Source: Lachnospiraceae bacterium (lineage in GTDB: Bacteria > Bacillota > Clostridia > Lachnospirales > Lachnospiraceae). From it: a DNA stretch of 52,791 nt. Within the stretch, counting starts at the first letter, position 1, and each line of letters opens with the position of its first letter. Below the pieces are notes generated by a model, which was not told the origin of the DNA, did no database searches, and saw only the letters and a program-made list of their open reading frames with translations. Positions 1 to 52,791 of the stretch are shown here, one piece after another. The position numbers and the translations under genes were made by a program. The stretch lies in contig JAGCVT010000078.1 of NCBI GenBank assembly GCA_017962225.1, forward strand, positions 1 to 52,791, given 5' to 3'.

Positions 1-1
1 A

Positions 2-715
2 TTTGCAAATATTAAACACAAAAAAGAAAAGAATGACGCAGCCAAAGGAAAGATTTTTACCATCATCGGACGTGAAATCGCGGTTGCCGTAAAAGAAGGC
101 GGTCCCGATCCCGCGAATAACTATAAACTTGCGACGGTTATTGCAAAGGCAAAGGCTAACAACATGCCTAACGATACCATCGACAGAGGTATCAAAAAAG
201 CTGCAGGCGAAGGTGCCAACGTAACTTACGAACAGTGCACATACGAAGGATACGGCCCCAACGGTATTGCAATCATCGTTAAATGCCTTACAGACAACAA
301 AAACAGAACTGCAAGCAATGTGCGTTCCGCATTTACCAAAGGACAGGGAAATATCGGAACACAGGGCTGCGTTTCATACATGTTTGACGAATGCGGTCAG
401 ATCATCATCGACAAGGAAGAATGCGATATGGATGCGGATGACCTTATGATGATCGCACTTGATGCGGGCGCAGACGATTTCAGCGATGAAGAAGACAGCT
501 ACGAAATCATCACATCACCCGATGCAATTAATGATGTAATTAAGGCTATGGAAGAGAACAACATTCCCATGGCTCAGGCCGAAGTTACAATGCTTCCGCA
601 GAACTACATCAAGCTTGATGACGAAACCGCTATCAAGAACCTTCAGAGAACACTCGATCTTCTCGATGAAGATGATGACGTTCAGAACGTATACACCAAC
701 TGGGACGAAGAATAA
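2..715 (+). CDS. yebC: YebC/PmpR family regulator, 5'-truncated
   Basis: The reading frame is open from the first bases of the window and begins FANIKHKKEKND, which in this family follows the initial MSGHSK, so only about six residues lie upstream. The 237 visible residues cover essentially the whole three-domain YebC fold, including the conserved GREIAVAVKEGG segment and an acidic C terminus. Family members were first described as DNA-binding regulators (PmpR). More recent work on YebC paralogues assigns a role in helping ribosomes through polyproline stalls, so the sequence alone does not decide the role. The gene sits 39 bp upstream of metY with no visible terminator between them. Identification is secure; the molecular role is family knowledge only. 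Confidence 0.95.
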   Translation, partial: FANIKHKKEKNDAAKGKIFTIIGREIAVAVKEGGPDPANNYKLATVIAKAKANNMPNDTIDRGIKKAAGEGANVTYEQCTYEGYGPNGIAIIVKCLTDNKNRTASNVRSAFTKGQGNIGTQGCVSYMFDECGQIIIDKEECDMDADDLMMIALDAGADDFSDEEDSYEIITSPDAINDVIKAMEENNIPMAQAEVTMLPQNYIKLDDETAIKNLQRTLDLLDEDDDVQNVYTNWDEE

Positions 716-754
716 TTTATAAAACACATAAATGAACTACGAGGAATTTTAAAA

Positions 755-2035
755 ATGAGCAATTACAGTATTGAAACAAAATGTATTCAGTCGGGCTGGA
801 CGCCCACCAAAGGCGAACCGAGAATTTTACCCATCTATCAGTCTACAACCTTTAAGTATGACACATCGGAGCAGATGGGTGATTTGTTTGATTTAAAGGC
901 TTCTGGATATTTTTATACCAGACTTCAGAATCCTACAAATGATTTTGTGGCAGCAAAGATCTGCGATATGGAAGGCGGAGCTGCTGCAATGCTTACATCA
1001 TCCGGTCAGGCAGCCAACTTTTATTCTGTATTCAATATTGCAAATGCGGGAGATCATATTATTATCAGTTCCGCATTATACGGCGGCACATTCAATCTTT
1101 TAACAATTACCATAAAAGAGATGGGAATCGAAACCACTGTTGTCGATCCCGAGATTTCACTCGAAGATTTAAGAAAAGAATTCAAAGAGAATACAAAATG
1201 TGTTCTTGCAGAATCTATTTCGAACCCTTCTCTTGTAGTACTCGATTTTGAAAAATTCGCAACCGCAGCGCATGAAGCAGGCGTTCCTTTAATCGTGGAT
1301 AATACATTCCCCACACCCGTTAACTGCAGACCTTTCGAATACGGAGTTGATATTGTTACACATTCAACCACAAAGTATATGGACGGTCATGCCGTATCGG
1401 TAGGCGGATGTATCGTAGATTCAGGTAATTTCGACTGGACTAAATATCCCGATAAATTCCCGGGTCTCTGTTATCCCGATGAATCATATCACGGAACAAC
1501 ATATACAAAAGAGTTCGGCAAAGCAGCTTATATCGTAAAAGCGACCACGACTCTTATGAGAGATTTGGGTTCAATCCAGTCTCCCCAGAATGCATTCTAC
1601 GTAAACTTAGGCCTTGAAACACTTCACCTTCGTATGCAGAGACACTGCGAAAACGCACTTGCTGTTGCAAAGTGGCTTAAGACACAGGATAAGGTTGCAT
1701 GGGTTAACTATCCCGGCCTTGAAGGCGATGCTTACTATGAGAGAGCTAAGAAATACATGCCTAACGGTACATGCGGCGTTCTTACATTCGGTATAAAGGG
1801 CGGAAGAGAAGCCAGCATTAAATTCATGGATGCATTAAAGCTTGTAGCTATCGTTACACACGTTGCCGATACACGTTCATGCGTGCTTCATCCCGCAAGT
1901 CATACTCACAGACAGATGACCGACGAACAGCTTCTTGAAGCAGGCGTAAAACCTGATTTGATCAGATTTTCCGTTGGTATTGAAAACGTAAACGATATTA
2001 TTGCCGATCTTGAACAGGCATTTAAGGAAATTTAG
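755..2035 (+). CDS. metY: O-acetylhomoserine aminocarboxypropyltransferase (sulfhydrylase)
   Basis: This 426-residue PLP enzyme of the Cys/Met-metabolism family would make homocysteine directly from O-acetylhomoserine and sulfide in the cytoplasm. The N terminus (ETKCIQSGWTP), the SSGQAANF turn, the D-N-T-F motif (VDNTFPTP) and the PLP-lysine segment HSTTKYMDGH with the lysine at residue 207 are all present. The C terminus carries the conserved SVGIEN motif. The length matches MetY/Met17 proteins (about 425) rather than the shorter MetB/MetC group (about 380). The start at 755 follows a GAGGA ribosome site. The upstream gap is only 39 bp, so there is no room for a SAM riboswitch or T-box immediately before this gene. 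Substrate choice (O-acetyl versus O-succinyl homoserine) is inferred from family. Confidence 0.93.
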   Translation: MSNYSIETKCIQSGWTPTKGEPRILPIYQSTTFKYDTSEQMGDLFDLKASGYFYTRLQNPTNDFVAAKICDMEGGAAAMLTSSGQAANFYSVFNIANAGDHIIISSALYGGTFNLLTITIKEMGIETTVVDPEISLEDLRKEFKENTKCVLAESISNPSLVVLDFEKFATAAHEAGVPLIVDNTFPTPVNCRPFEYGVDIVTHSTTKYMDGHAVSVGGCIVDSGNFDWTKYPDKFPGLCYPDESYHGTTYTKEFGKAAYIVKATTTLMRDLGSIQSPQNAFYVNLGLETLHLRMQRHCENALAVAKWLKTQDKVAWVNYPGLEGDAYYERAKKYMPNGTCGVLTFGIKGGREASIKFMDALKLVAIVTHVADTRSCVLHPASHTHRQMTDEQLLEAGVKPDLIRFSVGIENVNDIIADLEQAFKEI

Positions 2036-2036
2036 T

Positions 2037-2978
2037 ATGGATATTCTTTCGATAATAGTTCCCTGCTATAACGAAGAAGAAATGCTTCCGATAACTTTTG
2101 AAAGTTTGAGAAATAAACTTTCGGAGCTTATCGAAAAGGGAAAGATTTCTCCCGAATCGTTTCTTCTTTTCATAGATGACGGCAGCAAGGATAAAACCTG
2201 GGAATTAATTGAGAACGAAAATAAAATACACAAAGAAGTCAGAGGACTTAAACTTGCGGGCAATGTAGGCCATCAGTTTGCATTGACCGCCGGTCTTATT
2301 TTTGCAAAAGACATCTGTGACATATCGATTTCAATTGATGCCGACCTTCAGGATGACATTGATGTTTTTGAAGAGATGGTAGATAAATATCACGAAGGAA
2401 ACGATATTGTTTACGGTGTCAGAAATAAAAGAAAGACAGACTCTATTTTTAAAAGAGTTACAGCCCAGACTTTTTACAGAGTAATGAACTTTTTCGGGGC
2501 AAAGACTATTTACAATCATGCAGACTTCAGACTGATGTCCCAAAGAGCACTTGAACAGTTTTCTAAATACTCAGAGGAAAATCTTTATTTAAGAGGCATC
2601 GTTCCTCTTATCGGATATAAGACCGAATGTGTTTATTACGACAGAAAAGTTAGAGTAGCCGGTAAGAGCAAATATCCTTTGAGAAAAATGCTTGCTCTTG
2701 CAATTGAAGGCATTACTTCCTTCAGTGTCAAACCCATCAGATACATTGTTCTTTTAGGGTTTTTAAGTGTGTTCTTAAGCATAGCGGCTTTTGTTTATGC
2801 ACTTGTTTCTTACTTCTTAAAGACTGTAGAGCCCGGCTGGACATCACTTATTGTAAGTATCTGGTTTTTAGGAGGAGTACAGTTAATATCGATAGGCCTT
2901 ATCGGTGAATATATAGGCAAGATTTACATGGAAGTCAAAAGACGTCCTCGTTATAACATTGAGAAATATACTTCTTAG
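2037..2978 (+). CDS. Family 2 polyprenyl-phosphate glycosyltransferase, GtrB/ArnC-like
   Basis: The protein is a 313-residue GT-A glycosyltransferase with a C-terminal membrane hairpin. The start at 2037 is chosen over an in-frame start inside metY because AAGGA lies 8 bp upstream. Visible motifs are PCYNEEE (residues 9-15), the nucleotide-sugar DDGS (47-50) and the metal-binding DADLQDD (101-107). Two hydrophobic segments near residues 235-260 and 270-300 precede a basic tail. This arrangement is typical of enzymes that load a sugar onto undecaprenyl phosphate for a later extracytoplasmic transferase. The next gene encodes a large multispanning protein that could be that partner. The sugar identity cannot be read from the sequence. 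Confidence 0.88.
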   Translation: MDILSIIVPCYNEEEMLPITFESLRNKLSELIEKGKISPESFLLFIDDGSKDKTWELIENENKIHKEVRGLKLAGNVGHQFALTAGLIFAKDICDISISIDADLQDDIDVFEEMVDKYHEGNDIVYGVRNKRKTDSIFKRVTAQTFYRVMNFFGAKTIYNHADFRLMSQRALEQFSKYSEENLYLRGIVPLIGYKTECVYYDRKVRVAGKSKYPLRKMLALAIEGITSFSVKPIRYIVLLGFLSVFLSIAAFVYALVSYFLKTVEPGWTSLIVSIWFLGGVQLISIGLIGEYIGKIYMEVKRRPRYNIEKYTS

Positions 2979-3003
2979 TTTTTGATTTTGGGAAGGTTAA
3001 TTT

Positions 3004-4791
3004 ATGGTTACAAAGAAAAACATATATCATTATATAGTTTATGTGATATTTGCTTTAATCTTTTTTTGTGCCATTGGGCTTTATTCGATCAGCATGGTCG
3101 GATCGGCTGAAGGTAGCGCGATAGTTCTGATCCTTATAAGATACGGAATTGTATTTATTGTGGCCGCCCTGCTTGTTCTTGTTTTCAAATTTGTTGTTCC
3201 TAAAATCCCGGAAAAGTTTCAGGTTAAAGAATTTCCGGTTATATCCAAAGCTTATGAGATAGTTGGTATTATCAGCGTTATCGTACTTATGATTTTTGCC
3301 AGAGTTATGGTAATCACCTCTCATTTTGGCGATGAAATCGTAAGCTCATATTATGATTATGCTGTCGGAAGCACCGAGTATATTCCCGGAACTTCATATG
3401 CTGCTTATACATATGCTTCGGCATGCAGACTTTTATGTAAGTTAAGTTCAACGGTTTATCCGATTTATGCTTTTAATATACTGCTTCAGGCAGGAATAAT
3501 AGCTTTTGCTTACTTTCTTTTAAAACGTTCATTCCGTATGAGATACGGCGTTTTGGTAGCATTGCTTTTATCTTTTATGCCGTATTCAATCAATGCGGTT
3601 ATGAACATTACGCCTGATACAATGCTTGCATTTTTATATGTGGCATATTTGTATTATCTTTCCTGGACCGTATATTTAAACAGAAAATCACATATAATTG
3701 ACGGATATCAGATGCTTTACATTGTTGCGCTCGGAGTATTTTCCGGATTTGTTGCAATGTTTGATATTTTGGGAATATCACTTCTTGTATTAACCGTCAG
3801 CGTACTTTTACTTACGTGTAGAAAATATACTGAAACAATTTTCCAGAATAAATTTATTCAGTCGGGAATTTATATTGTTTCATTTGCAGGATCGTTATTC
3901 TTATGCTTAAGTCTGTTTTATAATAACGGACTTAATAAAATGGATAATGTAATGAATTACATTTATTCATTTATACCCAGAGGACTTTCTTTATCTTTCG
4001 AAGCTCCGATGGAAGGCAGAATAGAAGGCATAGCGTTATTTGTATTTGCTGCGATAGCCATTTTTGCTTTTATCAGAAACGAATTCGATAAAGGACTTCC
4101 CGCGGTAATTATTATTGATTTTGTTTCCGTATTTACTTTTATAAAATTTAATACATGCGAATATTCGTATATTCTTAATTTCTTCTTCATTTTTATCACT
4201 GCAGTCGGATTTTTTGAACTTCCGAATTTTGCACTCGGTGTTGAAGACATTTCGAATGCCGAGAATGAACTGATGACAGCAAAATACAAAAATGCGGCAG
4301 ACGATGAAGAGGAAAAATACAACAATTACAAGCCTGCATATCAGGGTAAAACCGAACCTCAGGCTGCAAAAGCAGAAGAGGATGAAAAGGATTTAAAGGC
4401 CGTTACTATTGCTTCGGGTAAAATCGAAAGTAAGAAAACCGATGATATTAAGCCTGAAGTTAAACCTGTGCCTCAAAATGCTCCTGCGGTTGTACCTGAA
4501 GCACCCAAACCGGTTATACCTGTCAAGGAATCTTCTGAATCCTTATCCGGCACTACAATAGAGACAGCTGCAGACAATGAGGAGGTTACAGACAATATGA
4601 GAAGCACAACTTCAGGCCTTACCCTTGTAGAAACAGTTCCCGACAGGAGCAATTCGGGCTTTATTAAGAACCCTCTTCCCGGTCCTAAACCGCACGTAGC
4701 CAGAGAACTTACTTACGATTATGACTTTAAAGATGATGACCTTGAATTTGATATAACCGATATGAAGGGCAAAGATTATTATGACATCTAA
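3004..4791 (+). CDS. Multispanning membrane protein, GT-C glycosyltransferase-like, with acidic cytoplasmic tail
   Basis: I do not recognise a named family with certainty. The 595-residue protein has about ten to twelve hydrophobic spans over residues 8-410, then a soluble tail of about 185 residues rich in E, K, P and A. An acidic GDE motif (near residue 109) falls in the first large loop, where GT-C glycosyltransferases usually keep their catalytic acidic residues. This and the adjacent GT2 gene suggest a lipid-linked-sugar transferase. The tail ends in a Pro-rich patch (KNPLPGPKPHV) followed by an acidic D/Y-rich end. The start at 3004 has a GGAAGG site, and the last 11 bp overlap ftsK. 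GT-C assignment is inference; a polymerase or flippase role is also possible. Confidence 0.75.
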   Translation: MVTKKNIYHYIVYVIFALIFFCAIGLYSISMVGSAEGSAIVLILIRYGIVFIVAALLVLVFKFVVPKIPEKFQVKEFPVISKAYEIVGIISVIVLMIFARVMVITSHFGDEIVSSYYDYAVGSTEYIPGTSYAAYTYASACRLLCKLSSTVYPIYAFNILLQAGIIAFAYFLLKRSFRMRYGVLVALLLSFMPYSINAVMNITPDTMLAFLYVAYLYYLSWTVYLNRKSHIIDGYQMLYIVALGVFSGFVAMFDILGISLLVLTVSVLLLTCRKYTETIFQNKFIQSGIYIVSFAGSLFLCLSLFYNNGLNKMDNVMNYIYSFIPRGLSLSFEAPMEGRIEGIALFVFAAIAIFAFIRNEFDKGLPAVIIIDFVSVFTFIKFNTCEYSYILNFFFIFITAVGFFELPNFALGVEDISNAENELMTAKYKNAADDEEEKYNNYKPAYQGKTEPQAAKAEEDEKDLKAVTIASGKIESKKTDDIKPEVKPVPQNAPAVVPEAPKPVIPVKESSESLSGTTIETAADNEEVTDNMRSTTSGLTLVETVPDRSNSGFIKNPLPGPKPHVARELTYDYDFKDDDLEFDITDMKGKDYYDI

Positions 4792-7408
4792 CGGTAATCG
4801 TAAAAGAAGAACAACTTCCGCCTCTTCAAGAAGCGGTTCAAAAAGAAGTTCTTCCACACGTACTTCGAATAAAAAGAATACATCACATAAGAGAAACACA
4901 TCTAATCAGGAATATGAATTTGACTATGTAAAAGTACTTATTTACTTTGGTATATTTGTATTTTTTGCAGTTATGTTTTTATTCTCTCTCGGATTATTCG
5001 ACGGAGGAATAGGTCTTTTTATTACCAAGTTTTTAAAAGGACTGTTTGGCTTTACTGCTTATGTTCTGCCGATTGTCGGGATACTTACTACGGTTTACTG
5101 TATTGTTAAAGATACGACCAAGAAAACCGTTTTCAATGTAATCTCGGCAGTTCTTTTTGTGGCCTGCGTAGGTATGATTGCACATCTGTTTGCTTATTCA
5201 AGCATAAGCAGTGCATCATTTACCGAGTCCATGAAAATCTTTTATTTAAACGGTAAAGGCGGCGGTGCTGTATTCGGACTGCTTGCATATATTATTGATA
5301 TAAGCTGCGGAAGAGCGCTTGTTTGGATACTTTCAATCGTATTGATGATTGCAAGTATCGTTGTTATGTTTGGCAAATACATTGTCAGATATTCGAAGAT
5401 TTTATATGCGAAATATCATGATCTCGACGACCCTGATCCTGAGGCAGAAAGAGAATACACCGAACGCGAAATCAGAAGAATGCGAGAAAAAGAAGCCGCA
5501 AGAAAGAAGAAAATTTCTTATAAAATCACCGAAGATCCCGAAGAGAATGTAAATGCCGGAAAATCAAAGGTTATAGATGTTAATCCTTCGGATATAAAAC
5601 CTATTTCGGATGATATTCTTTATGCACAAAATGAAAAATCCGTACATAAAGAGAATAAAGGCGAATCGGCTGATGTTCATCAGATTCATGCGAAGAACAT
5701 AAAGAAAGATCCGAACGCAGATGAAATAAGACCCATCAATGTTTATAATGATGATTCACCTGTTAAATCAAAGCCCGTAAACAACGAGATTTCACCTATT
5801 AATACCGTAAAATCTCCTGCAGTCGACGAAACGCTTCCTGTCGTTAAAATGACTCCGGGTGCTGTTTCGATGATTGAAAATTCTGCTCCCGCGCAGGGTG
5901 CGATTTCAGTCGATCCCACGCTTGATTTATATAAAGAGAAAAAGAATAATGCACCTTCAAAGCCTTATAAATTTCCGCCTGTTACGCTTTTAAGCAAGGG
6001 TAGCAGATCATCGAAAAATAAAGGCGATGACATTATAGAAACAGCTAATAAGTTAAAAGAAACTCTTTCTACATTCGGTGTTGAAGTTTCAATCGATCCT
6101 GCGAACTGTTCAAAAGGACCAGCAGTTACCAGATATGAACTTACTCCGGCTCCGGGTGTTAAGGTAAGCAGAATTGTTTCTTTATCCGATGACATTAAAT
6201 TAAGTCTCGGCGCTGCTGATATAAGAATCGAAGCACCTATTCCCGGCAAGAGTGCGGTAGGTATCGAAGTACCTAATTCTGAGAGTTCGGCCGTTCCTTT
6301 CAGAGACCTGATTGAATCCTCGGATTTTCACAATTCCAAATCCAATCTTGCTTTTGCGGTAGGTAAGGATTTATCGGGACAGGTTGTTATTTCGGATATT
6401 GCCAAAATGCCTCACCTTTTGATTGCCGGTGCTACGGGCTCAGGTAAATCCGTATGTATCAACACAATTATCATGAGCATTTTATATAAGGCTCATCCCG
6501 AAGATGTTAAGCTTATACTCATTGATCCTAAAGTTGTTGAATTAAGCGTATATAACGGTATTCCTCATCTTTTATTACCTGTTGTAACCGATCCCAAGCA
6601 GGCTAGTGCATCGCTTCACTGGGGTGTGAGCGAAATGGAAGACAGATATAAGAAATTTGCTGATGCAGGTGTCAGAGATTTGAAGGGCTATAACGAAAAA
6701 GCCGCAGAAGATCCGACTATATCGAAACTTCCTCAGGTAGTGATTATAGTAGACGAGCTTGCCGATTTAATGATGGTTGCCGGCAAAGAGGTTGAAGAAT
6801 CCATATGCCGTCTGGCTCAGCTTGCAAGAGCCGCAGGCATTCACTTGATTATAGCTACTCAGAGACCTTCCGTAGACGTTATTACAGGTCTTATTAAGGC
6901 AAATATGCCCAGCCGTATAGCTTTCAGCGTATCTTCGGGTATTGATTCAAGAACGATTCTTGATTCAAACGGTGCAGAAAAACTTCTCGGTAAAGGTGAT
7001 ATGCTTTTCTTCCCTCAGGGAATGAACAAGCCTTCCAGAGTTCAGGGATGTTTTGTTTCCGACAACGAAGTACTTGATGTGGTTGATTTCATCAAAAACC
7101 AGAATATAAAAGGGTATGATGAAAGAATAATGGAAACCGTAAAAAATAACGGTGCAGGCGGTACCGTAGCTGCTCCCGGCGGAGACCTGGATGAACTTTT
7201 CGGACAGGCCGGAATGTTTATTATCGGCAAAGAGAAAGCATCAATCGGTGCTTTGCAGAGAGCCTTTAAAATCGGCTTTAACAGAGCTGCCAGAATTATG
7301 GATCAGCTTGAATCCAAAGGAGTTGTAGGTCCCGAAGAAGGAACCAAACCCAGAAAGATTCTGATGGATGAGGCTGATTTTACAGCCATGATGAATTCAC
7401 AGGAATAG
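4781..7408 (+). CDS. ftsK: DNA translocase FtsK/SpoIIIE
   Basis: The 875-residue septal DNA pump moves chromosome ends through the closing septum. The N terminus is a basic Ser/Arg/Lys/Thr-rich stretch followed by four membrane spans (about residues 45-205), then a charged linker of about 180 residues and the motor. The motor shows Walker A GATGSGKS at 550-557 and Walker B with D658-E659 in IIVDELADL, followed by the ATQRPSVDVITG segment. The C-terminal winged-helix gamma domain that reads polar chromosome motifs is intact (GALQRAFKIGFNRAARIMDQ). The start overlaps the upstream gene by 11 bp, indicating coupled translation. Length is within the usual 750-950 range. Confidence 0.96.
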   Translation: MTSNGNRKRRTTSASSRSGSKRSSSTRTSNKKNTSHKRNTSNQEYEFDYVKVLIYFGIFVFFAVMFLFSLGLFDGGIGLFITKFLKGLFGFTAYVLPIVGILTTVYCIVKDTTKKTVFNVISAVLFVACVGMIAHLFAYSSISSASFTESMKIFYLNGKGGGAVFGLLAYIIDISCGRALVWILSIVLMIASIVVMFGKYIVRYSKILYAKYHDLDDPDPEAEREYTEREIRRMREKEAARKKKISYKITEDPEENVNAGKSKVIDVNPSDIKPISDDILYAQNEKSVHKENKGESADVHQIHAKNIKKDPNADEIRPINVYNDDSPVKSKPVNNEISPINTVKSPAVDETLPVVKMTPGAVSMIENSAPAQGAISVDPTLDLYKEKKNNAPSKPYKFPPVTLLSKGSRSSKNKGDDIIETANKLKETLSTFGVEVSIDPANCSKGPAVTRYELTPAPGVKVSRIVSLSDDIKLSLGAADIRIEAPIPGKSAVGIEVPNSESSAVPFRDLIESSDFHNSKSNLAFAVGKDLSGQVVISDIAKMPHLLIAGATGSGKSVCINTIIMSILYKAHPEDVKLILIDPKVVELSVYNGIPHLLLPVVTDPKQASASLHWGVSEMEDRYKKFADAGVRDLKGYNEKAAEDPTISKLPQVVIIVDELADLMMVAGKEVEESICRLAQLARAAGIHLIIATQRPSVDVITGLIKANMPSRIAFSVSSGIDSRTILDSNGAEKLLGKGDMLFFPQGMNKPSRVQGCFVSDNEVLDVVDFIKNQNIKGYDERIMETVKNNGAGGTVAAPGGDLDELFGQAGMFIIGKEKASIGALQRAFKIGFNRAARIMDQLESKGVVGPEEGTKPRKILMDEADFTAMMNSQE

Positions 7409-7431
7409 ATAAATAATAAAAGGAGACGATT

Positions 7432-9099
7432 ATGAAATCTGATATTGAAATTGCTCAAAGTGCTACAATGAAACCTATCACAGAGGTTGCAAAGCTTCTT
7501 TCAATCCCTGAAGACGATTTGGAATTATACGGAAAATATAAGGCTAAATTATCCGATGAGTATATCGACTCCGTTAAGAATAATAAAGACGGTAAGCTTG
7601 TTCTGGTTACAGCTATTAACCCTACACCCGCAGGTGAAGGTAAAACAACTACAACCGTTGGTCTCGGACAGGCTTTGGGACTTATGGGCAAGAAAGCCGT
7701 TATCGCTTTAAGAGAGCCCTCGCTCGGACCCTGCTTCGGCATTAAGGGCGGAGCTGCAGGCGGCGGAATGGCACAGGTTGTTCCGATGGAAGATTTAAAC
7801 CTTCATTTTACAGGCGACTTCCATGCAATTACTTCTGCAAACAACTTACTTGCCGCATTACTTGACAATCATATTCAGCAGGGCAACCAGCTTGGAATCG
7901 ATACAAGAAGCGTTGTATGGAAAAGATGCCTCGATATGAATGACCGTGCTTTAAGAAATATCGTTATAGGACTTGGTGCAAAGGCTGACGGTGTTGTAAG
8001 AGAAGATCATTTCGTAATTACAGTTGCATCAGAAATTATGGCTATCCTTTGTCTTGCAAACGATATGGAAGATCTTAAAGAAAGACTCGGAAAAATCGTT
8101 GTTGCTTACAATTTTGCAGGCGAACCCGTTACCGCAAAAGATTTGGGCGGAGTAGGTTCCATGGCTGCATTACTTAAGGATGCGCTTAAGCCCAATCTTA
8201 TTCAGACACTTGAAAATACACCCGCTATCGTTCACGGCGGACCTTTTGCAAATATAGCTCACGGATGTAACTCTGTAAGAGCAACAAAGACTGCATTAAA
8301 GATTGCAGATTACTGCATCACAGAGGCTGGATTCGGCGCAGACTTGGGCGCAGAGAAATTCCTTGATATCAAATGCCGCATGGCAGGACTTAAGCCCGAT
8401 GCAATCGTTCTTGTTGCAACCGTCAGAGCTCTTAAGTATAACGGCGGAGTTCCCAAGGATCAGTTATCGGCTGAAAACCTTGACGCATTAAGAAAAGGTA
8501 TCGTAAATCTTGAAAAACACATCGAAAACCTTCAGAAATACGTTGTTCCCGTAGTTGTTACGCTTAACTCGTTTATAACAGATACAAAAGCAGAAACAGA
8601 TTTCGTAAAAGATTTCTGTATTGAAAGAGGCTGCAGCTTTGCTCTTTCGGAAGTTTGGGAAAAGGGCGGCGAAGGCGGTGTAGAACTCGCCAAGACTCTT
8701 CTTGAAACTCTTGAAACCAAAGAAAGTCATTATCATCCATTATACAAGGATGAACTTTCGCTTGAAGAAAAGATTGAAACCATCGCAAAAGAAATCTATG
8801 GCGCAGACGGTGTTAATTATTCATCCACAGCCAAGAAACAGCTTGAAAAATTAAGCAAGCTTGGTTTCTCAAATATGCCTGTATGTGTTGCGAAGACACA
8901 ATATTCACTTTCTGACGATCCTACATTACTCGGTCGTCCCACTAATTACAATATCGAAGTAAGAGAGTGCTATGTTTCTGCCGGCGCAGGTTTTGTGGTT
9001 GTAATTACAGGCCAGATAATGACCATGCCCGGACTTCCCAAAGCTCCCGCAGCTTTAGAAATTGATGTCGTAGACGGCAAGATTACAGGTCTTTTCTAA
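7432..9099 (+). CDS. fhs: Formate-tetrahydrofolate ligase
   Basis: Fhs makes 10-formyl-tetrahydrofolate from formate, ATP and tetrahydrofolate. The 555-residue length is exactly that of the bacterial enzyme. The N-terminal P-loop-like sequence TPAGEGKT is at residues 65-72 and the [18 protein letters not shown] segment lies just after it. The C terminus ends in the conserved [15 protein letters not shown] segment. The start follows AGGAGA, 24 bp after ftsK. Directly downstream is folD, so the pair forms the formate-to-methylene-THF branch used for purine synthesis and, in acetogens, the methyl branch of the Wood-Ljungdahl pathway. Nothing here by itself shows acetogenesis. Confidence 0.97.
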
Positions 9100-9147
9100 A
9101 ACAAAACTTGACATTTGTTTAAATTTTTAATATTCTCGGAGGAAAAA

Positions 9148-9990
9148 ATGGCTGAATTAATCGACGGAAAACTTATATCAGCTCAGATTAAAGACGAGTG
9201 TAAGGAAAAAGTTGCTCTTCTTAAAGAAAAAGGTATTGAAGTAACGCTTGCTGTTATTCAGGTAGGTGAAGATCCTGCCAGCAGCGTATATGTAAATAAT
9301 AAAAAGAAAGCATGTGAATATATAGGTGCCAATTCTTTATCATACAATCTTAAAGAGGATTCGACACAGGAAGAACTGTTAAAACTTATCGATGATTTAA
9401 ACAGCGATGATAAGGTTAACGGTATTCTTGTTCAGCTTCCTTTGCCCAAACATTTTGATGAGGATGAGGTTATAAGAAGAATCAATCCCGACAAGGATGT
9501 TGACGGATTTCATCCCATCAATGTCGGAAGACTTTCCATCGGTGAAAAAGGCTTTGTTTCCTGCACACCTGCCGGTATTATTCAGCTTTTAAAGAGAAGC
9601 AATGTTGAAATCGAAGGTAAGGAATGCGTTATTATCGGCAGAAGCAATATCGTAGGAAAACCTATGTCCATGCTTATGTTAAGAGAAAACGCTACTGTTA
9701 CAATCTGTCACTCAAGAACTAAGAATTTAAGCGAAGTTACAAAGAGGGCAGACATACTTATTGTTGCTATCGGCAAACCTAAAATGATTGATGCTTCATA
9801 CGTAAAAGAAGGTGCTGTTGTAATTGATGTCGGTATTCACAGACCGGATCCCGACAGCAAAAAGCTTTGTGGTGACGTTGATTTTGAAAGCGTTGAGCCC
9901 GTTGCAGGAAAAATCACACCCGTGCCCGGCGGTGTAGGTCCCATGACCATTGCAATGTTAATGAGTAATCTTGTAAATTCAGTAGAGTAA
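9148..9990 (+). CDS. folD: Methylene-THF dehydrogenase / methenyl-THF cyclohydrolase
   Basis: This 280-residue bifunctional enzyme interconverts 5,10-methylene-THF and 10-formyl-THF with NADP(H). I start it at the ATG at 9148, preceded by CGGAGG; a TTG at 9115 in the same frame lacks a ribosome site and would add eleven residues not found in the family. The catalytic Y48-V-N-N-K52 motif, the GILVQLPLP segment, DVDGFHP and the nucleotide-binding GRSNIVGKP are visible, as is PVPGGVGPMT near the C terminus. It lies 48 bp after fhs and is presumably in the same operon. Confidence 0.96.
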   Translation: MAELIDGKLISAQIKDECKEKVALLKEKGIEVTLAVIQVGEDPASSVYVNNKKKACEYIGANSLSYNLKEDSTQEELLKLIDDLNSDDKVNGILVQLPLPKHFDEDEVIRRINPDKDVDGFHPINVGRLSIGEKGFVSCTPAGIIQLLKRSNVEIEGKECVIIGRSNIVGKPMSMLMLRENATVTICHSRTKNLSEVTKRADILIVAIGKPKMIDASYVKEGAVVIDVGIHRPDPDSKKLCGDVDFESVEPVAGKITPVPGGVGPMTIAMLMSNLVNSVE

Positions 9991-10000
9991 GGAAGAAAAT

Positions 10001-11608
10001 ATGAAATGTCCTAACTGCGGTTCACACTTGGAGGATGGAAATCTTTTCTGCGAAGTGTGCGGTGAAGAAATTAATATAGTTCCCGAATACGATCCCGATG
10101 TAGATCTCTCCGTTGATATTGACGGTGTTTTTGACCATACAAAAGAAATCGATGTGGTTGAAGTTAAAAAACAGAAGAAGGTTCCAAAATCAAGGAGCGA
10201 ATACTACGAGAAAAACAAGCATGTTTCCAGAGAACAGGTTATCGATTCCGTAGATGACTGGGATGAGGAAGATCCTAACGAAGTAGGTGCTATCAAGGAT
10301 TTGATTCTTTCCGTGGTTGATTTCTGGAACAGAAACATTTTAACAAAAATTGTTTTGCTTTTTGTCGTTCTTTTGTTTATCGGAGCCATATTCGGCTGCA
10401 TTTTTATGGTAAGAAAGATTATCGACAGACAGTCCATCGATTATCTTATCGAGCAGGCAGAAACTTCTTACAGAAACAAAGATTACGAAACTGCAATCGA
10501 CTATTATGAAAAAGCAATAGAAAAAGATCCTAACAATACCGAGATAAAATTTGCTGTTTCAAACTGTTATTTATATGACGGTCAGGACAATAACGCAATC
10601 TTTATCCTAAAAGAAATAGCAAACGAAAATCCCGATCTTGCCACGGATACTTACGAGAGAATATTTAATATTTATTATGATAATCAGGACTGGAAAGGCA
10701 TAAACGACCTTCTTTTATCATGTAATGACAGTGAAATTGTTACAAAGTTCCAGGAATATCTTTGCAAAAAGCCCGAGTTTTCATATAAAGAAGGCGAATA
10801 CGACGAAACTCTTTATCTTGAACTCTTAAGTGCGATAAACGGTTTTGTTTATTATACAATGGACGGTTCGGAACCTGATGAAAATTCACTTCTTTATACC
10901 GAACCGATTTATCTTGAATCCGGCGAATATGACATTAAAGCAATATTTGTTAATGAATACGGTGTAATAAGTGAAATGAATGAGGCAAAATACAATATTA
11001 AGGTTAAAATACCTCTTGCACCTCAGGTTTCAATCGAATCAGGTTCGTATAACGTTCCTATTCTTATCAAAGTCGATTCCGATATTGACTGCGAAACATA
11101 TTATGTATGCTACAGAGCAAGCGTTAAAGAGGAAGAAAGAGTTGATCCCGATATGTATGCGACTCTTTACGAATATCCTCTGATAATGCCTATGGGACCT
11201 TCGGAATTCAGATTTATTTCCTATAATGAAGAAGGAATCCCCAGCACTATTATTACGAGAAAATACAATGTTAAAATCGATGACGCGACGGTGTCATGGG
11301 CAGATGCTGCAAATATTGCAACTGTTTACAGATATTCTCTTGGAGGCCTGGTTGATACAGACGGTAAGGCCACAACTGCTCAGGGTAAATTCGAATACAT
11401 CATTGAAGATGCCGTTAATATCAAAGGTACCATTTATTACGTAATTAACGAGTATTATGTTGATACCGCAAACGATGATTTAAGATCGTTAACCGGACTC
11501 AGATTTGCGGTTAACGTTAACGACCCCAATGATTACGGAACGCTGGAAATAAATGCTAAAGGCGATTATTACATTATAAAAGAAAGAAGTGTGAACCTCG
11601 AGTACTAA
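10001..11608 (+). CDS. Zinc-ribbon, single-span membrane protein with TPR and chitobiase-type C-terminal repeat
   Basis: I do not recognise a named gene. The 535 residues show a clear domain order: an N-terminal zinc ribbon (C3, C6, C17, C20); a charged linker; one membrane span at about 115-138; TPR helices at about 148-212 (the repeat around DYETAIDYYEKAIEKDPN is canonical); then, at about 258-333, a CHB_HEX_C-like beta module with the signature YYTMDGSEP; and a second beta-rich region to the end. The ribbon would be cytoplasmic and the TPR and beta modules outside the cell. The start at 10001 has AAGGAAG. It sits between folD and nfnA, and a second zinc-ribbon membrane protein lies just after nfnB. 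An envelope-sensing or scaffold role is inference. Confidence 0.85.
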   Translation: MKCPNCGSHLEDGNLFCEVCGEEINIVPEYDPDVDLSVDIDGVFDHTKEIDVVEVKKQKKVPKSRSEYYEKNKHVSREQVIDSVDDWDEEDPNEVGAIKDLILSVVDFWNRNILTKIVLLFVVLLFIGAIFGCIFMVRKIIDRQSIDYLIEQAETSYRNKDYETAIDYYEKAIEKDPNNTEIKFAVSNCYLYDGQDNNAIFILKEIANENPDLATDTYERIFNIYYDNQDWKGINDLLLSCNDSEIVTKFQEYLCKKPEFSYKEGEYDETLYLELLSAINGFVYYTMDGSEPDENSLLYTEPIYLESGEYDIKAIFVNEYGVISEMNEAKYNIKVKIPLAPQVSIESGSYNVPILIKVDSDIDCETYYVCYRASVKEEERVDPDMYATLYEYPLIMPMGPSEFRFISYNEEGIPSTIITRKYNVKIDDATVSWADAANIATVYRYSLGGLVDTDGKATTAQGKFEYIIEDAVNIKGTIYYVINEYYVDTANDDLRSLTGLRFAVNVNDPNDYGTLEINAKGDYYIIKERSVNLEY

Positions 11609-11634
11609 GGTTTACGGAAAGGAAAGGAAAAGTA

Positions 11635-12525
11635 ATGTACAGTATTTTAGAAGCCAAGGAACTTGTGGCAGATTCCATATATGAATTTGTCGTAAAAGCT
11701 CCGAACGTAGCGGCAAATTGCGAACCCGGTCAGTTCGTAATCGTAAGAACCGATGAGGATTCAGAACGTATTCCTCTTACCATCTGCGATTATGACAGAG
11801 AGAAAGAAACTATCACCATAGTTGTTCAGGTTATCGGTGCATCCACATTTAAGATGAAAAGTCTTAAAACAGGAGATGCTTTCAGCGATTTCGTAGGACC
11901 TTTGGGAAGACCTTCGGAATTAATCGATACTCCGATTGATGAATTAAAGCAGAAAAAGATTCTTTTTGTTGCAGGCGGTCTGGGAACTGCTCCCGTATAT
12001 CCTCAGGTAAAATGGCTTCATGAGCACGGTGTTGATGCTGACGTTATCGTTGGTGCCAAGACAAAAGATCTTCTTATCATGGAAGAAGAAATGGAAGCCG
12101 TTGCAGGTACTTTATACATTACTACAGACGACGGAAGCTATAAGAGACAGGGTATGGTTACCAAGGTAATTGAAGACCTTTATGCTGAAGGAAAGAAATA
12201 CGATCTCTGCATCACAATCGGTCCCATGATTATGATGAAATTCGTATGTCTCTTAACCAAGAAACTTGAACTTAAAACTATCGTTTCCATGAACCCTATC
12301 ATGGTAGACGGTACAGGTATGTGCGGCGCCTGCAGGCTTACGGTCGGCGACAGCGTTAAATTTGCATGTGTTGACGGTCCTGAATTTGACGGACATCTTG
12401 TAAACTTCGATGAAGCAATGAAGAGAACACAGATTTACAAGACTGCTGAAGGCAGAGCATATCTTAAAGCGAAAGAAGGCGATACGCACCACGGAGGATG
12501 CGGTCATTGCGGAGGTGATAAATAA
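11635..12525 (+). CDS. nfnA: NADH-dependent reduced ferredoxin:NADP oxidoreductase, small subunit
   Basis: NfnA is the FAD and [2Fe-2S] subunit of the electron-bifurcating transhydrogenase that couples NADH and reduced ferredoxin to NADPH formation. The 296-residue protein shows the ferredoxin-reductase-type FAD fold (RIPLTICDYD), the NAD-binding AGGLGTAPVYP segment, and an iron-sulfur motif C-G-A-C plus a third Cys in FACVDGPEF. A short Gly/His/Cys tail (HHGGCGHCGG) ends the chain. The stop overlaps the nfnB start by one base (TAATG). Similar proteins are often annotated as dihydroorotate dehydrogenase electron-transfer subunit, but the partner here identifies Nfn. Confidence 0.92.
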   Translation: MYSILEAKELVADSIYEFVVKAPNVAANCEPGQFVIVRTDEDSERIPLTICDYDREKETITIVVQVIGASTFKMKSLKTGDAFSDFVGPLGRPSELIDTPIDELKQKKILFVAGGLGTAPVYPQVKWLHEHGVDADVIVGAKTKDLLIMEEEMEAVAGTLYITTDDGSYKRQGMVTKVIEDLYAEGKKYDLCITIGPMIMMKFVCLLTKKLELKTIVSMNPIMVDGTGMCGACRLTVGDSVKFACVDGPEFDGHLVNFDEAMKRTQIYKTAEGRAYLKAKEGDTHHGGCGHCGGDK

Positions 12526-13913
12526 TGGACGTATTAAAGAAAGTTCCCATAAGAGAGCAGGATCCCAAGGTAAGAGCTACCAATTTTGAGGAAGTCTGCC
12601 TCGGTTACAATAAAGAAGAAGCAATGGAAGAAGCATCCAGATGTCTTAATTGTAAGAACGCACAGTGCGTAAAAGGATGCCCCGTATCCATTTCCATCCC
12701 TGACTTCATAAAAGAAGTAAAAGAAGGCAATTTTAAAGAAGCTTATGATGTTATTTCACAGTCATCATCACTTCCCGCTGTCTGCGGACGTGTTTGCCCT
12801 CAGGAAAGCCAGTGTGAAGGCAAGTGTATCAGAGGTATTAAGGGAGAACCCGTATCTATCGGTAAACTTGAGCGTTTCGTGGCTGACTGGGCTTTTGAAA
12901 ACGGAGTTAAGCCTTCTGTTAACGCAGAAAAGAAGAATAAAAAAGTTGCAGTTATCGGTTCAGGCCCTTCAGGTTTATCATGTGCAGGTGACCTTGCCAA
13001 GATGGGCTATGACGTAACAGTTTTCGAAGCTTTGCATGAACTCGGAGGAGTACTTGTATATGGTATTCCCGAATTCAGACTTCCCAAAGAGAAGGTTGTA
13101 AAGAAAGAAATCGAAAACGTAAAAGCTTTAGGCGTTAAATTCGAGAAAAATACAATTATCGGCAAATCTTTTACGATTGATGAACTTATCGACAAGTACG
13201 GATTTGAAGCTGTATTTATCGGTTCCGGCGCAGGACTTCCCAAGTTCATGGGAATTCCGGGAGAGAACGCAAACGGTGTATTCTCTGCTAACGAATATCT
13301 TACACGTTCTAACCTTATGAAGGCTTTCAAAGAGTCTGACACACCCATTATGATCGGTAAGAAGGTTGTTGTGGTTGGCGGCGGAAACGTAGCCATGGAT
13401 GCTGCAAGAACAGCTTTAAGACTTGGAAGCGAAGTTCATATCGTTTACAGAAGAAGTGAGGAAGAACTTCCCGCCAGAGTGGAAGAAGTTCATCACGCAA
13501 AAGAAGAAGGAATTATCTTCAATCTTATTACAAATCCCGTTGAAATTTTATCCGATGAAAACGGATGGGTTTCAGGTATTAAATGTATTAAAATGGAACT
13601 TGGCGAGCCTGACGAGAGCGGAAGAAGAAGCCCTGTTGAAATTTCCGGTTCCGAATTTGAAATTGAATGTGATGCAGTAATCATGTCACTCGGTACATCA
13701 CCCAATCCGCTTATTTCATCAACCACCAAGGGTCTTGAAATCAACAGAAGAAAATGTATCGTTGTTAAGGAAGAAAACGGTGAGACTTCAAAAGACGGCG
13801 TTTTCGCAGGCGGTGATGCGGTTACGGGTGCTGCTACGGTTATTCTTGCAATGGGTGCAGGAAGAACTGCAGCTAAGGGAATTGATGAGTATCTTACAGC
13901 GAAAGGAAACTAA
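12525..13913 (+). CDS. nfnB: NADH-dependent reduced ferredoxin:NADP oxidoreductase, large subunit (GltD-like)
   Basis: NfnB carries two [4Fe-4S] clusters, an FAD and the NADP site of the Nfn complex. In its 462 residues the N-terminal cysteine clusters are plain (CLNCKNAQCVKGCP and CGRVCPQESQCEGKC). They are followed by the FAD motif VIGSGPSGLSC and the NADPH motif VVVGGGNVAMDAARTALRLG. Such proteins are routinely annotated as the glutamate synthase small chain, GltD. No glutamate synthase large subunit is present, and the direct overlap with nfnA favours Nfn. The complex is soluble and cytoplasmic, linking ferredoxin reduction in fermentation to biosynthetic NADPH. Confidence 0.92.
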   Translation: MDVLKKVPIREQDPKVRATNFEEVCLGYNKEEAMEEASRCLNCKNAQCVKGCPVSISIPDFIKEVKEGNFKEAYDVISQSSSLPAVCGRVCPQESQCEGKCIRGIKGEPVSIGKLERFVADWAFENGVKPSVNAEKKNKKVAVIGSGPSGLSCAGDLAKMGYDVTVFEALHELGGVLVYGIPEFRLPKEKVVKKEIENVKALGVKFEKNTIIGKSFTIDELIDKYGFEAVFIGSGAGLPKFMGIPGENANGVFSANEYLTRSNLMKAFKESDTPIMIGKKVVVVGGGNVAMDAARTALRLGSEVHIVYRRSEEELPARVEEVHHAKEEGIIFNLITNPVEILSDENGWVSGIKCIKMELGEPDESGRRSPVEISGSEFEIECDAVIMSLGTSPNPLISSTTKGLEINRRKCIVVKEENGETSKDGVFAGGDAVTGAATVILAMGAGRTAAKGIDEYLTAKGN

Positions 13914-13915
13914 AA

Positions 13916-14719
13916 ATGCCTTTTTGTCCTAAATGTAAAGCAGAATACAGAGAAGGTTTTGTAATGTGTGCGGACTGTAAAGTTCCGCTTGTTGAATCAC
14001 TTGAAGCAAAGCGTCCAGTAAAGGCTGACGACAAACCTGATTCATCAATTTTTATGAGTTTTGAGGATTATGCCAGACTGACCGAAGAAGATGAATTCGG
14101 TGCTGTTGAAACAGAAATCAATACAGATGCTTCACCTGAAGACTTAATGCAGGATGCATCATTTGTGGCTCAGGCTCAGAGACAGCCTTCTCCCGAAGAA
14201 GTTGAAAAAATCAGAGCAGAACTGATAAGACGCCAGATGGCAGAGAAGCAGGAAGCTGAATATGTGTCAAAAAAAGACAAAGCCGGGGAATATTTGTCAA
14301 CCGGTATAATGCTCATTGTAATGGGTGCTTTAGGATGCATATTTATAGCTCTTTTACTTGCAGGAGTTATTCCTTTCTTAAAGGTTCACGGGCTTGTATC
14401 CATCATTATTGATGTGATTATGTTCCTTTTCTTTGCAATGTTTGTTTACTTCGGTATTCATTCGCTTACAAGATATAAGGATTACAAAGTTAAAGCCGTT
14501 GATGAGAATAACGAAAACGCTGAGTTCGAAGAATGGTTTAAAAATACCATTACGATGAGTTTCATTGATTCAGACCTTGAGATTACGGACGACGAACAGA
14601 CTAATTTCTTTAAGAGAAATGCAAAGATTAAATATCTTATTTCTCAGAATTTCCCGTCTGTAAGCGAAAGCCTTGCGGATCTTATGATAGACAAATATTA
14701 CGGAGATATTTTTGAATGA
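13916..14719 (+). CDS. Zinc-ribbon protein with two membrane spans
   Basis: I do not recognise this gene. The 267-residue protein opens with a zinc ribbon (C4, C7, C18, C21; FCPKCKAEY and MCADCK). A soluble, glutamate-rich region of about 100 residues follows, then two membrane spans at about 128-153 and 158-181 and an acidic C-terminal domain of about 85 residues. It starts three bases after the nfnB stop and its own stop overlaps rlmH by ATGA, so it is translated within the same run. It shares the N-terminal ribbon plan, but not the rest, with the protein at 10001. No function can be assigned. Confidence 0.8.
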   Translation: MPFCPKCKAEYREGFVMCADCKVPLVESLEAKRPVKADDKPDSSIFMSFEDYARLTEEDEFGAVETEINTDASPEDLMQDASFVAQAQRQPSPEEVEKIRAELIRRQMAEKQEAEYVSKKDKAGEYLSTGIMLIVMGALGCIFIALLLAGVIPFLKVHGLVSIIIDVIMFLFFAMFVYFGIHSLTRYKDYKVKAVDENNENAEFEEWFKNTITMSFIDSDLEITDDEQTNFFKRNAKIKYLISQNFPSVSESLADLMIDKYYGDIFE

Positions 14720-15195
14720 ATGTTACCGTAATCTGTGTCGGTAAAATTAAAGAGAAATTTTTCAGGGAAGCCGTTTCGGAGTATTCAAAACGGCTTTCAA
14801 AATTTTGTAAATTGAACATTATCGAAGTTGACGATGAGGAAGCCGGACAGAATTTAAGCGAGGCTTCCGAGACTTTGGTAAAAGATAAAGAAGGAGAGAG
14901 AATTCTTAAGAAAATACCTTCATCCGCTTATGTAATCACGCTTGAAATCGAAGGAAAGAAATATGATTCTCTTTCTTTTTCAAAGAATATTGAAAAGCTC
15001 TGTATAAACGGTAACAGCAATATCTGTTTTATTATCGGAGGTTCTTTGGGCCTTTCGGATTCGATTAAAAAGATTTCAAATGAAAAGCTTTCCTTTTCCG
15101 ATATGACTTTCCCTCATCAGCTGATGAGAGTGGTTCTTTTAGAACAGATTTACAGAAGCTTTAAAATAATCAATAACGAGCCTTATCACAAATAA
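14716..15195 (+). CDS. rlmH: 23S rRNA (pseudouridine-1915-N3) methyltransferase RlmH
   Basis: RlmH is a small SPOUT (trefoil-knot) methyltransferase that acts on helix 69 of 23S rRNA in assembled ribosomes. The length of 159 residues is the family standard. The start MNVTVICVGKIKEKF, the AdoMet-binding IIGGSLGLSD loop and the C-terminal FPHQLMRVVLLEQIYR...YHK are diagnostic. The ATG overlaps the upstream stop by four bases. It is unrelated in function to rluD (42220), although RluD makes the pseudouridine that RlmH methylates, so both members of this modification pathway lie in the window. Confidence 0.96.
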   Translation: MNVTVICVGKIKEKFFREAVSEYSKRLSKFCKLNIIEVDDEEAGQNLSEASETLVKDKEGERILKKIPSSAYVITLEIEGKKYDSLSFSKNIEKLCINGNSNICFIIGGSLGLSDSIKKISNEKLSFSDMTFPHQLMRVVLLEQIYRSFKIINNEPYHK

Positions 15196-15212
15196 GGCAA
15201 AGGATAATATAA

Positions 15213-16874
15213 ATGTCTGACAAAAAGAAAATTGCCAAAGGAATAGTGGTTCAGGGTTCAATTCTTGCGATTGCCGGTATAATTTGCAGAATTATCGGTC
15301 TTGCCAGAAGAGTACCTCTGACAAATATTATCGGAGATACCGGAAACGGCTATTATGCAGCCGCATACGAGTTTTATTCGATAATTCTTATTCTTTCCTC
15401 ATATTCTCTGCCTGCGGCTGTAAGTAAACTTATTGCGCAGAGACAGACCAGAGGACAGTATAAGAAAATGCAGAAAGTGTTCCAGGGAGCATTGATTTTT
15501 GCTATTATATCCGGCGGTTTCTTCAGTTTAATTGTATTTATATTTGCTGATTTCTTTTCAACCACCATAATGGGTGAGGCTATGAGTACAATGGCTATGA
15601 GAGTTTTGGCTCCCACCATTTTTGTGGTTGCTTTAATGGCTGTATTCAGAGGATATTTCCAGGGCCTCGGAATCATGCATTTTACAGCTCTTTCACAGCT
15701 GCTTGAGCAGATAATTCTTGTTATCGTATCTTTATCGGCAGCCAAACTTTTATTTGGTGTAGGAACAAAATACGGCAATCTCATGATGAATGAGAATTAC
15801 GCATCAGCACTTGGTGCCGCTGGTGCAACTATCGGCTGCGGCGTCGGCGCACTGGCAGGGCTTCTTCTTATGATGTATTTTTATATGCATAATAAGAATG
15901 CCATTGAAAAAAGGATTATTGCCGATACTTCCAAGAACAGAGATACTTTCCTTGACGTGCTGATTTTAATCTTAAGAACTGCCGTTCCGATGATTCTCTG
16001 CTCTGTTATGTACAATATCTGCGGAGTAGTTGATCAGTCGGTGTTTAACCATCACATGATTAAAATCGGAGAGAGCGATGTAAAATCGTTTTACTGGGGA
16101 GTATATTCCGGAAAATTCAAACTTATGATTACGCTTCCGATAGCTCTTGCAAATGCCATGTGTTCGGCCATTATACCTTCACTTACCGGAAGTATTGAAA
16201 ATAAGGACTATGTGTCTGCCAGAAGCAAGATGGCGACTGTAATAAGAGTTACAATGATTATTTCAATCCCTGCGGCATTCGGACTTGCCATACTTGGCAA
16301 ACCAATAATTACAATGCTTTTTCACGGTGAAATCGATCTCGCGGCAATCATGCTTTTGTACGGTTCGATTAGCGTTATATTTTTCTCGCTTTCAACACTC
16401 GGAAACGGCATTTTGCAGGGCTTAAACAAATTAAAAACTCCTGTTTTAAACTCACTTATAGCGTTTGTTCTTCATTTCCTTGCACTTTTATTAATGCTTA
16501 AAGTGTTCAAGTGGGGAATTCATTCCGTGGTACTTGCTAATCTTATATTCGCGATTATTGTAAGTGCACTTAACCATTTTGCGATTTACAGAACCATCGC
16601 TTACAAGCAGGAGATTAAGCAGACTTTCCTGATCCCCTTGATTTCCGCTGTAATTATGGGCGTATTTACATTTCTATCCAATTTCCTTCTTGCAAAGGTA
16701 CTGGATTACAGAATCGCGTTGTTTATAGCAATGGGAGTTGCAGTGATTGTTTATTTCACGGCACTCATACTGCTAAAAGGCGTTAATGAATACGATTTAT
16801 CACTGATACCTTTCGGCTCAAAGATTTACGCCGTATTACTTAAACTCGGAATCTACAGGGATATTGATGAATAA
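15213..16874 (+). CDS. Polysaccharide/lipid flippase, SpoVB/MurJ-like (MATE-like fold)
   Basis: This 553-residue protein has about 14 hydrophobic spans and the N-terminal signature of the MVF/SpoVB group (GIICRIIGLARRVPLTNIIG). The family moves undecaprenyl-linked precursors such as lipid II across the membrane. SpoVB-type proteins are numerous in clostridia and not all are sporulation-specific, so I do not assign spoVB or murJ. The envelope genes nearby (GT2 and GT-C upstream, the mre cluster downstream) are consistent with a precursor flippase. The gap after rlmH is 17 bp. Confidence 0.85.
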   Translation: MSDKKKIAKGIVVQGSILAIAGIICRIIGLARRVPLTNIIGDTGNGYYAAAYEFYSIILILSSYSLPAAVSKLIAQRQTRGQYKKMQKVFQGALIFAIISGGFFSLIVFIFADFFSTTIMGEAMSTMAMRVLAPTIFVVALMAVFRGYFQGLGIMHFTALSQLLEQIILVIVSLSAAKLLFGVGTKYGNLMMNENYASALGAAGATIGCGVGALAGLLLMMYFYMHNKNAIEKRIIADTSKNRDTFLDVLILILRTAVPMILCSVMYNICGVVDQSVFNHHMIKIGESDVKSFYWGVYSGKFKLMITLPIALANAMCSAIIPSLTGSIENKDYVSARSKMATVIRVTMIISIPAAFGLAILGKPIITMLFHGEIDLAAIMLLYGSISVIFFSLSTLGNGILQGLNKLKTPVLNSLIAFVLHFLALLLMLKVFKWGIHSVVLANLIFAIIVSALNHFAIYRTIAYKQEIKQTFLIPLISAVIMGVFTFLSNFLLAKVLDYRIALFIAMGVAVIVYFTALILLKGVNEYDLSLIPFGSKIYAVLLKLGIYRDIDE

Positions 16875-16889
16875 TATTTAATATCGAAT

Positions 16890-18497
16890 ATGATAAAAAT
16901 AGATAATATTAAAATATCTGCAAAATCGAATATAAATATTAAAGAGTTTGTTTCAAAGCAGTTTGTTTTGAAGTCTGAAATTTATGATTTTGTAATATTA
17001 AAAAAATCCCTTGATGCAAGGGATAAAAACGATATTAAATATGTTTATTCCGTGGCTTTGAAAACGGATGAAAAGTCAGAAAAATATCTTTTAAGAAAGT
17101 ATAAAAACATTTCCGAATATGTTTCAAAACCATATGAAGCTCCTAAAAGAAATTCTGATTGCGAGTATGATATTGTTACAGTCGGAATGGGACCTGCGGG
17201 ATTATTTGCAGCACTTATTTTATCTGAAGCCGGATATAAGCCGGTAATTATAGATAAGGGTAAATGCGTTGAAGAAAGAACAAAGGATGTAGAAAACTTT
17301 TTTGAAGGCGGAAATCTCGATGTTTTTTCAAACGTTCAGTTTGGCGAAGGCGGAGCCGGAACATTTTCGGACGGCAAACTTAATACAGGCATTAAAGATC
17401 CTGCCGGCAGAAAAGAATATGTTTTAAATACATTTGTTAAATACGGCGCTTCTGAAAATATCCTTTATGATTCAAAACCTCATATCGGAACGGATGTACT
17501 CAGAAACGTAATAAAAAACATAAGAGAAGATCTGATTAAAAGAGGTGTTAAATTCTTATTTTCAAAAGAATTTATATCTTTAAATCAGTCTGAAGGAATC
17601 ATAAAAGAAATAACCGTAAAAGATGTTTATTCAAACGAAGAAAGCGTTCTTAAATGCGATAAATTAATTCTTGCAACAGGACATTCTTCAAGAAATACAT
17701 TTGAGTATTTAAAAGATAAACTTTCGATGGAAATCAAGCCTTTTGCAATGGGCTTTCGAGTAATCCACGAACAGTCTTTTATAGACAAAGCTCAGTACGG
17801 TTTTGATTTTGAAAATATATACGAAGGTCTTGAACCTTCACCCTATAAATTAACCCATCAGGGCAAAAATCGCGGTGTATATTCATTCTGCATGTGCCCC
17901 GGCGGATATGTTGTAAATGCCTCAAGCGAAGAAAACAGAATCTGCGTAAACGGAATGAGTGAGTTTAAGAGAGATTCCGGCTATGCCAACAGTGCAATCA
18001 TAGTCCAGATAAACAAAGAAGATCTTGATGATTCGGATGTTTTATCGGGTATGAAGATGCAGAGAGATATTGAGGAAAAAACCTTTAAAGCAGGTAACGG
18101 ATGTATTCCTTTAAGCGAATTAAAATCATTTTTTGAAGATATTAATTTTGAAAATGATATAGAGTTTGTAAATAACTGTATTAATCCTGATAAAGCAATA
18201 AAAGGTAAATATATTTTTACAGACATTACAGATATTTATCCGGATTTCCTCAATAAAGCATTCTGTGAAGCAATGCTTGATTATGATAATATAATTAAAG
18301 GTTTTGCAAGTGTAAATCCTTTACTTGCAGGCGCTGAAACCAGAAGCTCATCACCTGTAAAAATTTTAAGAAATGATACTTTTGAGAGCAATATAAAGGG
18401 TGTTTACCCATGTGGAGAAGGCGCAGGTTATGCAGGCGGAATTGTTTCTGCAGCAATAGATGGTATGAAGGTTGCTGAATCGATTATATTTAATTAA
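16890..18497 (+). CDS. FAD-dependent dehydrogenase of the COG2509 type
   Basis: The 535-residue flavoprotein has a small N-terminal domain of about 95 residues, then an FAD-binding GMGPAGLFAALILSEAG and the characteristic FGEGGAGTFSDGKLNTG sequence. The C-terminal FAD contact PCGEGAGYAGGIVSAA is intact. Substrate and physiological role of this widespread family are not established. No good ribosome-binding site precedes the ATG at 16890; only an AT-rich stretch separates it from the flippase gene. Codon use in the N-terminal third is very A/T-rich (many AAA and ATT). The stop codon is immediately followed by the structured RNA candidate. Confidence 0.88.
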   Translation: MIKIDNIKISAKSNINIKEFVSKQFVLKSEIYDFVILKKSLDARDKNDIKYVYSVALKTDEKSEKYLLRKYKNISEYVSKPYEAPKRNSDCEYDIVTVGMGPAGLFAALILSEAGYKPVIIDKGKCVEERTKDVENFFEGGNLDVFSNVQFGEGGAGTFSDGKLNTGIKDPAGRKEYVLNTFVKYGASENILYDSKPHIGTDVLRNVIKNIREDLIKRGVKFLFSKEFISLNQSEGIIKEITVKDVYSNEESVLKCDKLILATGHSSRNTFEYLKDKLSMEIKPFAMGFRVIHEQSFIDKAQYGFDFENIYEGLEPSPYKLTHQGKNRGVYSFCMCPGGYVVNASSEENRICVNGMSEFKRDSGYANSAIIVQINKEDLDDSDVLSGMKMQRDIEEKTFKAGNGCIPLSELKSFFEDINFENDIEFVNNCINPDKAIKGKYIFTDITDIYPDFLNKAFCEAMLDYDNIIKGFASVNPLLAGAETRSSSPVKILRNDTFESNIKGVYPCGEGAGYAGGIVSAAIDGMKVAESIIFN

Positions 18498-18647
18498 CCG
18501 AGGGGTGCCACGTGATGCTCGAGCGGGTAATTTTTGTCGCCGGTGCTTAATGAGACGAGCACATTGTGCGAAGTCGAATTTAGCATCCGTTGCGTACAAA
18601 AGATTAGCGGAAGCGTGCCCGCGGAGTATTACGTGGTCGCCGCTCGG
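18498..18647 (+). ncRNA. GC-rich structured RNA candidate upstream of proB
   Basis: The segment is 56% G+C by hand count (84 of 150) in an AT-rich neighbourhood and has no convincing reading frame. It folds into nested helices. The outer helix pairs 18498-18502 with 18643-18647, then 18508-18520 with 18624-18636 (13 pairs, two of them GU), then 18523-18527 with 18618-18622. The next helix pairs 18532-18540 with 18592-18601 (one bulge). A third pairs 18542-18547 with 18582-18587. The inner hairpin has 18554-18556 with 18573-18575 and 18559-18562 with 18666-type geometry closed at 18566-18569, with GA/GA-like purines between the two helices. The 3' end lies 23 bp before the proB start and no U-tract follows. 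The raiA-motif RNA family is the first known class I would test, but I cannot confirm it. Confidence 0.7.
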
Positions 18648-18670
18648 TCATAGAGAATATGGAGAAAATC

Positions 18671-19522
18671 ATGAATTTCAGAGAAGCTATTAAAGACAAA
18701 AAAAGAATTGTTGTAAAGATCGGTTCATCGAGTCTTACACATCCCGAGACAGGCGGAATCGATTATACAAGACTTGAAACTTTGGTTAGAGAACTTTGCA
18801 ACATCAGAAATATGGGCAAGGATGTAATACTTGTATCCTCAGGTGCAATTTCTGTAGGCCAGAGAGCTTTACATCTTAAAGATGCAAAGCACAGTATAGC
18901 TGCAAAACAGGCTTGTGCCGCTGTAGGTCAGGCAAGACTTATGATGGTATATCAGAAAATATTTGCTGAATACAATCAGGTCTGCGCTCAGGTTCTTATG
19001 ACCAAGGATACTATTACAAACGATCTTAACAGATTCAATGCACATAATACTTTTGAACAGCTGTTGGAACTTGGAGTTGTCCCAATCGTAAATGAAAACG
19101 ATACAATTTCAACATTCGAAATTAAATTCGGTGATAACGATACGCTTTCAGCCATTGTTGCATCATTAATCGGAGCTGATCTTTTAATTCTTTTATCAGA
19201 TATTGACGGTTTGTTCTCTGATAACCCAAGAACCAATCCCGATGCAGAATTTATCAGTATTGTCGAAAAAATAGATGATAAAATCATTAATATGGGCAAG
19301 TCCGAAACAGGTTCATCCATCGGCACAGGCGGTATGAATACAAAGATTCACGCAGCTCAGATTGTTACCAAATCAGGCGCTGATATGATTATCGCAAACA
19401 GTGATGATATCCATATTTTACACAGAATTATGGACGGAAGAGATTTCGGTACTTTGTTTGTGGCAGATAAAGATGAGAATTTTGAACTTGTTGATTTTGT
19501 AAGCAAGTTAAGCGAAGAATAA
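18671..19522 (+). CDS. proB: Glutamate 5-kinase
   Basis: ProB phosphorylates glutamate in the first step of proline synthesis. I place the start at the ATG at 18671, six bases after GGAG; an upstream in-frame ATG at 18659 has no ribosome site. The protein is then 283 residues and comprises only the amino-acid kinase domain (VVKIGSSSLT at the N terminus, VSSGAISVGQ, NENDTIS, LLSDIDGLF, GTGGMNTKIHAA). The C-terminal PUA domain of the longer E. coli form is absent, as is common in Firmicutes. The gene is directly downstream of the RNA candidate and one base upstream of the proA fusion. Confidence 0.95.
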   Translation: MNFREAIKDKKRIVVKIGSSSLTHPETGGIDYTRLETLVRELCNIRNMGKDVILVSSGAISVGQRALHLKDAKHSIAAKQACAAVGQARLMMVYQKIFAEYNQVCAQVLMTKDTITNDLNRFNAHNTFEQLLELGVVPIVNENDTISTFEIKFGDNDTLSAIVASLIGADLLILLSDIDGLFSDNPRTNPDAEFISIVEKIDDKIINMGKSETGSSIGTGGMNTKIHAAQIVTKSGADMIIANSDDIHILHRIMDGRDFGTLFVADKDENFELVDFVSKLSEE

Positions 19523-19523
19523 A

Positions 19524-20999
19524 ATGGAAATTGAGAAATTAATTAACAGAATAAACGAACTGTATCATAAATCCCAGGACGTGGGGCTTACCGAAGAAGA
19601 GGCTAAAGAGCAGAAGGAATTAAGAGCAGCATATGTTGCGAACATCAGAGCAAATCTTAAATCCCAGCTTGACAGCATCGACATAAAAGAAGCAGACGGA
19701 AGCATCACCAATCTTGGCGAAAAACATGCTGCAGAGAATGAATTTAGAGGTAATGACATGTATCTTGAAACATTAGGTAAAAATGCAAAGAATGCAAAAT
19801 ATACAATCGGTCTTCTTGATGAAAAGACCAGAAATGACGTGCTTTTACAGGTTGCTGATGCACTCGTAAAAGAAAGCGAATACATTATCGCACAGAATAA
19901 AATTGATTATGACAAAGGTGTATCCGAAAACATGAAAGCCGGTCTTTTGGACAGACTTTTATTAACAGAGGCGAGAATTGAAGGCATCAGTGAGGGTATC
20001 CGTCAGGTAGTTGCTCTTGAAGATCCTTTAAATAAGGTTTTGGATGACAAGATTATGGCTAACGGAATGCATATTACCAAAGTCAGTGTTCCTTTAGGAG
20101 TTATCGGAATCATTTACGAATCAAGACCTAATGTAACTGCAGATGCATTTTCACTAACATTCAAATCAGGAAATGTCTGCATTCTTAAGGGCGGTTCAGA
20201 TGCAATCAATTCAAACCTAGCTATTACTAAGGTTATCCGCGATGTTTTAAAGGCTAATAACCTTGATGAGAATGCTATTCAGCTTATTGAAAAGACGGAC
20301 AGAGAAACAGCTACCGAATTCATGAAAATGAATGATTATATCGATGTTTTGATTCCCCGCGGAAGTGCCGGTTTAATCAAAGCAGTTGTTACAAATTCAA
20401 CTATTCCCGTTATTGAAACAGGAAGCGGTAACTGCCATATTTACGTTGATAAAGATGCAGATATCGATATGGCTGTAAATATCATATTTAATGCCAAGAC
20501 ACAGAGAATCGGCGTTTGCAATGCATGCGAATCTCTTGTTGTACATAAAGACATTAGAGAAGCACTTCTTCCTAAGATGGCAGAGAAATTAAAAGAGAAA
20601 AATGTCGAAATCCGCGGCGATAAAGATACAAAAGATATTATCGACTGTGTAGATGCCACAGAAGAAGATTTTGCTAAGGAATATCTTGATTACATCATTT
20701 CCGTTAAGACTGTTGAATCGGTTGAAGAAGCAATTGCTCATATCAACAAATACAACACAGGACATTCTGACTGCATCATCACAGAGAATGATGAGACTGC
20801 AGAAAAATTCTTAAAGGGCGTTGATGCAGCGTGCGTATACAGAAATGTTTCCACCAGATTTACGGACGGCTTCGAGTTCGGTCTCGGTGCTGAAATCGGT
20901 ATTTCGACTCAAAAGCTTCACGCAAGAGGACCTATGGGACTTAATGAGTTAACCTCATACAAATACAAGATAACCGGTAACGGTCAGGTCAGAGGTTAA
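19524..20999 (+). CDS. proA: DUF896 (YnzC-like)-glutamate-5-semialdehyde dehydrogenase fusion
   Basis: ProA reduces glutamyl-5-phosphate to the semialdehyde in proline synthesis. The reading frame encodes 491 residues, about 75 more than a usual ProA. Residues 1-68 match the small DUF896/UPF0291 family of B. subtilis YnzC (RINELYHKS...GLTEEE..EQ..LRAAY and a K.QLDSIDI stretch). ProA proper begins at about residue 79 and includes GVIGIIYESRPNVT, LKGGSDA, PRGSAGLI and the catalytic-cysteine region IGVCNACESLVVH. An internal ATG at 19758 is preceded by AGAGG with 7 bp spacing, so a stand-alone ProA may also be made. The fusion is seen in the sequence; function of the added domain is unknown. Confidence 0.92.
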   Translation: MEIEKLINRINELYHKSQDVGLTEEEAKEQKELRAAYVANIRANLKSQLDSIDIKEADGSITNLGEKHAAENEFRGNDMYLETLGKNAKNAKYTIGLLDEKTRNDVLLQVADALVKESEYIIAQNKIDYDKGVSENMKAGLLDRLLLTEARIEGISEGIRQVVALEDPLNKVLDDKIMANGMHITKVSVPLGVIGIIYESRPNVTADAFSLTFKSGNVCILKGGSDAINSNLAITKVIRDVLKANNLDENAIQLIEKTDRETATEFMKMNDYIDVLIPRGSAGLIKAVVTNSTIPVIETGSGNCHIYVDKDADIDMAVNIIFNAKTQRIGVCNACESLVVHKDIREALLPKMAEKLKEKNVEIRGDKDTKDIIDCVDATEEDFAKEYLDYIISVKTVESVEEAIAHINKYNTGHSDCIITENDETAEKFLKGVDAACVYRNVSTRFTDGFEFGLGAEIGISTQKLHARGPMGLNELTSYKYKITGNGQVRG

Positions 21000-21002
21000 A
21001 TA

Positions 21003-22469
21003 ATGAATCAATTTGAAACCTGCGATAACAGGGAAGAGCTCGAGAGACAGTATAAATATCTTGAGCTTCTTAAAAAGGTTGTCGCTGATTTAAAAGAACT
21101 AAAGAACAGAGACATTACCGCATGTGTCGAAACATTCGGCTGTCAGATGAATGCCAGAGATTCCGAAAAAATCTCGGGCATTTTGAAGTCTGCGGGATTT
21201 AAGGTTATAGAAGACGAAAACGCAGATTTAACTATTTACAATACATGTTCCGTCAGAGATAACGCCAATCAGAAAGTTTACGGACGCCTAGGCAGACTTT
21301 CCACATTTAAAAAGCAGAATCCTGATATGAAAGTCGTTCTTTGCGGCTGTATGACTCAGGAAGAATGTGTAATTGAGAAACTCTGCACAAGTTACGGCTT
21401 TGTTGATTTAATCTTCGGAACACATAATATTTACAGATTTGCCGAATATCTCTTTTATGTTTACGAAGGCATTGAAAACAAGGAATTCGATGATTCTGAC
21501 GCAAATTTATACAAAAAAGGCAATACAATTATAAGCCACTGGAGTGAAACAAAGGTTATCTGCGAAAATCTTCCGATTGACAGAAAATATCCTTACAAAT
21601 CCGGCGTAAATATAATGTTTGGCTGCAACAATTTCTGTACCTACTGCATAGTTCCTTACGTAAGAGGCAGGGAGAGAAGCAGGGAAGCGGACGAGATCAT
21701 AAAAGAAATAGAAAACCTCGTAAAAGATGGTGTTATCGAAGTTATGCTTCTCGGCCAGAATGTAAATTCTTACGGTAAAAACCTTGAAAATCCGATATCT
21801 TTTGCCGAGCTTTTACGAAGAGTAGAAAAAATTGAAGGCCTTGAGAGAATCAGATTTATGACTTCACATCCAAAGGATTTATCCGATGAACTGATAGAAG
21901 TTATAAAGAACTCAAAGAAAATCTGTCATCATATTCACCTTCCTTTACAGTCCGGAAGTTCAAGGATTTTAAAGAAGATGAATCGTGTATACGATAAAGA
22001 AAAATATCTTGATCTGGCACTTAAAATAAGACGCGAAATACCTGATATTTCAATTACCACAGATATTATAGTGGGTTTCCCCTGCGAAACAAAAGAAGAT
22101 GTCGACGATACGATTGATGTAATCAAAAAAGTCGGTTTTGACAATGCTTTTACGTTTATTTATTCAAAAAGAACCGGCACACCTGCAGCAGAAATGCCTC
22201 AGGTAAGTGAAGAGTTCGTAAAAGAACAGTTTGACAGAGTTCTTAAATGCGTTCAGGAAACAGCCAGAGAGCAGGTAGTTAAAATTGAAGGTCAGACTCT
22301 TCCTGTACTTGTAGAAGAAGTAAACAAACAGGATGAGAGCCTTCTTACAGGAAGACTTGAAAATAATACGATTGTACATTTTAAAGGCAGCGAAGATTTA
22401 ATCGGTAAGATTGTTAATGTTAAATGCCTTGAATGTAAAGGATTCTATTATTTCGGAGAAATGATTTAA
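21003..22469 (+). CDS. miaB: tRNA-2-methylthio-N6-dimethylallyladenosine synthase MiaB
   Basis: MiaB is a radical-SAM methylthiotransferase that adds the 2-methylthio group to i6A37 of tRNAs reading UNN codons. In its 488 residues, the UPF0004 domain begins with ETFGCQMNARDSE (first cluster cysteines here and in LCGCMTQEE). The radical-SAM cysteines are in FGCNNFCTYCIVPYVRGRER, and a TRAM domain closes the C terminus. A leader of about 37 residues precedes the first domain, usual in clostridial MiaB. The gene is 3 bp after proA. MiaA, which makes its substrate, is encoded at 28126 in the same run. Confidence 0.96.
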   Translation: MNQFETCDNREELERQYKYLELLKKVVADLKELKNRDITACVETFGCQMNARDSEKISGILKSAGFKVIEDENADLTIYNTCSVRDNANQKVYGRLGRLSTFKKQNPDMKVVLCGCMTQEECVIEKLCTSYGFVDLIFGTHNIYRFAEYLFYVYEGIENKEFDDSDANLYKKGNTIISHWSETKVICENLPIDRKYPYKSGVNIMFGCNNFCTYCIVPYVRGRERSREADEIIKEIENLVKDGVIEVMLLGQNVNSYGKNLENPISFAELLRRVEKIEGLERIRFMTSHPKDLSDELIEVIKNSKKICHHIHLPLQSGSSRILKKMNRVYDKEKYLDLALKIRREIPDISITTDIIVGFPCETKEDVDDTIDVIKKVGFDNAFTFIYSKRTGTPAAEMPQVSEEFVKEQFDRVLKCVQETAREQVVKIEGQTLPVLVEEVNKQDESLLTGRLENNTIVHFKGSEDLIGKIVNVKCLECKGFYYFGEMI

Positions 22470-22493
22470 ATATAAACCTTTTGGGGAGTTAAT

Positions 22494-25178
22494 ATGTCAT
22501 CATATGATGAGGTAATGAAAAACATCTCGGCACTTTCACCGATGATGCAGAAATACCTTGAAACCAAAGAAGAATATAAAGACTGCATTCTTTTTTATCG
22601 TCTCGGAGATTTCTACGAGATGTTCTTTAATGATGCATTAACTGCTTCAAAAGTTCTTGAAATAACTCTTACAGGAAAAAACTGCGGTCTTGAAGACAGG
22701 GCTCCGATGTGCGGAGTGCCTTTTCATTCCGTAGAACCCTATATTACAAAACTTATTGAAAACGGTTATAAAGTTGCAATCTGCGAACAGGTAGAAGATC
22801 CGAAACTCGCAAAAGGATTAGTTAAAAGAGAAGTCACCCGTATAGTTACGCCCGGAACCAATATTGATTCCATGTCCCTTGATGAAAACAGAAATAATTA
22901 TCTTATGTCTGTTTTTATTTACATGAACAATATAGGTTTTTCCGTATGCGATGTAACTACAGGTGATTTTTATTTGTCTGAAATTTCCGGAATTAAGAAT
23001 CTTTACGACGAAATCTTTAAATACAAACCTGCTGAAATTATCTGTAATTCACAGTTCTTAAACTCTGGCCTTGATATAGATGATTTAAAGGGTAAAATCG
23101 GCACACAGGTTTCATGCCTGGATGATTATCATTTCGAGGAAAACAACTGTAAGAAGACACTTTTAAAGCATTTTAAAGTGCATTCCTTAATCGGAATGGG
23201 CATTGATGATTATGAACTGGGCGTTATTGCAGCAGGTTCTCTTTTAATGTATTTAAACGAGACACAGATGATTTCGCTTAATCATATAACCACATTAACT
23301 CCGACCTCAAACGGTGTTTATATGGTTATCGACAATGCCACGAGAAGAAATCTTGAACTTACCGAAACCATGAGAGACAAGCAGAAATGGGGGTCTCTTT
23401 TATGGGTTCTCGATAAAACCAAAACCGCCATGGGCGCAAGAACTCTTCGCAGCATGACACAGCAGCCTCTGGTTAATAAAGACATGATAATAGAGCGACT
23501 TGATGCAGTTGAATACCTGTACAACGAAATCATTGTCAGAGAAGAAGTAAGAGAGTGCTTAAATCCTGTATATGACCTTGAAAGACTGCTTGCAAAGGTA
23601 AGTTACAAGACTTTAAACCCCAAGGATATGATTGCCATAAAAGAATCGTTAAGAATGGTTCCTTACATAAAAAAAGCAATCATGAACTGCGATGTAGCGC
23701 TTATTAAAAAGATTTTTGACGATATAGATCCTTTAATTGATATTTTTGAAAAGATTGATAAAGCTATCGAAGAAGATCCTCCTTTTTCTGTCAGAGAAGG
23801 CGGAATCATTAAGAACGGATACAATGAGGGCGTTGACTACTTAAGAGTATCAAAGTCCGAAGGCAAGAACTGGCTTGCCAATCTTGAATCCGAAGAAAAA
23901 GAAAAGACCGGCATTAAAACTCTTAAAGTAAAATACAACAAAGTATTCGGCTATTATCTTGAGGTTTCAAAATCCTTTATCGATATGGTTCCTGCAGATT
24001 ATATCCGCAAACAGACCTTGTCGAACGCCGAAAGATACACTACTGAAAAGCTTAAAGAACTCGAGGATACCATTTTAAACGCACAGGATAAACTCTGTAC
24101 GCTTGAATATGATTTGTTTGAAGAAATACGCGTCTACATCGAAGAGAATCTTTTAAGGATACAGAAAACAGCCAAGGCAATGGCATATCTTGACGTTCTC
24201 TGTTCGCTTGCGTATGTTGCAGAAACAAACAAATATGTCAGACCGGAAATTAACGATAAGGGTTCCATCAACATAAAAGAAGGACGCCATCCCGTTGTCG
24301 AAAAGATGGTTCCCGACAATCAGTTTATTCCTAACGATACGATTTTAGACAATAAAAAGAATAATATTTCGATTATCACAGGTCCCAATATGGCAGGAAA
24401 ATCTACATATATGAGACAGACTGCGCTTATAGTATTAATGGCTCAGTTAGGCAGTTTTGTACCTGCAAAATCAGCCAGCATCTGTGTATGTGATAGAATC
24501 TTTACCAGAGTCGGAGCGTCGGACGATCTGGCAAGCGGTCAGTCCACATTCATGATTGAAATGAATGAGGTTTCGAATATTTTAAGAAACGCTACCAAAG
24601 ATTCTCTTTTAATCCTTGATGAAATCGGCCGTGGAACGTCAACTCTCGATGGTTTGTCGATTGCATGGGCCGTAATCGAACATATTGCAAACCAGAAGCT
24701 TTTAGGAGCTAAGACATTATTTGCCACGCATTATCATGAACTGACCGAACTTGAAGGCAAAATTGCAAATGTCAATAACTACTGCATAGCCGTTCAGGAA
24801 GAAGGCGACGATATTATTTTCTTAAGAAAGATCATAAAAGGCGGAACAGACAGAAGTTACGGTATTCAGGTTGCCAAGCTTGCGGGCGTTCCGGATATGG
24901 TTATTGAGAGGGCAAAAGACATTTTGTCGAAGCTTTCCGAGAACGATATTATCGATAAAATGCAAGATATCGTAACAATTAGTCCAAATATGACGAAAAA
25001 AAAGCAAAAAAATTACGATGAAGTTGATTTAGGACAGTTAACTCTATTGGACATGACGTCAGATTCTGATATAATAAAAGAGATTGAGGAAATTGATGTT
25101 ACAAACATGACTCCTCTTGACGGGTTAAACACTTTATACAGGCTACAATGTAAATGCAAAAATAGGATAAAACTATGA
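22494..25178 (+). CDS. mutS: DNA mismatch repair protein MutS
   Basis: MutS recognises mismatches and loops as a dimer clamp. The 894-residue protein has the mismatch-binding FYE at residues 40-42 (LGDFYEMFF), the Walker A GPNMAGKST at 630-638 and the LLDEIGRGTSTLDG signature. A QLTLLD stretch near 848-853 fits a sliding-clamp-binding motif. The C-terminal MTPLDGLNTLYRLQ helix matches the tetramerisation region. The start follows GGGGAG. Its stop overlaps mutL by ATGA, so the two partners are translationally coupled. Confidence 0.97.
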   Translation: MSSYDEVMKNISALSPMMQKYLETKEEYKDCILFYRLGDFYEMFFNDALTASKVLEITLTGKNCGLEDRAPMCGVPFHSVEPYITKLIENGYKVAICEQVEDPKLAKGLVKREVTRIVTPGTNIDSMSLDENRNNYLMSVFIYMNNIGFSVCDVTTGDFYLSEISGIKNLYDEIFKYKPAEIICNSQFLNSGLDIDDLKGKIGTQVSCLDDYHFEENNCKKTLLKHFKVHSLIGMGIDDYELGVIAAGSLLMYLNETQMISLNHITTLTPTSNGVYMVIDNATRRNLELTETMRDKQKWGSLLWVLDKTKTAMGARTLRSMTQQPLVNKDMIIERLDAVEYLYNEIIVREEVRECLNPVYDLERLLAKVSYKTLNPKDMIAIKESLRMVPYIKKAIMNCDVALIKKIFDDIDPLIDIFEKIDKAIEEDPPFSVREGGIIKNGYNEGVDYLRVSKSEGKNWLANLESEEKEKTGIKTLKVKYNKVFGYYLEVSKSFIDMVPADYIRKQTLSNAERYTTEKLKELEDTILNAQDKLCTLEYDLFEEIRVYIEENLLRIQKTAKAMAYLDVLCSLAYVAETNKYVRPEINDKGSINIKEGRHPVVEKMVPDNQFIPNDTILDNKKNNISIITGPNMAGKSTYMRQTALIVLMAQLGSFVPAKSASICVCDRIFTRVGASDDLASGQSTFMIEMNEVSNILRNATKDSLLILDEIGRGTSTLDGLSIAWAVIEHIANQKLLGAKTLFATHYHELTELEGKIANVNNYCIAVQEEGDDIIFLRKIIKGGTDRSYGIQVAKLAGVPDMVIERAKDILSKLSENDIIDKMQDIVTISPNMTKKKQKNYDEVDLGQLTLLDMTSDSDIIKEIEEIDVTNMTPLDGLNTLYRLQCKCKNRIKL

Positions 25179-28129
25179 TCAGAATTCTTGATAATCTTAC
25201 TATTAACAAGATTGCTGCGGGGGAAGTAATCGAGAGACCGGTGAACGTTGTCAAGGAACTTGTTGAGAACGCTATTGATGCGGGTTCAAAAAACATTTCC
25301 GTTGAGATTAAAGGCGGCGGTATCGATTACATAAGGGTTACAGATGACGGTTGCGGAATATCATATGAAGACGTTCCGACAGCTTTTCTTCGTCATGCTA
25401 CAAGTAAAATTGTATCCAGCGAAGACTTATTCTTCTTAAGTACATTAGGATTCAGAGGCGAGGCTTTGGCAAGTATCGCTTCAGTTTCTCATACGGAGAT
25501 GATTACCCGTACCAAAACAGATGTAATGGGTACCAAAATCAATCTTGACTGCGGCAGCGTAATCGAGATGATTAAAACAGGTGCTCCCGAAGGTACGACC
25601 ATCATCGTAAAAGACTTATTCTTTAATGTTCCCGCTCGTAAAAAATTCTTAAATTCACCTTCATCGGAAGCAACGAAGATTATTGAAATGATGGAAGAAC
25701 TTGTTCTTTCCAATCCTTCCATTTCTTTCCAGCTTTTGGTTAACGGTGCAGTTAAGATTCAGACTAACGGTTCCGGTAATCTTAAGGATGTTATCTTCAG
25801 ACTTTTCGGCAAAGAAATTCACGAAGGGCTTATTCCTTTGGATTATGAAGACGATTTTATTAAGATTCAGGGCTATATTACAAAGCCTGATTTTTGCCGT
25901 CCATCCAGATCAGGCGAATATTATTTTGTAAACGGCAGATATATTAAGAATGATTTTGTTACAAGAGGAATTGAAGAAGGATACCGCAATTTCCTTATGC
26001 AGCATAAGTTTCCTTTTGTAGTTCTGTTTATAGATCTCGATCCCTTCGGAATTGACGTAAATGTTCATCCCGCAAAGAGTGAAGTAAGAATCACCAACGG
26101 AGAATTCCTCGTTGAGATTTTAAGTAAGACCATTAATGAAGCGCTTACAAAGAATGAGCTGATTCCGAGCGCATTTAAGTTTAAAGAAGATCAGGCTCCG
26201 CTTGAGCGTGCGCCCGAACCTTTTGAAAAGAATTTCAAAAAGGGTGATTTGGTTGTACAGAAAGGTTATGATGGCAAAAAGGGCATCAACAATATGACTG
26301 TTGCCGAAAGCGAAGCATACTCTCAGAATGACAAATCCAAAGAATTCACTGTTGAATTTGAAGAAAAGAAAGACAAACCCAACAATGAATTCATGAATCA
26401 TATTACAACCATTCCTTACAAATCCAAATACGATAAATTCGAAGAACGTATGAAGAATGATGTCGAGGAAGAAGAGGCAGCCGGGGAAGTTGAAGAAACT
26501 GCCGAAGTTCCCAAGGATGATTATGATTTCTTAAGAAACGACACAACTGCAGAGGCTCCCAAGAATGTTGTGATTAAGAAGGAAAATCCCAATTACGATT
26601 TTCTTACAAAAGACACAACAGCCGAAGCTCCTAAGAGTACTTTGGCTGCAGAAAAGACTTCGTTTAATAAAGTCACCGAATTCGCCGAGTCCGAAGGAAA
26701 TATCAAAGACGAAGGTTCTTATGATGCTACATCCCATGGTTCATCGCTTCTTACCACCAGAATCGGAAGCCATAAAGAAACTGCTGATGATTATCTGGAT
26801 AAGGACGGAACTCAAGGCTCCGCATTACTTAAAAACAGAATAGCTTCCGAGAAAAAATCTGTCGAAGAAGAAAAGCCTGCAGATGCAGGTTCTCACGGAT
26901 CGGCTTTATTTAAGAAAGAAATCTTCCCTAAGGAAGAGGAAACAAAGGAAGAAGGTCCTGCTGAAATTCCTGCTGAAAACGTTTCGGAAGAAACAGTTGA
27001 AAAACCTGAAGAAGCAGCGCCCGAAGCAGTTGAAGAACAGGCAGAACCTGTAAATATGTTCGAAGAATGGCTTGCTTCCATAGAAAACAAGGAAGAAAGC
27101 GAAATCGCTCAAGAAAACAAGGGCATGATCGTTAAGTTCAGCGAAATTCCCGAAAATTCTTTCGTCAGTGACGAAGAAGAAGATACAAGCGATGCTTTTA
27201 TGGATTTCAAGTGGGAAAGAAAAGCCGATATTATCGACCGAGTAGGAGAAAAGAGCAAGGAAGACGATTCAGACAGATTAAAAGATACAGACAGGAAGTT
27301 CTCTGTATTAAACGATGATATCAATCCTATTAAGGCTGATACCGAAGTACCGAAGCAGTCAAAGTTTACTTTCAGAGTAAAAGATTTCGATAAAGATACG
27401 GACGATGAAGCTGTTTCACCTAAGATTGAAAATGTTGAAAATATCTTTAAAAAGGTCGACAGATTCAATTCTCCGGGCAAGAAGGAACCCAAGGTTAAAG
27501 AAACTCAGAGCGTTCTCTTTAACGAAAAGACACTCGATCCTTCCAAACTTTCGAAATTTACGATTATCGATCAGATATTTGATACTTACTGGTTAATCGC
27601 TGTTGAGAACGAACTTCTTATCATGGATCAGCATGCTGCTCATGAAAAAGTGCTTTATGAAAGATTTATGGAGAAGTTTAAGAACGATAAGATTGAAACC
27701 CAGACTCTTATGCTTTCACAGGTTGTTAACTTAAGCAAAGCTGAGATGGATGTATATCTTCGTTACAAAGGCGAATTTGAAAAATTCGGATTTATTATCA
27801 ATGATTTCGGAGACAGAGATTTATTCATCAGAGGTATACCTACTGATTTGTTTGGCTCTGATGCAAAAAGTCTGTTCCTTGATATCCTGTCGGAGCTTAT
27901 TAATGTTTCACCTTCGCTTCATATCGATATCATTGAAACAAGAATTGCAACGAGAGCATGTAAGGCTGCCATTAAGGGCAATCAGAAGATGAGCAAGGAT
28001 GATTGCAAAAAGCTTCTTGAAAATATGCTTACCTTAAAGAATCCTTATCAGTGTCCTCACGGAAGACCTACTCTTATCAGAATATCAAAGACAGATCTTG
28101 AAAAGATGTTCAAAAGGATAGTTTCATGA
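25175..28129 (+). CDS. mutL: DNA mismatch repair protein MutL with greatly extended linker
   Basis: The 984-residue MutL is far longer than the usual 600-700. The N-terminal GHKL ATPase is standard (NKIAAGEVIERP, ELVENAIDAGS, TLGFRGEAL, FNVPARKKFL). The C-terminal domain has the endonuclease motif DQHAAHEKVLYE starting at residue 818, plus ACKAAIKG and CPHGRP metal-binding segments. It is therefore a latent nicking endonuclease, as in bacteria without MutH. A QSVLF stretch at 778-782 could bind the clamp. Between residues about 335 and 775 lies an acidic, low-complexity linker with internal repeats: YDFL..DTTAEAPK occurs twice and a GS.L(L/F)...I motif three times. Overlaps of four bases join it to mutS and miaA. 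Confidence 0.96.
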   Translation: MIRILDNLTINKIAAGEVIERPVNVVKELVENAIDAGSKNISVEIKGGGIDYIRVTDDGCGISYEDVPTAFLRHATSKIVSSEDLFFLSTLGFRGEALASIASVSHTEMITRTKTDVMGTKINLDCGSVIEMIKTGAPEGTTIIVKDLFFNVPARKKFLNSPSSEATKIIEMMEELVLSNPSISFQLLVNGAVKIQTNGSGNLKDVIFRLFGKEIHEGLIPLDYEDDFIKIQGYITKPDFCRPSRSGEYYFVNGRYIKNDFVTRGIEEGYRNFLMQHKFPFVVLFIDLDPFGIDVNVHPAKSEVRITNGEFLVEILSKTINEALTKNELIPSAFKFKEDQAPLERAPEPFEKNFKKGDLVVQKGYDGKKGINNMTVAESEAYSQNDKSKEFTVEFEEKKDKPNNEFMNHITTIPYKSKYDKFEERMKNDVEEEEAAGEVEETAEVPKDDYDFLRNDTTAEAPKNVVIKKENPNYDFLTKDTTAEAPKSTLAAEKTSFNKVTEFAESEGNIKDEGSYDATSHGSSLLTTRIGSHKETADDYLDKDGTQGSALLKNRIASEKKSVEEEKPADAGSHGSALFKKEIFPKEEETKEEGPAEIPAENVSEETVEKPEEAAPEAVEEQAEPVNMFEEWLASIENKEESEIAQENKGMIVKFSEIPENSFVSDEEEDTSDAFMDFKWERKADIIDRVGEKSKEDDSDRLKDTDRKFSVLNDDINPIKADTEVPKQSKFTFRVKDFDKDTDDEAVSPKIENVENIFKKVDRFNSPGKKEPKVKETQSVLFNEKTLDPSKLSKFTIIDQIFDTYWLIAVENELLIMDQHAAHEKVLYERFMEKFKNDKIETQTLMLSQVVNLSKAEMDVYLRYKGEFEKFGFIINDFGDRDLFIRGIPTDLFGSDAKSLFLDILSELINVSPSLHIDIIETRIATRACKAAIKGNQKMSKDDCKKLLENMLTLKNPYQCPHGRPTLIRISKTDLEKMFKRIVS

Positions 28130-29070
28130 AAAAGCCCCTGGTAGTAATTGCCGGAGCAACTGCAACAGGCAAAAGCGCTTTGGCAGTAAATATAGCAAAA
28201 ATCATCGGCGGAGAGATAATCTCCGCCGATTCAATGCAGGTCTATAAATTTATGGATGTTGGTACCGCAAAAGTTACCGAAGAGGAAATGGGCGGTATTA
28301 AACATTATCTTTTGGATTGTCTTAATCCGGGTGATTCCTGTGATGCATTAAGATATAAAACACTTGCTCTTGAAGCGATGGATGAAATATATAAAAACGG
28401 TCATATTCCGATTATATGCGGAGGCACCGGCTTTTATATTCAGGCTGTTACAAGAGATATTGATTTTACTGAAGAAGACAACAATTCCGTTCGCGCCGAA
28501 ATAACCGGATTTTATGAGGAAAACGGCGAAGACGCTTTGTTTGATAGATTAAAAGAGATTGACTTTGAATCAACTCAGATAATACCCAAGCAGAATATAA
28601 AGCGTGTTATCAGAGCCATTGAATTTTATGAGCTTCATCATAAAAAAATCTCGGATCACAACAAAGAACAGCAGGGAAAAGAAACACCGTATAACCTTGC
28701 TTACTTTGTGTTAAACCGCGACAGAAGTCTTTTATATGAAAAAATCGACAAACGTGTTGATATTATGATTGAAAACGGACTTTTAGACGAGGTTAAGGAT
28801 TTGATTTCCAAATATCCTTACGATTCGCAGTCCGGTTTATACAATGCAATCGGTTACAAAGAGATTATTGATTATTTAAACGGCGAATATGATTTTGACA
28901 GAGCCGTTTATCTTATAAAACAGAATTCAAGACATTATGCAAAAAGGCAGGTCACTTTCTTTAAAAGAGAAAGATATGCCGATTTTATCGATATTGATAA
29001 TAAGACTCCCGAAGAAGTTGAGAAATATGTTTTGAATGTCCTAAAAGAAAAGAAGATTATTACTGAATGA
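28126..29070 (+). CDS. miaA: tRNA dimethylallyltransferase MiaA
   Basis: MiaA transfers a dimethylallyl group to A37 of tRNAs that read codons starting with U. The 314-residue protein has the P-loop GATATGKS at residues 10-17, the SADSMQVYKFMDVGTAK substrate segment and the GGTGFYIQAV motif. The C-terminal KQNSRHYAKRQVTFF is characteristic. Its ATG overlaps the mutL stop by four bases. In many clostridia hfq follows miaA, but here the next gene begins 7 bp later and is not hfq. Confidence 0.96.
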   Translation: MKKPLVVIAGATATGKSALAVNIAKIIGGEIISADSMQVYKFMDVGTAKVTEEEMGGIKHYLLDCLNPGDSCDALRYKTLALEAMDEIYKNGHIPIICGGTGFYIQAVTRDIDFTEEDNNSVRAEITGFYEENGEDALFDRLKEIDFESTQIIPKQNIKRVIRAIEFYELHHKKISDHNKEQQGKETPYNLAYFVLNRDRSLLYEKIDKRVDIMIENGLLDEVKDLISKYPYDSQSGLYNAIGYKEIIDYLNGEYDFDRAVYLIKQNSRHYAKRQVTFFKRERYADFIDIDNKTPEEVEKYVLNVLKEKKIITE

Positions 29071-29077
29071 GGTTGCC

Positions 29078-30355
29078 ATGAACAATATTTACAAAGATTT
29101 CGGAATTGATGATAAGGTATGTGAATTTGCGGAGAATATCCTAAAAGAATTAAAACCCAGATTTGATGAAATAGACAGACTCGCCGATATTAACCAGCTT
29201 AAAGTTATAGCAGCAATGCAGAAGAATAATGTATCCGAAGCATGTATGCTAGGAACCACAGGATACGGTTATAACGATATCGGAAGAGAAACGCTTGAAA
29301 AAGTATATGCGGATATTTTCCATACAGAGGATGCGCTTGTAAGGGCTCAGATTACCTGTGGTACTCATGCGCTTGCTCTTGCTTTGATGAGTAATTTACG
29401 TCCCGGAGACGAGCTTTTAAGTCCTGTAGGAAAGCCCTACGATACACTTGAAGAAGTAATCGGCATAAGAGACAGCATCGGTTCCTTAAAAGAATACGGC
29501 GTTTCATATCGTCAGGTTGATTTACTTGAAGACGGAACTTTTGATTACGAGAACATAAAAAAAGCAATTAACGAAAAGACTAAACTGGTTACGATTCAGA
29601 GATCCAAAGGTTATCAGACCAGACCCAGCTTTTCGGTTAAACAAATCGGAGAACTTATTGCTTTTGTTAAAAGTATTAAGCCTGAAGTTATCTGTATGGT
29701 GGATAACTGCTACGGTGAATTTACAGAAGAAATCGAACCGAGTGATGCAGGTGCCGATATGATTGTCGGTTCTCTTATTAAAAACCCGGGCGGAGGACTT
29801 GCACCTTTAGGCGGATATATCTGCGGTAAAAAGGAATGCATCGAAAATGCAGCATACAGACTTACTTCTCCCGGACTCGGTAAAGAAGTAGGAGCATCGC
29901 TTACTATTTTACGAGATTTTTATCAGGGACTTTTCCTTGCACCCACAGTAGTTGCCAGTGCCCTTAAAGGCGCAATATTTGCAGCCAATGTATACGAAAA
30001 ACTTGGTTTTGATGTTATTCCAAACTCAACAGAAGATCGTCACGACATCATCCAGGCCGTTACTTTCGGTGATAAAGATAAAATGATTGCTTTCTGTCAG
30101 GGTATTCAGGCAGCATCTCCCGTTGATTCGTTCGTAAAACCCGAACCCTGGGCAATGCCCGGCTATGATTCGGACGTTATTATGGCTGCAGGTGCTTTTA
30201 TTTCAGGTTCTTCCATCGAATTATCGGCCGACGGACCCGTAAAAGAACCCTATAGCGTATATTTCCAGGGCGGTTTGACATTCCCTCACGTAAAACTCGG
30301 AATTATTAAGTCCCTGCAGACCTTATACGAGAGAAATTTAGTCAAAATTGATTAA
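29078..30355 (+). CDS. PLP-dependent enzyme of the methionine gamma-lyase / aluminium-resistance family (YnbB-like)
   Basis: The 425-residue protein is a fold-type I PLP enzyme. It has the family start EVCEFAEN-like helix, GTHALALALMSNLRPGDELL and the probable PLP lysine at 235 in GSLIKNPGGG, followed by LGGYICGK. Homologues next to miaA or hfq are common in Firmicutes and have been labelled aluminium resistance or methionine gamma-lyase on thin evidence. No reaction can be assigned. It ends the repair and tRNA-modification run; the next 53 bp contain a promoter for the mre operon. Confidence 0.85.
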   Translation: MNNIYKDFGIDDKVCEFAENILKELKPRFDEIDRLADINQLKVIAAMQKNNVSEACMLGTTGYGYNDIGRETLEKVYADIFHTEDALVRAQITCGTHALALALMSNLRPGDELLSPVGKPYDTLEEVIGIRDSIGSLKEYGVSYRQVDLLEDGTFDYENIKKAINEKTKLVTIQRSKGYQTRPSFSVKQIGELIAFVKSIKPEVICMVDNCYGEFTEEIEPSDAGADMIVGSLIKNPGGGLAPLGGYICGKKECIENAAYRLTSPGLGKEVGASLTILRDFYQGLFLAPTVVASALKGAIFAANVYEKLGFDVIPNSTEDRHDIIQAVTFGDKDKMIAFCQGIQAASPVDSFVKPEPWAMPGYDSDVIMAAGAFISGSSIELSADGPVKEPYSVYFQGGLTFPHVKLGIIKSLQTLYERNLVKID

Positions 30356-30368
30356 AATGTGATATAAT
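30339..30368 (+). promoter_or_regulatory. Extended -10 promoter of the mreB operon
   Basis: A perfect TATAAT at 30363-30368 is preceded by TGA (30360-30362), an extended -10 element. A weak -35 TAGTCA lies at 30339-30344 with an 18-bp spacer. Transcription would start near 30375, leaving about 34 bp before the TTG start with its GGAG site. A perfect 9-bp-arm palindrome (30364-30383) covers the -10 and start region. The same TGATATAAT block precedes ttcA at 47032. Confidence 0.6.
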
Positions 30369-30408
30369 AAATTGATTTATTATGTGATATAGAAATTGGA
30401 GAATTACT

Positions 30409-31407
30409 TTGGCTAACAATGCTTTCGGTATCGATTTGGGTACCAGTAAAATTTGTATTTATAATCATGAAAAAAAGCGCGTTTTCGTTGAGCGTAACAT
30501 GATTGCAATTGAAAATAAAAAGAATGTAATCGCGTATGGCGATTCGGCATATGAAATGTTTGAAAAAGCGCCTGATAACATAGTGGTTTCAATGCCACTT
30601 AACAACGGTGTTATTTCGGATATCAACAACATGCAGGACCTTTTAAGACTCTTTATTTCAGAGATTACAAAAGGAAATTACAAGAATTCCGATTATGTGA
30701 TTTCAATTCCCCACGACGTTACCGACGTAGAAAGAAGAGCTTTCGGTGAACTGATCGAAGATTCTTCGATGAAAGCTAGAACTGTATCCGTAGTTGAAAA
30801 ATCCATCGCATGCGGTATCGGGCTTAATATCGATGTTAAGAGCTCTCAGGGTGTAATGATAGTCGATGTAGGATACAATACAACAGAAATTTCCATCCTT
30901 TCATTCGGCGGTATCGTAAAATCCAAACTTGTTAAAATCGGCGGAAACAAATTCGACGATATCATAAAAGCAACAGTCAGAAAAGAATACAACCTTCATA
31001 TTGGTTCTAAATCTGCGGAAGCATTAAAGATGCAGATTGCAGAACTTAAAAGAAGCGGAGAGAAGGGTGTGGTTTACGGAAGAAACGTAGCAAGCGGCCT
31101 TCCCGTTGAATGCATGGTTGATCCTTTAGTACTTGAGAACTGTTTAAGAGAAAGCTTTTTACAGATTACAGACAACGTAAAAGAACTGCTTGAGAGTACT
31201 CCTCCCGAAATAGGTGCAAATATTTACAAGCAGGGTATTTACATTACAGGAGGCGGAAGCCTTGTAAGTAATCTCTGTCAGAATGTTGCTAATGGTACAG
31301 GCCTTAAGGTTAATACCTCTGAAAGTGCTGAAAACAGTGTTATTTTTGGTTTAGCTGAAATTATAAGAAACAATAAGAAGTATAAGAATTTGACTTTTGA
31401 AGTATAA
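30409..31407 (+). CDS. mreB: Rod-shape-determining actin homologue MreB/Mbl
   Basis: The 332-residue protein is a bacterial actin that positions the elongation machinery under the membrane. The start is TTG at 30409, preceded by TTGGAG; no ATG fits better. The phosphate-1 loop GIDLGTSKICIY, the AIACGIGLNI-like connect region, the IVDVGYNTTEIS phosphate-2 loop and the adenosine segment TGGGSLVSNL are present. The sequence is somewhat divergent from classical MreB, so Mbl or MreBH could be the nearer paralogue. Its stop overlaps mreC (TAATG). Position at the head of mreBCD-PBP2-rodA supports the call. Confidence 0.92.
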   Translation: MANNAFGIDLGTSKICIYNHEKKRVFVERNMIAIENKKNVIAYGDSAYEMFEKAPDNIVVSMPLNNGVISDINNMQDLLRLFISEITKGNYKNSDYVISIPHDVTDVERRAFGELIEDSSMKARTVSVVEKSIACGIGLNIDVKSSQGVMIVDVGYNTTEISILSFGGIVKSKLVKIGGNKFDDIIKATVRKEYNLHIGSKSAEALKMQIAELKRSGEKGVVYGRNVASGLPVECMVDPLVLENCLRESFLQITDNVKELLESTPPEIGANIYKQGIYITGGGSLVSNLCQNVANGTGLKVNTSESAENSVIFGLAEIIRNNKKYKNLTFEV

Positions 31408-32273
31408 TGAGCCCTTTAGTAAGAAAACCTCAGGAAAAGTACAAACTGCCTACTAAATACTGGTTGCTGATTTTATCGGCAATCTGTGTTGTTTTGATGC
31501 TTTTTACCTTCGTTTTTGACATTCCTTTAAAGCCTTTAAACGAAGTGGTTTCCGTAACGGTTGTTCCTCTTCAGAAGGGTATCAGCATTGTAGGTGAAAA
31601 GCTTTATTCCAGAAAAGAAATGGTTAAGCAGATGAATGAGCTCGTTGACCAGAACAACAAGCTTATGAAGCAGGTTAACGATCTTACTATGGAAAACGAT
31701 ATCCTTATGCAGGATAAGATTGAACTCAACTCGTTAAGAATCCTTTATCAGCTTGACGAAACATATTCGGATTATCCCAAAACCGGTGCCAGAGTTATTT
31801 CAGGCTCCACAGGCAACTGGTTTTCGACATTTATTATCGATAAAGGTTCCAATGACGGCATGAAAGTCGGCATGAATGTTTTGGCCGGCGGCGGACTTGT
31901 CGGAAGAATCACTGAAGTCGGTGCAAACTGGTCAAGAGTTTTAAGTATTATAGACGATACAAGCAATGTTTCGTGCATGGTATTAACGACCAACGACCAT
32001 TTAATGGTTTCAGGCAGCCTTTCGACGATGGAAAACGGATATATTACTTTTAATCAGCTTTCCGAAAACGCAAAAGGCGTTGAAGTCGGAGATAAAATAG
32101 TTACCAGCAATATTTCCGATGTTTATTTACCCGGAATCCAGGTTGGCATCATTTCCTACATGGAAAAAGATTCCAATCACCTTTCCGTATCGGGTTATAT
32201 TACCCCGAGTGTTAACTTTGAGCATATCAGTGAAGTACTGGTAATTACCAAGCTTAAGACCGAACTCGAATAA
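31407..32273 (+). CDS. mreC: Rod-shape-determining protein MreC
   Basis: MreC is a single-span protein that links MreB to PBP2 outside the membrane. In 288 residues it shows a short cytoplasmic start, one span at about 19-41, a coiled-coil around 70-115 (MKQMNELVDQNNKLMKQVN-type heptads) and the two beta-barrel domains (TFIIDKGSNDGMKVGMNVL, VGRITEVGANWSRV). It starts on the last base of the mreB stop. Length is typical. Confidence 0.94.
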   Translation: MSPLVRKPQEKYKLPTKYWLLILSAICVVLMLFTFVFDIPLKPLNEVVSVTVVPLQKGISIVGEKLYSRKEMVKQMNELVDQNNKLMKQVNDLTMENDILMQDKIELNSLRILYQLDETYSDYPKTGARVISGSTGNWFSTFIIDKGSNDGMKVGMNVLAGGGLVGRITEVGANWSRVLSIIDDTSNVSCMVLTTNDHLMVSGSLSTMENGYITFNQLSENAKGVEVGDKIVTSNISDVYLPGIQVGIISYMEKDSNHLSVSGYITPSVNFEHISEVLVITKLKTELE

Positions 32274-32281
32274 GGAAAAGA

Positions 32282-32791
32282 ATGAAAAGATTCTTCATAG
32301 ATTTAGCTTTAATACTTATCTTTTTCGTATTGCAGACGACAGTCTTCCCCATGTTAAAAATATCCAGCATCATTCCGAACATACTTATTATTTTGGTATC
32401 CTGTTCGGGCTTTATGCAGGGAGACAGGGAAGGAATGTTTGTCGGTTTTGCATGCGGTCTTTTACTTGATGTCTGTTCGTTTGACATATTCGGTTTTTAT
32501 ACCATTCTTTACATGCTCATCGGTTATTTAAACGGTCTGCTTCACAATTTCTTTTACCTTAAAGACCTTAAAATTCCTGCAATTATGATTATAAGCAGTG
32601 ATCTTGTATGCTGCTTTGTTACATATTTCTTCCTGTTTTTGTTAAGAAGCAGGTTTGAATTCGGATTTTATTTTTTGAACATTATTTTACCCGAAGTGGT
32701 TTATACGGTACTTGTAGCCGTTATCATTTATCCCCTGCTCTGGGTAATCGAAGCTTATGTATTCAAAAAGAAAAACGCGGAGAGTTCATAA
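32282..32791 (+). CDS. mreD: Rod-shape-determining protein MreD
   Basis: This is a 169-residue integral membrane protein with five to six hydrophobic spans. The signature is the early FFIDLALILIFFVLQT span followed by a GDREGMFVGFACGLLLDVCS segment, which corresponds to the MreD motif with small residues and a buried acidic residue. MreD sequence is poorly conserved, so position between mreC and the class B PBP is the main support. It has an AAGGAAAAG ribosome site and directly abuts the next gene. Confidence 0.92.
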   Translation: MKRFFIDLALILIFFVLQTTVFPMLKISSIIPNILIILVSCSGFMQGDREGMFVGFACGLLLDVCSFDIFGFYTILYMLIGYLNGLLHNFFYLKDLKIPAIMIISSDLVCCFVTYFFLFLLRSRFEFGFYFLNIILPEVVYTVLVAVIIYPLLWVIEAYVFKKKNAESS

Positions 32792-35665
32792 ATGTTTGAA
32801 CGTTTCAGAGAAGAATTAAAGAGTTTTTTAAAATCGCGTCTTCTTTTGCCGATCTGCCTGTTTATTGCGGTCGGTGTTATTCTTATTGTCAGAATTTTCA
32901 ATCTTCAGATCATAAAAGGCGAAGAATACGTTAATAACTACGAACTTAAAATCATCCGGGAAAAATCCATAGACGGTATCAGAGGCAATATTTACGACCG
33001 TAACGGATATCTTCTTGCTTATAATGTTCTTTCTTATGACGTTAACTTCGAAGACGTCATCGAGTCCGGAAAAGGCAAGAATATGGCTCTAAATAACACC
33101 ATTTATGAGGTGTATAAGATTTTAAACAAAAACGGCGATGATTTTAACATGGATTTTAAGGTTTACGTGAATGATAACGATGAATATGCATTCAGCGTTG
33201 AAGGCACACAGCTCTTAAGATTTTTAGCCGATATTTACGGTCATGCTAAAACACAGGATTTAACTTATCAGGAAAAGAATTCAACACCCGAAGACGTAAT
33301 CAATTATTTCTGTGACAGAAAAAAATATGCCATCGGTTATTACGAAAACCCGAATGATAAAGAATCCTTTGTAGTCGGCGGCGGTTATACAAAAGAAGAG
33401 ACGGTAAGAATCGTATCCGTCAGATATGCGTTATCTTTAACCGGATATCAGAAATACATGGGTACCACGATTGCCAAGGATATTTCCGAAAAATCCGTTG
33501 CAAGTATTTTGGAGCATGAAGATACGCTTCCCGGCGTTACCGTCAGCCAGAATTCAGTCAGAAGATATAACGATCCTTTCTATTTTTCACAGATTATCGG
33601 TTACACCGGTATGATTTCACAGGAAGAATACGATCTTTATTCTCTGGAAGAGAATTCTGATTATACTTTAAACGATTATGTCGGAAAAACCGGTATCGAA
33701 TATTCACAGGAAGCCTATTTAAAGGGTGTTAAAGGCAAAGAAACCGTTTATGTAGACGTTCTCGGCAAGGTGCTTGATTCCACAAAGACTAAAGAAGAGA
33801 AGACCGGTAACGATATTTATTTAACCATAGACAGGGATCTGCAGATTGCCATTTACGACCTCCTGGAACAGAGAATCGCAGGTATCTTGGTATCTAAAAT
33901 CGATAACATAAAAGAATTTACCATGACTGAAAATACCAAACAGGCCGATATCAAAATTCCGATTGACGACGTATATTTTCAGCTAATAAACAACAATGTA
34001 ATCGACTTAAATCATATATCAAAGCCTTATGCTTCCGAGACCGAAAAAGAAGTATATGATGCATTTATTGCCAGACAAAACGATGTTTTTGACGAAATAA
34101 GAAATGAGCTTTATGAGGATAATCCCAAAGCTTACAGAAATCTTCCGAAGGAATATCAGATTTATCAGAGTTACATTGTAAATTATCTGATGTCCGATAA
34201 TGTAAAAATCCTTGATAAAGAGCTTATAGATTCTGAAGATGAAATGTATATCGCATGGACGACGGATGAGACTATTTCTCTTAAAGATTATCTGACATAC
34301 TGCATCAATATGAACTGGATTAACGTCAATAATCTTAATATGAGTACGAAGTATTCAGATACTCAGGAGATTTATGACAAGATTGTCGACATTACACTTG
34401 AAAAACTCAGAAACAACAAGGAATTTTCAAAGAAAATATACAAATACATGATCTCCGGCAATTATATTTCCGGCAGACAGCTCTGTATTATTCTTTACGA
34501 TCAGAACTTAATTGATGTTCCGGGCGATAAGGTTGCTGCACTTAAGCAGGGCAGAATATCAGCATATGTTTTTATGACTGACCTCATAAAAGAATTAAAG
34601 ATTACTCCTGCTCAGCTTGCATTAGAGCCCTGTTCCGGCTCCTGCGTCGTAACAGATGTAAATACAGGAGATGTTCTGGCTCTTGTTTCGTATCCTTCGT
34701 ACGATAACAACAGACTTGCCAATTCGGACAATTATTATCTTGCTGCATTAAATAACGATTATTCGAGACCTTTGTGGAACTACGCTACACAGTACAGAAG
34801 TGCTCCGGGTTCAACATTTAAGCTTGTTTCTTCCGTTGCGGGTCTTGAAGAAGGCGTAATTGATTTAGGTTCCACTATTCAGTGTAAAGGATATTTTGAT
34901 AAATTAACCGGCGTGGTTCATAAATGCTGGATTTCACCCGGTGCTCACGGCAACCTTAACGTTGAGGGCGGTATTGCAAATTCCTGTAACTGTTTCTTTT
35001 ATGAGGTTGGTTACAGACTCGCCAACGACAACGGTGTTTATAATCCGAAGTATGGAATTCAAAGAATGTATACTTATGCCGATATGTTTGGTCTTTCGGA
35101 AAAATCAGGCGTTGAAATAGCGGAATCGGAGCCTAATGTGTCTGATGACTTACCTGTTCCCTCGATGATCGGTCAGGGCACTCATGCATATACCACAGTC
35201 GGTCTTTCCAGATATGTAACTGCTGTTGCAAACAAAGGTACCGTTTACAATTACACGCTGATTGATAAAATCTATGATTCGAACGGCGAGCTTTATCTTG
35301 ATAATTCCGCAGCAGTAAGAAATTACATTACACTTGACCAGTCCATATGGAATACTCTTCAGAGAGGTATGAGAGAAGTAGTAGAACATAAGGCATATTT
35401 TGATTACGATCTTGAAGTTGCAGGTAAAACAGGTACCGCACAGGAAGCATGGAACGAAGCCTGCCACGCTTTGTTTATATCATATGCACCTTATGCAAAC
35501 CCTGAAATATCAGTAACTGTTCGAATCATGAACGGTTATGATTCCAATAACGCTGCGCAGGTTGCAAAAGACGTATATGCATATTATTACGGCATTTACG
35601 ATCAGGATGAATTGTTAAACGGTGAAGCTAACACACCTATAAATAACGGCCAGGCCGGAGATTAA
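32792..35665 (+). CDS. mrdA: Penicillin-binding protein 2 (class B transpeptidase) with large insertion
   Basis: This PBP2-type transpeptidase crosslinks peptidoglycan in elongation. At 957 residues it is much longer than classical PBP2 (about 630). An N-terminal anchor spans about 18-38. The dimerisation domain includes IRGNIYDRNG. Catalytic motifs are S674-T-F-K, S731-C-N733 and K879-T-G. The extra length is an insertion of about 260 residues (about 352-615) between TIDRDLQIAIYDLL and SGSCVVTDVNTGDVLALVSYP, where the usual linker is short. Clostridial PBP2 proteins often carry such an insert. The gene starts one base after mreD and ends one base before rodA. Confidence 0.93.
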   Translation: MFERFREELKSFLKSRLLLPICLFIAVGVILIVRIFNLQIIKGEEYVNNYELKIIREKSIDGIRGNIYDRNGYLLAYNVLSYDVNFEDVIESGKGKNMALNNTIYEVYKILNKNGDDFNMDFKVYVNDNDEYAFSVEGTQLLRFLADIYGHAKTQDLTYQEKNSTPEDVINYFCDRKKYAIGYYENPNDKESFVVGGGYTKEETVRIVSVRYALSLTGYQKYMGTTIAKDISEKSVASILEHEDTLPGVTVSQNSVRRYNDPFYFSQIIGYTGMISQEEYDLYSLEENSDYTLNDYVGKTGIEYSQEAYLKGVKGKETVYVDVLGKVLDSTKTKEEKTGNDIYLTIDRDLQIAIYDLLEQRIAGILVSKIDNIKEFTMTENTKQADIKIPIDDVYFQLINNNVIDLNHISKPYASETEKEVYDAFIARQNDVFDEIRNELYEDNPKAYRNLPKEYQIYQSYIVNYLMSDNVKILDKELIDSEDEMYIAWTTDETISLKDYLTYCINMNWINVNNLNMSTKYSDTQEIYDKIVDITLEKLRNNKEFSKKIYKYMISGNYISGRQLCIILYDQNLIDVPGDKVAALKQGRISAYVFMTDLIKELKITPAQLALEPCSGSCVVTDVNTGDVLALVSYPSYDNNRLANSDNYYLAALNNDYSRPLWNYATQYRSAPGSTFKLVSSVAGLEEGVIDLGSTIQCKGYFDKLTGVVHKCWISPGAHGNLNVEGGIANSCNCFFYEVGYRLANDNGVYNPKYGIQRMYTYADMFGLSEKSGVEIAESEPNVSDDLPVPSMIGQGTHAYTTVGLSRYVTAVANKGTVYNYTLIDKIYDSNGELYLDNSAAVRNYITLDQSIWNTLQRGMREVVEHKAYFDYDLEVAGKTGTAQEAWNEACHALFISYAPYANPEISVTVRIMNGYDSNNAAQVAKDVYAYYYGIYDQDELLNGEANTPINNGQAGD

Positions 35666-35666
35666 T

Positions 35667-36812
35667 ATGTTTAAGAATTATAAGTTTAAAGACTACGATT
35701 TTAAGTTAATATTGTATCTTTGCATTATTACAATCATTGGAATCTTGCTTGTAAATTCCGCTCAGCCTGAAAATACCAGAAAACAGCTGATGGGATTTAT
35801 CGCAGGACTTGCCATTATGATTATTCTGTCTTTTATTGACTATCATATATGGCTTAAAATATGGCCTGCCTATTATTTTCTGATGATTGGCCTGCTAGTG
35901 GCGGTGCTCATAAAAGGTAATATTTCGCTTGGTGCAAAGAGATGGTTTACCCTCTTTGGTATCAGATTCCAGCCCTCCGAAGCGGCAAAAATTTTGTTGA
36001 TTCTGTTTTTTGCACAGTTTATAATGAAGTTTAAGGAGCGAATCAATCAGTGGTACATGATTTTAATCATGGTTATACTGGCTGCGCCTCCAATGGCACT
36101 TATATTTAAAGAGCCTGACTTATCTACCACAATTGTATTTGCTTTAATATTCTTAAGCATATTGTTCCTCGGAGAAATAAATTACCGATATTTCATTGCA
36201 TTGGCTGCGGTCGGAATTCCGGCATTTATTATTGTATTTCTCCTGCTGATTCAGCCTGATTCCGCACTGGTCGGTAAAAACGGTGATGACGGACTGATAG
36301 AACAGTATCAGCAGTTAAGAATTCTGGCATGGCTTCATCCCGATGAATACGAACTTGAGGAAGCTTTCCAGCAGCAAAACTCCATCATGGCGATCGGCTC
36401 CGGTCAGCTTACAGGCAAGGGCTTAAACAATACAGGTGTCAATTCGGTTAAAAAAGGTAACTTTATTTCCGAGCCTCAGACAGACTTTATCTTTACTATA
36501 GCAGGAGAGGAGCTTGGATTTGTCGGATCTGCGACAATTATTATTCTCCTCATGCTGATTTCGATAGAATGCTTTATAGTGGCCTTTAAAGCCGCGGATT
36601 TGCCCGGCAGGATAATTGCCGGGGGAATGGGAGCCTATATAGGGTTCCAGAGCACAATTAATATCTGCGTAACTACGGGACTTTTTCCTAATACGGGTAT
36701 TCCGCTTCCGTTTGTAAGTTACGGACTGACTTCTTTGCTTGTTATTTATGTCGGTATGGGATTTGTTATGAATGTCCGCCTTCAGAAGCAGAGAAAATTT
36801 AACAACGACTAA
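35667..36812 (+). CDS. rodA: Peptidoglycan glycosyltransferase RodA (SEDS family)
   Basis: RodA polymerises lipid II together with PBP2. The 381-residue protein has about ten spans, the conserved [21 protein letters not shown] segment, the [10 protein letters not shown] loop with the catalytic-region acidic residue, and the C-terminal [19 protein letters not shown] signature. It follows the PBP2 gene directly, the usual cognate pair, which supports RodA over FtsW. Confidence 0.94.
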
Positions 36813-36844
36813 AAATTTTAAGCAAAATATATGGGGTAAAAACT

Positions 36845-37240
36845 ATGAACATTGCACTCATTGCACATGATGCAAAAAAGAAACTGATGCAGAATTTTTG
36901 CATAGCATATCGGGGGATACTTTGCAAAAATGAACTGTATGCTACCGGAACCACCGGAAGACTTATTGAAGAGGTAACAAACCTCAATGTACATAAGTTT
37001 CTGGCAGGACATTTAGGCGGCGAACAGCAGATCGGAGCTCAGATTGAGCACAATCAGATCGACCTTGTTATTTTCTTAAGAGATCCTTTGACACCCAAGT
37101 CGCATGAGCCTGATCTGAACAATGTTATACATCTTTGTGATGTACACAATATTCCTTTGGCCACTAATTTAGCCAGCGCGGAACTTCTTATCAAATCACT
37201 TGACAGAGGAGATTTAGAGTGGCGTGAAATGTATAAATAA
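36845..37240 (+). CDS. mgsA: Methylglyoxal synthase-like protein with Asp-to-Glu change at the proposed catalytic base
   Basis: MgsA converts dihydroxyacetone phosphate to methylglyoxal and phosphate. The 131-residue protein has [18 protein letters not shown] (phosphate binding) and the IFLRDPL segment, all family standard. H87 and D90 (HEPD) match His98 and Asp101 of the E. coli enzyme. The loop read GPMGGDQQ in E. coli is GHLGGEQQ here, placing Glu at position 60 where E. coli has the proposed catalytic Asp71. Activity is therefore uncertain. The ribosome site is GGGGTA. The 3' end overlaps the next gene by 17 bp. Confidence 0.9.
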
Positions 37241-38195
37241 ATATACTTTTTCTATAATAACTATTCTGATGTTGTCTTTTTTGTGTGCCTGCAAAAAGGA
37301 CAACATTCCTTATGCTTTTGAAAGAAATTCGGCATCGCCCACTCTTGCCGTATCAAACGCAAATACTCTTTATCTTGAATCGAATACTTTTGCAAAGGAT
37401 TTGTGCATTGACGACGGAAACTATGATCCTGTGGCAGTTGAGGCGTCTTATGCAGCAGGTCTTTTTGACATTAATTCAAAATCCGTTATTTACGGACAGA
37501 ATATGTATGAAGAGCTGACTCCCGCAAGTATTACCAAGCTTCTTACGGCGCTTGTTGTATTAAAACATTATGATTTGAGTAAAACTCTTACATTTACCGA
37601 GGAGTGTGCGGTTACAGAGCCCGGAGCCCAGAAACTCGGTTTGGAACCGGGAGATAAATTGACCGTCGAGCAGTCGCTTAATATCCTTCTTCTTTTCTCT
37701 GCCAATGATGTGGCAAATCTTCTGGCCGTAAACTGTGACGGCGGATATACGGAGTTTATAAGATTAATGAAGGAAGAAGCGGAGAGTCTCGGAGCTACGC
37801 ATACAAACTTTGTAAATCCTCATGGTTTAACCGAAGAGGGCCATGCCTCGACCGTTTACGATCTTTATCTTATATTAAATGAGCTTATAAAGAACGAAAA
37901 ATTCTTAAAAATCGTCAACCAGAGCGGTTATACAACCTCGTATACAAAGGCTGACGGAAGTATTAAGACTATTGAGCTTAAATCTACCAATCTTTATCTT
38001 AACGAATCAAGGGAAGTTCCCGCCGGATTTACGGTTATCGGAGGCAAAACCGGAACCACCGAAGCAGCAGGCAAATGCCTAATCCTTTATTTTAAGGATT
38101 CAGAGGAAAATCCTTATATTGCATGCATTTTAAAGAGCGAGGATTACGATACTTTATATGCTGATATGGATACACTTATTTCGAGTGCGAATTAA
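37224..38195 (+). CDS. D-alanyl-D-alanine carboxypeptidase, S11 family, probable lipoprotein
   Basis: The enzyme trims the terminal D-Ala from peptidoglycan stem peptides. The 323-residue protein has the three penicilloyl-serine motifs: S102-I-T-K105, S159-A-N161 and K275-T-G277. The signal segment ends LSFLCAC, where L20-C21-A22-C23 fits a lipobox, so membrane anchoring by a lipid at Cys23 is likely. The usual C-terminal beta domain of DacA/PBP5 is missing; the chain ends soon after the KTG region. The gene overlaps mgsA by 17 bp and has no ribosome site of its own beyond sequences within mgsA. Confidence 0.9.
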
Positions 38196-38205
38196 GTCTA
38201 TCGTC

Positions 38206-38234
38206 TTGTTTTTTATACTGAAATCAACTATAAT
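38206..38234 (+). promoter_or_regulatory. Promoter for the mini P-loop protein gene
   Basis: TTGTTT at 38206-38211 and a perfect TATAAT at 38229-38234 are separated by 17 bp. Transcription would start near 38241, about 40 bp before the next gene. The 11-mer ACTATAATATT that holds the -10 recurs 22 bp downstream (38250-38260), so a second start or an operator repeat is possible. Confidence 0.6.
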
Positions 38235-38281
38235 ATTAACATGCACTAAACTATAATATTTCCAATCGGAGGTGTGTTACA

Positions 38282-38701
38282 ATGGTCAATTTAATAACAG
38301 GCAAGAACGGAAAGGGCAAATCCAAATTTTTGCTCGAAAAAGTAAACTCTCAGGTAAAGGAGATTTTAGGAAACATCGTATATCTTGATACATCAACCAA
38401 GCATATGTATGAACTGAACAACAAAATAAGACTCATTAATGCTTCGGAATACAATATATCATCAGGTGATATGTTTATAGGTTTTCTTCTCGGAATTATT
38501 TCCGGCGATCACGATATTCAGGAACTTTATTTCGACAATTTCTTAGCATTGTCGCATACTTCGATAGATGAATTGGAAAACATCATTACTCAGCTCGATG
38601 AATTGAGCAAAAATTTCGGAATAGACATTTATGCAGCTATTTCCACAACTGACGGGGATATTCCCGAATCTCTTAAAGATAAGGTTATGGAAGCATTATA
38701 A
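38282..38701 (+). CDS. Small P-loop protein of unknown function
   Basis: I do not recognise a named family. The 139-residue protein begins with a Walker A motif at residues 7-14 (GKNGKGKS) right after a short beta strand (MVNLIT). A hydrophobic strand ending in Asp (ELYFDNFLAL) could serve as Walker B. This is the size of half a RecA or ABC-type ATPase core and lacks an obvious signature or sensor motif. It has its own promoter, a strong ribosome site (GGAGG) and a terminator-like hairpin after it, so it appears to be a single-gene unit between cell-wall genes and the HlyD-like gene. Confidence 0.75.
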   Translation: MVNLITGKNGKGKSKFLLEKVNSQVKEILGNIVYLDTSTKHMYELNNKIRLINASEYNISSGDMFIGFLLGIISGDHDIQELYFDNFLALSHTSIDELENIITQLDELSKNFGIDIYAAISTTDGDIPESLKDKVMEAL

Positions 38702-38728
38702 AATAGATAATAATTTCAAGTTTATATT

Positions 38729-38753
38729 AAAGCCTCGGTTTTTCCGGGGCTTT
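38729..38753 (+). terminator. Intrinsic terminator-like hairpin
   Basis: Ten base pairs (AAAGCCTCGG with CCGGGGCTTT, one GU) enclose a five-T loop. Only a short T-rich sequence follows, so termination may be partial. It separates the mini P-loop gene from the next gene, which starts 17 bp later. Confidence 0.6.
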
Positions 38754-38769
38754 ATATACGAAAAGTACA

Positions 38770-40320
38770 ATGCAGAGCAGATTCGATTTTAACAACGAAG
38801 GCAATAACAAAAGAAGAGGGATACAGCCTGAGAATCAGCCCAAAAAGAATGATTCCAAAGCGAAGAGTTCGAAGAAAAACAACGAAGAATCTTCGCCTAA
38901 AAAAGGCCTTCTGTTCTTTCCTAAAAGAAACATCATTTCTTTCAGGATTATTTTTTATGCTTTCATAGTTTTAATAGCTGCTTATCTTATCTACAACGGT
39001 TACAAATATCTTAATTCCAAGAACATTTCCACATATCAGGTAAAAGAAGGCGCTTTAAGCGAACAGAATTCATATACCGGACTTATTTTACGCGAAGAAA
39101 AAATTTATTACGCAAAGAGTTCGGGTTATTATAATTTCTATTTAAAAGAAGGCGAAAAGGCTTCTCATAACGATCTTGTTTATTCTATTGACGGCTCGGG
39201 CAAGATTAAGGAAATGATGACCAATCAGACCGGTGATGCTAGTACGCTCTCACAGGATGATCTGGTTGAGATTAAGAGCGAAATCGTTAAGTTTTCGAAA
39301 GAATACACTCCAAAGGATTTTGTTGATGTTTATGATTTTAAGGACGATCTGGACAGCATCAGTCTTAAGATGTCCAATTTATATATCTTAAACAAGATTT
39401 CCTCAATGAGCTTAAACGGTACGAATGTTAACAAGTATTACTGCGCTGACGGCGCCGAGAATGCCAAGACAGGCTATGTAGTTTATTATTATGATGATTA
39501 TGAGGATGTTAAGCTTGAAGACATCAATTCATCGTATTTCGCCAAAGACCGCGAATATTCGCGTCATATGATAGCTAATAACGAAATCGTTCAGGAAGGC
39601 GATTTTGCTTATAAGCTTGTAACATCCAACACATGGCAGCTTGTTTTTCCGATAGAAGAGGAGAAGGCTAAAGAATTTGACGGCAAAGAAATGAGAGTTA
39701 AGTTCTTAAAGAACCAGGAATCCTTAAAGGGAAAAGTTAAAATAATCGATGCAATCGCACCCGGTAAGAACACTTCGATAGAGAAGATCTGTGTTGTTAC
39801 TTTTAATGTTTCCGTTGCAGATTATTTGAATAACAGATTCATTGATTTTGAAATTTACATGAATGAAAATTCGGGTTATAAGATTCCGAAAAGTTCTGTC
39901 GTTGAGAAAGAATTCCTTCTCATTCCCGATACTGTAGCTTTTGATTTTAACGATACAACCAATACGGTATGCGTTAAACTTGATAAATATCTTGAAGACG
40001 GCACTAAAACATATGTAACCACAGAACTTAATGTTTACAGAACCGATGGCGGAGAATACTATGTCGACGGAAGCGTGGTCAAACTCGGTAATACTGTTTA
40101 CGGAGCAGATGAGGTCACATCATATACAATAAACCGGACAGCGACTCTTTTAGGAGTTTATAAGATAAATCAGGGTTACGCTGATTTTAAAAATATTAAG
40201 AAACTTTACGAAAACGAGGAATATATAATAATCGATCCTCAGTACACGATGATTAAGCCTTACGATTACATAGCTCTCGATGCGTCCAAAGTAAAAGACA
40301 ACGAATATATTTATGAGTGA
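38770..40320 (+). CDS. HlyD-like membrane-anchored protein
   Basis: The 516-residue protein has a cytoplasmic Lys/Asn/Ser-rich start, a single span at about 57-77 and a large extracytoplasmic part. The region just after the span (KEGALSEQNSYTGLILREEKIYYAKSSGYYNFYLKEGEKA) has the barrel-sandwich pattern of HlyD/RND-type adaptors. Later beta-rich segments resemble the barrel and membrane-proximal domains. No transporter gene is adjacent. In clostridia a protein of this type often precedes yggS and sepF, as here, which hints at a division or envelope link. The ribosome site is weak. Confidence 0.75.
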   Translation: MQSRFDFNNEGNNKRRGIQPENQPKKNDSKAKSSKKNNEESSPKKGLLFFPKRNIISFRIIFYAFIVLIAAYLIYNGYKYLNSKNISTYQVKEGALSEQNSYTGLILREEKIYYAKSSGYYNFYLKEGEKASHNDLVYSIDGSGKIKEMMTNQTGDASTLSQDDLVEIKSEIVKFSKEYTPKDFVDVYDFKDDLDSISLKMSNLYILNKISSMSLNGTNVNKYYCADGAENAKTGYVVYYYDDYEDVKLEDINSSYFAKDREYSRHMIANNEIVQEGDFAYKLVTSNTWQLVFPIEEEKAKEFDGKEMRVKFLKNQESLKGKVKIIDAIAPGKNTSIEKICVVTFNVSVADYLNNRFIDFEIYMNENSGYKIPKSSVVEKEFLLIPDTVAFDFNDTTNTVCVKLDKYLEDGTKTYVTTELNVYRTDGGEYYVDGSVVKLGNTVYGADEVTSYTINRTATLLGVYKINQGYADFKNIKKLYENEEYIIIDPQYTMIKPYDYIALDASKVKDNEYIYE

Positions 40321-40348
40321 TTTTGCAGAAGAAACCAGAAGGATTATA

Positions 40349-41044
40349 ATGAGCGAATTAATTGATAATATTAAAGATGTTGAAAAGAATATTGATTCTT
40401 CGGTTAATAAAAGTAACAGAAACAGAGAAGATGTTACTCTGATTGCCGTCAGTAAAACCAAGCCTGCAGAAATGATACAGGAATTATATGATGCAGGCTA
40501 CAGGGATTTTGGCGAGAACTATGTTCAGGAATTAAGCGAAAAAATGAATTCGCTTCCTGACGATATCCGCTGGCATATGATCGGACATCTTCAGACCAAT
40601 AAGATTAAGTATATTATTGATAAGGTATACATGATTCATTCTGTGGATTCGTTACACCTGGCTCAGGCTATAGGAAAAGAAGCTCATAAAAGAAATATTA
40701 CCGCTAAAATTCTTTTGGAAGTTAATGTTGCTGAAGAAGATACGAAGTTTGGCTTTACTTGTGAGAATCTCGAAGAGAATTTCAAAGAAATAAAAAAAAT
40801 TGAAGGAATTGAAGTTTTGGGCCTGATGACGAGTGCGCCATATGTTGAAAATGCCGAAGAAAACCGTCAATATTTTGTGCAATTGCGTTCTTTAATGGTT
40901 GACCTTAAAGATAAAGGATTGTATAATAAAAACAGGTTTTTTCTGTCAATGGGAATGACTTGTGATTACACGGTAGCAATTGAAGAAGGTGCTGATTTTG
41001 TCAGAGTCGGAACCGCAATCTTTGGTGCCAGAAATTATGTTTAG
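40349..41044 (+). CDS. yggS: Pyridoxal phosphate homeostasis protein YggS
   Basis: This PLP-binding, single-domain TIM-barrel protein (homologue of PROSC/PLPBP) helps control free PLP. The start at 40349 is preferred over 40313 because AGAAGGA precedes it with correct spacing and the resulting 231 residues match the family. The PLP lysine is K37 in LIAVSKTKP. The segments GENYVQEL, WHMIGHLQTNK and FLSMGMTCDYTVAIEEGADFVRVGTAIFG are diagnostic. YggS and SepF genes are neighbours in many Firmicutes. Confidence 0.95.
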   Translation: MSELIDNIKDVEKNIDSSVNKSNRNREDVTLIAVSKTKPAEMIQELYDAGYRDFGENYVQELSEKMNSLPDDIRWHMIGHLQTNKIKYIIDKVYMIHSVDSLHLAQAIGKEAHKRNITAKILLEVNVAEEDTKFGFTCENLEENFKEIKKIEGIEVLGLMTSAPYVENAEENRQYFVQLRSLMVDLKDKGLYNKNRFFLSMGMTCDYTVAIEEGADFVRVGTAIFGARNYV

Positions 41045-41056
41045 GAGGAATTCAAA

Positions 41057-41452
41057 GTGGTTAGCAGCGTAATGGATGTATTTGACGACGATAAAGATGA
41101 AGGTAAGAAGAAATCGGGAGGTTTTTCATCATTGCTTAAGAGATCTTCAAACAAAAACAGCGGTTCAGGTTCAAGCAGTTTTGAAATTTGCAATATCATT
41201 GCAAGTTCTTTTGACAACGATTCATACGAAATTGCTGATACTTTATTAAACGGAAGAGCAGTTATCCTTGATTTATCAAAGGTTAATAAGGCAGTCGGAC
41301 AGAGACTTATCGACTTTACAGCCGGCAGCGTATATGCAATTGACGGTTCAATGCAGAAAATCTCTGAATTCATTTTCCTTATCTGTCCTGCAGAAGTAGG
41401 AATAGTAGGAGATAAGAGAGAAGAGGACGACGAAGCTGACAGCATGCTGTAA
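41057..41452 (+). CDS. sepF: Cell division protein SepF
   Basis: SepF binds FtsZ and the membrane and helps organise the division ring. The start is GTG at 41057, 8 bp after a perfect AGGAGG; an ATG at 41072 lacks such a site. The 131-residue protein has the N-terminal membrane-targeting stretch (VMDVFDDD), a Ser/Lys-rich linker and the SepF core (LLNGRAVILDLSKVNKAVGQRLIDFTAG-type segment). It ends in an acidic tail. Three successive hairpins follow the gene. Confidence 0.95.
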   Translation: MVSSVMDVFDDDKDEGKKKSGGFSSLLKRSSNKNSGSGSSSFEICNIIASSFDNDSYEIADTLLNGRAVILDLSKVNKAVGQRLIDFTAGSVYAIDGSMQKISEFIFLICPAEVGIVGDKREEDDEADSML

Positions 41453-41470
41453 TTAATTTAAAAATAATAT

Positions 41471-41496
41471 GGGCAGGGAATATCCCTGCCCTTTTT
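41471..41496 (+). terminator. Intrinsic terminator of the yggS-sepF operon
   Basis: A perfect nine-pair G/C-rich stem (GGGCAGGGA with TCCCTGCCC) with a three-base loop is followed by five T residues. It begins 18 bp after the sepF stop. Confidence 0.9.
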
Positions 41497-41498
41497 AT

Positions 41499-41548
41499 GC
41501 GCACAGCCGCATAAGGAAATTTGCTGCTTCGCAGCATGCGGCTGGCGC
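41499..41548. repeat. GC-rich nested inverted-repeat element
   Basis: Outer arms GCGC-A-CAGCCGCAT and ATGCGGCTG-GCGC pair over 13 positions with one bulged A. They enclose a ten-base A/T-rich linker and an inner hairpin GCTGC-TTC-GCAGC. The composition contrasts strongly with the AT-rich genome. There is no reading frame and no T tract. It may be a dispersed palindromic repeat of the REP or MITE kind, but only one copy is visible in this window. Confidence 0.6.
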
Positions 41549-41550
41549 GC

Positions 41551-41583
41551 GAGTATGGAGATTAACATCCATACTCAATTTTT
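41551..41583 (+). terminator. Second terminator-like hairpin
   Basis: Nine perfect pairs (GAGTATGGA with TCCATACTC) close an eight-base loop, followed by AATTTTT. It lies directly upstream of the next gene (RBS AAGGAT, ATG at 41605), so it may act as a back-up terminator or a leader hairpin. Confidence 0.6.
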
Positions 41584-41604
41584 ATATATAGAAGGATTAC
41601 ATTA

Positions 41605-42219
41605 ATGATTTCAAAAGAAGCTTTTAAAGATTTAAACGTAGCAAATATTAAGGGTGCAGATCCCAAAGATTACATTACTTTAATGTCACATGCATTAAGA
41701 CTTGGCGCATTATACAAAGCGAAGTTCTTTTTGTGGCTTGAGAACAATAATTATGAGCTTATAGCGCAGGATGAGGAGACACTTGAACATTTTATCAAGG
41801 AAGCCTTAAACGTACATAAAAAGGCGTATGATGAAGCAGAAGAGAGGGAGCTTTATTTTGCGGACAATATCTTTTATGAGGTATTAAAAGAAACAGGCAA
41901 GTTCACAGAAGCTGACTGTGTTTCGTTAAGCCTGGTTCTGCTCGCATTTGTTTCTTTTAAGAGCGATTTGATTTCAAACGAAGAATATCTGGAAATCAGA
42001 GACCTGCTTGTACCTTACAAAGTAATGATTTCGCAGTGCAAATGCAAAGCGAAAGATTTATTTGATATTTACAAGAAACATATTAAGAATTGTGAAGGAA
42101 ATACAAAGCTTTTATGCAAACTCGGCAAAGGCATTGAAACAAGCCTTCCGGGCGATGATATTATTTTATCTGCATTTGAAGAGATTACCTATGACGAAAA
42201 GTCCTGGGAAAAGGAATAA
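41605..42219 (+). CDS. Protein of unknown function
   Basis: I do not recognise this 204-residue protein. It has no membrane span and no signal peptide. It is predicted from sequence character to be mostly helical, rich in Lys, Glu, Asp and Leu, with a run of three cysteines near residues 145-150 (SQCKCKAK) and a fourth at about 166. It has an AAGGAT ribosome site and abuts rluD with no spacer, so the two are probably one transcript. No function is proposed. Confidence 0.75.
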   Translation: MISKEAFKDLNVANIKGADPKDYITLMSHALRLGALYKAKFFLWLENNNYELIAQDEETLEHFIKEALNVHKKAYDEAEERELYFADNIFYEVLKETGKFTEADCVSLSLVLLAFVSFKSDLISNEEYLEIRDLLVPYKVMISQCKCKAKDLFDIYKKHIKNCEGNTKLLCKLGKGIETSLPGDDIILSAFEEITYDEKSWEKE

Positions 42220-43143
42220 ATGAGCGATTTTACGACCTATAAATTCATAGCAGACGATAACGAAGACAGAATTGACGTATTTTTAAGCAACGTCTATAAA
42301 GATGCGTCCAGAACTTATATCCAGAAGCTCATAAAAGAAGGAAATATTACCGTAAACGGCAAAATCTGCTCTAAATCATCATATAAGTTAAAAGAAGATG
42401 ATGAAATTGATTTAAATGTTCCGGAGCCTTTGCCGCTGGAAATTCTGCCCGAAGACATACCTTTGGATATTATCTATGAAGATGATGATTTTCTTATTGT
42501 AAATAAGCCCAAGGGAATGGTTGTTCATCCTGCATGCGGACATTTGAACGGTACACTTGTAAATGCATTGTTGTTTCACTGTAAAGATGCATTATCGGGC
42601 ATTAACGGCGTTTTAAGGCCCGGAATCGTGCACAGAATAGATAAAGATACCTCAGGCTCATTAATTATCTGTAAAAATGATTTTGCTCACAGAAATATTG
42701 CAGATCAGTTAAAAGTACATTCCATTAAAAGAGTTTATCTTGGGATAATTAACGGAAGACTCAAAGAGTCTGAAGGAACCGTTGATATTTATATCGACAG
42801 AGATAAAAATGACCGTAAAAAAATGGGCGTATGTGATTCACTGCATGGAAAGAAAGCAATAACTCATTATAAAGTTTTAAAAGAATTTGACGGGTATTCT
42901 CTTGTTGAATTCACGCTGGAAACCGGCAGAACGCATCAGATAAGGGTTTCTATGAGCTATTTGAATCATCCTCTTTTAGGAGATACTGTTTACGGCTCAC
43001 CTAAGAACAAATTCGGTGTTGAAGGCCAGGTTTTACACGCTAAAACCATCGGATTTATGCATCCTGCGAAGAATGAATATGTAGAATTCGATGCGCCTTT
43101 AAATCCTGAATTTGAACGCCTGCTTAAGATACTGGATAAATAG
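42220..43143 (+). CDS. rluD: 23S rRNA pseudouridine synthase, RluD family
   Basis: The 307-residue enzyme has an N-terminal S4 RNA-binding domain (DVFLSNVYKDASRTYIQKLI, residues 19-38) and the catalytic domain with HRIDKDTSG. The catalytic Asp is D141. In E. coli RluD modifies helix 69 of 23S rRNA, the substrate later methylated by RlmH. Paralogues RluA and RluC exist and cannot be ruled out, but S4 plus this length fits RluD. The ribosome site AAGGA lies in the end of the upstream gene. Confidence 0.9.
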   Translation: MSDFTTYKFIADDNEDRIDVFLSNVYKDASRTYIQKLIKEGNITVNGKICSKSSYKLKEDDEIDLNVPEPLPLEILPEDIPLDIIYEDDDFLIVNKPKGMVVHPACGHLNGTLVNALLFHCKDALSGINGVLRPGIVHRIDKDTSGSLIICKNDFAHRNIADQLKVHSIKRVYLGIINGRLKESEGTVDIYIDRDKNDRKKMGVCDSLHGKKAITHYKVLKEFDGYSLVEFTLETGRTHQIRVSMSYLNHPLLGDTVYGSPKNKFGVEGQVLHAKTIGFMHPAKNEYVEFDAPLNPEFERLLKILDK

Positions 43144-43149
43144 AAAAAC

Positions 43150-43178
43150 TGTTATTTTAAGCGATAATATAGTATAAT
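43150..43178 (+). promoter_or_regulatory. Possible promoter for the cytidylate-kinase-like gene
   Basis: A perfect TATAAT lies at 43173-43178, about 50 bp before the start at 43229. The matching -35 position (TGTTAT at 43150-43155) is poor, so the assignment rests mainly on the -10 box. Confidence 0.35.
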
Positions 43179-43228
43179 TTAAATAGAAACATGGGATAAA
43201 TGAAAAATCTATTATGAGGGGATTACAT

Positions 43229-43855
43229 ATGAAAGATTTCATCATTTCTATCGGAAGACAATACGGTTCAGGCGGACATGAGATAGGAGAGAAACTGGCA
43301 GAGAAGTTAGGCGTCAAATTCTATGATAATGCTCTTATTGACCGTGTATCAAAGGAATCAGGGCTTTGCAAAGAAATAATCATGGAACATGACGAAAAGC
43401 CCACATCCAGTTTTCTTTATAACCTTGTAACAGATCCTTATTCAATCAATTTCAACAGAGGTTCCGTAACGGATATGCCTTATGGACAGAAAATCTTCTT
43501 AGCACAGTACGAAACCGTTAAAAATATAGCAAGTGAAGGTTCATGCGTAATTGTAGGAAGATGTGCGGATTATATCCTAAAAGATAACGAAAATCTCATT
43601 TCAATCTTCATTTATGCAGATAAAGACTTCCGTCTTAAAAGAATCGCTGCAGAAAAACCCGAAATGTCTGAAAATAACTTAAACGGACTGATTGATAAAA
43701 AAGATCGAGCCCGTGCAAGCTATTATAATTATTATTCAGACTCGAAATGGGGCCGTGCATCGTCATATGATCTTTGTATAAACTCTGCAAAAACAGGTAT
43801 TGACGGTGCTGTTAAGCTCATAGAAGATTACATCCAACTATTCGCAAAAGAATAA
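43229..43855 (+). CDS. Cytidylate kinase-like family protein
   Basis: The start is ATG 43229 behind GAGGGG; an in-frame ATG at 43214 lacks a ribosome site. The 208-residue protein opens with the altered P-loop of the Cytidylate_kin2 group (IGRQYGSGGHEIG) and contains VIVGRCADYIL and a DKKDRARASYYNYY lid-like segment. These proteins are related to Cmk but are not the canonical CMP kinase; substrates are unknown. The stop codon runs directly into a hairpin with attC-like ends. Confidence 0.88.
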   Translation: MKDFIISIGRQYGSGGHEIGEKLAEKLGVKFYDNALIDRVSKESGLCKEIIMEHDEKPTSSFLYNLVTDPYSINFNRGSVTDMPYGQKIFLAQYETVKNIASEGSCVIVGRCADYILKDNENLISIFIYADKDFRLKRIAAEKPEMSENNLNGLIDKKDRARASYYNYYSDSKWGRASSYDLCINSAKTGIDGAVKLIEDYIQLFAKE

Positions 43856-43925
43856 TTTAACGCAGAGTTGAGCACAAAAAGAGTGGTTTTAGTGTATATC
43901 TGGCGGCTCAACTGCTGCGTTAAAT
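43855..43925. other. Long imperfect hairpin with attC-like terminal boxes
   Basis: Arms 43856-43873 and 43906-43924 pair over 18 positions with one bulged G at 43914, closing a 32-base loop. The ends read ATTTAAC (43855-43861) and GTTAAAT (43919-43925), which fit the integron R'' and R' consensus RYYYAAC and GTTRRRY. The 71-base size and single extrahelical base also fit. No integron integrase is visible nearby, and there is no T tract to make it an ordinary terminator. Confidence 0.45.
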
Positions 43926-44035
43926 TATAATATATACAGTAAAGATTTTGTATGGCTTTAGTTTTGTAATATTAATCTACTGCTTCAAAATATTTTAATT
44001 TATTACACTTATTTTTTTGATATTTATAAAAATTA
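43926..44035. other. AT-rich intergenic spacer
   Basis: This is a very AT-rich gap between the attC-like hairpin and the convergent gene. I see no reading frame, repeat or conserved structure in it. Confidence 0.6.
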
Positions 44036-44065
44036 AAAAATACAGTCTTAAATGACTGTATTTTT
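44036..44065. terminator. Bidirectional terminator
   Basis: Twelve pairs (AAAAATACAGTC with GACTGTATTTTT) close a six-base loop, with A-rich and T-rich flanks on both sides. It overlaps the stop codon of the - strand gene and would also stop + strand transcripts. Confidence 0.8.
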
Positions 44066-44569
44066 ATTTTTATATTTTTTGGTAACTTTATATTCCGGAA
44101 TAAATAATAAATTTCCTATTAAACTGATTATTTTCTTACTTTTAGTATATGTTAAGTTAACAATATATCCTTTGAGGCCGGTGTTGATATAACGAAAAAA
44201 ACGGGTTAATTCTTTAGATTTATGTTCATTGTTTTCAAAATACGATACTTTTATTAAGCGTCCTCTTAATGTAAAATCAATTACTTTGGCATCCGTTATC
44301 ATATAATTTCCTTCAGATACCAATTTCTTTAATTCTTTCCAGGCAAATAATACAATCATTGAAATAATGCACATAGGAATAATCGGTATTGCAATTACAA
44401 TTAAGTATTCAATTTCTCTAAAAACAAATAATAAAATACTAAATAATATCAGCATGCCAAAAGAAAAACTTAAGGCAGGTACGCAAAAATCATTTTTGTA
44501 TTTATTTATCCATGATAATATATGTTTCTTTTCTTCCTCGTTCGGAATTCGCCAATTATTATCGTCCAT
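44048..44569 (-). CDS. Small membrane protein of unknown function
   Basis: The 173-residue protein has a hydrophilic N terminus, two spans at about 29-51 and 53-77, and a basic C-terminal domain of about 95 residues with alternating hydrophobic residues (beta-like) after the second span. I recognise no family. Base composition is even more AT-rich than its neighbours and many codons end in A or T. It is the only gene between the + strand run and the AI-2E transporter gene, and could be a recent arrival, but nothing proves this. Confidence 0.7.
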   Translation of the reverse strand: MDDNNWRIPNEEEKKHILSWINKYKNDFCVPALSFSFGMLILFSILLFVFREIEYLIVIAIPIIPMCIISMIVLFAWKELKKLVSEGNYMITDAKVIDFTLRGRLIKVSYFENNEHKSKELTRFFRYINTGLKGYIVNLTYTKSKKIISLIGNLLFIPEYKVTKKYKNKNTVI

Positions 44570-44656
44570 ATTTTAAATTTTAATTAAGCTTGTAATTCGG
44601 ATCATAAAACATAAAATTTCCCTTTATTGGTCTTAATATCGTAAAAAAATTACATT

Positions 44657-46066
44657 TTATTCGCTTTTTTCTTCGTTTTCAGGCTCTTTTTCATTTTTTA
44701 CTTCAGATTTCTCGTTTTTAGATGCTTTTGCCTGATTCTTTAACTCTCTTGCTTTCTTCTTCTCTTCTGCCAATCTCTTTTTCTCTTCTTTTTTCTTTGC
44801 AAGTATTACGCTGGTTAATTCACGTTCAATAAATTCTTTATTTTCATTATCGATATGATCAAGATAAATATAATCATTTGTATCACGTGATAATTCTTTG
44901 TTTCTGAGCGTAATATCAAGCGTCGACTGAATTAATGTATAAATTACAGCCATTAAAGGTACGCCGATAATCATACCGGGAATTCCCCAAAAACCGCCGA
45001 ATATCGTTATTGCAAAAATAACCCAGAAACTCGAAATTCCTGTGGATGAACCAAGAATCTTGGGGCCGATAAAATTACCGTCCAGCTGCTGCAGAATAAC
45101 GACGAAAATAAGGAAATACAGTGCATGTACGGGATTAATTACAAGTAACAGTAAAAGACACGGAATTGCACCTATAATCGGTCCGAAAAAAGGAATAATA
45201 TTTGTTACGCCGATAATTAATGCAAGCAAAACCGGATATTCGATACCGATTATCGAGCATCCTATAAAGCATAAAACGCCGATTATCATTGAATCGACTA
45301 TTTTACCGATTATGAAGCCCGAAAACTTATCTGAGGCCATACGAACGTTTTTAATGACTACGTTACCATTTTTAACATTGAAAACTGAATAAACGATTTT
45401 CTTCGCCTGGCCTTTGAAAAGTTCCTTTTTTGATAAAACATAAATTGAAACGATAAATCCGATAACGATATCTTTTAAGGCTTTAAAGAAAGTTAAAAGA
45501 TAAACTGATGATTTCGAAGCCAGGGTTGTTAACCACGGAACAAGTGTTGTATCAGTCCAGTTATCGATAATTTCTTCGTTTTCTTTTATGTAGTTGCCTA
45601 AATATTTATAGATTTCAGGATATTTGCGTGTAAGCTGGTCAAACCATACCATGAAGTTATCTTTGTATTTAGGGAATAAAATCGAAATATTTACAATACT
45701 TTCACTTATCTGAGGAATAACGGCCACAACGAAACATGCGGTTAAAACGAGAATAACCAGATAAGAGAAAACCATAGCCAGAATTCTGTATAAATTCTTT
45801 TTCCATTTAGGCAAAAGTCTTCTGTTGGGAGCTTGTTTGTCGAATATCGAAAATACCGATTCTTCAAACCATTTCATTAAAGGATTAACCAAAAATGCAA
45901 ATACAAATCCTAAAATAATCGGCAGCAATATTTTAACAAGTTTGGTAATTGCGTTTCTGATGGCCAGATTGTTGTTTAACAGGAAATTAAACAATACCAC
46001 AATTGCCAGAACAACAAGTGCGGTTACACCCCAGTATAAATATTTTTTATCCCATTTGAATTTCAT
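44657..46066 (-). CDS. AI-2E family transporter (PerM/YdiK-like permease)
   Basis: The 469-residue membrane protein has about eight spans and the family segments IIPFFGPIIGAIP, GSSTGISSFWVIFAI and FWGIPGMIIGVPLMAVIY. The family includes E. coli TqsA and YdiK as well as Na+/H+-antiporter-like members, so autoinducer export should not be assumed. A C-terminal tail of about 70 residues is highly charged (Lys/Glu). The start overlaps the upstream gene (46063-46959) by ATGA. Confidence 0.88.
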   Translation of the reverse strand: MKFKWDKKYLYWGVTALVVLAIVVLFNFLLNNNLAIRNAITKLVKILLPIILGFVFAFLVNPLMKWFEESVFSIFDKQAPNRRLLPKWKKNLYRILAMVFSYLVILVLTACFVVAVIPQISESIVNISILFPKYKDNFMVWFDQLTRKYPEIYKYLGNYIKENEEIIDNWTDTTLVPWLTTLASKSSVYLLTFFKALKDIVIGFIVSIYVLSKKELFKGQAKKIVYSVFNVKNGNVVIKNVRMASDKFSGFIIGKIVDSMIIGVLCFIGCSIIGIEYPVLLALIIGVTNIIPFFGPIIGAIPCLLLLLVINPVHALYFLIFVVILQQLDGNFIGPKILGSSTGISSFWVIFAITIFGGFWGIPGMIIGVPLMAVIYTLIQSTLDITLRNKELSRDTNDYIYLDHIDNENKEFIERELTSVILAKKKEEKKRLAEEKKKARELKNQAKASKNEKSEVKNEKEPENEEKSE

Positions 46067-46959
46067 GCCTGTTCCTCTTCCACCAATTCTTTAATTATTT
46101 CGTCTCTTTTCTTTTTTAAAGCCTGTTTGTAGAAACCTTTTGAAGTTGATTTTTCGGCTTCAGCCAGTGCATCGTTATATGTTTTTTCAATAAGTTCCTT
46201 ATCTGTTTCATGCGCGGCTTTATACTTGTCGAGCAAAAATGCATGGTATAAAACCGGCTCGTTTGATTTTAAGATATCAAGGATTGAATCAGCCTCGTTA
46301 AATTCTTTTTTGTATAGAAGATATTTAAGCTTTGTCTCATACAAAACATTGGTTAAGTAATCATATTTGGCAATGCACTGATTAAATAAAGGAATAAAAA
46401 TCGAATATAATTCTTCGACTTTTTCTGCATACTCTTTTTCAGCATAAAAGCTTATTGCAGTATCCAAAAGCCCGAAATATGTTGCCATATTACTTCTCAT
46501 CGGATTATTGGATTCAATTTTCATCTTGTCTTTTAATTCGATAAAATCAAATTCCTGAAGCAGCTCTTCCGCTTCGTCGTACCTGTCTTCCATCGCCAGG
46601 TAATTAATCATCATGTTTACACTTCCGACATATCCGACACTGGCTTTATTTTTCTTATAATTATTTTTTCTTTTGGAAGCTGCATTGTAAACGGTTTCTG
46701 TAAGTCCGTTATACATTAATTCATTGTTAAACAGCTTCATGAAATTAAATTCTTTTATGGTTGCAATTCCGACATAAATGAAAGCAACTATAAAGACAAT
46801 ACCGGTAAATACCCATAACAGGATTTTCATAATTGACCATGTAAGATCGTAATATTGCGGAGCAGCAATTTTTACAATCGCTAAGATAAATCCGCAGAGA
46901 ATTCCGCAAAATGCACCTATAGCCAGAGAAACTATCAATTTTACTATATTTTTAGCCAT
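46063..46959 (-). CDS. Membrane-anchored helical-repeat protein of unknown function
   Basis: The 298-residue protein has two N-terminal spans (about 5-32 and 42-67) and a cytoplasmic helical region of about 200 residues. Its YDEAEELLQEFDFIELKD and NEADSILDILKSNEP stretches resemble TPR-like helical hairpins. It overlaps the AI-2E transporter by four bases, so the two are co-translated and may interact. The ribosome site is GAGGG. No named family is recognised. Confidence 0.75.
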   Translation of the reverse strand: MAKNIVKLIVSLAIGAFCGILCGFILAIVKIAAPQYYDLTWSIMKILLWVFTGIVFIVAFIYVGIATIKEFNFMKLFNNELMYNGLTETVYNAASKRKNNYKKNKASVGYVGSVNMMINYLAMEDRYDEAEELLQEFDFIELKDKMKIESNNPMRSNMATYFGLLDTAISFYAEKEYAEKVEELYSIFIPLFNQCIAKYDYLTNVLYETKLKYLLYKKEFNEADSILDILKSNEPVLYHAFLLDKYKAAHETDKELIEKTYNDALAEAEKSTSKGFYKQALKKKRDEIIKELVEEEQA

Positions 46960-47031
46960 TATACCCTCTTGTTATTTAATATAAATACAATAAAATTATA
47001 AACCATAAATTATTATAATTCTATATAAATA

Positions 47032-47040
47032 TGATATAAT
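47032..47040 (+). promoter_or_regulatory. Extended -10 promoter for ttcA
   Basis: TGATATAAT (TG at 47032-47033, TATAAT at 47035-47040) is an extended -10 element, 36 bp before the ttcA start. No convincing -35 is visible in the AT-rich sequence. The same nine-base block precedes mreB. Confidence 0.5.
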
Positions 47041-47075
47041 CAATATGGTAAAAAACAGATATAAAAGGTTGAAAA

Positions 47076-47798
47076 ATGAAACTTCAGCAGATAATGTCAA
47101 AAACGCGTAAAGCGGTTGATGACTACAATATGATAAATGAAGGCGATGTAATTGCTGTGGGTATTTCGGGAGGCAAAGATTCTCTGGCATTATTGCATTC
47201 TCTTGCCGGTATGAGAAGGTTTTACCCTAAGAACTACTCTCTCATCGCCATCACCTGTGATTTAGGCTTTAAAAACGTAAATTTTGATGATATAAAAAAG
47301 TTTTGCGATGAACTTGAAGTCGAATATGTAATCGTTGAATCGGATATTTCCGATATCGTTTTTAATGTCAGAAAAGAAGAAAATCCCTGTTCTTTATGTG
47401 CCAAAATGAGAAAAGGCGCAATGTATAATTACCTTAAAGACCGCGGAATTACCAAGATTGCTTACGCACATCATCAGGACGATGTTGTAGAGACATATAT
47501 GATGTCACTTATATATGAAGGCAGGCAGAACACCTTCTCTCCCGTCACGTTCCTCGACAGAACCGGCGTAACCGTTATAAGACCTTTCATTTATATGAAA
47601 GAAGCAGACATTATCGGATTTGTAAAAGCAAATAATATACCGGTTTTAAAATCACCCTGTCCCGTTGACGGCTTTACCAAAAGGCAGTATGCAAAAGACC
47701 TCATAAAAGAAATAAACGACGAGGCTCCGGGCGTCAGGGAACGTATTTTCACTGCTATTCGGAATTCAAATATAAAAGGCTGGAAAAAAGAATCTTAA
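47076..47798 (+). CDS. ttcA: tRNA 2-thiocytidine biosynthesis protein, TtcA family
   Basis: The 240-residue PP-loop ATPase would insert sulfur at C32 of certain tRNAs. The PP-loop SGGKDS is at 31-36. C105-x2-C108 (NPCSLCAK) and C195 (KSPCPVDG) match the three cysteines that hold the [4Fe-4S] cluster in TtcA. The protein is shorter than E. coli TtcA (about 310), as in Firmicutes homologues. An AAAAGG ribosome site precedes it. Its stop overlaps the recombinase start (TAATG). Confidence 0.88.
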   Translation: MKLQQIMSKTRKAVDDYNMINEGDVIAVGISGGKDSLALLHSLAGMRRFYPKNYSLIAITCDLGFKNVNFDDIKKFCDELEVEYVIVESDISDIVFNVRKEENPCSLCAKMRKGAMYNYLKDRGITKIAYAHHQDDVVETYMMSLIYEGRQNTFSPVTFLDRTGVTVIRPFIYMKEADIIGFVKANNIPVLKSPCPVDGFTKRQYAKDLIKEINDEAPGVRERIFTAIRNSNIKGWKKES

Positions 47799-48886
47799 TG
47801 GAAAAGAAATCATTAAATTACCATGAAAGTTTAAAAGCGAAAAACGTGCTTAAATTAAGGGAACTTTTAAAAAGACTCCCTTCTTTTTGTGCTGATTATT
47901 TCATCGGTAAGAATGATGTTATTTCTTCCAGAACCAAAATTGCTTATGCTTATGATTTGATTGTCTTCTTTGAATATCTGCATGATTCGGATGATAAATT
48001 TAACTATCCGATTCACGATTATAAAATGGAGATTCTTGATGAAATAACCAGAAACGACATTCTCTTTTATATGGAATATTTGTCTTACCACGAAAAAGAC
48101 GGTAAGGTTTATACCAACGATGAACGCGGCAAAGCAAGGAAACTTGCTTCACTAAAGAGTTTTTATCATTATTATTTTGTAAATGAACTCATAAAAACCA
48201 ATCCTGCGGATTTAGTTCCGATGCCTAAACTTCATGAAAAAGAAATCATCCGTCTGGATGTAAATGAAGTTGTTGATTTGCTAGACTTGGTTGAAAACGG
48301 CGCTAAGCTTACCAAAGGCGAAGCCAGATTTTTTGACAGAAACGCAACCAGAGATTTTACGATTCTTACCGTAATGCTCGGTACCGGTATCCGTGTGTCC
48401 GAATGCGTTGGACTAAATATTTCCGATGTCGATCTGAATGAATTCAGATTTAAGGTACGAAGAAAAGGCGGAAAAGAGGCAATTATTTATTTCGGTGATG
48501 AAGTTTGTGATGCCCTCTCCAATTATCTCGATTTAAGAAATACAATTATTCCGGTTGAGGGTAATGAAGATGCATTATTCCTTAGCATGCAGAATAAAAG
48601 AATGTCGGTGCGTGCAATGGAAAACATGGTTTCGAAATACACCGGTAAGCTTAATACATTAAAGCATATAACGCCACACAAGCTTCGTAGTACATTTGGT
48701 ACGAATCTTTACCGTGAAACAAATGATATTTACCTTGTGGCTGATTTCCTAGGCCATAAAGATGTAAATACAACCAGAAAGCATTATGCTTCGATATCCG
48801 ATGATACCAGAAGAAAAGCTATAATGAACTTTAAATTAAGAGAAGATGAAAATGATACGGATACAAATAAAAATGATGGGGATTAA
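47798..48886 (+). CDS. Tyrosine recombinase, XerS/XerD-like
   Basis: The 362-residue tyrosine recombinase has an N-terminal SAM-like DNA-binding domain (about 25-135) and a catalytic domain. Catalytic residues are R199 (GTGIRVSE), K226 region, H294-x2-R297 (HKLR), H320 (GHKDVNTT) and Tyr330. Length and N-terminal organisation resemble streptococcal XerS, which resolves chromosome dimers alone, more than the shorter (about 300) XerC/XerD. It is not flanked by att repeats or mobile genes, and its start overlaps ttcA, which argues for a housekeeping role. FtsK, the usual activator of Xer recombination, is at 4781. Confidence 0.88.
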   Translation: MEKKSLNYHESLKAKNVLKLRELLKRLPSFCADYFIGKNDVISSRTKIAYAYDLIVFFEYLHDSDDKFNYPIHDYKMEILDEITRNDILFYMEYLSYHEKDGKVYTNDERGKARKLASLKSFYHYYFVNELIKTNPADLVPMPKLHEKEIIRLDVNEVVDLLDLVENGAKLTKGEARFFDRNATRDFTILTVMLGTGIRVSECVGLNISDVDLNEFRFKVRRKGGKEAIIYFGDEVCDALSNYLDLRNTIIPVEGNEDALFLSMQNKRMSVRAMENMVSKYTGKLNTLKHITPHKLRSTFGTNLYRETNDIYLVADFLGHKDVNTTRKHYASISDDTRRKAIMNFKLREDENDTDTNKNDGD

Positions 48887-48904
48887 TACTCCTCATCTTT
48901 TTTT
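48875..48904 (+). terminator. Intrinsic terminator of ttcA-recombinase operon
   Basis: Eight pairs (GATGGGGA with TCCTCATC, one GU) enclose a seven-base loop that contains the recombinase stop codon, followed by seven T residues. Confidence 0.85.
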
Positions 48905-48913
48905 GTTTTAAAT

Positions 48914-48927
48914 CGAAAATATGTTTG
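48914..48927. promoter_or_regulatory. LexA box 1
   Basis: CGAAAATATGTTTG matches the Gram-positive LexA operator CGAACRNRYGTTYG at all but one defined position. It overlaps the -35 hexamer of the lexA promoter, so repressor binding would block RNA polymerase. Confidence 0.8.
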
Positions 48928-48953
48928 CCAATTCTTTTCTGTTATGTTATGAT
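48925..48953 (+). promoter_or_regulatory. lexA promoter
   Basis: TTGCCA (48925-48930) and TATGAT (48948-48953) are separated by exactly 17 bp, each one mismatch from the sigma-A consensus. Transcription would start near 48960, 31 bp before the lexA start codon. Confidence 0.8.
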
Positions 48954-48955
48954 AA

Positions 48956-48969
48956 AGAAAATATGTTCG
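48956..48969. promoter_or_regulatory. LexA box 2
   Basis: AGAAAATATGTTCG matches the operator consensus with two mismatches and has the same AATATGTT centre as box 1. It lies over the expected transcription start, 42 bp (centre to centre) from box 1, or about four helical turns. Confidence 0.65.
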
Positions 48970-48990
48970 ATTTATTTAGGGAGATATGTT

Positions 48991-49617
48991 ATGTCCAGAG
49001 AAAAGAACAAGCTTACAGAAACTGATTATGCTTTGCTTGAATACATAAAAGAAAACATCATAAAAAAAGGCTTTCCGCCCACAGTGCGTGAAATGTGTAA
49101 ATTCACCGGTCTTTCATCGACTTCTAGTATATTTGCCCATTTAAACAAGCTTGAAGCAAACGATCTTATAAAAAGAGATCCGGCAAAGCCCAGATGTATA
49201 GAAATTATCGATGATTCTTTCAATTCCATCAGAACCGAGACCGCTTCTGTTCCCATTGTGGGCCAGGTTGCATGCGGCGAACCGATTCTTGCCACACAGA
49301 ATATTGAAGGATACTTCCCTCTTCCCGTGGATATGCTTCCTAACGATGAAGTATTCGTTCTTATGGCAAAAGGCGACAGTATGATAAATGTCGGAATCTT
49401 CGACGGAGATTATGTATTTGTAAAACAGTGCAATACGGCTTCAAACGGCGATACGGTTGTTGCCCTTCTCGAAGACAGCGCTACCATTAAGACATTCTAT
49501 AAATTTAAGGATCATATCGAATTAAAGCCTGAAAACGATTCCATGGATCCTATAATAGTAAACGGAAACATTCAGATTTTGGGTAAGGTTTTCGGTGTTT
49601 TCAGACTTTGCAAATAA
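48991..49617 (+). CDS. lexA: SOS repressor LexA
   Basis: LexA represses the SOS regulon and cleaves itself when RecA is activated. The start at 48991 follows AGGGAG; an upstream in-frame ATG lies inside the operator region. The 208-residue protein has the N-terminal winged helix (FPPTVREMCKFTGLSSTSSIFAHLNKL). The cleavage site is C95-G96 in VACGEPI, not the more usual A-G. The catalytic dyad is S130 (KGDSMI) and K167 (ATIKTF). Two LexA boxes and a sigma-A promoter precede it, so it is autoregulated. It is a single-gene unit ended by a strong terminator. Confidence 0.96.
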   Translation: MSREKNKLTETDYALLEYIKENIIKKGFPPTVREMCKFTGLSSTSSIFAHLNKLEANDLIKRDPAKPRCIEIIDDSFNSIRTETASVPIVGQVACGEPILATQNIEGYFPLPVDMLPNDEVFVLMAKGDSMINVGIFDGDYVFVKQCNTASNGDTVVALLEDSATIKTFYKFKDHIELKPENDSMDPIIVNGNIQILGKVFGVFRLCK

Positions 49618-49638
49618 ATGTTATTATACTTGTTTCTC

Positions 49639-49672
49639 AAAAAAGAATACCTCGTAAAAGGTATTCTTTTTT
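49639..49672. terminator. Bidirectional terminator between lexA and nadD-yqeK
   Basis: Fourteen perfect pairs (AAAAAAGAATACCT with AGGTATTCTTTTTT) close a six-base loop. The flanking A and T runs make it work on both strands for the two convergent genes. Confidence 0.9.
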
Positions 49673-50849
49673 ATTTGTTATTTCTTTCGTTTATCAGATT
49701 TTTGTAAAAATCGTATGTTTCTTTTGTAAGAGGATCGACTTCGGCCTTTAACGAATCCAGATAATCAAGTGTATCTTTTAGGATGTTCATACAGACTAGA
49801 TTAATATCTGCCATTGCAATCATCCGGTACATCGGAAGTTTTTCGGAGAAATCTCTTCCAGGCTCTATGAAATCCGAAACAAATATAATCTTTTCGATTA
49901 AAGACATATCGGGTCTTCCCGTCGTATGATATTTAATCGCATCTAAAATCTCTTTATCTTTTATGCCGTATTTTTCATATGCAAGACATGCACCTGCTTT
50001 TGCATGAAGAAGTGAATCCTTTACCTTTTCCAGGTCGTTTAATTCAACGAAATTTCGCTTGCATATGGCAATCATATCTTCTAGAGGCATATATTTCGCG
50101 CAATCGTGTAAAAGAGCTGCTTTTTCGCATTTCTTTATGTCTGCCTGATATGCTTTTGCGAGAGCCGAAGCTGTATCTATAACGCCGAAAGTATGCATCA
50201 ATCTTGAATCTTTAAGCTCTTTTGAAAGAAGCATAATCATTTCTGCGTCAGTCATTTCTTTATAAAGATGATTGTCTTTTATATATTCAAAAACCTTCTT
50301 ATCAAAGTAGATATTTTTAAATTCTTCATAGCTTTTGTTTTCGAATTCTTCACGTATTTCTGTTGAAGAAATATCTATAACGTCGTTATGCATGAAACGG
50401 ATATCTGCATTATATTTTTCTTTTAATTCGTTTGCTTTGGCAATACTGTCTGCATCGCCTCTTTTAGCAACGATAAAGATAAGATTTTCAAAAAGATACT
50501 CGGGCTCATACCATTTTTCAATCATAAAAAGAGTATCCGTTCCAATAAGGAAATAAAGCTTATCATTCGGGAAATGCTCCTTAAAATATGCAACGGTATC
50601 TTTGGTATATGTATATCCTGCTCTTTTGATTTCAAGATCGTTTATTTCAAACTTTTCTATACCTTCAATAGCAAGTTTAAGCATGTTGTAACGGTGAATT
50701 GAAGGCGTTACGTCGTTCTTCATATAAGAATTGCCTGTTGGCATGAAAATAACCTTGTCTAAGTCAAACTGAGACAAGGCAATTTTTGCAATCTCTATAT
50801 GTCCGTTGTGAATGGGGTCAAATGTACCGCCGGAAATACATATCTTCAT
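49671..50849 (-). CDS. nadD: Nicotinate-nucleotide adenylyltransferase fused to YqeK-type HD hydrolase
   Basis: The 392-residue protein joins two enzymes that are adjacent separate genes in B. subtilis. Residues 1-195 are NadD, which makes deamido-NAD, with GGTFDPIHNGH at 7-17 and the ISSTEIR motif at 160-166. Residues 200-390 are a YqeK-like HD domain with H219, H248-D249 and YHTTGRP. YqeK proteins hydrolyse Ap4A-type dinucleotides in other Firmicutes. Joining them may link NAD synthesis to clearance of adenylylated by-products, which is inference. It follows yhbY by 9 bp in the conserved obgE-yhbY-nadD-yqeK order. Confidence 0.94.
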   Translation of the reverse strand: MKICISGGTFDPIHNGHIEIAKIALSQFDLDKVIFMPTGNSYMKNDVTPSIHRYNMLKLAIEGIEKFEINDLEIKRAGYTYTKDTVAYFKEHFPNDKLYFLIGTDTLFMIEKWYEPEYLFENLIFIVAKRGDADSIAKANELKEKYNADIRFMHNDVIDISSTEIREEFENKSYEEFKNIYFDKKVFEYIKDNHLYKEMTDAEMIMLLSKELKDSRLMHTFGVIDTASALAKAYQADIKKCEKAALLHDCAKYMPLEDMIAICKRNFVELNDLEKVKDSLLHAKAGACLAYEKYGIKDKEILDAIKYHTTGRPDMSLIEKIIFVSDFIEPGRDFSEKLPMYRMIAMADINLVCMNILKDTLDYLDSLKAEVDPLTKETYDFYKNLINERNNK

Positions 50850-50858
50850 ATCTACAGA

Positions 50859-51164
50859 TTAATCTTCTTTTCTCTCTTTGGGAAGAATAATTACAGGATT
50901 TTCCTTAAAAGGTTTGTATAAAATAAATTTCTTGCCGATAACCTGAACCAATTCGGAATGTGTTCTTTCTGCAATTGTAATTCCGAGTTCCTTGGGATCG
51001 TCGGGACAATTCTTTAAAACGCTTAACTTTATAAGTTCATGCGTATTAAAAGCCTCATTTACAGCCTCGTTAAACTCAGGCGTAAGGCTTGATTTTCCAA
51101 CCATAAATAAAGGTTCAAGATTATTTGCAAGAGATTTTAAATATGCTCTTTGTTTGCTGGTCAT
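50859..51164 (-). CDS. yhbY: RNA-binding protein YhbY (CRM domain)
   Basis: The 101-residue protein is a single CRM domain that associates with pre-50S ribosomal subunits. It has the opening TSKQRAYLKSLANNLEPLFMVGKSSLT with the GK loop, the ELIKLSVLKNC segment and the IGKKFILYKP end. An AAAGGAG ribosome site precedes it. It lies 11 bp after obgE, another ribosome-assembly gene. Confidence 0.94.
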   Translation of the reverse strand: MTSKQRAYLKSLANNLEPLFMVGKSSLTPEFNEAVNEAFNTHELIKLSVLKNCPDDPKELGITIAERTHSELVQVIGKKFILYKPFKENPVIILPKERKED

Positions 51165-51175
51165 AATAACTCCTT

Positions 51176-52513
<1,338 letters not shown>

Positions 52514-52515
52514 CT

Positions 52516-52548
52516 AAAAAATACGCCTCAAGTTAATTCTTGAGGCGT
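52516..52548 (-). terminator. Terminator or attenuator between rpmA and obgE
   Basis: Ten perfect pairs (ACGCCTCAAG with CTTGAGGCGT) close a six-base loop; on the - strand ATTTTTT follows. It lies between the rpmA stop and the obgE ribosome site, so only part of the ribosomal-protein transcription would continue into obgE, or obgE relies on read-through. Confidence 0.8.
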
Positions 52549-52555
52549 TTGATAA

Positions 52556-52791
52556 TTACTGTTCTACCGGATATACACTTGCCTGCTTCTTGTCACGACC
52601 CTTACGCTCGAAACGTAATACTCCGTCAACTTTGGCATATAATGTATCATCTCCGCCGATACCTACATTCACACCGGGATGAATTTTGGTACCACGCTGT
52701 CTATATAAGATATTGCCGGCCTTAACAAACTGACCGTCAGCTCTTTTAGCTCCTAAACGCTTAGATTCTGAATCTCTGCCGTTCTTAGTAG
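52556..52791 (-). CDS. rpmA: 50S ribosomal protein L27, N-terminally truncated by the window edge
   Basis: The 78 visible residues begin [20 protein letters not shown] and end ASVYPVEQ, and include [15 protein letters not shown] and [22 protein letters not shown]. These are unmistakable L27 sequences. About 15-20 residues, including the cleavable Firmicutes N-terminal leader, lie beyond the window. L27 reaches the peptidyl-transferase centre. The gene heads the visible part of the rpmA-obgE cluster. Confidence 0.96.

What the first reader, a model, noticed from the sequence alone, without database searches (positions are those of the whole stretch)
18498..18647. Highly structured GC-rich RNA candidate between an FAD dehydrogenase gene and proB
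By hand count it has 84 G/C of 150 in an AT-rich genome, no reading frame, and nested helices that use most of the sequence: an outer helix of more than 20 pairs in three blocks (including 18508-18520 with 18624-18636), a second of 9 pairs with one bulge (18532-18540 with 18592-18601), a third of six pairs, and a terminal hairpin with purine-rich GA/GA-like internal loop. This is far beyond chance and unlike a terminator. It sits just upstream of proB with no U-tract, so it may be a cis-acting leader for proline synthesis or a processed RNA. It could be a known class (raiA motif is my first candidate, recalled only vaguely) or a new one.
Basis: partly seen in the sequence, partly recalled or inferred. 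Interest (0 to 1): 0.8.

Follow-up and report, generated by a model that had tools for sequence, protein, structure and literature searches.

The report
Mobile structured hairpin repeat in Lachnospiraceae
The odd hairpin upstream of proB is one copy of an apparently undescribed DNA repeat with an elaborate conserved fold that has spread, sometimes to dozens of copies per genome, through gut bacteria of the Lachnospiraceae and one other group.

Summary
The fold is real: 84 G/C of 150, MFE -82.8 kcal/mol, z -8, + strand favoured. It is probably not a proB leader but one copy of a dispersed repeat. The own genome has 2 copies; congeners have 0 to 57. A covariance model finds it in 154 of 397 sampled genomes of the family, a second model in 5 of 61 of a distant family, at 9 to at least 58 copies. 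Covariation is strong (37 of 49 pairs change on both sides). The FAD-proB site lacks it in sister genomes G003 and G005. Orientation to flanking genes is random (29:29; 21:22). Lachnospiraceae copies lying close together are mostly head-to-head (14 of 17). Arms vary freely yet stay Watson-Crick paired; arms and core seem exchanged separately at orthologous sites. No Rfam match; no partner enzyme identified. Best reading: a non-autonomous ERIC/REP-like mobile palindrome whose folded strand is recognised by an unknown enzyme. My searches found no description in print.

The parts
18497..18648 (+). Whole element copy as folded: outer arms plus conserved core
   Evidence: MFE; CM match 18507-18638, 132.5 bits; absent in G003/G005
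18497..18520 (+). 5' outer arm (P1), variable in sequence, pairs with 18624-18648
   Evidence: pair counts
18624..18648 (+). 3' outer arm (P1)
18523..18529 (+). P2 5' strand (GCGGGTA), pairs with 18616-18622
18532..18547 (+). 5' strands of P3 and of the first part of P4, with the nearly invariant CG(T/C)CGG...CTT
18549..18580 (+). Apical part: A-U helix, tandem G.A (18552-53 with 18576-77), tip hairpin of variable length
18582..18601 (+). 3' strands of P4 and P3; two-base bulge 18590-18591 present throughout A1, one-base bulge 18586 missing in some copies
18607..18614 (+). Side mini-hairpin (here GCGGAAGC); its two pairs are unchanged in all 47 rows of A1
18616..18622 (+). P2 3' strand (TGCCCGC)
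16890..18497 (+). Upstream gene: FAD-dependent oxidoreductase (PF21688); its stop codon abuts the element
18671..19522 (+). Downstream gene proB (amino acid kinase PF00696); start probably 18671, not 18659 as in the mechanical ORF list, because G003 and G005 keep GGAG...ATGAATTTC but not the first ATG
   Evidence: start is inference

Best explanation
The segment is one copy of a family of dispersed, non-autonomous mobile palindromes. Each copy has a conserved ~75-nt core near the apex of a long hairpin, with variable but complementary arms; many copies are head-to-head doublets, and in one genome (G1150) the core is part of a ~590-bp unit with terminal inverted repeats. Shown: dispersal, presence/absence at orthologous sites, structural conservation, random orientation to genes, doublets; no transposase gene was seen in the units read. 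Inferred: the folded single strand (most likely ssDNA, + strand of this window) is bound and moved in trans by an enzyme not yet identified, into intergenic DNA and, at some sites, into the loop of an existing hairpin. Also inferred: the arms are kept complementary partly by templated (palindrome-correcting) replication rather than by RNA-level selection alone. At proB it is probably a passenger in a FAD-proB-proA transcript (co-transcription not tested).
For: Copies: own genome 2, genus 27 of 31 genomes with 1-57, family 154 of 397. At the orthologous FAD-proB junction G003 and G005 have 21-22 bp from stop codon to the GGAG before proB and no element; G000 and G020 have it; by eye it is also missing in the nine further genomes shown. 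L043 site empty in G020, G023, G000, G005. L048 site: element in the loop of a GGGACGGTTCT hairpin that G000 and G005 have without it. Orientation to genes: 29 same, 29 opposite of 84 classified (87 considered); 21 and 22 of 73 classified (107 considered). Close pairs under 1 kb in the 80 named loci: 14 head-to-head, 3 tandem, 0 tail-to-tail; 7 of 7 fetched Falcatimonas (G115) places are head-to-head doublets. Structure. Near-absence of wobble: 12068 pair cells in 260 copies, 88.1% Watson-Crick, 3.6% G.T. Mosaic: L069 core 0.99 to a paralogue in its own genome but 0.64-0.67 to orthologues, arms 0.84 to orthologues and 0.64 to that paralogue; L045/L047 core 0.99, arms 0.62 at the same site. G1150: terminal repeats AAATTCTGATTTGCCGA on both sides in 11 of 15 loci scanned, up to 4 mismatches; 57 matches of the unit or parts of it in that genome.
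Against: No movement was observed. No consistent target-site duplication (by eye: the same dinucleotide in 3 loci, one of them only with a farther right repeat) and no autonomous copy or partner enzyme found. Presence/absence could in part be loss: a tip deletion is seen in L422 and L423. The strong constraint on the core and G.T over A.C (431 to 179, 75 of the latter in one column) would also fit selection on an RNA. One of the five measures, further pair types, does not exceed its shuffles (92 against 89.9; 157 of 500 as high). Of 7 sites compared, 4 were folded at the junction and 2 of these have a clear hairpin, so insertion into loops is not general. In the second family 5 stretches chosen for their pairs gave 3 head-to-head, 3 tail-to-tail and 1 tandem pair (L416-L419, L421), so head-to-head order is not universal. 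The G1150 unit was not found in two congeners.
Confidence: 0.62

Rival explanations
1. A multicopy trans-acting noncoding RNA (or family of RNAs) selected by the cell; copies are genes, not parasites.
For: Very strong covariation, 30 invariant columns in 47 copies, hairpins of Falcatimonas doublets 83/86% identical on average while their spacers are 54%.
Against: Copy number varies 0-57 among species of one genus; patchy in a distant family (5 of 61); arms use all four Watson-Crick pairs almost freely with hardly any wobble, which I would not expect from RNA-level selection alone. Transcription and promoters of the copies were not tested.
Confidence: 0.15
2. A cis-acting element of mRNAs (leader, processing or stabilising hairpin), including a proline-synthesis leader at proB.
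For: In the window it lies between two same-direction genes, 22 nt before the probable proB start, and would be co-transcribed.
Against: Orientation to flanking genes is random; the flanking genes are of many kinds; relatives lack it before proB.
Confidence: 0.07
3. REPs of a RAYT (Y1 tyrosine transposase) system, i.e. ordinary REPINs with unusually long units.
For: Doublets of hairpins, intergenic dispersal; Y1 proteins occur in 17 of 31 genus genomes, among them G001 (57 copies), G013 (23, fragments) and G014 (15, one stop inside).
Against: No Y1 match in G006 (45 copies), G027 (38), G019 (19), G003, G007, G011; matches in element-free G025 and G028, though not in element-free G002 and G026. 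Several of these MAGs are incomplete (G006 85%, G019 74%), so absence is weak.
Confidence: 0.1
4. A plain palindrome maintained only by replication template switching, with no mobility; copies spread by recombination.
For: Strict Watson-Crick covariation in the arms; template switching is reported to create and maintain hairpins (PMC8794818, start of abstract seen).
Against: Dozens of unlinked copies per genome, doublets and a constant left edge of the unit in G1150 need a spreading mechanism.
Confidence: 0.06

Closest known systems
GTAG- and CGTC-tagged REPs (Di Nocera 2013, PMC3733652; abstract and 12 passages read)
   Same: Dispersed, mostly intergenic palindromes, head-to-head dimers favoured, sometimes inside larger palindromes, CGTC type without a known transposase; our P4 also begins CG(T/C)C
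   Different: Those are 20-40 bp (CGTC stems 8-9 bp); the words Firmicutes, Clostrid- and Lachnospir- do not occur in the main text; here a ~130-290 nt fold with conserved bulges, tandem G.A and a side hairpin, and the CG(T/C)C is base-paired
ERIC/IRU 127-bp elements of enterobacteria (recalled; a paper on RU elements, PMC2759123, seen only in a search listing)
   Same: Imperfect palindromes of ~130 bp, intergenic, mobile-looking, no enzyme known to me
   Different: No sequence comparison made here; different phylum; I recall no such covarying core for ERIC
MITEs
   Same: Non-autonomous; G1150 units are ~590 bp and TIR-bounded
   Different: No consistent target-site duplication, no parent transposon found; in the window's genus and in Falcatimonas I saw no separate TIRs
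REPIN/RAYT systems (recalled)
   Same: Doublet of inverted palindromes
   Different: A Y1 gene does not go with the copies across the genus

Membership tests
Rfam families (4227 models, including raiA and hammerheads) | Covariance-model score at or above the family's cut-off | tested here: not met
   0 matches in the window, none on the element at E<=10, 0 in 20 loci holding diverse copies
REP (GTAG/CGTC) | 20-40 bp palindrome with an unpaired GTAG or CGTC foot | tested here: not met
   Units are ~130-290 nt and the CG(T/C)C is paired in the covarying P4; the feet of the outer arms were not searched for tags
REP (GTAG/CGTC) | Head-to-head dimers predominate | tested here: met
   14 of 17 close pairs in the named loci, 0 tail-to-tail; but 3 tail-to-tail among 7 pairs in selected stretches of the second family
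REPIN/RAYT | Y1 (PF01797) transposase in element-bearing genomes | tested here: not met
   17 of 31 genomes; absent in G006, G027, G019, present in G001, G013, G014 and in element-free G025, G028; MAGs incomplete
MITE | Terminal inverted repeats | tested here: inconclusive
   Clear in G1150, 11 of 15 loci; not seen by eye outside the arms in the window's genus or Falcatimonas
MITE | Target-site duplication | tested here: not met
   None consistent, by eye, in the flanks or at the sites
MITE | Related autonomous transposon | tested here: inconclusive
   Pairs with genes between them carry lipoprotein, prepilin-like or panC-like genes, named by eye, no transposase; only a small share of copies inspected
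cis-regulatory leader | Fixed orientation and recurring gene class downstream | tested here: not met
Retroelement moved by a reverse transcriptase | RVT_1 (PF00078) in element-rich genomes | tested here: not met
   5 of 31 genomes (G009, G013, G014, G018, G020); none in G001, G006, G027, G019; MAGs incomplete

The most novel reading that the evidence does not exclude
A new class of mobile element whose unit of selection is an elaborate folded strand: a conserved core that enters the loops of hairpins, including its own older copies, is swapped between standing hairpins, and keeps its arms complementary by templated copying, moved by an unknown (perhaps structure-specific) enzyme.
Probability: 0.2. 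Interest if true: 0.85.

Novelty: new variant of a known kind. Interest (0 to 1): 0.6.

Why it matters
It is a common, apparently undescribed component of genomes of an important gut family, and it could mislead searches for structured RNAs because its covariation is so strong. It offers a test of how far compensatory change in hairpins comes from DNA-level template switching rather than RNA selection: the arms show nearly free Watson-Crick exchange with few G.U steps. If a partner enzyme exists, it would be one that reads a large folded strand.

Tried and rejected
Rfam at curated and permissive thresholds: nothing on the element. Hammerhead likeness (UGAG...CGAA, hammerhead recalled) rejected: the rest of the core is helical, the U-A next to the G.A pairs changes to C-G, and no Rfam hit. 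Phage or plasmid carriage: 0 viral contigs with an exact match to a rather strict core pattern, no blastn match of the window copy in plasmids or phages. Y1 and RT partners. Autonomous copy between paired copies: genes that look like lipoprotein paralogues (L082 twice, L078), a prepilin (L131), panC (L262) and housekeeping genes (L368), no transposase by eye (no family search run on them). Neighbour clustering: the 25 largest clusters printed are mostly orthologous sites with housekeeping genes. Donor for the arms of L047 in G023: none among the 6 other G023 copies compared, best 0.72. Literature: searches gave nothing on such a repeat; PMC8040213 (passages only) describes palindromic candidates, and the passages shown name none in Lachnospiraceae. 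PMC3733652: abstract and passages. Other papers were seen only as listings.

Limits: E-values come from a short calibration. In some searches only about 8-9 candidates per genome were scored, so these counts are lower bounds, and 58 in G1167 is the cap. Alignments A2-A4 were fitted to the model and lean to its structure; A1 was not, but its structure was derived from the same copies. The orientation counts use mechanical ORFs, include some orthologous sites, and share at least five places, so they are given apart. G115 is taken to be Falcatimonas sp. MSJ-15 because a contig length (287878) agrees.

Full report
What is there. MFE is -82.8 kcal/mol, z -8.05 on +, and -60.9, z -5.65 on -; 84 of 150 bases are G/C against 37.7% for the window. 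It lies between the stop codon of an FAD-dependent oxidoreductase gene and proB. Rfam has nothing like it.

It is a repeat. BLASTN finds a second copy in the own genome, C149:3997-4114, and matches in 37 of 99 genomes searched (own included) at E<=1, many of them weak. A MAFFT alignment of 47 copies supports one structure: 91.1% of pair cells are standard pairs (shuffled 73.5%), 37 of 49 pairs have changes on both sides (shuffled 28.0), covariation score 0.492 against 0.191; one of the five measures, further pair types, is no higher than shuffled (92 against 89.9); slid registers fall to 27-46% paired. A covariance model finds it in 27 of 31 genomes of the genus, with 57 copies in G001, 45 in G006, 38 in G027, 2 in the own genome and none in G002, G025, G026, G028. 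It finds 154 of 397 genomes of the family (136 of 334 genera). In the order sample 62 of 392 genomes match, all 62 of the own family. A model from wider copies gives 5 of 398 in the phylum, four of the own family and one, G1100, of another. In that family 5 of 61 genomes in 2 of 30 genera carry it, at 9, 16, 21, 56 and at least 58 copies. The 80 named loci are by their titles mostly Lachnospiraceae MAGs, with Agathobacter, Acetatifactor and Falcatimonas; some bear wider labels and one is titled Bacteroides sp. An exact core pattern has no match in viral contigs, and the window copy none in plasmids or phages.

Anatomy. From outside in: variable arms (P1); P2 (GCGGG/CCCGC in the window's type, GAC/GTC in another); P3, variable; P4 with near-invariant CG(T/C)CGG...CTTA / TAG...CCG(C/T)T(A/G)CG and two bulges, one of them missing in some copies; an A-U helix, tandem G.A, and a tip of variable length; on the 3' side a tiny hairpin inside AGCG(N)(R)AGCG. 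In Falcatimonas (G115) the hairpins have a further outer stem and span about 220-260 nt as printed, and 7 of 7 fetched places are head-to-head doublets with two end types; the hairpin ends are 83% and 86% identical on average, the spacers 54%.

It comes and goes. In G003 and G005 there are 21-22 bp from the FAD stop codon to the GGAG before proB and no element; G000 and G020 have it. Other sites are empty in relatives: L043 in G020, G023, G000 and G005. At L048 the element sits inside a GGGACGGTTCT...AGAACCGTCCC hairpin that G000 and G005 have without it; at L052 three element-free relatives have a hairpin at the junction; proB has a weak one and L043 none. The other three sites were not folded, and their alignments are poor in places. 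Whether single cases are gain or loss is open: tip deletions that leave small hairpins are seen in G1150 (L422, L423).

Orientation. Against flanking genes it is random: of 84 classified copies 29 run with two same-direction neighbours and 29 against, 26 lie between opposed genes (10 of 97 matches dropped, mostly repeats of the same place, and 3 at contig edges). In the named loci 21 and 22, 30 between opposed genes, 4 overlapping long ORFs, 30 at edges, of 107. This argues against a leader or processing role. Close pairs under 1 kb there: 14 head-to-head, 3 tandem, 0 tail-to-tail. In five stretches of G1141 and G1167 chosen for their pairs there are 3 head-to-head, 3 tail-to-tail and 1 tandem, so the rule does not hold for the second family.

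Two odd features. First, in 260 distinct copies (fitted alignments, 12068 pair cells) 88.1% are Watson-Crick, 3.6% G.T, 1.5% A.C (75 of 179 in a single P4 column), 6.9% other. Arm positions use all four Watson-Crick pairs (for example AT48 TA95 GC59 CG44 with 3 G.T and 3 A.C). Such exchange with few wobble steps suggests copying of one arm from the other in DNA; template switching as a maker of hairpins is in print (PMC8794818, start of abstract only). No comparison set of ordinary RNAs was run. Second, arms and core move apart: in G007 the mut-site core is 0.99 identical to a core elsewhere in that genome and 0.64-0.67 to its orthologues, while its arms are 0.84 to orthologues and 0.64 to that paralogue; at the uvrA site G003 and G023 have cores 0.99 and arms 0.62 identical, with the downstream flank 116/121 and the upstream flank 99/131 identical, so recombination near the site may be involved. 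The window's own core is 0.97 identical to mut-site cores of G003 and G023. Site names such as mut, kor and uvrA are my labels from neighbouring proteins read by eye.

Larger units. In G1150 the core is the right part of a ~590-bp repeat with terminal inverted repeats AAATTCTGATTTGCCGA, found on both sides in 11 of 15 loci scanned with up to 4 mismatches; in most comparisons homology starts about 390 nt before the core; the unit or parts of it match 57 places in G1150 and none in two congeners. No consistent target-site duplication is seen.

Who moves it. Unknown. Y1 transposases are found in 17 of 31 genus genomes: in G001, G013 and G014, which have many copies, but not in G006, G027 and G019, which also do; and in G025 and G028, which have none. 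Reverse transcriptases are found in 5 of 31, among them G013 and G014, not G001, G006, G027, G019. Genes between paired copies do not look like transposases. MAG incompleteness weakens these absences.

Verdict. A dispersed mobile palindrome of the REP/ERIC/MITE kind, by its size, core and taxonomic range a new family, with an arm-and-core evolution I cannot fully explain. The proB copy itself is probably ordinary; the family is not.

Noticed in passing
window 19524-20996: The proA-like protein carries an N-terminal DUF896 (PF05979, residues 5-60, E 3.6e-19) before the aldehyde dehydrogenase domain: an apparent fusion.
   Followed up: no
L040, L048, L182, L193: A second, shorter repeat, GGGACGGTTCT...AGAACCGTCCC hairpins, recurs in this genus and may be the REP of the longer Y1 transposases (guess).
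   Followed up: partly
L082 1761-2567 and 11102-11833; L078 1916-2926: Three similar-looking small lipoprotein genes each lie between head-to-head copies of the element in G027 and G006, as if carried.
   Followed up: partly
L038, L051, L057, L068, L070, L422: Remnants of the 3' part of an element follow a complete copy or arm at a short distance.
   Followed up: no
A2-A4, P4 seventh pair: 75 of 255 copies have a C.A mismatch where others have U-A or C-G, and none has U.G.
   Followed up: no
uvrA-mreB site: L045, L047, L064: G023 resembles G005 upstream and G003 downstream of the element, so a recombination break seems to lie at it.
   Followed up: partly
L231: One named record with the element is titled Bacteroides sp. 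MAG; mislabelled, contaminated or transferred.
   Followed up: no
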